Positions 1-36,742 of a DNA stretch of 36,742 nt are shown piece after piece (positions within the stretch are counted from its first letter, which is position 1; each line of letters opens with the position of its first letter). The notes beneath the pieces are model-generated. The model saw only the letters and a program-made list of their open reading frames with translations, ran no database searches and was not told the DNA's origin. Source of the stretch: Candidatus Jidaibacter sp. (GTDB lineage: Bacteria; Pseudomonadota; Alphaproteobacteria; Rickettsiales; Midichloriaceae); NCBI GenBank assembly GCA_021299995.1, contig JAJTIA010000004.1, positions 1 to 36,742 on the forward strand, in the 5' to 3' direction. The position numbers were made by a program, and so were the translations under genes.

Positions 1-118
1 GCAGAAAGGCAGAAAGGCAGAAAGGCAGAAAGGCAGAAAGGCAGAAAGGCAGAAAGGCAGAAAGGCAGAAAAGCAGAAAAGCAGAAAGGCAGAAAGGTAG
101 GCAGGCAGAAAGGCAGAC
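1..118. repeat. GCAGAAAG octanucleotide tandem array
   Basis: The first bases are near-perfect head-to-tail copies of the octamer GCAGAAAG, becoming imperfect after about position 65 (GCAGAAAA variants, then GGTAGGCAG). The + strand is almost pure purine apart from the C in each unit. Nothing else in the window looks like this. It resembles a eukaryotic microsatellite or an assembly end artefact more than bacterial coding or regulatory DNA. It contains no ORF. Confidence 0.9.
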
Positions 119-139
119 AAATAGTTAGGCATGGTGAAA

Positions 140-197
140 GACAGACATACAGACAGGTAGGTAGACAGACAGACGGACAGACACAGAGACAGACAAA
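140..197. repeat. Degenerate GACA tetranucleotide repeat
   Basis: A run built from GACA units, with variants such as GATA, GGTA and GACG, follows the octamer array after a short degenerate spacer. (GACA)n tracts are common simple repeats in eukaryotic genomes. Bases 198-274 after it are AT-rich and carry no recognisable gene. Together with the loss of the xseA 5' end at about 275, the repeat suggests that sequence left of about 274 is foreign to the xseA locus. Confidence 0.8.
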
Positions 198-274
198 GTA
201 ACTACTATTTTCCTGTTATTTTTCTTCCCTCGTCATGAAAGAGGTAATATTGTTTTGTAGCAAAGACAAACCGA

Positions 275-1543
275 TTGTATTTTAGCTTAAAAGATAACGA
301 TGGGGTCTTGCGATCTGTATGTTGGAAGGGCGTGTTCAACAGCCTAAATGTTAAGATAGAAGAAGGATTAGAAGTTGTATGTAGCGGTAAAATATCTACA
401 TATGCTGGCAGCTCGATGTATCAGCTTATTGTCTCAAAGATTGAAATTGCCGGAGAAGGGGCTTTGCTTGCTCTTTTAGAAAAACGGAAAAAAGAATTAG
501 AGGCAGAGGGTCTGTTTGATCAAGCACGCAAAAAGCCAATCCCATTTTTGCCACTTACAATAGGTGTTGTAACATCCCCAACAGGCGCTGTAATACAAGA
601 TATTCTACATCGTATTTCAGAGCGATTCCCAATACATGTACTAGTTTGGCCAACTTTGGTCCAAGGTGAAGGTGCCGCAGATCAGGTTGCAAAAGCAATT
701 ACTGGGTTTAACACTATAGATCAGTCAATTGCCCCAAAGCCAGATTTGATAATAGTTGCGCGCGGTGGAGGCTCTGTAGAAGATCTATGGGCTTTCAACG
801 AAGAGGTTGTGCTTAGAGCTGTTGCTCGCTCTCATATTCCACTTATATCTGCAGTTGGACATGAAACTGATACAACACTTATAGATTATGTGTCGGATTT
901 AAGAGCTCCAACACCGACTGCAGCTGCAGAAAAGGCTGTACCAGTAAAACAAGATTTAGAAGATGGTATATCAGCTATAGCTAATAGGCTTAAAGTTGCA
1001 CTTCCTAATATCATTTTGTTAAACCAATCTGCACTTGTTGCAGCTTCAAAAGGTTTGTCGAAAATGGATAACTACATATCATCAAAGGCGCTACGCTTAG
1101 AGCAGGCGAGTGCTTCGCTTGAGCGGAGGATAGATACATTGCTGAGAGTAAGATCGGAACGCTTTTATAAAGTTTCGCATAATTTAAATATAAACCTTAT
1201 TAAAAAGGATATATCCGTATCTACAAACAGGGTTGAGAACGCTGCAAAAAGGAGTGTTTTGGGTATACAAAACCTGATTGCTAGAGTTGCTGATAGGCTT
1301 GATCACAAGGTTCAACTTTTGGAGAGTTATCATTATAAAAAAGTGTTGGAGCGGGGTTTTGCTATAGTAAAAGATGTAACGGGAGATTTGATTACAAGAA
1401 AGACTACAGTTATTGGTAAATCAAGTTTTGATGTGGAATTTTTCGATGGAGTGCAAAGAGTTCATACATCAGCTCCTGCACAGCGTGCACATAAGCAAAA
1501 AGCTAATGTTACAATAACACAGGCTTCTATGTTTGATGATTGA
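275..1543 (+). CDS. xseA: Exodeoxyribonuclease VII large subunit, 5'-truncated
   Basis: Large catalytic subunit of exonuclease VII, which with XseB degrades single-stranded DNA to oligonucleotides in repair. The readable protein begins inside the N-terminal OB fold at LYFSLKDNDG, which normally follows about 50 residues including a GEISNF-like segment. The frame stays open upstream only to base 248 and encodes nothing XseA-like, so the true N-terminus is missing. The rest is intact: ARGGGSVEDLWAFNEE near residue 162, SAVGHETDTTLIDYVSD near 192 with the GHETD catalytic signature, a long helical region, and a normal C-terminus. About 422 residues remain of a usual 450-480. The TTG at 275 is simply the Leu codon of the LYFSLKD strand, not a credible start. 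galU follows after 14 bases, probably in one transcript. Confidence 0.93.
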   Translation: MYFSLKDNDGVLRSVCWKGVFNSLNVKIEEGLEVVCSGKISTYAGSSMYQLIVSKIEIAGEGALLALLEKRKKELEAEGLFDQARKKPIPFLPLTIGVVTSPTGAVIQDILHRISERFPIHVLVWPTLVQGEGAADQVAKAITGFNTIDQSIAPKPDLIIVARGGGSVEDLWAFNEEVVLRAVARSHIPLISAVGHETDTTLIDYVSDLRAPTPTAAAEKAVPVKQDLEDGISAIANRLKVALPNIILLNQSALVAASKGLSKMDNYISSKALRLEQASASLERRIDTLLRVRSERFYKVSHNLNINLIKKDISVSTNRVENAAKRSVLGIQNLIARVADRLDHKVQLLESYHYKKVLERGFAIVKDVTGDLITRKTTVIGKSSFDVEFFDGVQRVHTSAPAQRAHKQKANVTITQASMFDD

Positions 1544-1557
1544 TGATGGCATAAAAT

Positions 1558-2442
1558 ATGACAAGATTAGTAAAAAAAGCTGTGTTGCCCGTAGGCGGTT
1601 TAGGTACAAGGTTTTTGCCTGCAACTAAGGCTCTGCCAAAGGAGATGCTTCCGGTTGCTAATAAGCCACTCATACAATACGCTTTTGAAGAAGCAATGGA
1701 TGCTGGGATACAGGAATTTATCTTTATTACAGGTCGTAATAAAAACATCATAACAAATCATTTTGACTGTGTTTACGAGCTTGAAAAAGTGTTGGACGAA
1801 AACGAAAAGCACGACGCACTAGCTCTCACAAGAGATTGGGTTCCTGAGGCTGGTAATATTGCATTTGTAAGGCAGCAGCATCCACTTGGTTTGGGTCATG
1901 CTGTGTGGTGTGCAAGGCATTTTATAAAGGATGAGCCGTTTGCAGTAATGCTTGCAGACGAGATGTTTGTATCATCCAAAGGCAACAATATCTTAGCTGA
2001 TATGATAGATGTTTATAATAGGACTGGTGGAAATGTTATTGCTGTCTCTGATGTTGAGAAAAAAGAAGTGAGCCGCTACGGTATAGTAAAACCAGAGTCT
2101 GATGATGGCAAAATTGTTAAGATTTGTGATATGGTGGAAAAGCCATCTCAAGAGGTTGCACCATCAAACATAGCGGTAGTTGGGAGATACATACTGCAGC
2201 CAGATATTTTCGATGAGCTTGAGCGTACCGAAAAAGGTAGCGGGGGTGAGATACAGCTAACAGATGCGATGAAGGCACTACTTCCTCATCATGACTTTTA
2301 TGGCTGTAGGTTTAATGGCAAAAGATTTGACTGTGGCAGCCCACTTGGATTTTTAAAAGCTAACGTTGCCCTAGGTCTGATGGATGAGAATTTTGGTAAA
2401 GAATTTGCAGAATATATAAAAAACTTAGATATCACTGCATAA
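1558..2442 (+). CDS. galU: UTP-glucose-1-phosphate uridylyltransferase
   Basis: Makes UDP-glucose from UTP and glucose-1-phosphate in the cytoplasm, supplying lipopolysaccharide and other surface glycans. The nucleotide-binding signature PVGGLGTRFLPATKALPKEM begins at residue 11. Also visible are the LADEMF metal/nucleotide region, VEKPSQEVAPSNIAVVGRY near 193, GSGGEIQLTDAM, and the C-terminal FNGKRFDCGSPLGFLKAN. Length (294 aa) is normal for bacterial GalU. The ATG at 1558 has only a weak ribosome-binding site and lies 14 bases after xseA, so co-transcription is likely. The 3' end overlaps the convergent exporter gene by 11 bases. It fits with the manC-type, glycosyltransferase and O-antigen ligase genes elsewhere in the window. 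Confidence 0.97.
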   Translation: MTRLVKKAVLPVGGLGTRFLPATKALPKEMLPVANKPLIQYAFEEAMDAGIQEFIFITGRNKNIITNHFDCVYELEKVLDENEKHDALALTRDWVPEAGNIAFVRQQHPLGLGHAVWCARHFIKDEPFAVMLADEMFVSSKGNNILADMIDVYNRTGGNVIAVSDVEKKEVSRYGIVKPESDDGKIVKICDMVEKPSQEVAPSNIAVVGRYILQPDIFDELERTEKGSGGEIQLTDAMKALLPHHDFYGCRFNGKRFDCGSPLGFLKANVALGLMDENFGKEFAEYIKNLDITA

Positions 2443-3070
2443 AAAATATCCTTAAGCCTAATGCTATTAATATGGCGCCTGTTATTCGTTCAATCCAATG
2501 ACTTGCTGAGCGGAACTTTTCACGTGTACTCTTTCCCGATAAGCAAAATGCTACAAGGCTAAACCAGAGCAGAGTCTCAATAAAGATAATCGTTCCATAT
2601 AACAACAAAACTATAGTTGGAGTATTGTGCGGAATTATTACAGAAAATACACTGATAAACAAAAGCATACATTTTGGGTTGAGAGCATTTGTGAAGAATC
2701 CAGACGAGATTGCTGCAATAGAAGATATATCTTGTTTGTGGATTGTATGACCTAAGCTCACAGTGCTTTTCTTCGCGGTAACACCTCTGTATCCGATATA
2801 GATTAGATAGGATGCTCCAAGATATTTTATTGTCAGAAACAGCCACGTGATTTTGCTGATTATTATACCTAGTCCAAGTAGTGTGTATGACACATGTAGC
2901 AATATGCCAAGCGCAATTCCAAGAGCAGTTAATAATCCTGTTTTGCGAGAATAGATAAGACTGTTTTTCACAACAACTGCAAAATCAGGTCCAGGACTTA
3001 TAAGCGATATCAATATTACAGCTGAGAGACTTAAGATTGACTGTAGATGTGAAAGAAATATATCAGACAT
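2432..3070 (-). CDS. LysE/RhtB family amino acid exporter
   Basis: A 212-residue polytopic inner-membrane protein of the LysE/RhtB family, which export amino acids or related small molecules using ion gradients. The family hallmark SPGPDF lies at residues 25-30 just after the first hydrophobic segment, followed by the GLLTALGIALGILLH region. A second hydrophobic block (near 110-160) and a C-terminal helix bring the total to about six membrane segments. Length matches the family (about 205-215 aa). The substrate cannot be inferred. The start ATG is at 3070; a perfect TATAAT box sits 25-30 bases upstream, bracketed by an inverted repeat, so this gene is probably regulated on its own. Its 3' end overlaps the convergent galU end. 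Confidence 0.92.
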   Translation of the reverse strand: MSDIFLSHLQSILSLSAVILISLISPGPDFAVVVKNSLIYSRKTGLLTALGIALGILLHVSYTLLGLGIIISKITWLFLTIKYLGASYLIYIGYRGVTAKKSTVSLGHTIHKQDISSIAAISSGFFTNALNPKCMLLFISVFSVIIPHNTPTIVLLLYGTIIFIETLLWFSLVAFCLSGKSTREKFRSASHWIERITGAILIALGLRIFFMQ

Positions 3071-3086
3071 AAGATAAATAACTCAG

Positions 3087-3126
3087 TAGTAAACATTATA
3101 ATATGAGTTTTTATATGAGTTTACTA
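3087..3126 (-). promoter_or_regulatory. Operator-like repeats around the exporter -10 box
   Basis: An 8-bp perfect inverted repeat (TAGTAAAC at 3087-3094, GTTTACTA at 3119-3126) flanks a minus-strand TATAAT box (3095-3100). Inside it, ATATGAGTTT occurs twice with a 12-bp period (3101-3110 and 3113-3122). No good -35 match is found at 16-18 bp, which would fit an activator-dependent or repressor-blocked promoter. The operator role is inferred; the repeats themselves are seen directly. Confidence 0.45.
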
Positions 3127-3233
3127 TCCTTAAGTGATAACTTATTCAGATTAATATTGGCCGAATTCATCAGTGCTTTATCTAGCTATAGCTAAGTCTA
3201 TATAGCATATGTGAATCGCATTCTTTAATCTCT

Positions 3234-3899
3234 TTAATATATTATATCAAATGCTTCTTGATTATATGCATCATTCCAAAAGTGCCACTCTAGCACTGTG
3301 CTTTTATAAAATGCATCAAGCATTAATTCGCATACTTGATCTGAAGAGGATAGTGCTAATTCATCGAATATAGAGATCGCTCTTTCTACGCTTTCAGTAA
3401 ATTCAGGGCTTGCGTATGTTTCTATCCATCTGTTATATGGGTTTTGAATTTTGATATCGCTGCTTTGTGCAATATGCTTACCTACAATGTTATAAACCCA
3501 AAAGCATGGTAGCACAGCAGCTACAGCAACTTCTACAGGTTCTAAAATGCCGCTTTGCAAGAGAAAGCTTGTGTATGCAAGAGTTGCTGTAGTTAGTTTA
3601 TTTGTTGGTTGCAGGTTTAATGTATCCCGAAAAAATGTGTGTACAACCTCTTGCTCTGCAATTAGAGCGCACTCAGAAAATGATAAGAAGTTCTGCATAA
3701 ATTTAAGAGGTGCTTTTGATGCTATCATCGACAAGCTCCTTGCAAAGTAACGCAAATAAACAGTGTCTTGCTCTATGTAATAAGCGAATTTGTCAAGGTC
3801 CAGTGTACCTGATGCCAATTCAGTATTAAAAGGATGATCTTTAATTGGTTGTATAATAGATGCGCATTTTGTTAGTGCTACTTGGGAAAGTTTCTTCAT
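3234..3899 (-). CDS. tenA: TenA family aminopyrimidine aminohydrolase (thiaminase II)
   Basis: TenA enzymes hydrolyse amino-pyrimidine breakdown products of thiamine to hydroxymethylpyrimidine, recycling it for ThiD. The 221-residue protein has the all-helical TenA pattern: HPFNTELASGTLDLDKFAYY near residue 22, YIEQDTVYLRYFARSL near 41, and LPCFWVYNIVGKHI with the catalytic cysteine at about residue 132. It ends with NRWIETYASPEF and a C-terminal Glu-rich helix (VLEWHFWNDAY). It is last in the thiE-thiM-thiD-tenA operon, starting 25 bases after the thiD stop. That placement and the upstream TPP riboswitch support a thiamine salvage role rather than the old regulator annotation. Confidence 0.95.
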   Translation of the reverse strand: MKKLSQVALTKCASIIQPIKDHPFNTELASGTLDLDKFAYYIEQDTVYLRYFARSLSMIASKAPLKFMQNFLSFSECALIAEQEVVHTFFRDTLNLQPTNKLTTATLAYTSFLLQSGILEPVEVAVAAVLPCFWVYNIVGKHIAQSSDIKIQNPYNRWIETYASPEFTESVERAISIFDELALSSSDQVCELMLDAFYKSTVLEWHFWNDAYNQEAFDIIY

Positions 3900-3924
3900 G
3901 TTGTTGAACCTCTAAACTATTTTG

Positions 3925-4719
3925 TTATAAATATTGCCATAAATGGTGAAAATGATGAACAGGCCCATTACCATGGCCTAAGCTTCTATCTTTGCTAGCT
4001 AGTATTGCTTTTGATAAAAACTCTTTTGCTTTTTTACATGCATCTATAGTGGAAAGTCCTTGTGCAATATAGCTTGCAATCGCAGCAGATAAGGTGCATC
4101 CAGTGCCATGCGTATTTTTAGAGTTGATTCTGATACTAGATAACACTTCTATATGGTTATAAGATATGAATAAATCATCAGAAAAATCTCCATCTTCATG
4201 TCCTCCTTTCAGCAGTACTGCGGTGCATCCTAACTGTAATAGCTTGGACGCTAATACCTCTTTAGCATCATCTCCTGATACTAATGCTTTCGCCTCAGGT
4301 ATGTTGGGCGTGATAATGCTCGCCATAGGTATCATCATTGTTCTTAGTGCGTCTACAGCATCTTCCTTTAATAAAGAGTTGCCACTTTTGGCAACCATTA
4401 CAGGGTCTAAAACAATAGGTATATTGCTAGCATGCTCTTTTAAAAATGCAGATATCAATTCTATAATATCTTTTGAAAACAACATTCCAATTTTAATTGC
4501 ATCTGGCTTAATATCATCAAATATAGCATTTAGCTGCTCTTGTATGCAGGATAACTCAACTGTATAACAGCTCCTTACACCGCATGTGTTCTGTACTGGT
4601 ATAGCAGTGAGAACGGTCATTCCATAAGCTCCAGTGGCAGAGAACGTTTTGAGATCAGCTTGTATTCCGGCTCCGCCAGAGCCATCGAATCCTGCTATAG
4701 ATAAGCATTTATAGTGCAT
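3925..4719 (-). CDS. thiD: Hydroxymethylpyrimidine/phosphomethylpyrimidine kinase
   Basis: Phosphorylates HMP and then HMP-phosphate to HMP pyrophosphate, the pyrimidine half of thiamine. Ribokinase-fold landmarks are clear: SIAGFDGSGGAGIQADLKTF (residues 7-26), TAIPVQNTCGV near 38, VLDPVMVAKSGNSLL near 103, TPNIPEA near 137, LLKGGHEDGD near 169, and the catalytic/anion-hole HGTGCTLSAAIA (204-215, Cys208). Length 264 is normal, and no ThiE fusion is present. The start overlaps the end of thiM by 11 bases, so translation is probably coupled. It serves both salvaged HMP and HMP produced by the adjacent TenA. Confidence 0.97.
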   Translation of the reverse strand: MHYKCLSIAGFDGSGGAGIQADLKTFSATGAYGMTVLTAIPVQNTCGVRSCYTVELSCIQEQLNAIFDDIKPDAIKIGMLFSKDIIELISAFLKEHASNIPIVLDPVMVAKSGNSLLKEDAVDALRTMMIPMASIITPNIPEAKALVSGDDAKEVLASKLLQLGCTAVLLKGGHEDGDFSDDLFISYNHIEVLSSIRINSKNTHGTGCTLSAAIASYIAQGLSTIDACKKAKEFLSKAILASKDRSLGHGNGPVHHFHHLWQYL

Positions 4720-5491
4720 AAATTCCCCTCATTGTTTTGAAATTTGGATGATGTATTTGATCTAGAAAAGCAGACTTAAATGTACCTGGCATATGGTGAG
4801 ATTGTGAAACTATCTCTCCGCAAAGTGTGAAGTAATATGTTGATAGAGCGCTTGCATCAAAAGCATCTGATATCACACTGTGAAAAGCAGCGCATACTGC
4901 GGTTAATGCACATCCCATGCCTGTAATAAGTTGCATGGTTTGAGAACCAAATTCTACATCAACAGATCGCTGTCCATTTGTAATAAAGTCGATTTTACCG
5001 CTTACGATCACAGTTGCGTTGTATTGTGATGCTATAAGATATGCTGGGTTTTTGGCATCATCTGTTGTATCCGATGATTCCACTCCTTTTGTAGATTGTA
5101 TATAGCTTTTGAGTGAAATTATCTCGCTTGCATTGCCTCGTATTATCTGTGCAGATGACATTATATCACGAGCTGCATTAGTTCTGATAGTGGTTGTACC
5201 AGATCCAACTGGATCAAAAACGATTGGTTTTCCATATTGTTTTGCGAGTAGTACTGCTTTATGCGTTAAGCGGATAAAGTTTTTATCTATAGTGCCTATG
5301 TTGATATAAAGGGTTGATGCAATTTGGATAAGCTCTTCGATTTCTTCTTCGCATGCACTCATAATTGGTGCAGCACCTAATGAAAGTATTGTATTTGCAA
5401 CAAAATCTTGTGTGACAAAATTGGTCAAGCATAAAACTAAAGGCTTTTCTTCTCTCAGTACGTTTAAAGTGTATTCTATTTCTTCTATCAT
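4709..5491 (-). CDS. thiM: Hydroxyethylthiazole kinase
   Basis: Phosphorylates the thiazole alcohol so that salvaged thiazole can be joined to HMP-PP by ThiE. Seen in the 260-residue protein: the N-terminal CLTNFVTQDFVANTILSLGA block (21-40), PIVFDPVGSGTT (89-100), IIRGNASEI (116-124), and the C-terminal catalytic TGMGCALTA (190-198, Cys194). Its start codon overlaps the thiE stop in an ATGA arrangement, and its 3' end overlaps thiD by 11 bases. ThiM marks the operon as a salvage route; none of the de novo thiazole genes (thiG, thiS, thiH/O) are in the window. Confidence 0.97.
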   Translation of the reverse strand: MIEEIEYTLNVLREEKPLVLCLTNFVTQDFVANTILSLGAAPIMSACEEEIEELIQIASTLYINIGTIDKNFIRLTHKAVLLAKQYGKPIVFDPVGSGTTTIRTNAARDIMSSAQIIRGNASEIISLKSYIQSTKGVESSDTTDDAKNPAYLIASQYNATVIVSGKIDFITNGQRSVDVEFGSQTMQLITGMGCALTAVCAAFHSVISDAFDASALSTYYFTLCGEIVSQSHHMPGTFKSAFLDQIHHPNFKTMRGIYAL

Positions 5492-6123
5492 CCTTGGGTC
5501 ACTTTTCTTATTGTTGCTAATTTCCGTATTGAAATCTCAGGATGATTTGTGTCATGAAATGCACTGATAGCTGCTATGCCTGATGCGCCTGAGTACATGA
5601 TAGACAGAGCATTTTCTAAGTTTATGCCACCTATAGCTATTATTGGATGATGTGTGATAGAGCTTACTTTTTCTAAACCATCCAGTCCCCAAAATGTCTT
5701 TATGTCAGTTTTGCTATGTGTGTAGAAGATTGCTCCAACACCTATATAATCTATTGGTAAATCATTTGCGAGAAACGCTTGTTGGAGATTATCAATACTT
5801 AGTCCGATAATTTTGTGCGAGCCAAGAAGAACTCTAGCCTCTCTTGGATCTTGATCGGATTGTCCTAAATGTATGCCCGCTGCATCAAGCTCTGTACATA
5901 AAGACACATGGTCATTTATTATTAAAGGGATATTGTAAGCGTCCAATAAATTTTTTAATTGCCTGCCAAAACACAAGAGTTCTTCATATGAGTATGATTT
6001 CTCTCGTAGCTGTACGCAAGTAATTCCAGCATCTATGCAGTTTTTGACGAATTGAAGATAATTGGCAAGGCTTTTAGTCCCTTTGTTTGTAACTAATGTT
6101 AAAAGGTGAGACCTTGCTTTCAT
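5488..6123 (-). CDS. thiE: Thiamine-phosphate synthase
   Basis: Couples HMP-PP and thiazole phosphate to thiamine monophosphate. The 211-residue TIM-barrel protein shows VQLREKSYSYEEL (37-49) for the pyrophosphate site, LIINDHVSL with the metal-binding Asp, GIHLGQSDQDPREAR (83-97), IGVGAIFYTHSKTDI, and PIIAIGGIN near the C-terminus. It is the first gene of the thi operon. The ATG at 6123 is preceded six bases upstream by GAGAGG, a good ribosome-binding site, which is buried in a 7-bp hairpin. The TPP riboswitch lies just upstream, so the operon is expected to be shut down when thiamine pyrophosphate is plentiful. Confidence 0.97.
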   Translation of the reverse strand: MKARSHLLTLVTNKGTKSLANYLQFVKNCIDAGITCVQLREKSYSYEELLCFGRQLKNLLDAYNIPLIINDHVSLCTELDAAGIHLGQSDQDPREARVLLGSHKIIGLSIDNLQQAFLANDLPIDYIGVGAIFYTHSKTDIKTFWGLDGLEKVSSITHHPIIAIGGINLENALSIMYSGASGIAAISAFHDTNHPEISIRKLATIRKVTQG

Positions 6124-6126
6124 AAT

Positions 6127-6151
6127 ATTCCTCTCAATAATAACGAGGAAT
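6127..6151 (-). promoter_or_regulatory. Hairpin covering the thiE ribosome-binding site
   Basis: On the minus strand ATTCCTC (6151-6145) pairs perfectly with GAGGAAT (6133-6127) across an 11-base loop. The 3' arm overlaps the GAGAGG Shine-Dalgarno (6135-6130) six bases before the thiE ATG. This is the layout of a translational expression platform for the riboswitch immediately upstream. A competing pairing that exposes the site when TPP is absent was not worked out by eye. Confidence 0.6.
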
Positions 6152-6202
6152 AAAAAGCATAAGTAACGATGGGTAATAAAAACGCCAAAGTTGACTTGGA
6201 TG

Positions 6203-6300
6203 CTTCACTCTCCCTACGCTAGTGTTAACTAGAATCAGGTTCTAAGGGTTTTTCTCAGCCCTAAAGCAAAATAAATTCGCTAAAGAGCACCCCTGGTGAA
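6203..6300 (-). promoter_or_regulatory. TPP riboswitch (THI element)
   Basis: The minus strand carries the conserved TPP aptamer core in order: GGGGTGC (from 6293), GGGCTGAGA, CCCTT, AACCTGAT, and GCGTAGGGA (ending 6211). The closing P1 helix is TTCAC (6300-6296) with GTGAA (6207-6203). The P5 hairpin CTAG-loop-CTAG is present, and P3 is imperfect. It sits between a strong promoter and thiE, so it controls the whole thiE-thiM-thiD-tenA operon in response to thiamine pyrophosphate. The bound ligand follows from the family, and all hallmark bases are visible. Confidence 0.97.
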
Positions 6301-6315
6301 CTAAAAATCCAAGAT

Positions 6316-6344
6316 AAAATAACTTGCTAATACTACCTTGTCAA
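6316..6344 (-). promoter_or_regulatory. Sigma-70-type promoter of the thi operon
   Basis: On the minus strand a perfect -35 TTGACA (6344-6339) is followed by a 17-base spacer and TATTTT (6321-6316). The predicted start near 6309 is about nine bases before the first base of the riboswitch P1 helix, which is the expected position. Confidence 0.85.
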
Positions 6345-6356
6345 ATTGAAAAATGT

Positions 6357-6932
6357 TTAATTTAAAGATGTGATACGCGGCCTATCATTGCTATATATCA
6401 CAAGCACTTTCTGCCCTTTGTGGAAAATTACATCTTTGCTTTGCACGACTGAAATTAGGTTTGTTGAGGCAGAGACATCTATTGAATTGTTGATATCGTT
6501 AGATACAGATGATTTGCCTATAGTAGCAGTGCGTTTATTGTGTGCCGCAGATTTATGCTTTTCATTTATGTTTACAACATATTCCATGCCTTCAGATGTT
6601 CCCAAAGCATCCTCTGCCAAAGCTCCAGCAGCAGCACCTAGTAATGCTCCGCCCACAACAGCAATAGCATTCCCAGATCCATTACCTATTGCAGATCCAG
6701 CTACGCCGCCTGCAAGTCCGCCACCAAGTATTCCACCTGAGTTTTTAGATAGTTTGTCATTCTCTTTGATTGTTACAGAGCGCGCAGAAACGATAGTGCC
6801 TTCTATAACCTTGCCACTTGATGATGAGGTTGTGTAAACGTCAGATGACATGTTCCTAGTACAGCTTGCAAGAAGTGTGCAAGAAGCTATTAATAAACCT
6901 ATTGGGAGTTTTTTGATGAATGAATGGTGCAT
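6357..6932 (-). CDS. Glycine-zipper outer-membrane lipoprotein, 17 kDa antigen-like
   Basis: A 191-residue predicted lipoprotein. A short charged start and hydrophobic stretch lead to two adjacent lipobox matches (IASC at Cys18 and LASC at Cys24). Residues about 66-106 form a glycine-zipper block of repeated GG/AG steps (GGILGGGLAGGVAGSAIGNG and on), typical of the SlyB/17 kDa surface antigen group, thought to insert in or span the outer membrane. The C-terminal part (VVQSKDVIFHKGQKVLVIY) looks like the small beta domain seen after such zippers. The exact role is unknown; envelope integrity is the usual suggestion. It has its own strong promoter, so it need not depend on the PBP1A transcript upstream. 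Assignment to the broad family is solid, to the specific 17 kDa antigen less so. Confidence 0.85.
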   Translation of the reverse strand: MHHSFIKKLPIGLLIASCTLLASCTRNMSSDVYTTSSSSGKVIEGTIVSARSVTIKENDKLSKNSGGILGGGLAGGVAGSAIGNGSGNAIAVVGGALLGAAAGALAEDALGTSEGMEYVVNINEKHKSAAHNKRTATIGKSSVSNDINNSIDVSASTNLISVVQSKDVIFHKGQKVLVIYSNDRPRITSLN

Positions 6933-6965
6933 AATTTATGCCAATATTTAATTGATTGTGACGGA

Positions 6966-6994
6966 ATTATAACAGATATTCAGTATATTTGCAA
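6966..6994 (-). promoter_or_regulatory. Sigma-70-type promoter of the lipoprotein gene
   Basis: The minus strand has TTGCAA (6994-6989), a 17-base spacer and a perfect TATAAT (6971-6966), 34 bases before the lipoprotein ATG. This is one of the best promoter matches in the window and suggests abundant, independent expression, as expected for a major envelope lipoprotein. Confidence 0.75.
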
Positions 6995-7004
6995 ATTATT
7001 TGCA

Positions 7005-8951
7005 TTAATCGAGATTTTCTTCTGATTCTCCTGGTTCGGTGCCAAAAACTGCATCAAAAATGTTGTAGTTGGACCAATAGCTTGGTGAATTACTCTCTAA
7101 TGTTGTGGTTTGTATATCGCCTACAGAGTCGAAGAAGCTTTTAAATATTTTAGCAGGCAGTGTGCCACCAACAAGTCTATTAGTTGCTGTATTATCGTCA
7201 TTACCCGACCAAACCCCCATAACCATATCTCCTGTAAATCCTATGAAATAAGCATCTTGATGATTTTGTGTTGTACCTGTTTTGCCATATACATTACGTA
7301 AAAACATAGATGCATTCTTGCCATTACCATGATCTACTACGGCATTTAAAAGCTGTTTCATTTTTGATACTACATCTTCGTTCAACAGCTGTTCTCTATT
7401 TTGTGCAGACTTTTCAAATAGCACATTGCCGTGTTGGTCTGTGATTTTTGTGATGCCAAATGCATGCACCATAAGGCCATCGCTTGCTATGTGTGCGTAT
7501 GCTTGTGTGAGTTCTAGTAAAGAGATCTGGCTTGTTCCTAGTGCTATGCTTGGCAGATCTGGTACTTTGGATTCAACACCCAAGCGATGTGCCATTTTAA
7601 TAACGTTCTTTCTACCGACTTCTTCAGAAATCTGCACCGCTACCGTGTTAATAGAATTTGCAAATGCATCTTCTACTGTCATGTTGCCAGCAAACTTTCT
7701 ATTGAAGTTTCTAGGAGTCCAGTAGTCGAGACCCTTGCCTTGATATAAGCTGATAGGTTTATCTACATAAACATCACTAGGTAGAATACCATGCTCCATG
7801 GCTGCACTGTATACGAAGAATTTAAAAGAAGAGCCTGCCTGTCTCTTTGCGTTTACAGCCCTGTTGAATTGAGATCGCTTGTATGAAAGGCCTCCTAGCA
7901 TTGCTTTAATCGCACCGTTTTCTTGCATCAGTACCGCGGCCATTTGCTCGGAATTGTATTTACTAAGAAGTTCAGATGAGAATGATTCTGCTACTTTTTC
8001 CAACGCCTGTTGAGCATTGAGATCTAGAGTTGTGAATATATTAAGGGGTTGATTTGTGTTTTCAATGTATTCACCAAGTTCAGCAAGGACATAATCTGTA
8101 AAATATGGATTTTTGATAGCACCCCTACCAGAGCCTCGCTCTATAATAGTAGGTGGCGCGGAGTGCATTAACACATCTTTCGATATATAACCCTCTTCGT
8201 ACATCTGTTTAAGTACTTGGCGTGCACGTGCTACAGATAGCTCAGGATTTGTTGACGGTGCATATTTTGACGGGGCTTTAAGCATGCCTGCAAGCATAGC
8301 AGATTCAAAGGGTGTTAGATCTTCAGCAGGCTTGCCAAAATAGTATTGGCTTGCTGCATCGACGCCATAAGTGCCTTTGCCTAGGTAAACACGGTTCAGG
8401 TATAGAGACATTATCTGCTCTTTACTGAATTTTTTCTCAAGCTCAATTGCTATCAAAAACTCCTGAACTTTGCGCTTCATAGTTCTTTCAGGCGAAAGAT
8501 ATATAATTTTTGCAAGCTGCTGTGTGATTGTGCTACCACCTTGTACAACTCGTCCAGCTTTTAAATTTACAAGATAAGCGCGTGTTATTCCAATCCAATC
8601 GATCCCATTATGATCAAAATATCTATGATCCTCTGCCGCAATCACAGCCTCTATCATATTTGTTGGAAGCTGAGAGTATGTGAGAGTTTTTCCTATAAGG
8701 TCACCATACTTTGCAAGTTCTATACCATTAGTATCAAAAACTCGTATCTGAGGTCTAATATCTTTGCGTGCTATTTCCTCGATATCAGGCAGGTCTTTTG
8801 TGTAATAGATGAGCAGCAAAAAGCCCATAACAAAGAAGAATAATGCTATACTTATCAGAGAAATAAGAAGTTTTTTATAGAATCTAGATGACCTTATAAA
8901 ATTAGGTTGCTTCTTGCGCGCGCGTTTGACTTTTGACTTCTTTTTTCTCAT
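7005..8951 (-). CDS. Penicillin-binding protein 1A family, bifunctional peptidoglycan synthase
   Basis: Inner-membrane enzyme that polymerises lipid II and cross-links the stem peptides. A very basic cytoplasmic tail (residues 1-27) precedes one membrane anchor (about 28-50). The GT51 glycosyltransferase domain contains EDHRYFDHNG (catalytic Glu107) and GGSTITQQLAK (138-148). The transpeptidase domain has SSFK (nucleophile Ser374), SIN (433-435) and KTGT (557-560). At 648 residues it is shorter than E. coli PBP1a (about 850) and lacks the inserted domain, as in other compact alphaproteobacterial forms. It follows glnA by 11 bases and probably shares the pheS-glnA transcript. With dapB in the window it indicates that a DAP-type cell wall is made. 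Confidence 0.95.
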   Translation of the reverse strand: MRKKKSKVKRARKKQPNFIRSSRFYKKLLISLISIALFFFVMGFLLLIYYTKDLPDIEEIARKDIRPQIRVFDTNGIELAKYGDLIGKTLTYSQLPTNMIEAVIAAEDHRYFDHNGIDWIGITRAYLVNLKAGRVVQGGSTITQQLAKIIYLSPERTMKRKVQEFLIAIELEKKFSKEQIMSLYLNRVYLGKGTYGVDAASQYYFGKPAEDLTPFESAMLAGMLKAPSKYAPSTNPELSVARARQVLKQMYEEGYISKDVLMHSAPPTIIERGSGRGAIKNPYFTDYVLAELGEYIENTNQPLNIFTTLDLNAQQALEKVAESFSSELLSKYNSEQMAAVLMQENGAIKAMLGGLSYKRSQFNRAVNAKRQAGSSFKFFVYSAAMEHGILPSDVYVDKPISLYQGKGLDYWTPRNFNRKFAGNMTVEDAFANSINTVAVQISEEVGRKNVIKMAHRLGVESKVPDLPSIALGTSQISLLELTQAYAHIASDGLMVHAFGITKITDQHGNVLFEKSAQNREQLLNEDVVSKMKQLLNAVVDHGNGKNASMFLRNVYGKTGTTQNHQDAYFIGFTGDMVMGVWSGNDDNTATNRLVGGTLPAKIFKSFFDSVGDIQTTTLESNSPSYWSNYNIFDAVFGTEPGESEENLD

Positions 8952-8962
8952 TAGTGTTTATC

Positions 8963-10375
8963 TTATAAACTATAGTATTTAACAAACTCAAGAGGATGTG
9001 GTGCCGCAGCGAACTCTTTTATATCCTCTTCTTTAATACCTACATAAGCCTGAATTATATCTTTGGTGAATACTCCTCCTTCGAGTAAAAATTCGTGATC
9101 TTTTTTCAAGCTTGTAACTGCATCACATAGTGATCCAGAAATATTTGGTATTTTTGACGACTCTTTTGCTGCTAAATGGTAGAGATCTTTATGTGCAGGT
9201 TTGCCTGGGTCTATCTTGTTTCTAATGCCATCAAGTCCTGCCATCATCATTGCTGAGAATGCTAAATAGCTGTTTGCGGATGGATCAGGGAATCTAGCTT
9301 CTATGCGCTTTGCATTAGGTGATTTTGTTGCAGGAATACGGATAGCTGCAGATCTGTTGTTTGCAGAATATGCAAGCTTAACCGGAGCTTCAAATCCAGG
9401 CACTAAGCGTTTATAACTGTTAGTAATAGGGTTAGAAAATGCGCTAATCGCTTTAGCATGCTTTAAAATGCCGCCTATGTAATATAGAGCATCTTCAGAC
9501 AGGTCTGCGTAACCTTTTTCATTAAAAAATGTTGGTTTGCCAGCCTTCCACAATGATTGGTGTGTATGCATGCCAGAGCCATTATCTTTGTATATAGGCT
9601 TTGGCATAAAAGTGACAGACTTGCCAAAGCTTGCTGCTACGTTTCGTACTACATATTTAAACTTTTGTATGTTATCTCCACTTTTCTTTAATGTTGAGAA
9701 TTTAAATCCAATCTCAACTTGGCTTGCTGCAACTTCATGGTGGTGTAATAAAGATTCTATTCCTACAGAGTCAAGCGCGTTGCACATTTCGTTGCGCAAA
9801 TCGAATAATGAATCTATAGGTTGCGCTGGGAAGTATCCGCCTTTTACAGATGGTCTATGACCCAGATTATTTCTGTCGTTAAATTTTACAGAGTTGTTAG
9901 CAGGGTTTTCTTCACTGTCACATCTGTAAAAACTGCCATAATGCGATACATCGAACTGTACATCATCGAATATAAAGAATTCTACCTCAGGTCCAAAAAA
10001 AGCTGTATCAGCGATTCCAGATGCTTTTAGATAATTCTCTGCGTTTGTTGCAACAGACCTTGGGTCGCGCGAGTATAAAGAGTCAGTTTCTGGGTCTATA
10101 ACGTCGCATATAAAGCAAGCACATGGTTCTAGTGTGAATGGATCCATAAACATGGAATCTACATCAGGTGAAAGGAGTGTGTCAGAGTGGTGTATTTCTT
10201 TCCAAGAGATTATGGATGACCCATCAAAAGCGATTCCAGAGTTAAAAGTCTCTATATCCAAATGTTCTGTAGAATATGTGATTCTGTGGAATTTTCCTAA
10301 TAGATCTGTGAAGAAAAAAGAAATAAACTTAACTTTTTCAGCTTTTAATCTATTTAAGATATGTTCTTCTTTCAT
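8963..10375 (-). CDS. glnA: Glutamine synthetase, type I
   Basis: ATP-dependent synthesis of glutamine from glutamate and ammonia in a cytoplasmic dodecamer. The 470-residue protein shows FDGSSIISWKEIHHSDTLL near residue 50, FFGPEVEFFIFDDV near 125 (metal-binding Glu), HHEVAASQVEIGF near 211, GSGMHTHQSLWK near 267, and NRSAAIRIPATKSPNAKRIE near 342. Tyr399 in KDLYHLAAKE sits where E. coli Tyr397 is adenylylated, so GlnE-type control is possible. It lies between pheS (16-base gap) and PBP1A (11-base gap). No glnB is adjacent, unlike many alphaproteobacteria. Glutamine made here would also serve GatCAB, whose A subunit is at about 34 kb. Confidence 0.97.
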   Translation of the reverse strand: MKEEHILNRLKAEKVKFISFFFTDLLGKFHRITYSTEHLDIETFNSGIAFDGSSIISWKEIHHSDTLLSPDVDSMFMDPFTLEPCACFICDVIDPETDSLYSRDPRSVATNAENYLKASGIADTAFFGPEVEFFIFDDVQFDVSHYGSFYRCDSEENPANNSVKFNDRNNLGHRPSVKGGYFPAQPIDSLFDLRNEMCNALDSVGIESLLHHHEVAASQVEIGFKFSTLKKSGDNIQKFKYVVRNVAASFGKSVTFMPKPIYKDNGSGMHTHQSLWKAGKPTFFNEKGYADLSEDALYYIGGILKHAKAISAFSNPITNSYKRLVPGFEAPVKLAYSANNRSAAIRIPATKSPNAKRIEARFPDPSANSYLAFSAMMMAGLDGIRNKIDPGKPAHKDLYHLAAKESSKIPNISGSLCDAVTSLKKDHEFLLEGGVFTKDIIQAYVGIKEEDIKEFAAAPHPLEFVKYYSL

Positions 10376-10391
10376 AATGATTTACCTGATT

Positions 10392-11408
10392 TTAAAACCC
10401 GTAATATTTTAACCAACGCGCATCCGATGTAAAGAATTTCCTTAGATCCGAGATATTGTATTTCAACATAGCTAGTCTTTCAATTCCTGCGCCAAGAGCA
10501 AATCCTTGGTATTCATTTGGGTCGATGCCAACATTTTCTAGGACGTTTGGGTGTATCATTCCGCAACCCAAGATTTCTATCCAGTCGGTGCCTTTGCCAA
10601 TGATTATCTGATCTTTTGATGTTCTATCACACTGTACATCCACCTCTGCAGATGGCTCAGTGAAAGGAAAATGACTAGCCCTTAGCTTAATTGGTGCTTG
10701 ATCTACGTCAAAAAACATTGTTAAAAACTTTTCAATGCAGTATTTGAGATGTGCTATGTTTACGTTTTTATCAATATAAACAGCTTCTAACTGATGGAAC
10801 ATGGGAGTATGTGTTGCATCATAGTCGGAACGATAAACTTTACCTATATTAATGAATTTGAAAGGCGGCTTTTTGCCAGACATATGACGTATCTGCATGT
10901 TAGACGTATGCGTTCTAAGAAGCCTGTTGTTGTCAAGATAGAATGTATCATGCATTTGCCTTGCTGGGTGATGTTCTGGTATGTTTAGTCCAGAGAAGTT
11001 ATGCCACTCGTCTTCAATCTCGATTCCATCTATATATTCAAACCCTAATAAAGCAAAGATATGCTTAATATCATTCATCACTTTTGTGATCGGATGTGTA
11101 ACACCTTTTTGTAATGGCCTTGTTGGTGCAGAGATGTCTATTTTCTCAGATGCGATTTTTTCATCAAATGCTTTTTTAGATAAATCATCAAATTTGAGTT
11201 TGAGCTCAGATTCTATATTAGACTTTAATACGTTTATTACGCGGCCGAATTCTTTGCGTTGATCTTGAGGTATTGAAGAGATCTTTTTTAACTCTTCTGT
11301 GAGTAGGCCATTTTTACCAGTGTATTTGATTCGCAATTGATCGAGAGATTCTAATGAAACAGCTAATGCTAAATCTGCGGTGAATGAAGTTAAGATGCTT
11401 TCGGTCAT
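10392..11408 (-). CDS. pheS: Phenylalanyl-tRNA synthetase alpha subunit
   Basis: Catalytic subunit of the alpha2-beta2 enzyme that charges tRNA-Phe. After the N-terminal coiled coil (about residues 1-85), class II motifs appear: FEYIDGIEIEDEWHNFSGLN near 122, HPARQMHDTFYL, LRTHTSNMQIRHM, the motif-2 region GKVYRSDYDATHTPMFHQLE, and motif 3 GFALGAGIERLAMLKYNISDLR near the C-terminus. Length 338 is typical. The partner pheT, usually directly downstream, is not here: glnA follows after 16 bases. A plausible promoter (TTCTGG 11466-11461, 16-base spacer, TATTAT 11444-11439) precedes the gene, after the ftsH terminator. Confidence 0.97.
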   Translation of the reverse strand: MTESILTSFTADLALAVSLESLDQLRIKYTGKNGLLTEELKKISSIPQDQRKEFGRVINVLKSNIESELKLKFDDLSKKAFDEKIASEKIDISAPTRPLQKGVTHPITKVMNDIKHIFALLGFEYIDGIEIEDEWHNFSGLNIPEHHPARQMHDTFYLDNNRLLRTHTSNMQIRHMSGKKPPFKFINIGKVYRSDYDATHTPMFHQLEAVYIDKNVNIAHLKYCIEKFLTMFFDVDQAPIKLRASHFPFTEPSAEVDVQCDRTSKDQIIIGKGTDWIEILGCGMIHPNVLENVGIDPNEYQGFALGAGIERLAMLKYNISDLRKFFTSDARWLKYYGF

Positions 11409-11489
11409 AATTTAGACTATTTAAACTTTACGGAAACAATAATACACGAGATATCAAATACCAGAAAGCAGAACTTTGTATATCCTGCC

Positions 11490-11527
11490 AAAAAGGTTAG
11501 GCAATCTTTGTAGTCCTGCATAACCTT
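11490..11527 (-). terminator. Intrinsic terminator downstream of ftsH
   Basis: On the minus strand AAGGTTA (11527-11521) pairs with TAACCTT (11499-11493). The stem continues past one mismatch with GCA/TGC and encloses a 13-base loop. The 3' arm runs into TTTTT. It lies just after the ftsH stop and separates ftsH from the pheS-glnA-PBP1A unit. Confidence 0.7.
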
Positions 11528-11545
11528 AATATTTAGACTTATATC

Positions 11546-13474
11546 CTATTCCTCGTCTTTTTTAGTGTTGCGGCGTGTGCGCTTAGCAGGTGAGATATTC
11601 TCGGTGCTAGATGGAATAGATGAAGATGGTGTTGCGCTTTCATCACCTATCTTCCTAGATATCTTACCGTTTTTCAAGAGTTCGTTTATCTCATCACCAG
11701 ATAATGTCTCGTATTCAAGCAACGCTTTTGCAATTAAGTGAAGCTGATCGATATTTTTAGTCAAGATATTCTTAGCTGTAGCATAAGCATCTTCTATTAT
11801 GCGCTTCACTTCAGAGTCGATAGTGGAGTTTAAAGTATCAGACTTGCGATTCTCTCTTCCAAGAGAATGACCCAAGAATATCTCTTCTTGTTCATCCCCA
11901 ACAAGTACTGGTCCAATCTTGTCGCTCATACCCCACTGTGTCACCATTCTTCTAGCTAATGATGTTGCCATCTTAATATCAGAAGATGCTCCTGTTGTTA
12001 TCTTTTGAGGACCCAATATAATTTCTTCTGCGACTCGGCCTCCCATTGCAATTGCTAAGTCCGCTTCCAGTCTTTCTTTGGTAACAGAGAATCTATCGTC
12101 TTCGGGTAGCCTCATAACAAGTCCTAGAGCCCTACCTCTCGGTATGATCGTTGCCTTGTGAATAGGGTCTGAGGCAGGCATATATACAGTTACTAAAGCA
12201 TGCCCTCCTTCGTGATATGCTGTAAGACTTTTTTCTTCATCTTTCATAACCATTGTTTTACGCTCTACACCCATCATTACCTTATCACGAGCTTCTTCCA
12301 TCTCTTGCATTGTAACAATGTTGCGATTTTTACGTGCTGCAAGCAAAGCTGCTTCGTTTACTATGTTAGCAAGGTCAGCTCCTGAGAAACCAGGTGTGCC
12401 GCGCGCAACAGTTCTTATATTTACATCTGGGCCTAGAGGTACTTTTGCCGAATGCACCTTTAATATTTGCTCACGGCCATTTATGTCTGGAGCAGGCACT
12501 ACAATCTGCCTGTCAAATCGGCCAGGTCTTAAAAGTGCAGGGTCTAAGACGTCTGGTCTATTAGTTGCAGCGAGTACAATCACACCTTGATTTGTTGCGA
12601 ACCCATCCATCTCAACTAGTAGCTGATTTAAAGTTTGCTCACGTTCATCGTTACCGCCACCCAAGCCAGCACCTCTGTGCCTACCTACGGCGTCTATCTC
12701 ATCTATGAATATTATGCATGGCGCATGTTTTTTAGCTTGTTCGAACATGTCACGTACACGGCTTGCACCAACGCCCACAAACATCTCAACAAAGTCTGAG
12801 CCAGATATAGTGAAAAATGGTACTTTCGCCTCTCCAGCTACTGCCTTTGCAAGCAAAGTCTTACCTGTTCCGGGTGACCCTACAAGTAGCCCGCCTTTTG
12901 GTATTTTGCCGCCAAGTTTTTGGTACTTGTTTGGATCTTTTAAGAAGTCCACAATCTCTCTCAGCTCTTCTTTTGCTTCATCAACTCCTGCAACGTCTGC
13001 AAATGTGATGTTGTTGTTTTTCTCTGAGAGCATCTTAGCTTTTGATTTACCAAAGCCCATAGCTTTACCAGCACCACCTTGCATTTGACGCATGAAGAAT
13101 ATCCACACACCTATTAAAAGTAGTAGAGGAAACCAAGAGAGTAGAATAGCAAAGAAAGTGCCTAACGCTGATTCTGTGGATGCAACCTCGATTTTTATGT
13201 TATGCGATGATAGCCTGTCCACAAGATTTGGATAGTTTGGAGATAATGTAGAAAAACGCTTACCGTCACTTGTTTTGCCTTCTATTAAGTCACCTTTTAT
13301 TACAACTTCTGTAATTTGACCGCTATCCGCCTGAGATAAAAAGTCTGAAAATGCAATTCTTGACACGTTCAATTGAGCGTTGCCTAGGAATTCAAAGAAT
13401 ATTAGGCCTAAAGAAAATATTAAAACCCAAATTAAAAAGTTACGGAACGTGCTGTTATTTTTCATGTCATTCAT
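11546..13474 (-). CDS. ftsH: ATP-dependent zinc metalloprotease FtsH
   Basis: Membrane-bound AAA+ protease for quality control of membrane and regulatory proteins. The 642-residue protein has membrane segments at about 12-28 and 106-128 flanking a periplasmic domain. The AAA domain has Walker A GSPGTGKT (199-206), Walker B IIFIDE (254-259), the pore motif FVGVG and the second region of homology [19 protein letters not shown] (303-321). The protease site is HEGGH (421-425), with the likely third zinc ligand Asp499 in SSDIKMAT. Most FtsH proteins have GPPGTGKT and HEAGH, so both are mild variants that keep all essential residues. A second in-frame ATG at 13465 could be the start. It has its own promoter and terminator and is probably monocistronic. 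Confidence 0.97.
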
Positions 13475-13494
13475 ATTTAGTACTGATCGGTATA

Positions 13495-13522
13495 TATATA
13501 GGTATTAAAAATGTCTATTCAA
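13495..13522 (-). promoter_or_regulatory. Possible ftsH promoter
   Basis: On the minus strand TTGAAT (13522-13517), a 16-base spacer and TATATA (13500-13495) lie about 20-48 bases before the ftsH ATG. The TATATATATA tract makes the exact -10 register ambiguous. ftsH is often a heat-shock gene, but no clear sigma-32 pattern was seen. Confidence 0.45.
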
Positions 13523-13532
13523 GTCAAAAAGC

Positions 13533-14132
13533 TCATGTTTTTGTTTTCTTATATACTATTTTGACGTCAACATCATAATTATATTCGTTGTATGCAAGTG
13601 AGTATCGTTTAATTTGTCTGTGTTTGTTTAGGTCTACTTTAAGCAATGTGAAGCCAATCTCTTTCGCTACTTTTTCACTGATAAAGTTACCCATCACAAT
13701 AGGCATCTCTAATGTGCGTAGCTTTAAATTTTCAAATGAATACCTCATAAAGCTTTTGATTCCTTCAAAAAAGAAAGAAACTGCTGGATATTCATTTCTA
13801 AACCAGATGCCCAAATCACCAGACTTTTCTGCTAAGTTTAAATTATACAAAGAAACCATCCCCATAAAGTTTTGATTGTGGAATGCTGCGAAGTGATAAG
13901 CTTCTTCCTTTCTTTCCTCTTCGTAAAGTGCTTCAACAATGGCCTGATAGTCATCTACTTTTGGGGCTTGTTCAACCCATGGTAGCCACATCTTTAAATT
14001 ACCTAGGCTTTGTTGTACTGCATCCGAAACAATTTGCCTGTCTTCAAACATCAGTGGTCTGATAATTGTGTTGTTTGACAAAATCACAAAAGGAAGTTTA
14101 ATTTTATTTTCTACTCTTTCACTAAGCTTCAT
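13533..14132 (-). CDS. GNAT family N-acetyltransferase, RimJ/RimL-like
   Basis: A roughly 199-residue acetyltransferase of the RimJ/RimL type, which transfer acetyl groups from acetyl-CoA to N-terminal or small-molecule amines. Visible signs are IIRPLMFEDRQIVSDAVQQS near the start, LKMWLPWVEQAP (a RimL-like motif), FAAFHNQNFMGMVSLYNLN, DLGIWFRNEY, and the acetyl-CoA binding helix region ending GNFISEKVAKEIGF. The frame extends to a GTG at 14147, but the ATG at 14132 gives a natural N-terminus and is preferred. It stands alone between ftsH and a glycosyltransferase, and the substrate is unknown. Fold assignment is good; any specific role is not supported. Confidence 0.85.
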   Translation of the reverse strand: MKLSERVENKIKLPFVILSNNTIIRPLMFEDRQIVSDAVQQSLGNLKMWLPWVEQAPKVDDYQAIVEALYEEERKEEAYHFAAFHNQNFMGMVSLYNLNLAEKSGDLGIWFRNEYPAVSFFFEGIKSFMRYSFENLKLRTLEMPIVMGNFISEKVAKEIGFTLLKVDLNKHRQIKRYSLAYNEYNYDVDVKIVYKKTKT

Positions 14133-14218
14133 CTTAGATAAAACCACTTGTATTCTTATATACCCAAGTAAATGAGAGAATTGAGTAAATGTAAAGAATT
14201 AATGTATTGAATATACAG

Positions 14219-15424
14219 TCAGTTGATTTCTAGAAAATTAAGAAATTTATCTGCTAGATATTTGTAATCATGATTATATTTCAAGAATTGCTTACCGTTT
14301 TCACCTAATGTTGCCAAATTATTTTGATTTGATGACAAAGCTTTATATATCGCCTTAGCCATAGATTTTGCATTGGAAATATGTATGCAAAATCCGCAGT
14401 TTGCAATCGCTACTGGAGTATGATCTAAATTTGAGATCTGTATAATTGGTTTCCCAGCATTCATGTAATCAAAAATTTTATTAAGTCCGATTCCATATTT
14501 ATATAGTGGCGAATCCTCTAAGGCAAATATTGAGCAATCTGCTGATTTTAAGAAAGTTTGTACTTGTGCCTTAGATATTTTATCGTGCCATATTATGTTT
14601 TTGCAATCAGAGTATTCGTTCTTTAGCAATTCTTTTTCTGTGCCAGCGCCTACTAGTATTATAGCTGTCTCATTAAGCTCTTTTGCTGCATCAAGTATTA
14701 TGTGGGTCGCATTAGATCTAGATATTCCACCTGCATATGCCAAAATATTTTTATATTTTTTGCGCAGATTTTTTATACTATATGACAAAGAATCAGGAAG
14801 TTTTTCTGGCTTTGCAGTTGTGAAATCATATCCGTTTGGTACAAATAAAAACTTTTCCTTGGGTATGCCAAATTGTTTAACATGTTTATAGGCATCTGGT
14901 AAAATCGATATAACTTTGTCTGCAACTTTATAAGTCACCCATTCAGCAAATCCAACTAACATTACAAAGGGGTTGTATTTGCTCATTGATCCAATTTCTA
15001 ATAATGTAAGAGGCCATATATCGTGTAACTCAAAGATTAGCTTAGCTCTAGAGAAGATAGATATTAAATAAGCTGGAAAAATATCCAAAAGGTGTGTAGA
15101 TGATGCGATCACAGCAGATGGCTTATGCTTGACTGCTAGATATGGTGAGATCAGTATGAGTTGTATGACGAATAGCATTATATTAACAAAGCGGGCTACA
15201 CCATTACCACAATATTTGTTTCCCCATAAAAATAGATATCCTATTCCATCGACCATATTATGCCCAGTACAGTATTCATTATGGGTTCTAAGGTGCGAAT
15301 ATGTGCTACAAATAATAATAGTTTTATGCCCAAGTTTATTCCATTCTTTTGCCATATAATATGGTCTGAACTCCATCCCAAGCTCTGGAGATCCTGCATA
15401 TTGATTGATGTATAGAATGCTCAT
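14219..15424 (-). CDS. Glycosyltransferase family 4, WbuB-like
   Basis: A 401-residue GT-B glycosyltransferase, probably adding a sugar to an undecaprenyl-linked surface polysaccharide at the cytoplasmic face of the membrane. The N-terminal donor half begins ILYINQYAGSPELGMEFRPYY, the pattern of WbuB-type GT4 enzymes. A hydrophobic segment near residues 85-100 may attach it to the membrane, and ELHDIWPLTLLEIG lies near 136. The C-terminal half has the nucleotide-sugar site IFALEDSPLYKYGIGLNKIFDYMNAGKPII near residues 300-329. It is divergently arranged from a DegT sugar aminotransferase across about 63 bases, which suggests a shared glycan pathway. Donor and acceptor are unknown. Confidence 0.9.
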   Translation of the reverse strand: MSILYINQYAGSPELGMEFRPYYMAKEWNKLGHKTIIICSTYSHLRTHNEYCTGHNMVDGIGYLFLWGNKYCGNGVARFVNIMLFVIQLILISPYLAVKHKPSAVIASSTHLLDIFPAYLISIFSRAKLIFELHDIWPLTLLEIGSMSKYNPFVMLVGFAEWVTYKVADKVISILPDAYKHVKQFGIPKEKFLFVPNGYDFTTAKPEKLPDSLSYSIKNLRKKYKNILAYAGGISRSNATHIILDAAKELNETAIILVGAGTEKELLKNEYSDCKNIIWHDKISKAQVQTFLKSADCSIFALEDSPLYKYGIGLNKIFDYMNAGKPIIQISNLDHTPVAIANCGFCIHISNAKSMAKAIYKALSSNQNNLATLGENGKQFLKYNHDYKYLADKFLNFLEIN

Positions 15425-15487
15425 TTTTAATTGCGTGATACAAGCTTTTTGGCTAATCTAACGGCAATACGTAAGTTAAGTCAATAT

Positions 15488-16645
15488 ATGTCAGAAAAAT
15501 TCATACCATTTGCATTGCCAGAGATAGGTGAAGAGGAAATTAATGCGATTACCGAGTGTATGCGCTCTGGCTGGCTTACTACAGGTAAGATAGCAAAGCA
15601 ATTTGAGCAGGATTTGCTATCTTATCTAGGTAATGAAGGCGGCCATGCCGTAGCAGTTAACTCGGCAACCATGGGTTTGTATCTTGCGCTTGAGGCATTT
15701 GGTGTTAAGGCAGGAGACGAGGTGATTGTGCCGACTTATACATTCTCTGCTACTGGGATGACACCAGTGTATTTAGGTGCAAAGCCCGTGCTGTGTGACA
15801 TAGATGAAACAACAATGAACATAGATGTAACCAAAATAGAGGCTTTGATCACTAATAAGACCAAGGCGATTGTGCCTGTTCATTTTGCTGGCCTTGCATG
15901 TGATATGGATTCGATAAATGCAATTGCCAAAAAACACTCCTTGGTTGTGATAGAGGATGCTGCCCATGCACTTCCTTCTGAGTTTAAAGGCTGTAAAGTT
16001 GGTGCGAACTCGAGTGACGCCACTGTATTTAGTTTTTATGCAACAAAGACTATTACAACCGGCGAAGGCGGTATGATCGTGACTAATAATGATGCAGTGT
16101 CTGATAGGCTCAAGATTATGAGGCTACATGGGATATCACGAGACGTGTTCGATAGATATACATCTAAGGGGGCAAACTGGCATTACAACATAGTGGCAGC
16201 AGGTGCTAAATGTAACTTAACTGATTTAGCCGCAAGTATAGGTGTGGAGCAGCTTAAAAAGGCTGATAAATTCCAGAAGCGTAGAGCTGATATTGCAGCA
16301 TATTATAAAAAGCGGTTTGAGAATTTGCCAATACACCTTCCTGCTGATGCCGAATCTGGAAGTTTGCATTCGTGGCACTTATTTGTTGTGCGATTGAAAG
16401 ATGGAGTTGGTATCTCTAGAGATGACTTTATTATGAAGATGGCTGAAGAAGGAGTGGGGTGTAGCGTACATTTTATTCCACTTCACTATCATCAATTTTA
16501 TCAAGAGCGATTTGGCTACAGAAAAGGTGCCTTTACTCAGGCTGAGCGAGTTTTCCAATCAGCTTTGAGCTTGCCGATATATACAAAGATGACGGATGCA
16601 GAAGTTGAGCATGTAGCAAACAGTGTGCTGAAGTTGCTATCTTGA
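15488..16645 (+). CDS. DegT/DnrJ/EryC1/StrS sugar aminotransferase
   Basis: PLP-dependent aminotransferase that converts a keto-sugar nucleotide to an amino sugar for surface glycans. The 385-residue protein, counted from the ATG at 15488, begins MSEKFIPFALPEIGEEEINA, the usual DegT start. It has SGWLTTGKIAKQFE, NSATMGLYLAL, GDEVIVPTYTFSATGM, VIEDAAHALPSEFKG and the PLP-lysine motif SFYATKTITTGEGGM (Lys187). The C-terminal part HFIPLHYHQFYQERFG is also typical. An in-frame TTG at 15431 would add 19 residues unlike the family and is rejected as the start. Its divergent pairing with a GT4 gene and the nearby O-antigen ligase suggest an O-antigen amino sugar. The exact sugar cannot be told. Confidence 0.92.
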   Translation: MSEKFIPFALPEIGEEEINAITECMRSGWLTTGKIAKQFEQDLLSYLGNEGGHAVAVNSATMGLYLALEAFGVKAGDEVIVPTYTFSATGMTPVYLGAKPVLCDIDETTMNIDVTKIEALITNKTKAIVPVHFAGLACDMDSINAIAKKHSLVVIEDAAHALPSEFKGCKVGANSSDATVFSFYATKTITTGEGGMIVTNNDAVSDRLKIMRLHGISRDVFDRYTSKGANWHYNIVAAGAKCNLTDLAASIGVEQLKKADKFQKRRADIAAYYKKRFENLPIHLPADAESGSLHSWHLFVVRLKDGVGISRDDFIMKMAEEGVGCSVHFIPLHYHQFYQERFGYRKGAFTQAERVFQSALSLPIYTKMTDAEVEHVANSVLKLLS

Positions 16646-16885
16646 TAACGAACTTGAAGGCTTCTAGGGGTTTTAAGATGCTTTGCCTGTGTTATTTAAT
16701 AAGGAAGCTTGTGTTTGCAAGGGCGGTACATATATGTATGGCAAAGATGCTTAAGATGATTATTATGAAGTTTGCGATGTGCATAAGTATGAGATTTGAG
16801 CAAAAAATTTATTCATATAAAAACAGCTACGCTTAATCTATTGAAAAGCAAAGAATAATATTTTCTCCTTTTGCAAAGATAGTTG
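16646..16885. other. Intergenic stretch with no supported gene
   Basis: Between the aminotransferase and the tRNA promoter lie about 240 bases with no convincing gene. A 64-codon open frame (16642-16836, +) is rich in Met, Lys and Cys, has no family resemblance, and is probably chance. No terminator with a T-run was recognised. Confidence 0.6.
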
Positions 16886-16913
16886 TTGAAACTTCTGAAT
16901 CTTTGTGTATATT
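16886..16913 (+). promoter_or_regulatory. Promoter of the tRNA-Gly/tRNA-Ala pair
   Basis: TTGAAA (16886-16891), a 16-base spacer and TATATT (16908-16913) predict transcription starting near 16920, nine bases before tRNA-Gly. No other promoter is needed for tRNA-Ala four bases downstream. Confidence 0.6.
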
Positions 16914-16928
16914 CTTGTACTCGATTGC

Positions 16929-17003
16929 GCGGGTGTAGCTCAGTGGTAGAGCATAACCTTGCCAAGGTTAGGGTCGAGGGTTCGACTCCCTTCGCCCGCT
17001 CCA
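16929..17003 (+). tRNA. tRNA-Gly (GCC)
   Basis: The acceptor stem GCGGGTG pairs with CGCCCGC. The D arm GCTC...GAGC is followed by the anticodon stem TAACC/GGTTA around the loop TTGCCAA (anticodon GCC), and the T arm is GAGGG/CCCTT with TTCGACT. The discriminator is T and the CCA end is encoded. It reads GGC/GGT glycine codons. tRNA-Ala follows after four bases in the same transcript. Confidence 0.97.
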
Positions 17004-17007
17004 GAAT

Positions 17008-17083
17008 GGGGACATAGCTCAGTTGGTAGAGCATCTGCTTTGCAAGCAGAGGGTCATCGGTTCGAATCCGATTGTCTCCACCA
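17008..17083 (+). tRNA. tRNA-Ala (TGC)
   Basis: The acceptor stem GGGGACA pairs with TGTCTCC (one G-T wobble). The anticodon stem TCTGC/GCAGA surrounds TTTGCAA, giving anticodon TGC. The T loop is TTCGAAT, the discriminator A, and CCA is encoded. In many bacteria this tRNA sits in the rRNA spacer; here it is paired with tRNA-Gly, with no rRNA in the window. Confidence 0.97.
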
Positions 17084-17198
17084 TTCCTTTTATATATCAA
17101 ATATTTATAGAATATCTTGATTGCAATACATTTGATGCTGCCATCATTGATGGAAATATGACTGAAGTAAGGGATTCTTCAGAGATTGAGATATATTG

Positions 17199-18422
17199 CT
17201 AAGTAGTCTTTTTTAAATGAAAGTATACGAGTATTCCGCAAACAAAAGCTATAGGATATGAGGCCCACGCTATGTATACAGATGGAGATGGTATGATAGG
17301 TAGTAATTTGAGGGCAATATAGGATGTGGAAGAGATATATATGTAATTATCACGATTGTGTGTTATATAAAGTGCCATATTCTTTAATGCCAATATCACT
17401 ATCAGCATAAATATAACAATCGCAGGTACTCCTCCTGCTACCAAAATTTCTAGATATAAGTTGTGTGTGTGGTGGGCGCAATAGTCTGGGAATGGAACTT
17501 TGTGAGATAGGCATACATCTTTGAAGCTTTTGGCGCCAGATCCATATATAGGGTTGTGGTGCTCTATAATTTCAAATGAATTGCTATATATCATGCCGTA
17601 TGATGATGATTTGAAAAAGTTTGTTAATTCTATTTGGGTGTTGTCAATAAGCCTGTATTTGATGTGAGGGTTGTTATTCACATAAGCTCCAAGGCTTAAG
17701 AAGACTACAATCAAAATAGGTATGGATATCCTTAGTTTGAACGAATAGAGTCCTAATATTAATAACGTTGCTGTGATTAAAATGAAAGGGGCTCTCTCAC
17801 CTGATAATAAAACTGCTATAAAGGTTGTAATTAGCGATGCTGATATTAATGCTATAAGAGTCTTGTTGATCGATTGAGCTTTTAAGAGTGTTGCTAGATA
17901 ACCTGATATCAAGGCTGCAAAAATAGATAGAGTATATCCTACTTGTAGCTTCCCGTGGAGGTTTGTGAGGCGAATTATTATGCCATTTGAAAAAGATTTG
18001 TTTCCGAATATATCAATTCCTGTATAGAATTGGATTATTGCGTTAATAGAAATCAAGAATGATATAGCTGCCGTTATTACTAATAAGCGGTTTAGGAGTG
18101 CTTGGTTTAGATATAATAGATACCCAACAGCTAAACTGAATAGCGGTAGTCTTAAAGCAGGGAGTGCATTGTTAATCGCATTTTTAGGGTAATCAGAGAT
18201 GCTGCTTACTATTATCATGTATATCCATAGTATAACAATTAACCAGAGTAGTGGTGATTTTAGTAAGACAATCTCTTTGTTCTGGATAGCTGTGCTTATG
18301 GCGTATAATAATGTGATTGCGCACACCACTTCAACAAGGCCATTTTGTAGATTCAAGACTATAATGCATGCTGCAAGGAGTGCGCTGCATACTTTGTTAG
18401 TTTGGTTGCTTGAAATAAACAT
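17199..18422 (-). CDS. O-antigen ligase family membrane protein
   Basis: A 407-residue, strongly hydrophobic protein with about ten to twelve membrane segments and one large periplasmic loop. This is the Wzy_C/O-antigen ligase pattern: enzymes that transfer polymerised O-antigen from undecaprenyl pyrophosphate to lipid A-core. Supporting motifs are LLSGERAPFILI near residue 206 and the loop segment HNPIYGSGAKSFKDVC followed by HHTHNLYLEILVAGG (His-rich, with the typical H-N-x-x-L/E signature) near 310-330. It could alternatively be an O-antigen polymerase; the families are hard to separate without structure or context. Its start overlaps the end of pssA by 26 bases, so it is probably translated from the psd-pssA transcript. 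Confidence 0.85.
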   Translation of the reverse strand: MFISSNQTNKVCSALLAACIIVLNLQNGLVEVVCAITLLYAISTAIQNKEIVLLKSPLLWLIVILWIYMIIVSSISDYPKNAINNALPALRLPLFSLAVGYLLYLNQALLNRLLVITAAISFLISINAIIQFYTGIDIFGNKSFSNGIIIRLTNLHGKLQVGYTLSIFAALISGYLATLLKAQSINKTLIALISASLITTFIAVLLSGERAPFILITATLLILGLYSFKLRISIPILIVVFLSLGAYVNNNPHIKYRLIDNTQIELTNFFKSSSYGMIYSNSFEIIEHHNPIYGSGAKSFKDVCLSHKVPFPDYCAHHTHNLYLEILVAGGVPAIVIFMLIVILALKNMALYITHNRDNYIYISSTSYIALKLLPIIPSPSVYIAWASYPIAFVCGILVYFHLKKTT

Positions 18423-19143
18423 ATAGCGAAATGGGAATGGAAATTAGATATAATATGCCAAGAAATGGCAAAATAAACCAAGGTTCAAGTATTAGGCCGC
18501 CAATAAGGGTTGCAATCATCGCAAAAGTTGGACCTAGCCATTTACGCTCTATGTAAACTTTTTTAAACGAAAATGTGGGTAGGTTGCTAATCATAAGTGC
18601 TGCAACAAATCCAATGTAAAACGCTATAAACCAATGTGAATATATGTTGGGCATTAAATCTATTGTAGAGATCATAGGCAGAATCGCAAGAACGGCACCG
18701 GCGGGCATAGGAACACCTGTGAAGAAGTTTTGCAGCTTCTTTTTTTCGCTCTCATCATCGAGGCAAGAGTTGAATCTTGCAAGTCTTAAGGCAGAGCAAG
18801 CTATGAATAGAAGAACCACAGCCCAGCCAATCCCTTTATAGGGGATGGAGTGCAGAGACCAAAAGTACATGACAATTGCGGGAGCAACTCCGAAACTTAC
18901 GATATCTGCTATAGAATCTAGCTGTGCTCCAAAGTTGGATGATGCATTTAACAATCTAGCTAATCTTCCGTCTATGGCATCCAATATAGCTGCGATTACT
19001 ATTAATGCCGCCGCTACATTCCATTTTAAATCTATAGCATATCTAATTGATGTAATGCCAAGACACAGTGCAAGGATGGTAACGAAGCTCGGTAAGAGCT
19101 TCGATATATGTATGGCTGATATGTTGCGGTTTTTTAGTTGCAT
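18397..19143 (-). CDS. pssA: CDP-diacylglycerol-serine O-phosphatidyltransferase
   Basis: Membrane enzyme that makes phosphatidylserine from CDP-diacylglycerol and serine, the step before Psd. The CDP-alcohol phosphatidyltransferase signature is complete at residues 55-80: D55-x2-D58-G59-x2-A62-R63-x8-G72-x3-D76-x3-D80. About seven hydrophobic segments span the 248 residues, as in the type II (Bacillus/alphaproteobacterial) PssA. Its ATG directly follows the psd stop codon with no gap, and its 3' end overlaps the O-antigen ligase gene. Psd next door makes the assignment secure over related phosphatidylglycerophosphate synthases. Confidence 0.96.
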   Translation of the reverse strand: MQLKNRNISAIHISKLLPSFVTILALCLGITSIRYAIDLKWNVAAALIVIAAILDAIDGRLARLLNASSNFGAQLDSIADIVSFGVAPAIVMYFWSLHSIPYKGIGWAVVLLFIACSALRLARFNSCLDDESEKKKLQNFFTGVPMPAGAVLAILPMISTIDLMPNIYSHWFIAFYIGFVAALMISNLPTFSFKKVYIERKWLGPTFAMIATLIGGLILEPWFILPFLGILYLISIPISLYVYFKQPN

Positions 19144-19845
19144 CTATTTTTTTGTAGATTTTGTTTGTTTAGGTTTAGCAGTAGGCAACTGGGCTATTAT
19201 AGTTTCTCCACCCACCATTGTTTGGCCCAAGCGTACTAAAGGCTCAATACCTTCTGGTAGATACACGTCTACTCTGCTTCCGAATCTTATGATACCATAT
19301 CTGTCGCCAGCTTTTACTTCTTGATTTTCATCCAAGTTGCAAACTATTCTTCTCGCGATTAATCCAGCAATTTGTACCAAAGGTATTTCGATTTTATCTT
19401 TTGTCTCGATAAGAACGCTTTGCCTTTCATTTAGGTCGCTAGATTTATCCATTGTAGCGCTAAAGAACTTCCCAGGGTGATAATGTAGTTCTTTTATTTT
19501 TCCTTCAACTGGTATTCTATTAACATGCACGTTGAAAACACTTAGAAAGATGCTGACTCTGGTCATTTTGATTTCGCCTAAACCTAATTCTTTAGGAGGC
19601 GTGGCCTTTATTATACTGTCAATTGTACCATCTGCAGGGCTGATTATAAGATTTTCAGATCCAAGAGGAGCAACTCTATCTGGATCTCTAAAAAAGCAAA
19701 TACACCAGATTGTAAGTATTATGCCTAGCCAACCTAAGTGTTTGGAGACAAAAAATAAAAGTAGTGAGACTAGTAGAAAGATTCCTATAAAAATAAATCC
19801 TTCTTTGTTAATAGATGGTAGATAGTCTAATAAAGTTTTGATCAT
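19144..19845 (-). CDS. psd: Phosphatidylserine decarboxylase, short form
   Basis: Converts phosphatidylserine to phosphatidylethanolamine. The 233-residue proenzyme has two N-terminal membrane segments (about 16-33 and 38-52), then FFRDPDR (51-57), SPADGTID (69-76), [18 protein letters not shown] near 98 and the self-cleavage site FGS (188-190), where Ser190 becomes the pyruvoyl group. The size and FGS motif match the short alphaproteobacterial type rather than the longer E. coli form with LGST. A Lys/Thr-rich tail ([10 protein letters not shown]) ends the protein. It is first in the minus-strand psd-pssA-O-antigen ligase unit and divergent from the LOG-dapB pair. Confidence 0.96.
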
Positions 19846-19862
19846 GATTAGCTTTATAAATC

Positions 19863-19891
19863 TTGAAAATTAATAGAGAATAACATATACG
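19863..19891 (+). promoter_or_regulatory. Possible promoter of the LOG-dapB pair
   Basis: TTGAAA (19863-19868), a 17-base spacer and TATACG (19886-19891) lie 37 bases before the LOG start codon, inside the divergent region shared with psd. The -35 is good and the -10 moderate. Confidence 0.4.
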
Positions 19892-19927
19892 AGTATATTC
19901 CAAATATCAAATTCAAAAATATAAAAG

Positions 19928-20485
19928 ATGAACAGTAGTAATTTAAAAAGAATATGCGTGTTTTGTGGTGCCAGACCAGGTGTAAATCAGAAATACAAAG
20001 AAATGGCTGCAAAACTAGGTGAAATGCTAGCTAAATTAAATCTAGAACTAGTGTACGGAGGCAGTAATTCTGGTTTGATGGCTGAAGTATCTAATGCTAC
20101 ACTTAGAAATAACGGCAGTGTGCTTGGTGTTTACCCTAAAATTTTGCAAGATAAAGAGCCTTTGAGCGCTGAGCTTACAAATTTTGTATATGTAGATAGT
20201 ATGCACACAAGAAAAGATGTGATGATATCTAACTCTGACGCATTTGTTGTGTTGCCAGGTGGAGTTGGAACATTAGATGAATTGTTTGAAGTGCTTACGC
20301 TTAAGATATTGGGCAATCATAACAAGCCTGTTGTGTTGATTAATCAAGATGGGTATTGGGACAAAATGATAGATATGTGTCAGTTTCTAGTAGAAGAGAA
20401 CTTTGCAGGATTAGCATTACTAGATAGCATGAAATCTGTATCATCTCTAGATGAGTGTTTTAAATTTCTAGGGTTTAATGTTTAA
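19928..20485 (+). CDS. LOG family protein (TIGR00730 type)
   Basis: A 185-residue Rossmann-like protein of the LOG family, whose characterised members hydrolyse nucleoside 5'-monophosphates to a base and ribose 5-phosphate (in plants and some bacteria, activating cytokinins). The signature VLPGGVGTLDELFE lies at residues 108-121, with the companion MHTRKDVM motif (92-99), VYGGSNSGLM (42-51) and an N-terminal VFCGARPG. The bacterial substrate is usually unknown, and no cytokinin link is claimed. It overlaps dapB by eight bases, so the two are co-translated, but no functional connection is obvious. Confidence 0.92.
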   Translation: MNSSNLKRICVFCGARPGVNQKYKEMAAKLGEMLAKLNLELVYGGSNSGLMAEVSNATLRNNGSVLGVYPKILQDKEPLSAELTNFVYVDSMHTRKDVMISNSDAFVVLPGGVGTLDELFEVLTLKILGNHNKPVVLINQDGYWDKMIDMCQFLVEENFAGLALLDSMKSVSSLDECFKFLGFNV

Positions 20486-21245
20486 GGTAGCTATAGCTGG
20501 TGCAAACGGTAACATGGGGTTAGAGATATCGTCTCTACTCAATCTAAATGACAAACTGCATTGCGTTGCAAAGATTGTGAAAGCAGAAGAAGAGATAACA
20601 GATAGTCATTGCTACACTTCGCTTGCCAATGCTGCCGCAGATATTGATAAAATAGATGTTTTGATAGATTTTACATCTTCAGATGCTTCTATGAAGTTTG
20701 CAGAAAGTTGTGCAAACCTTGGTGTAGCTCATGTTTGTGGTTCTACAGGTTTTACAAAAGACCAAATTGCTGTATTGCAAGAAATCGCAAAGAATTCGTT
20801 GTTGTTTTTATCTCCTAACATGTCTATTGGTGTCGCGGTTTTGAAGATGCTCTGTAAAAAAGCGGCTAGGGTTTTAGATAACTCATTCGATGTTGAGATC
20901 TTAGAAATGCATCACAATAAAAAAGCTGATGCTCCATCTGGTACTGCGTTGATGCTTGGTAAAGCAATTGCTCATGAAAGAGGTGCAGATGACTCTCTAT
21001 TTAATCTAAACCATAACTTAAGTGGTGTAAGAAAGCATGGTGAGATAGGGTTTGCAACGATGCGAGGTGGATCTGTTGTAGGAGAGCACACAGCTTTTTT
21101 TGTCTCAGGAACAGAGAAGATATCATTAAATCATACAAGTTTCACTAAGCGTATATATGCTGAAGGTGCCCTTAAAGCTGCCATCTGGCTTATGAGCCAA
21201 ACTGCTGGCAAGATTTATGATATGGATGACATGGTGTCGCTTTAA
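20478..21245 (+). CDS. dapB: 4-hydroxy-tetrahydrodipicolinate reductase
   Basis: NAD(P)H-dependent step in lysine and meso-diaminopimelate synthesis, feeding peptidoglycan. The 255-residue protein has the dinucleotide-binding GANGNMG (8-14), VLIDFTSSDA (61-70), GSTGFT (88-93), SPNMSIGV (112-119), the catalytic/substrate segment EMHHNKKADAPSGTAL (143-158) and RKHGEIGFATMRGGSVVGEH. Length is normal. It overlaps the LOG gene by eight bases and ends one base from the convergent DUF2336-like gene, leaving no room for a terminator between them. Other dap genes are not in the window. Confidence 0.97.
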   Translation: MFKVAIAGANGNMGLEISSLLNLNDKLHCVAKIVKAEEEITDSHCYTSLANAAADIDKIDVLIDFTSSDASMKFAESCANLGVAHVCGSTGFTKDQIAVLQEIAKNSLLFLSPNMSIGVAVLKMLCKKAARVLDNSFDVEILEMHHNKKADAPSGTALMLGKAIAHERGADDSLFNLNHNLSGVRKHGEIGFATMRGGSVVGEHTAFFVSGTEKISLNHTSFTKRIYAEGALKAAIWLMSQTAGKIYDMDDMVSL

Positions 21246-21246
21246 A

Positions 21247-22368
21247 TTACTTAGCTCCATCCTTGATTATGGCCATAATATACTGAGATCTATTGATGCT
21301 TGTATCAAGTGAGAGCTTGTGGGACATCACGTGACGAAATATCTCGCTATCTAGATATTCTTCTAAGCATACAGAGTAAATTAATTTAAATATATATATT
21401 ACTTCTTTTATAGATGCGCTTTCGAATCCGCATTGAGATAAAAGTCTTGGTATTGTGTCAGAGTTTATTTCTGTTTTGAATAACTTCTCTGTGGCTGCAA
21501 AGTTGGAATGGGTCATTTGGGCAATGCCGTATACAAATGAGTGCAGATCTCCATAAGCTAGCATTTTACAAAGCGTGAAGTTTGTGAGGGCATTGTCTAG
21601 TATCAGTTCGTCAACATGAGACTGTTTTAATAGCTTTGACTTCTCTTCTAAAAAATAGTCTATGCCTTCAAAATGTTTATGATCTGAAGAATATATTATG
21701 ACATCTGGGGTATGCTTTGTAAAAAATTCTTTGATAGTTGATAGTTGTTCAGGTTTAGATCTTTTTATTAAGTGTGGAAAAGCGCTTTTAGTTTTGAGAA
21801 TTCTTTCTAATATAAGCTGCCTAAGTTCTTTATCATTAAAATAGTAAATGCACAAATCGCTCAATAGATCTGGATTTATGGATGCATTTTTATTGTTTAT
21901 TAGCTTTATTAATGAATCTCTGCTTTTTTGCGAGATGACATAGTCAGAAAGAATGTTGCTTATATTTTGCTTTACTGCAATATAGGAGAGCAAGGAACCC
22001 ATATCCTTAGAGTGGCCAAGTATAGACATTAATTCGATATCAGACAAAATTTTTGTTTTGGACAATATTATTTTTGCGCACTCAGTGTTTTTGTAAGCAA
22101 ATGCTATCTCTAGAGCTTTAGATGATTGAGATTGAACTAATGTATTTGCGGTAAATTTTAGTATTTCTATATCTTCATGTTCTATTATAAGTTTTAGATT
22201 ATTGATGACTATATCTTCTTCGAATTTCGGTATACCATTTTGCAATAAGTAGATATAGTATTTTATTAGAGAGAATTTTTTTGGTTTCTCTAGCTTGCTA
22301 AAATATTGAGGATCCAGCAGCGTATCTGAGATTGTGCTATAGAAAAGAGCGCCTACAGTATCTATCAT
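21247..22368 (-). CDS. DUF2336-like helical-repeat protein
   Basis: A 373-residue, mostly helical protein with no signal peptide or membrane segment. The family is recognised only tentatively. The pattern near residues 259-320, with LILDNALTNFTLCKMLAYGDLHSF then IAQMTHSNFAATEKLF and IPRLLSQCGF, fits the alphaproteobacterial DUF2336 consensus of paired helices: a conserved low-complexity 'GD' turn, a second helix, then a 'gl' motif. The N-terminal half looks like degenerate HEAT- or ankyrin-type helical hairpins (e.g. EILKFTANTLVQSQSSKALEIAFAYKNTECAKIILSK). No enzymatic motif is visible. It is convergent with dapB and stands upstream of the tRNA-Thr region. It could equally be an unrelated alpha-solenoid scaffold; function unknown. 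Confidence 0.6.
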   Translation of the reverse strand: MIDTVGALFYSTISDTLLDPQYFSKLEKPKKFSLIKYYIYLLQNGIPKFEEDIVINNLKLIIEHEDIEILKFTANTLVQSQSSKALEIAFAYKNTECAKIILSKTKILSDIELMSILGHSKDMGSLLSYIAVKQNISNILSDYVISQKSRDSLIKLINNKNASINPDLLSDLCIYYFNDKELRQLILERILKTKSAFPHLIKRSKPEQLSTIKEFFTKHTPDVIIYSSDHKHFEGIDYFLEEKSKLLKQSHVDELILDNALTNFTLCKMLAYGDLHSFVYGIAQMTHSNFAATEKLFKTEINSDTIPRLLSQCGFESASIKEVIYIFKLIYSVCLEEYLDSEIFRHVMSHKLSLDTSINRSQYIMAIIKDGAK

Positions 22369-22446
22369 TAGGCTCGCTTGGATTTGTTAAAATATATACT
22401 AGTAAATAACTTTAAACCGTGCTATAAGCAAGCGTAATATTTTTGA

Positions 22447-22521
22447 GCCGGATTAGCTCAGTGGTAGAGCAACCGCCTTGTAAGCGGTAGGTCGTCAGTT
22501 CAAATCCGACATCCGGCACCA
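22447..22521 (+). tRNA. tRNA-Thr (TGT)
   Basis: The acceptor GCCGGAT pairs perfectly with ATCCGGC. The anticodon stem ACCGC/GCGGT surrounds CTTGTAA, giving anticodon TGT. The T arm has TTCAAAT, the discriminator is A, and CCA is encoded. It starts 78 bases upstream of the divergent DUF2336-like gene and 118 bases before popZ. A TAATAT box at 22435-22440 is close to the mature 5' end, so the promoter is unclear. Confidence 0.97.
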
Positions 22522-22639
22522 TTCCTTTTGGTATTTCCATTCAACATCTTTGTGCTATTCTTCTGCATAATTTAATAGACTTACAGATGGCTTCCTGTTA
22601 AAAATTTTGTATACATAGCAAATACAGAAAAACATTGGT

Positions 22640-23242
22640 ATGACTAATCAGCAAAGTTCTAACACTTCTCAAGCGGCCTCCGATTCCAGTATTGACTCTA
22701 TATTGAACGATATAAAAGGTGTTATGTCTGCAAAACCGCAAGACGAAGACATATTAGTGCTCACAAATGAGGTAGAAAATGCTGTGCCTAGCAATGAAAA
22801 TGCTAAGGAGGATCCAGCATTACAGCAACGTTTTAGAGAAGAAGACTTTGGTATCAAAGAAGATTCAGACATATTGGAAGAAATAGATGCATCATTTCAG
22901 GCTAAGCCTAGTGCTCCAGAACAGCATGGTGCTAATAGTATTGTTTTAGGTCAAGTAGAGACTAATGTAAATGCGGAGTTAGAACGTGCTATTAACTCTA
23001 AAATGAAAGAAGATATATTAGACTCTGATACTAAAGAAACTGTGCATGATCTTATCAGTCATTTTTATAAGGCAAAAAAAGAATCAAGGCACTCAGATTT
23101 TCGTTCTGGTGCGACTATTGAAGATCTAGTACTAGAAATTCTGAAGCCTGAACTGAAAGCTTGGATGGAGCGCAATATCGTTGAGCTTGTTCAAAAGGTT
23201 ATAGAAAAAGAGATAAGAAAAATAATGGCGGATGACCAATAA
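22640..23242 (+). CDS. popZ: PopZ/DUF2497 family cell-pole organising protein
   Basis: A 200-residue acidic protein with the PopZ layout. A short N-terminal helix (SSIDSILNDIKGVMS, 16-30) is followed by DEDILVLTNEV, a long acidic, low-complexity linker (about 45-150), and C-terminal oligomerisation helices (TIEDLVLEILKPELKAWMERNIVELVQKVIEKEI, about 159-193). In Caulobacter, PopZ forms polar condensates that anchor ParB and the chromosome origin and recruit signalling proteins. The DUF2497 family is confined to Alphaproteobacteria, which helps place the organism. Both recognised ends are conserved; the polar role is inferred from the family. The ankyrin gene downstream overlaps or abuts it, suggesting a two-gene unit. 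Confidence 0.85.
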   Translation: MTNQQSSNTSQAASDSSIDSILNDIKGVMSAKPQDEDILVLTNEVENAVPSNENAKEDPALQQRFREEDFGIKEDSDILEEIDASFQAKPSAPEQHGANSIVLGQVETNVNAELERAINSKMKEDILDSDTKETVHDLISHFYKAKKESRHSDFRSGATIEDLVLEILKPELKAWMERNIVELVQKVIEKEIRKIMADDQ

Positions 23243-24536
23243 CATGGTGAAGATAGATATACATGGTTTAGGTGGTATCATTGCATGTATGTGTCTGTTT
23301 TATATGTGTTCAGCAAATGCTCAGCAGTTTGAGTATGAGTGGCCTGAAAGCATGGAACATACCAACAACGTGCCGCAGCCAAAAGTAGAGGTAGAAAGGC
23401 CAAAGAAAGATGTAAAGCCAATATTGCTTAATGAAATCAATGCTATTGAATCTAAAATTAAAAGTCTCACACCAGCCTCAGACAAGCCTTTATCTGAGGT
23501 TATAGAAGATAAGCCTAAATTGCATAATAAAAATAGAGATTCTAAGCATTTTAAAGTGCGAGAAGTATATGATTATCGCAATAAAGAGACGCCGAAGTTT
23601 TTCCAAAATGCTGAGTACAAAGATAAAAATAGGCATTTGCCAAAAGTATTTTATCAAGGTGGTTACAGCAAGTTGTTATTTGACGCTGTAGAGCAAAAGA
23701 ATCTTGGTGCTATCAATGTGTTGATAGAAAGGGGTGCCGATATCAATGCTAGGGAGACTAAGTCTGGTGCGACTCCTCTCATGAGAGCTGTGGAAATCAA
23801 TAGTGACTCTGTAGTGCGATATTTAGTTATCAGGGGCGCTGACATAAATGCATACAATACAGATCGTAAGACACCAATGCATGTTGCAGCTCAGAATGAC
23901 TATGCGAATCTTTTTTATTTCATGGCTAAAAATGGTGGTGACCCATATGTCCATGATAAGGATGGTAAATCTGCACTTGATTACCTTAGCAAAGATGAGA
24001 GAGCGGAATATATCATTGCCGGTCTTAAGACCCAGTCTGATAGAGATGGAGCGCTTATTGATTTTGCCAGAGATGGATCGTTGGAAGCTGCAAAAAAAGT
24101 TATAGCTTTGGGTGCCAATGTTAATACTCAAGACTCTAGCGGTAATTCGGCTCTTATGCTCTCTGTTCAAAAGCGTGATATACAGATGGCAACGCTTCTA
24201 TTGTTTTATGGTGCAAATCCCATGATACGGAATAATACTAAAGATGATGCATATACGTATGCTGTCCAATCCGGCGACCAAGAGCTTGTGAACATTGTGG
24301 ATACTTATATCATAAAGCAAGAGCTTGATACTGGTCTTGCTTATAGCAGAGCCATTAAATCCATTGTGCGACAGGAAGATTCTGTTGTGCATGACTCGCC
24401 AGTGATTAGTGAGTCGGAAGAGATTATGAAAATTGATCCAATCTCTGAGAGAAGGTTAGAGGCGTCTGTAGTCGAAAGATATCATGATGTTCCAGCTTTA
24501 AGACCTAAGCGTATTATCCCGGTGGATCTGAACTAA
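23232..24536 (+). CDS. Secreted/periplasmic ankyrin-repeat protein
   Basis: A 434-residue protein with an N-terminal export signal: a hydrophobic stretch at about 13-28 and a probable cleavage site after ANA (residue 30). A charged, proline-rich linker (about 31-140) leads to six ankyrin-type repeats at about 145-360. The clearest are LGAINVLIERGADINARE, TPLMRAVEINSDSVVRYLVIRGADINAYN, TPMHVAAQNDYANLF and AAKKVIALGANVNTQDSSGNSALMLSV. The fourth repeat is interrupted by KTQSDRDGAL. The tail is charged and not recognised. An ATG at 23244, directly after the popZ stop, is an equally good start and gives a cleaner signal peptide. Ankyrin proteins in host-associated alphaproteobacteria are often effectors, but a Sec signal suggests a periplasmic role here; that is inference. 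Confidence 0.88.
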   Translation: MTNNMVKIDIHGLGGIIACMCLFYMCSANAQQFEYEWPESMEHTNNVPQPKVEVERPKKDVKPILLNEINAIESKIKSLTPASDKPLSEVIEDKPKLHNKNRDSKHFKVREVYDYRNKETPKFFQNAEYKDKNRHLPKVFYQGGYSKLLFDAVEQKNLGAINVLIERGADINARETKSGATPLMRAVEINSDSVVRYLVIRGADINAYNTDRKTPMHVAAQNDYANLFYFMAKNGGDPYVHDKDGKSALDYLSKDERAEYIIAGLKTQSDRDGALIDFARDGSLEAAKKVIALGANVNTQDSSGNSALMLSVQKRDIQMATLLLFYGANPMIRNNTKDDAYTYAVQSGDQELVNIVDTYIIKQELDTGLAYSRAIKSIVRQEDSVVHDSPVISESEEIMKIDPISERRLEASVVERYHDVPALRPKRIIPVDLN

Positions 24537-24785
24537 TCGTGTACAAAAGTGAGTATGTGTAGAAGATTAGCTATAGATAAGTCGTTATAAAAATGGCATG
24601 AATATCAAGAGTCTGGTTACAGAATGAAGCTCCTGGTGTTGCGATTCTGAAGCTAAGACAAGCTGTGCAAAGCGATTGTAAACATATTATTTTAGATAGC
24701 TAAATTCAACTATAAAACCGTGCAATTATTATATTGCTTGAGCTATAAGATAAGAATCCTAGACTGGCAATCTCATTCCAATTAT
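24537..24785. other. Gene-free interval between convergent genes
   Basis: About 250 bases between the ankyrin gene (+) and ispA (-) hold no open frame with any recognisable motif, no tRNA and no clear hairpin followed by a T-run. It may be eroded coding sequence, but nothing supports a specific call. Confidence 0.6.
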
Positions 24786-25679
24786 CTATTTATTTCTGCT
24801 GACAACGTATTCAGCAAGCGAAATTAATAAGCTGCCTTGATCTCTAAAAGGATTTAAATGCTCTACAGCTTGATTTGCAAGCATCTTAGCGTGAGCGCGT
24901 GCCTGTTCTATGCCCATTGCTGTGATAAGAGTTGCTTTACCCGCATTAGAGTCTTTACCCACGCTTTTGCCAGTCTCAGCTCTTGTACCTTCGGCATCTA
25001 GGAGATCATCTGTGATTTGGAATGCAAGCCCAAGATTATTAGCATAAGCACGCAATGCATTGCGCAGATTTCTTGGAGCTTTCCCTAAAATCGCACCTGC
25101 TTCGCATGATATTGCAAATAGTTCTCCTGTTTTCATTCTTTGTAGTCTTACGATCTCATTGAATTCGAGTTCTTGATGTTGGGAAACCATGTCTATGACC
25201 TGACCGCCTACCATACCACCAAATCCAGAGGCTTTAGAGATAGCCTCTACAAGCTCTATTCTTACAGAAGGGTCTCGGTGAGTGCCGGGGTCTGCTAGTA
25301 CTTGAAAGGCAAAAGTGAGAAGTGCATCTCCGGTTAATATCGCTATAGCTTCACCAAATTTTTTGTGACAGCTAGGCTGGCCACGTCTAAAGTCATCATT
25401 ATCTATTGCTGGAAGGTCATCATGTACCAAAGAGTAAGAGTGTATCAACTCTATAGCTGTTGCAGCTTGGACAGCTGACTCTAGGCTTACTCCAAATAGC
25501 TGAGCAGACATCACTGTTAAAAAAGGTCTGAGACGCTTACCTTTTGATAATGTTGCATACCTCATTGCTTCAAATAGACTTTGTTCTGCTGTTCCCTCAG
25601 GCGTTGGCAGGATCTCAGCCATTTTGTAATAGACCAATTCGCCTATTTCATTCAGTTCAGACTCAAGTTTGGAAAACAT
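24786..25679 (-). CDS. ispA: Polyprenyl (farnesyl/geranyl) diphosphate synthase
   Basis: Head-to-tail condensation of IPP with allylic diphosphates, providing farnesyl diphosphate for undecaprenyl carrier lipid and quinones. The 297-residue protein has KGKRLRPFL (46-54), the first aspartate-rich motif DDLPAIDNDDFRRG (87-100), GGMVGGQVIDM (154-164), and the second motif FQITDDLLDAEGT (220-232, DDLLD at 224-228). The two extra residues in the first motif (DDxxxxD form) and the size are typical of IspA-type short-chain synthases. It lies 84 bases downstream of flgD on the same strand, with no functional link. Product length is inferred from the family; geranylgeranyl synthase is the main alternative. 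Confidence 0.94.
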   Translation of the reverse strand: MFSKLESELNEIGELVYYKMAEILPTPEGTAEQSLFEAMRYATLSKGKRLRPFLTVMSAQLFGVSLESAVQAATAIELIHSYSLVHDDLPAIDNDDFRRGQPSCHKKFGEAIAILTGDALLTFAFQVLADPGTHRDPSVRIELVEAISKASGFGGMVGGQVIDMVSQHQELEFNEIVRLQRMKTGELFAISCEAGAILGKAPRNLRNALRAYANNLGLAFQITDDLLDAEGTRAETGKSVGKDSNAGKATLITAMGIEQARAHAKMLANQAVEHLNPFRDQGSLLISLAEYVVSRNK

Positions 25680-25763
25680 ATGGATTAAGAAATTTTATAT
25701 CACGAATCAACTCTACACTAAACGAATTCGATTCACAACGACTTAAAGTGCTGTTTTAAGATT

Positions 25764-26474
25764 TTATATGCTACTCAATACCTTACCGCCTAAAGTAGAA
25801 TTAGAGATTTTGCTAATATCTTCAAGAGGGACTATGTTGCCGTTGACTTCGAACTTCTGCTTTCCTTCCTGAGATACTATTCCGCTTACTCTGCCGCTGC
25901 CATAAGTTTTAACAGCTGCTATGTTGCCGTCCACAGTTTCTGCATTGATAGAGAAGCTGTATATGCCATCAGGCAGATTTTCTGGCTTCTTCCACATAAA
26001 TGCACCAGCGCCTTGTTTTGCTTTCAAAGGTTCGGAGTGTACAACATTGTTAGAAGAATCTCTAATCTGCATAGTTGCGCTTGACGTTGGATCCATTATT
26101 TCGTATCTAAACTCTCCTATATTGTTCTCAACCAAAACGGTGTTACTAGGGTAGGAGACAATCTTATCTATATAGCTCATGTAACTCGCATTCTGACCCA
26201 TCGCAAAATAATTTTTGATGTCTTCTAGATGTCTGTTTGTTTCTAAGCTTTGCTCTACTTCATTAATAGAGAAAATCTGCTGAGTCATCTGGGTCGTATC
26301 CATAGGCGAGAGAGGGTCTTGATTCTTAAGCTGTGCGGTTAACAGAGAGAAAAACTCGCTTTTTTGTCTCTTCACCCTATCAGCTGTTGTTTCTTGTCCT
26401 TTAAATTGCAGCTTATTTTTTTCAGCTAATGTAATATCTTCTATAGAGCTTGTTAGTAGTCTTGCCTGTTCCAT
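25764..26474 (-). CDS. flgD: Flagellar hook capping protein FlgD
   Basis: Scaffold at the tip of the growing flagellar hook that permits FlgE assembly. The conserved N-terminal FlgD segment FFSLLTAQLKNQDPLSPMD continues with TTQMTQQIFSINEVEQ (residues 41-72). The middle and C-terminal part, including PENLPDGIYSFSINAETVDG, matches the FlgD Ig-like/Tudor region. The total of 236 residues is normal. It starts one base after the stop of the fliK-like gene, in the fliK-flgD order common in alphaproteobacterial hook operons. It shows that a flagellum is encoded, although no other flagellar gene is in the window. Confidence 0.94.
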   Translation of the reverse strand: MEQARLLTSSIEDITLAEKNKLQFKGQETTADRVKRQKSEFFSLLTAQLKNQDPLSPMDTTQMTQQIFSINEVEQSLETNRHLEDIKNYFAMGQNASYMSYIDKIVSYPSNTVLVENNIGEFRYEIMDPTSSATMQIRDSSNNVVHSEPLKAKQGAGAFMWKKPENLPDGIYSFSINAETVDGNIAAVKTYGSGRVSGIVSQEGKQKFEVNGNIVPLEDISKISNSTLGGKVLSSI

Positions 26475-26475
26475 A

Positions 26476-28077
26476 TCAAATCACCAAATTTATGTTAGTA
26501 CCGTCTGTAAGAGAGATTTCGCCTGTATACTTTGATTCTATGTTTTCATCTTCTTCGTAAGCAAAGCCCATCTGGGTATTTTTATTATCCTGATCCATTG
26601 AGCTTGTGTTATTTTGATTTTTGTCATGCATATATAGCTCAAGCGAAAAAGGTGAGTCTGCACCTAATTTAGATGAGAGTGCAGCTTCGATCTCACTTTT
26701 CATTGTGTGTAATAAATTAAAAGCCTCTTTGGATTCCACTGCTATAGACACGTTTGTACGCTCAGATGACTTAGCTTGTACTCCTTCGATCTTTGTATCA
26801 AGGTTTTCAAACTTAATTTCTATGCGTCCCAGCTCCTTAGGTTTTAAAATGAACTTGAGCACTTTTTTATCTTCGATCACTGATTTGGATAGATTGAATT
26901 TTATATTTTCCAATACCTCGGATTCTTGTGCAGGTGTCTTAATTAGAGTTTCTTTTTTCAAATCAATAGTTTCAAAAGTAACTTCTTGTACTTTATTCGG
27001 AGAGGTAGTATCAAATTTTACTTCAGATACTCCAACCTCAGCCTGTTCTGTAGCATGAGCGTCATAGTTATAAAATTCTTCTCTTACACCCAAGCCTGTA
27101 AAAAAATCTGCTTGCTGTGACAGAGTATTTTTTATAGTGGTATCTGCGTCTATGGCGGTTTGCTGAAATTGCTGTAATTTCACTGGTGTAGTGCTTTGTA
27201 CTTGATCATGCGGTACTGTTGAATGAATAACTGCTGACTCTGAGTTTATTATATTGTGCTCAAAGTGATTGTCTTCTCTTTCTCCATTTAAATTATCTGG
27301 ATTAGCAGCGTGCTCCATAATCATGAGGCCTTCTTGATATGGTATTAGAATGTTAGTGTTTTCTATTGTCTGAGTTATAATAAGTTTTTCTGTAATGCTA
27401 TTTTCTCCTTCGGGAGTGGTCATCATCTTTTCTGTGATGTCACTTTCTGTTTCAGGAGTGGTCATCATTTTTTCTGTAATGTCACTTTCTATGTCGGGAG
27501 TTATAATAATGTTTTCTGTAATGCCACTTTCTATTAGGTTAGTACTTTGTTCTTGGATATTATAAAGTGGCATCGACATTACAGATGTTGCCTGGTTTAC
27601 ATTTGGTTCTATATGCAAAGTAATAGAGCTCAAGCTTACTGTATCAGCTGCTTTCGTAGTATTTGAGCCAGAAATTTGGGTAATAGTAGAATTATAATAG
27701 CTGGTGTGCGAGTACTCTGACCTATCATCTGTGACAGGTGATAAAGCATCTATGATATTACGTTCTTGAGCTTCTTCTTGTAATTCACCTGCTTTATATA
27801 TTTTGCAAAATTCAGATGAGCTTAACTCTGTATAAGGTGCATCGAATGTCAGTGATGTTGCAATATTGATGATGTGCTGGCTATCTGTTTTGCTATCATC
27901 ATATTGCATTAAGTCAACACCTTCTTGCGCTGTATTCTCTAGCATAGACGCAAATAACATAGGTGTAGTTACATCGCCATCTTCCACAAAAGGCCCAATC
28001 ACATTCATTGACATAACGGATTTAGAGCTGTATTCGCCGAAGCTAAAAAGTCCTTGCATGCTTTGCTTAATATCCAT
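26476..28077 (-). CDS. fliK: Flagellar hook-length control protein, FliK-like
   Basis: Exported molecular ruler that sets hook length and switches export specificity. Only the C-terminal domain is conserved: NLSKSVIEDKKVLKFILKPKELGRIEIKF and the following strand/helix (about residues 395-485) match the FliK C-terminal domain with its L.P.ELGR.E signature. The long N-terminal region (1-390) is Ser/Thr/Glu-rich and low in complexity, as expected of the ruler. It contains four 14-residue repeats (ESDITEKMMTTPET type, 183-238). At 533 residues it is mid-range for FliK. flgD follows after one base. A -24/-12-like element and a TATAAT box precede the ATG at 28077. The gene symbol rests on the domain and the flgD neighbour. 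Confidence 0.88.
   Translation of the reverse strand: MDIKQSMQGLFSFGEYSSKSVMSMNVIGPFVEDGDVTTPMLFASMLENTAQEGVDLMQYDDSKTDSQHIINIATSLTFDAPYTELSSSEFCKIYKAGELQEEAQERNIIDALSPVTDDRSEYSHTSYYNSTITQISGSNTTKAADTVSLSSITLHIEPNVNQATSVMSMPLYNIQEQSTNLIESGITENIIITPDIESDITEKMMTTPETESDITEKMMTTPEGENSITEKLIITQTIENTNILIPYQEGLMIMEHAANPDNLNGEREDNHFEHNIINSESAVIHSTVPHDQVQSTTPVKLQQFQQTAIDADTTIKNTLSQQADFFTGLGVREEFYNYDAHATEQAEVGVSEVKFDTTSPNKVQEVTFETIDLKKETLIKTPAQESEVLENIKFNLSKSVIEDKKVLKFILKPKELGRIEIKFENLDTKIEGVQAKSSERTNVSIAVESKEAFNLLHTMKSEIEAALSSKLGADSPFSLELYMHDKNQNNTSSMDQDNKNTQMGFAYEEDENIESKYTGEISLTDGTNINLVI
27364..27531 (-). repeat. Four 42-bp tandem repeats within the fliK-like gene
   Basis: Four consecutive 42-bp units, each encoding a 14-residue repeat (ESGITENIIITPDI, ESDITEKMMTTPET, ESDITEKMMTTPEG, ENSITEKLIITQTI). 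The middle two differ at only a few bases, suggesting recent duplication. They keep the reading frame and fall in the ruler region. Confidence 0.9.
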
Positions 28078-28099
28078 GGCTATATTTTAAGTATTAGTT

Positions 28100-28125
28100 A
28101 TTATACTAAGCAACTCTTATGCCAA
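28100..28125 (-). promoter_or_regulatory. Candidate fliK-flgD promoter with -24/-12-like and -10 elements
   Basis: The minus strand reads TTGGCATAAGAGTTGCT (28125-28109), with GG and GC ten bases apart. This matches the sigma-54 form (TGGCAC-N5-TTGCA) at all but one or two bases. It would start transcription near 28098, about 20 bases before the ATG. A perfect TATAAT (28105-28100) overlaps just downstream but has only TTTTTG at the -35 distance. Which one is used cannot be decided from sequence alone. Confidence 0.4.
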
Positions 28126-28229
28126 AAACAGAATTATGAATTTATTATTTGGTATTGATTTTAGTATTCATGCCCCTATAGTCGACTTATATTAGAATAG
28201 CTTATTAAAGGTTGTAATATTTTCTTAGT

Positions 28230-29627
28230 ATGCATGTTTTTCCTGTAATATTGTGTGGTGGTCAAGGTACCAGGCTATGGCCCGTCTCGAGGGAGGACAT
28301 GCCTAAGCAGCTTATCACTTTTTTTGATAACAAAAGCCTTCTTCAATCATCTGTATTGCGCATCAAAGACCTGCCAAATCTTGGTGATACAATTATCTCA
28401 ACCAATGTTAAGCAACGATTCTTGATTGAAGAGCAGTTATCTGAGATTGCTGCACAAAATATAGAGATTATACTAGAGCCATCTGCAAAAAGCACTGCAG
28501 CACCAATTACACTTGCTGCAATGAGTGCGCTAGAGCAAAATAATGATGCGGTACTGCTTGTGCTTTCCTCAGATAACGAAATTAAAAATGAAGATGCATT
28601 TAAAGAGATTGTGATGACTGCTACTGATCTTGCTTTTGATGCTAAGAAATTTGTATTATTTGGTTCTGATCCTTCATATGCTGAGTCAGGCTATGGATAT
28701 ATAAAGTTTGGAGATTTGATTTTAGAGGGTGAGAATAAAGTAGGTATTCATAAAATAGAAAAATTTATAGAAAAGCCATCTACTCTGGAAGCAGAGACAT
28801 TGATTCAAGATGGTTATAAATGGAACTCCGGTATATTTGTGTTGCCAGCAAAGCTATTGCTAGATGAGATGAAGAAATATGCACCAGACATTTACACACC
28901 TTGCAAAGCAGCATTTGATAAAAAGCATGTGCATGCCTCTAAAGACACAGGGTATAAAATTGTTACTTTGCCGGCTACTGAATTCAATGAGACTCGCACA
29001 GATTCAATAGATTATGCGCTAATGGAAAAAACTGAGAATGCAGCTGTGATTAGTGCATCAATAGGGTGGTCGGATGTTGGATCATGGAAGAGTATATATG
29101 ACGTGGGAGCCAAAGACTGTGATGGCAATATAACGCGTGGCGATAATCTAGTTACAATTAATAATAAAAATACTTTTGTATTTTCAAGATGCAATGATCG
29201 TGTGATTGCGGCTCTTGATTTGGAGAATATATGCATTATAGACACAGATGATGCCACATTAATAACCTCTACTGAAGGTTCTCAAGATGTGAAAAAAGTA
29301 GTACAGTCTTTGCAATTCGAAGAGAAAAATCATTATCTCAAGAGTACTGTGCACACTTTCAGATGGGGGCACTATGAAGTCAAGCTTTTTGATAGGCACA
29401 TACTCATTAAAAAAATGACCATCATGGTGGGTAAGACATATAAAAATCATGGTGGATTTAGAAATAAGCAGTTGTTTGTAACCGGAGGGGTTGTGCAAAT
29501 CGCATTTGGAGGGTCGAAAAAAAGGCTTAGCAAAGGTGATGAGATAATCATTCCAAAAACACAAGAGTATTCAATTAAAGTTATCAGCAAAATCAAGCCA
29601 GCTCAGCTTGTGAAAATAGAGTTTTAG
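28230..29627 (+). CDS. Mannose-1-phosphate guanylyltransferase (ManC type) with a degenerate isomerase domain
   Basis: Makes GDP-mannose for surface polysaccharide. The N-terminal nucleotidyltransferase is intact: ILCGGQGTRLWPVSREDMPK (7-26), LEPSAKSTAAPITLAAM near 91, LSSDNEIKNE, FIEKPSTLEAE near 183, YKWNSGIFV and SIDYALMEKTENAAV. The C-terminal cupin domain (about 378-465, RWGHYEVKLFDRHILIKKMT) aligns with the mannose-6-phosphate isomerase half of bifunctional AlgA/ManC. However, the metal-binding QMHHHRAEHW block is replaced by KNHGGFRNKQ (405-414). The isomerase activity is therefore probably lost and a separate ManA would be needed. The 465-residue length is slightly short. It stands alone and divergent from fliK. 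Confidence 0.92.
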   Translation: MHVFPVILCGGQGTRLWPVSREDMPKQLITFFDNKSLLQSSVLRIKDLPNLGDTIISTNVKQRFLIEEQLSEIAAQNIEIILEPSAKSTAAPITLAAMSALEQNNDAVLLVLSSDNEIKNEDAFKEIVMTATDLAFDAKKFVLFGSDPSYAESGYGYIKFGDLILEGENKVGIHKIEKFIEKPSTLEAETLIQDGYKWNSGIFVLPAKLLLDEMKKYAPDIYTPCKAAFDKKHVHASKDTGYKIVTLPATEFNETRTDSIDYALMEKTENAAVISASIGWSDVGSWKSIYDVGAKDCDGNITRGDNLVTINNKNTFVFSRCNDRVIAALDLENICIIDTDDATLITSTEGSQDVKKVVQSLQFEEKNHYLKSTVHTFRWGHYEVKLFDRHILIKKMTIMVGKTYKNHGGFRNKQLFVTGGVVQIAFGGSKKRLSKGDEIIIPKTQEYSIKVISKIKPAQLVKIEF

Positions 29628-29683
29628 AGCAATTGAGCAGCATTTACAGGATCTGCTTTGTGAGAAATATGCCATGCAACTCT

Positions 29684-29704
29684 AGATTTTGCTTGCCAAA
29701 ATCT
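29684..29704. repeat. Perfect hairpin upstream of tRNA-His
   Basis: AGATTTTG (29684-29691) and CAAAATCT (29697-29704) form an 8-bp perfect stem with a CTTGC loop, 57 bases after the manC-type stop. There is no T-run on the + strand after it, so it is not a standard terminator. Its 3' part overlaps the probable -35 of the tRNA-His promoter. Confidence 0.55.
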
Positions 29705-29720
29705 GAGAAATCACTATTTT
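29693..29720 (+). promoter_or_regulatory. Probable tRNA-His promoter
   Basis: TTGCCA (29693-29698), a 16-base spacer and TATTTT (29715-29720) predict a start near 29727, about eleven bases before the tRNA. The -35 lies inside the hairpin above. Confidence 0.5.
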
Positions 29721-29737
29721 ATTGTCCAAGAATTGAT

Positions 29738-29815
29738 GGCGGGCGTAGCTCAGTTGGTTAGAGCGTGAGTTTGTGGTACTTGAGGCCGCGGGTTCGATTC
29801 CCGTCGCTCGCCCCA
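29738..29815 (+). tRNA. tRNA-His (GTG)
   Basis: The acceptor GCGGGCG pairs with CGCTCGC, and an additional encoded G at position -1 faces C73, the identity element of tRNA-His. The anticodon stem TGAGT/ACTTG encloses TTGTGGT, giving anticodon GTG. The T arm GCGGG/CCCGT has TTCGATT, and CCA is encoded. It ends eight bases from the convergent ruvC stop codon. Confidence 0.97.
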
Positions 29816-29822
29816 TTTCTTG

Positions 29823-30293
29823 TTATTTTAGGTGAAAACAGTGAGTTACTGCAATCGCTAGCGCGTCAGACTCATCGGAAGAATTAAAGCTTATATTTCC
29901 ATACATCATTTTTAGCATATGACAGACCTGATCTTTGTCAGCAGCTCCGGAGCCTGTGATTGTCTTTTTTATTGTTTTAGCTTGGTATTCGGATATGTCT
30001 AAATTGTTTGCAGCAAGTGCAAGAATAAGAGCGGCTCTTGCATGTGATAAATCTAAAGAAGAGCCAAAGTTTTTGTTAATATATGTGTTCTCAATTGCTC
30101 CGAAATTTGGTTTAAACTCCTCAATTACTACATTTAGATTTGTATGTAAATGTAGTAAGCGATGAGGTAATGTATGCGTTGTACTAGTTTTGATAATTCC
30201 AGATCCTACATAAATAGGGTCGTACCCAATCTTATCTACAACAGCCCAACCTGTTTTATTAAGACCAGGGTCTATGCCTATGATTCTAATCAT
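29823..30293 (-). CDS. ruvC: Crossover junction endodeoxyribonuclease RuvC
   Basis: Holliday-junction resolvase working with RuvAB in recombination repair. The RNase H-like protein (156 residues from the ATG at 30293) has IIGIDPGLNKTGWAVVD with catalytic Asp8, AIENTYINKNFGSSLDLSHAR with Glu68, and SDESDALAIAVTHC with Asp140 and Asp143. All four acidic residues are present. The frame extends to a TTG two codons upstream, but the ATG overlapping the yebC stop by eight bases is the natural start. The yebC-ruvC order is widespread in bacteria, usually followed by ruvAB, which are absent here. Confidence 0.97.
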   Translation of the reverse strand: MIRIIGIDPGLNKTGWAVVDKIGYDPIYVGSGIIKTSTTHTLPHRLLHLHTNLNVVIEEFKPNFGAIENTYINKNFGSSLDLSHARAALILALAANNLDISEYQAKTIKKTITGSGAADKDQVCHMLKMMYGNISFNSSDESDALAIAVTHCFHLK

Positions 30294-31035
30294 TAGCAAG
30301 CTGCTTCATTAATTTTTCAGAAAGTTCGAAATTGCCTATTACATTTTGTACATCGTCACAATTATCAAATGCATCTAGCATTTTTAGCAATTTTTCACCA
30401 TCTGTATCGCTCAACATTGTTATTGTAGTTGGTTTCCATGTGAGGGAGCAGCTTTCTGCAATACCAAATTTTTCTTCTAAAAATTGGCGCACTTCATTTA
30501 ATAGTTCTGGTTCGCATATAATTTCATGATACCCGTCTTTGGAAAGACAGTCGCTTCCATTGCCCTCGATTGTTGCCTCCAAGAATGTCTCTGGAGAACC
30601 TGCATCGATTGGATATAATATTACACCTACGCGTTTGAACATAAAGCTAACGCTCCCTGTTTCACCCATCTGGCCGCCAAACTTTGTAAATGCGGATCTT
30701 ACTTCTGATGCTGTCCTATTACGATTGTCAGTTAACGCTTCAACTATAAGAGCGACACCCCCTGGGCCATAGCCTTCGTATCTGATTTCATCAAAGTCCC
30801 CACCTTCTAAAGGTTTTGATGCCTTGTTTATTGCGTTTTCTATCCGATCTTTTGGTGTATTAATTATACGCGCAGCTTGTATTGCATTACGTAACCTTGG
30901 ATTATGTTCTACATCTGCATTGATTTTAGCTGCTACAGTTACTTCTCGTAGCACTTTTGTAAATAGTTTTGCGCGCTTTGCATCTTGAGCCCCTTTACGA
31001 TGCATGATATTTTTAAACTGTGAATGCCCTGCCAT
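30286..31035 (-). CDS. yebC: YebC/TACO1 family protein (transcriptional or translational regulator)
   Basis: Conserved family (formerly DUF28) annotated as a DNA-binding regulator; more recent work links YebC/TACO1 to relief of ribosome stalling on proline-rich stretches. The 249-residue protein starts MAGHSQFKNIMHRKGAQDAK, the invariant family N-terminus, so the ATG at 31035 is chosen over a longer frame beginning at 31086. Other landmarks are RLRNAIQAARIINTPKDRIENAI, IRYEGYGPGGVALIVEALTDN, NRTASEVRSAFTKFGGQMGE and the ETFLEATIEGN region. It overlaps ruvC by eight bases, the conserved neighbour. Its upstream region is shared with the divergent nuoC. Confidence 0.96.
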   Translation of the reverse strand: MAGHSQFKNIMHRKGAQDAKRAKLFTKVLREVTVAAKINADVEHNPRLRNAIQAARIINTPKDRIENAINKASKPLEGGDFDEIRYEGYGPGGVALIVEALTDNRNRTASEVRSAFTKFGGQMGETGSVSFMFKRVGVILYPIDAGSPETFLEATIEGNGSDCLSKDGYHEIICEPELLNEVRQFLEEKFGIAESCSLTWKPTTITMLSDTDGEKLLKMLDAFDNCDDVQNVIGNFELSEKLMKQLAND

Positions 31036-31162
31036 TTGATTAGATCCAAATAATATAAGTGGTATATAAATTAGCCTGAATGGCATTATTTCTCAAGAGT
31101 TATTGCAATAACTTTCTCTTTTGGTATTCTATTTTAGAATACAATTTAAGTGCTAGTTAAAA

Positions 31163-31774
31163 ATGTCAGATATAATAAGTACGTTACGAGATTCACTATT
31201 ATCTTCGAAAGCAAAGCCTTGGATAAAAGAAGCTATGGTAGAAAATGGGGAGCTCACTCTTCTATCAGATAAAGCTAATATCATAAAACTATTATCATTT
31301 TTGAAGACTGATAAAAAATGCGAGTTTCATATGTTGATTAGTATCTGCGGGGCAGACTACCCAGAGCGTGCAGATAGATTAGAGGTTGTTTATCAACTTT
31401 TAAGTCTGACTCTCAATCAGCGTATTAGGATAAAGGTTCGCTTAGAAGAGCCAGCTTTTATTGATTCGGCAACTGATGTATTTGCATGTGCAAACTGGTA
31501 TGAGCGAGAAGTTTATGATATGTACGGCGTGCTTTTTAAAAATCATCCTGACTTGCGCAGAATCTTAACTGATTATGGTTTCGAAGGGTATCCACTCCGT
31601 AAAGATTTTCCATTAACAGGTGATCTGGAAGTAACATACGATTTTGAGAGCGGCAAAGTGAAGTATAGGCCTGTATCTCTAGCTCAGGAGTTCCGTAGAT
31701 TTGACTTCTCAACGCCATGGGGTGGTTATGAGGATGTGTTGCCAGGTGACGAAAAAGTAGAAAAGAATTCATAA
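31163..31774 (+). CDS. nuoC: NADH-quinone oxidoreductase subunit C
   Basis: 30 kDa peripheral-arm subunit of respiratory complex I, at the cytoplasmic face. The 203-residue protein carries ERADRLEVVYQLLSL and the family signature EREVYDMYGVLFKNHPDLRR (114-133) with ILTDYGFEGYPLRKDFPL (134-151), ending with the typical RPVSLAQEFRRFDF tail. No NuoD fusion is present. It is separate from other nuo genes: upstream is divergent yebC and ubiA follows two bases after its stop. Scattered complex I genes are known in Rickettsiales and relatives. Pairing with ubiA joins two parts of quinone-linked respiration. Confidence 0.96.
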   Translation: MSDIISTLRDSLLSSKAKPWIKEAMVENGELTLLSDKANIIKLLSFLKTDKKCEFHMLISICGADYPERADRLEVVYQLLSLTLNQRIRIKVRLEEPAFIDSATDVFACANWYEREVYDMYGVLFKNHPDLRRILTDYGFEGYPLRKDFPLTGDLEVTYDFESGKVKYRPVSLAQEFRRFDFSTPWGGYEDVLPGDEKVEKNS

Positions 31775-31776
31775 GT

Positions 31777-32658
31777 ATGCTGCAAAAGACTTTAGATTTT
31801 GTTAATTCATCTTCATATTCAAGCCTGCTTAGGCTAAATAGACCAATACCTATATTGCTTGTATTATTTCCAGCTTTGTGGTCACTCACTCTTGCCGTCC
31901 AGAGTGTAGAAGAATGGTTTTTATATGCAATTATTATGATAATAGGGGCTATATCTATACGTGGCGCAGGATGTGTAATTAATGATATTTGGGATAGAAA
32001 GCTTGATGCAACAGTTGCAAGAACAAAAGAAAGACCAATAGCTTCAGGGAAAATTTCTGTACCTGCTGCAGCCATTGTCTTTATAACGCTGGGATTAGTA
32101 GGCTTTGTGCTACTTCTATTTTTGAATAGAATGGCTATAATGACGGCTCTGATCTTTATACCTCTCATAATGCTATATCCTTTAGCAAAGCGGTTTACCA
32201 ATTTCCCACAAGTTTTCTTAGGAATTACGTATAACGCTGGCGCTCTTATTGCTTGGTTTGCCGTAGATCCGCGCATCACATATCCGCCTTTCTTAGTGTA
32301 TATAGCGGCTGCATTGTGGACTATTGGATACGATACGATATATGGGCATCAAGATAAAATTGATGATGCAAAAGCTGGTATGAGATCTACATCTTTATAC
32401 TTTGGAGAGCGAACCAAGGATGTGGTGTGGGCTATATATCGATTTATAGGTATATTGCTTTTGCTTGTTGGTCTACAGTGCCATATGGGCCTGGTATATT
32501 ATATATCTGTTGCAGGAGCTATGTATCATTTTTACTGGCAGTCTGGTACTGTAAATTTAGACGATCCAGCAGATTGTGCTGCTAAATTTAATTCAAATTG
32601 GGTTGTAGGTCTTATTATTTTAGTTGGAATGATTTTAGGCAAAGTTTTACCATTTTAA
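31777..32658 (+). CDS. ubiA: 4-hydroxybenzoate polyprenyltransferase
   Basis: Inner-membrane prenyltransferase that attaches the polyprenyl tail to 4-hydroxybenzoate in ubiquinone synthesis. The 293-residue protein has about eight or nine membrane helices and both aspartate-rich motifs: INDIWDRKLDATVARTKERP (68-87, with the NDxxD core) and YDTIYGHQDKIDDAKAGM (near 187-204). RPIPILLVLFPALWSL in the first helix is also typical. It starts two bases after nuoC, so the two are co-transcribed. Homologues for heme O or other prenyl acceptors lack this exact motif pair, so the UbiA call is firm. Confidence 0.96.
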   Translation: MLQKTLDFVNSSSYSSLLRLNRPIPILLVLFPALWSLTLAVQSVEEWFLYAIIMIIGAISIRGAGCVINDIWDRKLDATVARTKERPIASGKISVPAAAIVFITLGLVGFVLLLFLNRMAIMTALIFIPLIMLYPLAKRFTNFPQVFLGITYNAGALIAWFAVDPRITYPPFLVYIAAALWTIGYDTIYGHQDKIDDAKAGMRSTSLYFGERTKDVVWAIYRFIGILLLLVGLQCHMGLVYYISVAGAMYHFYWQSGTVNLDDPADCAAKFNSNWVVGLIILVGMILGKVLPF

Positions 32659-32955
32659 AGAGCGACTGACTGCAGGTTGTTTGTTTGTAATATAGTATTT
32701 CTTTGCGATCTTATGCCTAAGATTCTGTAAAACAGACTGCTTTCTAGTTGTATTGAACGCTTTAGAATAATATCAATTGTTTTGCGGCGCTTGGTTTAGC
32801 TGCAGCGTCACAACCTCAGGAGCTTGCCTCTGCAACGATATTCGTGAGATCCATGCTCTTTTTATACCGACTTAGCTAGATATATTAATACAGCAAATAA
32901 AAAACGCGCTTTTGATATAAAAACGCGTTTTAAAAATATTGTATAGTGTCAGAGA
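32659..32955. other. 297-base interval between ubiA and the phasin gene
   Basis: No coding sequence, tRNA or known RNA is recognised here. The only clear structure is the terminator hairpin near its right end. The left part contains widely spaced AGGTTG/CAACCT segments (near 32673 and 32813) that could pair over a long distance, but no RNA family is recognised. Confidence 0.6.
32901..32931. terminator. Bidirectional terminator between ubiA and phasin
   Basis: AAAACGCG (32901-32908) pairs perfectly with CGCGTTTT (32924-32931). Inside, after one mismatch, TTTT/AAAA extends the stem around a GATAT loop. T-runs follow on both strands (TTTT on +; a longer TTTTTTATT on -), so it can end both convergent transcripts. 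Confidence 0.8.
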
Positions 32956-33384
32956 CTACTTTTGGTTATTAGCTACTCTATCTAATGCTTCAGACATTCT
33001 TTTGTTGCAAATATCAACGATTTCTTGTGCTGCGCTCGATGCCATTTTTGCGGCTTCTTGAGCGTGCCCAAAATAGTTTTGCATAACAAAAGACAACATG
33101 TCTGCGCTTCTGCTGTGCGCTTCTTGTAGGTTGTTGCAAGATGCTGCATCTTTAGAGCATTCGTACATAGACTGAGCATTCTTTTGGAAAACTTCCATAG
33201 ATCTTCTCGCCGTTTCTCTCATGCACTGCATAGCAACTTGATTAGCTGCTGTCATAGCAGCAACATTTTTGCTCATTTCATCGCGCACGTTGTCTTGTTC
33301 CATAAAGTTAGGAAACACAGAGCTTGCGTTTTCGAAAGGATTGAAAGCATTTTTCTTTGCTTGAGAATTATTTTGAGATGCCAT
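32956..33384 (-). CDS. Phasin family protein
   Basis: A 142-residue, helical, Ala/Met/Gln-rich protein with the phasin pattern. After a short N-terminal NPFENASSVFPNFMEQDN segment comes a long amphipathic helix pair (AAMTAANQVAMQCMRETARRSMEVFQKN, then FVMQNYFGHAQEAAKMASSAAQEIVD). Phasins coat polyhydroxyalkanoate granules or act as stress/chaperone-like proteins. The ATG at 33384 is preceded by GGAG at a suitable distance; the longer frame from 33456 adds a hydrophobic 24-residue stretch unlike phasins and is rejected. No PHA synthase or depolymerase is in the window, so a granule role is only inferred. The bidirectional terminator lies just after its stop. Confidence 0.82.
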   Translation of the reverse strand: MASQNNSQAKKNAFNPFENASSVFPNFMEQDNVRDEMSKNVAAMTAANQVAMQCMRETARRSMEVFQKNAQSMYECSKDAASCNNLQEAHSRSADMLSFVMQNYFGHAQEAAKMASSAAQEIVDICNKRMSEALDRVANNQK

Positions 33385-33534
33385 TTGAGATATACTCCAT
33401 GAAAATATTGATTTAATTAATGCTAACATATTTTTTGTGCAATGCAATAAAAACATATTAAGTGGTTCAAATTAATAAAATATTAACATTGTTGAGGTAT
33501 GTTGAAAGTATGTTATTACATTTTGGAGGCTCCT

Positions 33535-33816
33535 ATGACTACTGTATTGGCCAGTGTAGATGAAATGCTGATAGAGGTTGTGAAATCTATAGTTCTGCAT
33601 CACAAATATTCTCAGCTTCCTCTAATGAAAGATCTGCTTGATCGTGGTGCTGACCCACACGTAGTGCTTCATAAAACATCTGCATATCAATTTGTGTTGC
33701 AGCGCAATAAAGACGGTGAATTTGCGGCATTATTAGACGAGTTTGAGGATCATTTAGAAAGTGGTCACTCCAGAGAAGGTGATAGCACATACGAGGGTCT
33801 AGTGGTTCGCAGATAA
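33535..33816 (+). CDS. Small ankyrin-like protein
   Basis: A 93-residue cytosolic protein starting MTTVLASVDEMLIEVVKSIV. The start is fixed by a strong GGAGG (33525-33529) five bases upstream, which excludes the longer frame beginning at 33499. The middle, LPLMKDLLDRGADPHVVLHKTSAYQFVLQRNKDGEFAALLDEF, looks like one to one-and-a-half ankyrin repeats (D-R-G-A-D-P turn). The tail is acidic then basic. One repeat cannot usually fold alone, so it may bind a partner or be a shortened relative of larger ankyrin proteins. Divergent from the phasin gene and upstream of gatA, with no clear functional link. Real gene likely; function unknown. Confidence 0.7.
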   Translation: MTTVLASVDEMLIEVVKSIVLHHKYSQLPLMKDLLDRGADPHVVLHKTSAYQFVLQRNKDGEFAALLDEFEDHLESGHSREGDSTYEGLVVRR

Positions 33817-33858
33817 TTGGTTTTGCATTTCATTTCCTTTTGTTTTGAGTATCGGCAT

Positions 33859-33887
33859 TTGACTTTGGGTGCGATAATAAATAATAT
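33859..33887 (+). promoter_or_regulatory. Sigma-70-type promoter of gatA
   Basis: TTGACT (33859-33864), a 17-base spacer and TAATAT (33882-33887) place the transcription start near 33894, giving a leader of about 27 bases before the chosen gatA ATG. The match is good at both boxes. Confidence 0.6.
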
Positions 33888-33921
33888 GTCAGCATCATTT
33901 TAATTGTTTGTGCTGAATAAT

Positions 33922-35382
33922 ATGTCACTGATTAATCTAAATATCAAAGAAGCATTAAATATGCTGAAGAAAAAAGAAATATCTGCCTCAGAGCTGGTTG
34001 AAGCTCATATACAAAGATCTACTGAGTGCAGTAATCTAAATGCATACACTGTTTTTACAGACGACCTTGCAAGACAATCAGCGCAGGCAGCGGACGAGAG
34101 ATATAAGAAAGGAGAGTCTCTGCCATTAGATGGTATACCAATTGGTATAAAAGATTTATATTGCACAAAAGGTTATGAAAGTGCCTCATGCTCTAAGATT
34201 TTAGCTGGATTTAAACCAGAGTATGAATCGACAGTTACAACAAAATTGTTTGCAAGTGGCGGTATTATGATTGGCAAAACTAATATGGATGAATTTGCTA
34301 TGGGGTCTGCAAACTTAACCAGTGCTAAGGGGCCTGTTATTAGTCCATGGAGGCGTAAATCTGATAATAAAGATATAGTTCCAGGTGGTTCTTCAGGAGG
34401 CTCTTCAGCATCTGTGGCTGCAAAAATGTGTATGGCATCACTTGGTTCTGATACAGGTGGTTCAATTAGACAGCCTGCTGCCTTTACTGGTATTGTAGGC
34501 GTAAAACCAACATACGGTAGATGCTCTAGATTTGGTATGATAGCATTTTCAAGCTCTTTAGATCAAGCTGGCTGTTTTGCTCGTACTGTAGAAGATAGTG
34601 CATTAGTGTTGCAACACATTTCTGGATATGATCCAAAAGATGCTACATCATTCAATTCAGAAGTGCCCGATTATGCAAAGGACATGAGGCTTGGTGTGAA
34701 AGGTTTAAGAATTGGTATTCCAAAGGAGTATACGGTTGATGGTATGCCCGAAGAGATAAGTAAAATGTGGAAAGAGGGTGCTAAATGGTTGCAAGATCAG
34801 GGTGCAGAAATTGTTGAAATATCTTTGCCCCATACTAAATATGCGCTTCCAACATATTATATTATCGCTCCTGCTGAGGCTTCCTCTAACTTGTCTCGAT
34901 ATGACGGGGTCAAATATGGCAATAGGGTAACCCCACATGGTTCTGGTATTAATGAGCTGTATGAAGCAACCCGTAGCGCTGGATTTGGTGACGAAGTGAA
35001 GCGCCGTATTATGATAGGTACATACGTACTTTCGGCTGGGTATTATGATGCATATTATAATAAAGCGCAAAAAGTACGTAGATTAGTAGCTCAAGATTTT
35101 GATAATGCATTTAATAAAGTGGATGTGATATTAACGCCAACAGCCCCATCTGAAGCTTTTGCGATTGGGGAAAACACTGGAGATCCTGTGAAAATGTACC
35201 TAAACGACGTGTTTACAGTGCCTGCAAGTCTTGCAGGTGTTCCTGGCATATCAGTACCCACAGGTCTTACACAGAATGGTTTGCCATTGGGATTGCAAAT
35301 CATTGCAAATAAATTTGAAGAAGTGTTGATGTTTAGAGTGGCTGCTGCTTTAGAGAGTGCCTCTGGTTTTAAGGGCTTGTAA
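33922..35382 (+). CDS. gatA: Aspartyl/glutamyl-tRNA amidotransferase subunit A
   Basis: Amidase subunit of GatCAB, which releases ammonia from glutamine to amidate misacylated Glu-tRNA-Gln and/or Asp-tRNA-Asn. Counting from the ATG at 33922 (486 residues), the catalytic triad is Lys77 ([14 protein letters not shown]), Ser157 in [14 protein letters not shown] and Ser181 in [12 protein letters not shown], followed by [23 protein letters not shown] short insertion before the serine block ([15 protein letters not shown]) resembles the Rickettsiales-type GatA as I recall it. The open frame begins six codons earlier at a TTG; the ATG is preferred given the promoter. gatC and gatB are not adjacent. 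The nearby glnA could supply glutamine for this reaction. Confidence 0.96.
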
Positions 35383-35420
35383 AATAGATGTTTTAATGCT
35401 TTACTCCTTGTTGATATTGT

Positions 35421-36742
35421 ATGCAAGAGGGGTGTGTGTTGCAGACTGAATCTAAGCAAGATTATAGGATAGAGACAGATACATTTGGCGAAATTAAGGT
35501 TCCAAGTGATAAGTACTGGGGCGCTCAGACACAGAGGTCTTTACAGAATTTTAAAATTGGTTCGGAAAAAATGCCAAAGCCGTTGATAAGGGCTATGGCT
35601 ATAATTAAGAAGGCAGCTGCAATTGTGAATCATAAAAAAGGCGTTTTGGAAGCGTCTGTGAAAGATGTCATTGTGCGTGCAGCAGATAAGCTGATAAACG
35701 GGGAGTATTCAGATAACTTTCCGCTGGTTGTATGGCAGACAGGGTCTGGTACTCAGACAAATATGAATGTGAATGAGGTGATCTCCAACATATGTATAGA
35801 TATGTTAGGCGGTGTGGTAGGCTCTAAAAAGCCAATACATCCAAATGATCATGTGAACATGGGCCAGTCATCGAACGATACCTTTCCAACTGCCATGCAT
35901 GTTGCAGCTGTTTCTGAGATCAATGCTAAATTAATTCCATCTTTGAAGCATCTGCAAAAAGCTTTATTTGACAAAGAGCAGGAGTTTGCAAATATCATAA
36001 AAATTGGTCGTACTCATACGCAGGACGCAACGCCTATGACTTTGGGTCAGGAGTTTTCTGGTTATGCAGCGCAGCTAGAGTTAGGGCTCGCAAGAGTAGC
36101 ATCCGCAATGCCAAGACTTTCATTGCTTGCGCAAGGAGGCACCGCTGTTGGCACGGGTATCAATAGTTATAAAGCGTTTGGCGGTGAGATTGCGAATGAA
36201 ATCTCTAAGCAAACAGGTTATCAGTTTAAGACTGCGCCTAATAAATTTGAGGCATTAGCATCTAATGATGCGATCGTTGAGGCAAGTGGTGTCCTTAACA
36301 CGCTTGCTGTAAGCCTTATGAAAATAGCAAACGATATAAGATTGCTAGGGTCTGGACCTAGAAGCGGTTTAGGCGAGCTTTTGCTGCCGGAGAATGAGCC
36401 AGGTTCATCTATCATGCCTGGCAAGGTTAACCCGACTCAGTGCGAGGCACTCACGATGGTTTGTGCCCAGGTGATGGGGAATCATGTTGCTATTACTGTT
36501 GGAGGCTCTAATGGGCATTTTGAGCTCAATGTATTTAAGCCTGTAATGATATATAATTTGCTGCAATCTCTAGAGTTGTTGGCGGATGCAGCTGTGAGCT
36601 TTACAGACAATTGTGTAGTTGGAATCCAGGCAAATAAGCAAAGAATAAAAAAACTTATGGAAGACTCTCTGATGCTAGTTACTGGGCTCAACAAGCATAT
36701 AGGCTATGATAATGCCGCAAAAATCGCGAAAAATGCCCATAA
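35421..36742 (+). CDS. fumC: Class II fumarate hydratase, 3' end cut by the window
   Basis: Interconverts fumarate and malate in the TCA cycle. The visible 440 residues contain [19 protein letters not shown] near the start, [54 protein letters not shown] with the catalytic His, and the fumarase/aspartase signature [11 protein letters not shown]. The reading frame is still open at KIAKNAH on the last bases, so about 20-25 residues are missing. The ATG at 35421 opens the frame, but AGAGGGG (35425-35431) is well spaced for a GTG at 35436 or TTG at 35439, giving [14 protein letters not shown]; the start is uncertain. Aspartase shares the signature but has a different N-terminus, so FumC is favoured. 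Confidence 0.95.

Follow-up and report, generated by a model that had tools for sequence, protein, structure and literature searches.

A probable TPP-repressed thiamine salvage regulon in a Candidatus Jidaibacter genome, and riboswitch-linked candidate importers in related Rickettsiales

Results and Discussion

The Candidatus Jidaibacter sp. genome (G000) is probably that of a thiamine auxotroph whose salvage regulon, a ThiV-like symporter and a recycling operon, is repressed by TPP; a thiamine pyrophosphokinase (TPK) would activate the thiamine. The parts of this system were observed directly as aptamer matches, intact genes and the gene content of the assembly. The operon by itself is ordinary, and such TPP-riboswitch salvage sets are already known. 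The part worth following is the importer pattern in the relatives, where the TPP riboswitch serves as a tag for candidate importers across the order (SSS symporter, SemiSWEET and MFS carrier) that are not yet recognised as vitamin importers. G000 is the genome carrying the window, the whole stretch of 36,742 nucleotides that was analysed; operon coordinates are window positions, and the operon genes lie on the (-) strand. The same 105 genomes, including G000 and 23 in total of its family, were searched each time.

The thi operon and its leader

The whole unit, from promoter to tenA, runs from 6344 down to 3234 on the (-) strand. The sigma-70-like promoter (TTGACA-N17-TATTTT, 6316..6344), which the initial annotation had proposed, is present, matching the consensus at 10 of 12 letters, and 11 bases separate it from the aptamer. 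The region had 22 promoter-like sites against a shuffle mean of 18.2 (sd 4.2), which is no clear excess, and so the promoter call leans on position and not on score. The TPP riboswitch proposed at the same time was borne out by the RF00059 model, which matched 6193..6304 (-) with 65.2 bits (gathering cut-off 54.3; E 8.8e-11) over model positions 1-105 of 105.

The aptamer is upstream of thiE on the same strand, with 69 bases between it and the thiE start. This stretch (6124..6192, -) is the predicted expression platform, in which folding places the thiE Shine-Dalgarno in a hairpin, AUUCCUC...GAGAGGAAU. The hairpin was predicted both with the aptamer helices P1 and P2 forced and without constraint, so that folding does not separate the on and off states. 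A 7-pair alternative helix was rejected as anti-sequestor, as it costs 1.0 kcal/mol and the ribosome site is still mostly paired. A transcription terminator was also rejected as expression platform, none being listed between aptamer and thiE. The predicted Shine-Dalgarno hairpin makes translational control of thiE by the leader likely, and the leader would bind TPP and switch accordingly between its states.

Four thi genes follow, all of them open, intact and full length by ORF reading. The first, thiE (5488..6123, -), encodes a thiamine phosphate synthase of 211 aa (TIGR00693, 174.7 bits, cut-off 145.1), which can be aligned with solved thiamine phosphate synthases along almost all of its length. 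The thiM gene (4709..5491, -) encodes a hydroxyethylthiazole kinase of 260 aa, supported by NF006830 (271.9 bits, cut-off 180) and PF02110 (230.8 bits, cut-off 27), while its 239.4 bits against TIGR00694 are under the model cut-off of 256.4. ThiM retains in alignment the GxGC cysteine, which we take to be a catalytic-site residue. The HMP/HMP-P kinase of 264 aa is encoded by thiD (3925..4719, -; TIGR00097, 295.9 bits, cut-off 204.95), and the cysteine-type thiaminase II/aminopyrimidine aminohydrolase of 221 aa by tenA (3234..3899, -; TIGR04306, 139 bits, cut-off 130). The LPC cysteine and the C-terminal Glu of TenA, presumably catalytic, both align to B. subtilis TenA.

The thiE and thiM genes overlap by 4 bases, thiM and thiD overlap by 11 bases, and the gap between thiD and tenA is 25 bases; because of these junctions the four genes were read as a single unit. 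A LysE/RhtC-type exporter gene (3070-2432) begins 163 bases past tenA and was excluded from the unit. The compact thiE-thiM-thiD-tenA unit described initially is thus real and intact, but the span 5488-6344 given for it holds the promoter, the aptamer and thiE only.

Missing and present steps in the genome

The G000 assembly comprises 89 contigs totalling 1.43 Mb, with a completeness of 96.76%. The genome search gave no ThiC candidate and three ThiG candidates, none of them passing, and the best Thi4 match was 27.4 bits against a cut-off of 148.3. This agrees with the salvage route proposed at the outset. Since ThiD, ThiE and ThiM are present and ThiC, ThiG and Thi4 were not found, G000 is classed as HMP plus HET auxotroph (variant Ahz), whose last enzyme, ThiL or ThiN/TPK, is here TPK. 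For ThiL there was no candidate in G000 even at a loose first look. Because ThiL was not found, G000 has no known direct step from TMP to TPP, and the operon cannot be called complete, as it had been. The search of the rest of the genome for TPP aptamers led to a riboswitch-linked ThiV-like symporter.

The weak matches to synthesis genes in other genomes need care. Several genomes gave ThiG matches of 18-35 bits, but these are partial, sit in longer frames and were not accepted as ThiG. Some exceed the Pfam cut-off of 23; the window's family accounts for six of them and G000 for none. Thi4 had weak matches in 101 of the 105 genomes and was above cut-off solely in G023, where a TPP riboswitch is followed by a substrate-binding protein, a Thi4-type thiazole synthase and ThiE (L035:2163-4601).

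The TPK gene is outside the window on contig C59 (PF04263, 73.7 bits, cut-off 30.7), and four of five solved relatives of its product are named thiamine pyrophosphokinase. It stands directly after Rieske and cytochrome b-like genes (petA-petB; L087:5062-7523; names from sequence reading), a slot which often holds cytochrome c1. The same order recurs with related genes in G004 and G014.

The search for a TMP phosphatase in G000 covered one protein. In a TPP-riboswitch operon of G085, a HAD-family phosphatase gene (L038:2764-3492) is flanked by the genes for TPK and TenA, and its product is a candidate TMP phosphatase there. The HAD protein had no match in G000 and was rejected for this genome, and its best match in any other genome was 78 bits with 31% identity.

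The ThiV-like symporter and its riboswitch

A second TPP aptamer of G000, outside the window on contig C39 (67.4 bits), sits at the start of a sodium:solute symporter gene of 460 residues. The aptamer match (L055, 6291-6382) overlaps the gene, which starts from 6374, by 9 bases. Because the match extends into the gene in this way, it is conceivable that TPP binding could cover the ribosome site of the symporter gene directly.

The symporter belongs to the SSS family (PF00474, 50.4 bits, cut-off 22.8; TIGR00813, 49 bits, under the cut-off of 184). HMP/thiamin symporters were reported, in passages of PMC11452348, to have Tyr, acidic (TM3) and Phe residues. In the G000 symporter, the segment read as TM3 shows no clear acidic residue, and in its family the segment read as TM6 has a conserved Phe with His or Tyr as the next residue; SiaT is not in the alignment and this mapping is unsure. 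The solved proteins most similar to it in sequence are high-affinity choline transporters, whose substrate is a cation. The invariant Trp of the symporter family aligns with a Trp of the choline transporters, and two SSS outgroups are without it.

TPK and the ThiV-type symporter occur without ThiE or ThiL in six other genomes (G002, G004, G005, G014, G015 and G038), and there no substrate for TPK is apparent other than imported thiamine. Taken together with the choline transporter likeness, the substrate of the symporter would be thiamine. The symporter tree flags long branches, including the row of G000, so its place in the tree is unsure.

Proposed working of the regulon and alternatives

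When TPP is scarce, the two riboswitches would allow the window operon and the ThiV-like symporter to be made. The symporter would bring in thiamine, and TPK would convert it to TPP. Meanwhile, TenA would free HMP from degraded thiamine, ThiD would yield HMP-PP, ThiM would yield thiazole phosphate, and ThiE would join the two products to TMP. An unspecific phosphatase most likely removes the phosphate of TMP and so provides a substrate for TPK; the dephosphorylation is proposed because ThiL was not found in G000. When TPP is plentiful, it would bind the leader and the thiE ribosome site would remain in the hairpin. The missing step from TMP to TPP leaves a bacterial TMP phosphatase to be found.

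Three other explanations were weighed. One is that thiL is present but fell into an assembly gap, so that the ordinary ThiE to ThiL route operates and TPK is an extra. The number of contigs and the incompleteness of G000 speak for it, and in G064 thiL appears split by contig ends, so such losses do occur. G001, of the same family, is a complication for the TPK-only reading, as it keeps both ThiL and TPK and has thiL within the operon between thiM and thiD. But the window operon is unbroken and has no thiL at this position, and the loose first look gave nothing either. ThiL above cut-off and TPK occur together in 1 of 105 genomes, and the 99%-complete G006 and G046 also have ThiE and TPK with no ThiL match. 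An assembly gap is therefore quite improbable. It is less probable again that the operon is a relic, heading for loss, which no longer contributes TPP because its TMP is unusable. TMP is indeed without a known outlet in G000, and apparently decaying copies exist: G007, of the same family, has thiM, thiL, thiD and tenA fragments, some with stops, and its congener G016 has two weak matches of about 20 bits with stops. Against this, the four window genes are open and full length, the aptamer is above cut-off, and TenA and ThiM keep their presumed catalytic-site residues.

The alternative with the most weight, though still unlikely, concerns the symporter, which might import HMP, as proposed for SAR11 ThiV, and feed ThiD and ThiE of the window operon. 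SAR11 ThiV, an SSS symporter behind a TPP riboswitch, is given as a likely HMP importer in passages of PMC11452348, and Phe-then-His in the stretch taken for TM6 of the G000 symporter fits the motif described there. However, HMP alone would be useless in the six genomes which have the symporter and TPK and neither ThiE nor ThiL, and the solved relatives closest by sequence carry choline and have the invariant Trp in common with the symporter. So we prefer thiamine import followed by TPK, with the operon as a recycling branch.

Comparison with known systems

In Staphylococcus aureus, as described in parts of PMC2766623, a TPP-binding leader precedes a tenA-thiM-thiD-thiE operon, and the genome has TPK but no ThiL. 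Its authors considered there that TMP is dephosphorylated first, and reported that a GTPase encoded in one operon with TPK can hydrolyse TMP as one of many substrates. S. aureus, as described in these parts, and G000 thus have in common four enzymes in one unit, a TPP leader, TPK elsewhere and no ThiL found. The gene order is different: tenA is first and thiE last in S. aureus, whereas thiE is first and tenA last in G000. The context of TPK differs too, since it is on a transcript with the TMP-accepting GTPase in S. aureus and after a cytochrome b-like gene in G000.

Variant Ahz comes from a vitamin survey of human-gut bacteria, where, according to sections of PMC6593275, it is defined by ThiD, ThiE, ThiM and either ThiL or ThiN, and was counted in 452 of 2,228 gut genomes. 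The gene content of G000 equals this variant with ThiN/TPK as last enzyme. The survey, by these sections, is about gut bacteria, whereas G000 is a Rickettsiales genome with TenA inside the operon.

The same order as in G000, a TPP riboswitch and then thiE-thiM-thiD-tenA, was found in Legionella rubrilucens (NZ_LNYT01000003.1, L144), a gammaproteobacterium which was compared with G000 at the thi locus only. Its ThiM is 47% identical to that of G000 and falls in the same supported group.

In SAR11, according to parts of PMC11452348 and PMC2704228, the ThiV gene of a thiamine auxotroph encodes an SSS symporter and follows a TPP riboswitch. G000 is alike in having a sodium:solute symporter gene behind a TPP aptamer and in being a probable thiamine auxotroph. 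The SAR11 strain studied in these sources uses HMP and cannot use thiamine. G000 has TPK, and the symporter genomes without ThiE point to thiamine.

TPP riboswitches, TPK and importers in relatives

The operon is nothing unusual in its group: TPP aptamers were matched in 24 of the 105 genomes (23 above cut-off), and ThiE was above cut-off in 61. All 28 aptamers of these 24 genomes were read with their neighbours. They stand before thiE-thiM or thiM-thiE operons (G000, G001, G010, G017, G020, G021, G028, G048, G064), before a SemiSWEET with TPK or thi genes (G046, G076, G085, G089, G103), before an SSS symporter (G000, G006, G014 with 28.7 bits and below cut-off, G015, G038) and before an MFS carrier (G003, G006, G013, G058, G073). 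Others precede the binding protein, Thi4 and ThiE (G023), ThiE alone (G085) and a ThiE-like protein of 77.5 bits (G103). The aptamer of G011 had no recognised gene after it.

TPK was identified in 14 of the 105 genomes and ThiL above cut-off in 58. Both occur in one genome (G001), TPK alone in 13, ThiL alone in 57 and neither in 34, counts that are uncorrected for kinship. Of the 14 TPK genomes, eight carry a ThiV-type symporter and another five a SemiSWEET; none of them combines the two, and the remaining one, G100, lacks both. Three genomes without TPK also have one of these candidate importers, G012 the symporter and G050 and G076 the SemiSWEET. Wherever TPK and a SemiSWEET occur together, in five genomes, the two genes are adjacent.

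These counts depend on thresholds set after the scores were seen (at least 400 bits for the ThiV-type symporter, at least 90 bits for the SemiSWEET clade). Importer profiles were made for these two types and were seeded from loci fetched for a riboswitch or TPK, so that 5 of 9 symporter genomes and 6 of 7 SemiSWEET genomes were seeds. The non-seed matches are G002, G004 and G005 with TPK, and G012 and G050 without it. The Fisher p of TPK against either importer, 5e-13, is a description and not a test, because the profiles were seeded, the genomes are related and the thresholds are post hoc. A single family supplies eight of the nine genomes with the symporter, and several carriers are incomplete (G002 80%, G005 83%, G103 80%, G012 67%, G050 80%). 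The ThiV count also leaves out a partial match in G020 (160 bits) and the symporters of G008, G010, G017, G021 and G022 (363-390 bits), which form their own clade (99/98) in genomes without TPK; if this five-genome clade is counted as ThiV, the symporter is in 8 of 14 TPK genomes and 6 of 91 others.

The SemiSWEET-like genes directly behind a TPP riboswitch encode 85-106 aa (L041:6799-7056, L036:6801-7061, L038:4117-4395, L033:337-636, L040:5144-5464), and in the five genomes they precede TPK or thiE. In G001 the SemiSWEET gene (L096:2558-2911) adjoins TPK, and no riboswitch was found there. The group profile matches solved SemiSWEETs (E 7e-16); the one member scanned, that of L038, had 55.1 bits, under the NCBIfam cut-off of 80. 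Among the papers listed for SemiSWEET and thiamine, one mentions in a sentence that a TPK gene adjoins a SemiSWEET gene in Legionella cherrii. A joint mention of SemiSWEET and TPP riboswitch was not found in the open-licence PMC literature.

The MFS carriers behind a TPP riboswitch in G003, G058, G013 and G073 (L045:2131-3318, L048:2195-3454, L043:2158-2751 and L053:2133-3317, respectively) are nearest to the 2A0106 group; those scanned match TIGR00883 best, all below cut-off. The naming in G013 is by likeness of a frame of 198 residues cut by the contig end. Five genomes have an aptamer without ThiL or TPK above cut-off (G003, G013, G058, G064, G073). In G064 this goes with a ThiL that appears divided over two contigs, while for the other four neither ThiL nor TPK was matched at E 0.001, and the MFS carrier follows their aptamer. 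ThiE was not found in G003, G013 and G058, and in G073 it is behind the MFS carrier; G006 has the MFS carrier together with TPK. As G003, G013 and G058 are also without ThiE, a TPP carrier is the simplest reading of the MFS protein, which makes it a candidate TPP importer. A reconstruction, in parts of PMC5615194, concluded that Rickettsia must import TPP and that the usual thiamine-uptake transporters are not found there.

From these patterns we tentatively speculate, with less than even confidence, that TPK in Rickettsiales pairs with either of two exchangeable importers, a ThiV-type symporter or a 3-helix SemiSWEET, and that members without a TPP-making enzyme import host TPP by a riboswitch-controlled MFS carrier. 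If this is true, some SemiSWEETs would be vitamin B1 transporters and not sugar transporters, and it would explain how members without a TPP-making enzyme get TPP.

Origin and decay of the operon

The possibility of transfer, raised initially and to be judged by trees, was supported, mainly by ThiM. A careful ThiM tree was made with 41 rows picked from 92, leaving out the long-branched Brevinema row (L163). In this tree G000 joins first G001, of the same family, and next G065; these belong to a group of 14 (support 100/98) that also includes Legionella, Francisellaceae, an alphaproteobacterium (40-19) and further members of the window's order. ThiM of genus g11, of the same family as G000, was placed elsewhere. 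Monophyly of the family (7 rows) was rejected with p-AU 0.0003 and that of the order (13 rows) with 0.001; these values are too kind, because a quick tree of all 92 rows had been seen beforehand.

In a quick ThiD tree of 58 rows, G000 likewise fell into a group of 14 (SH-aLRT 100), whose other members include Legionella, Francisellaceae and Brevinema. ThiD of g11 adjoins this group (19 rows, 99), and for this reason two origins within the family rest on ThiM. The loci for the trees were picked by ThiM similarity, which favours the neighbours of ThiM. The grouping of ThiM and ThiD with Legionella and Francisellaceae suggests transfer of thi genes, and exchange among bacteria living in host cells is a fair inference.

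The thi set seems to have been lost by decay in the genus of G007 and G016, where the fragments mentioned above are at L134 (G007) and the two weak matches, to thiE and thiM, at L135 (G016).

The GenBank entry CAMDPW010000002.1, titled Rickettsia typhi, is identical to contig C2 of G048 over the 7,113 bases compared (L142). Because G048 has a full thi operon, this label looks wrong.

Rickettsiales are a mostly host-dependent order. Elsewhere in the window (25764-28077), two genes resemble those for flagellar hook-capping (FlgD) and hook-length (FliK) proteins, named by reading, and they sit in a small genome of this mostly intracellular order.
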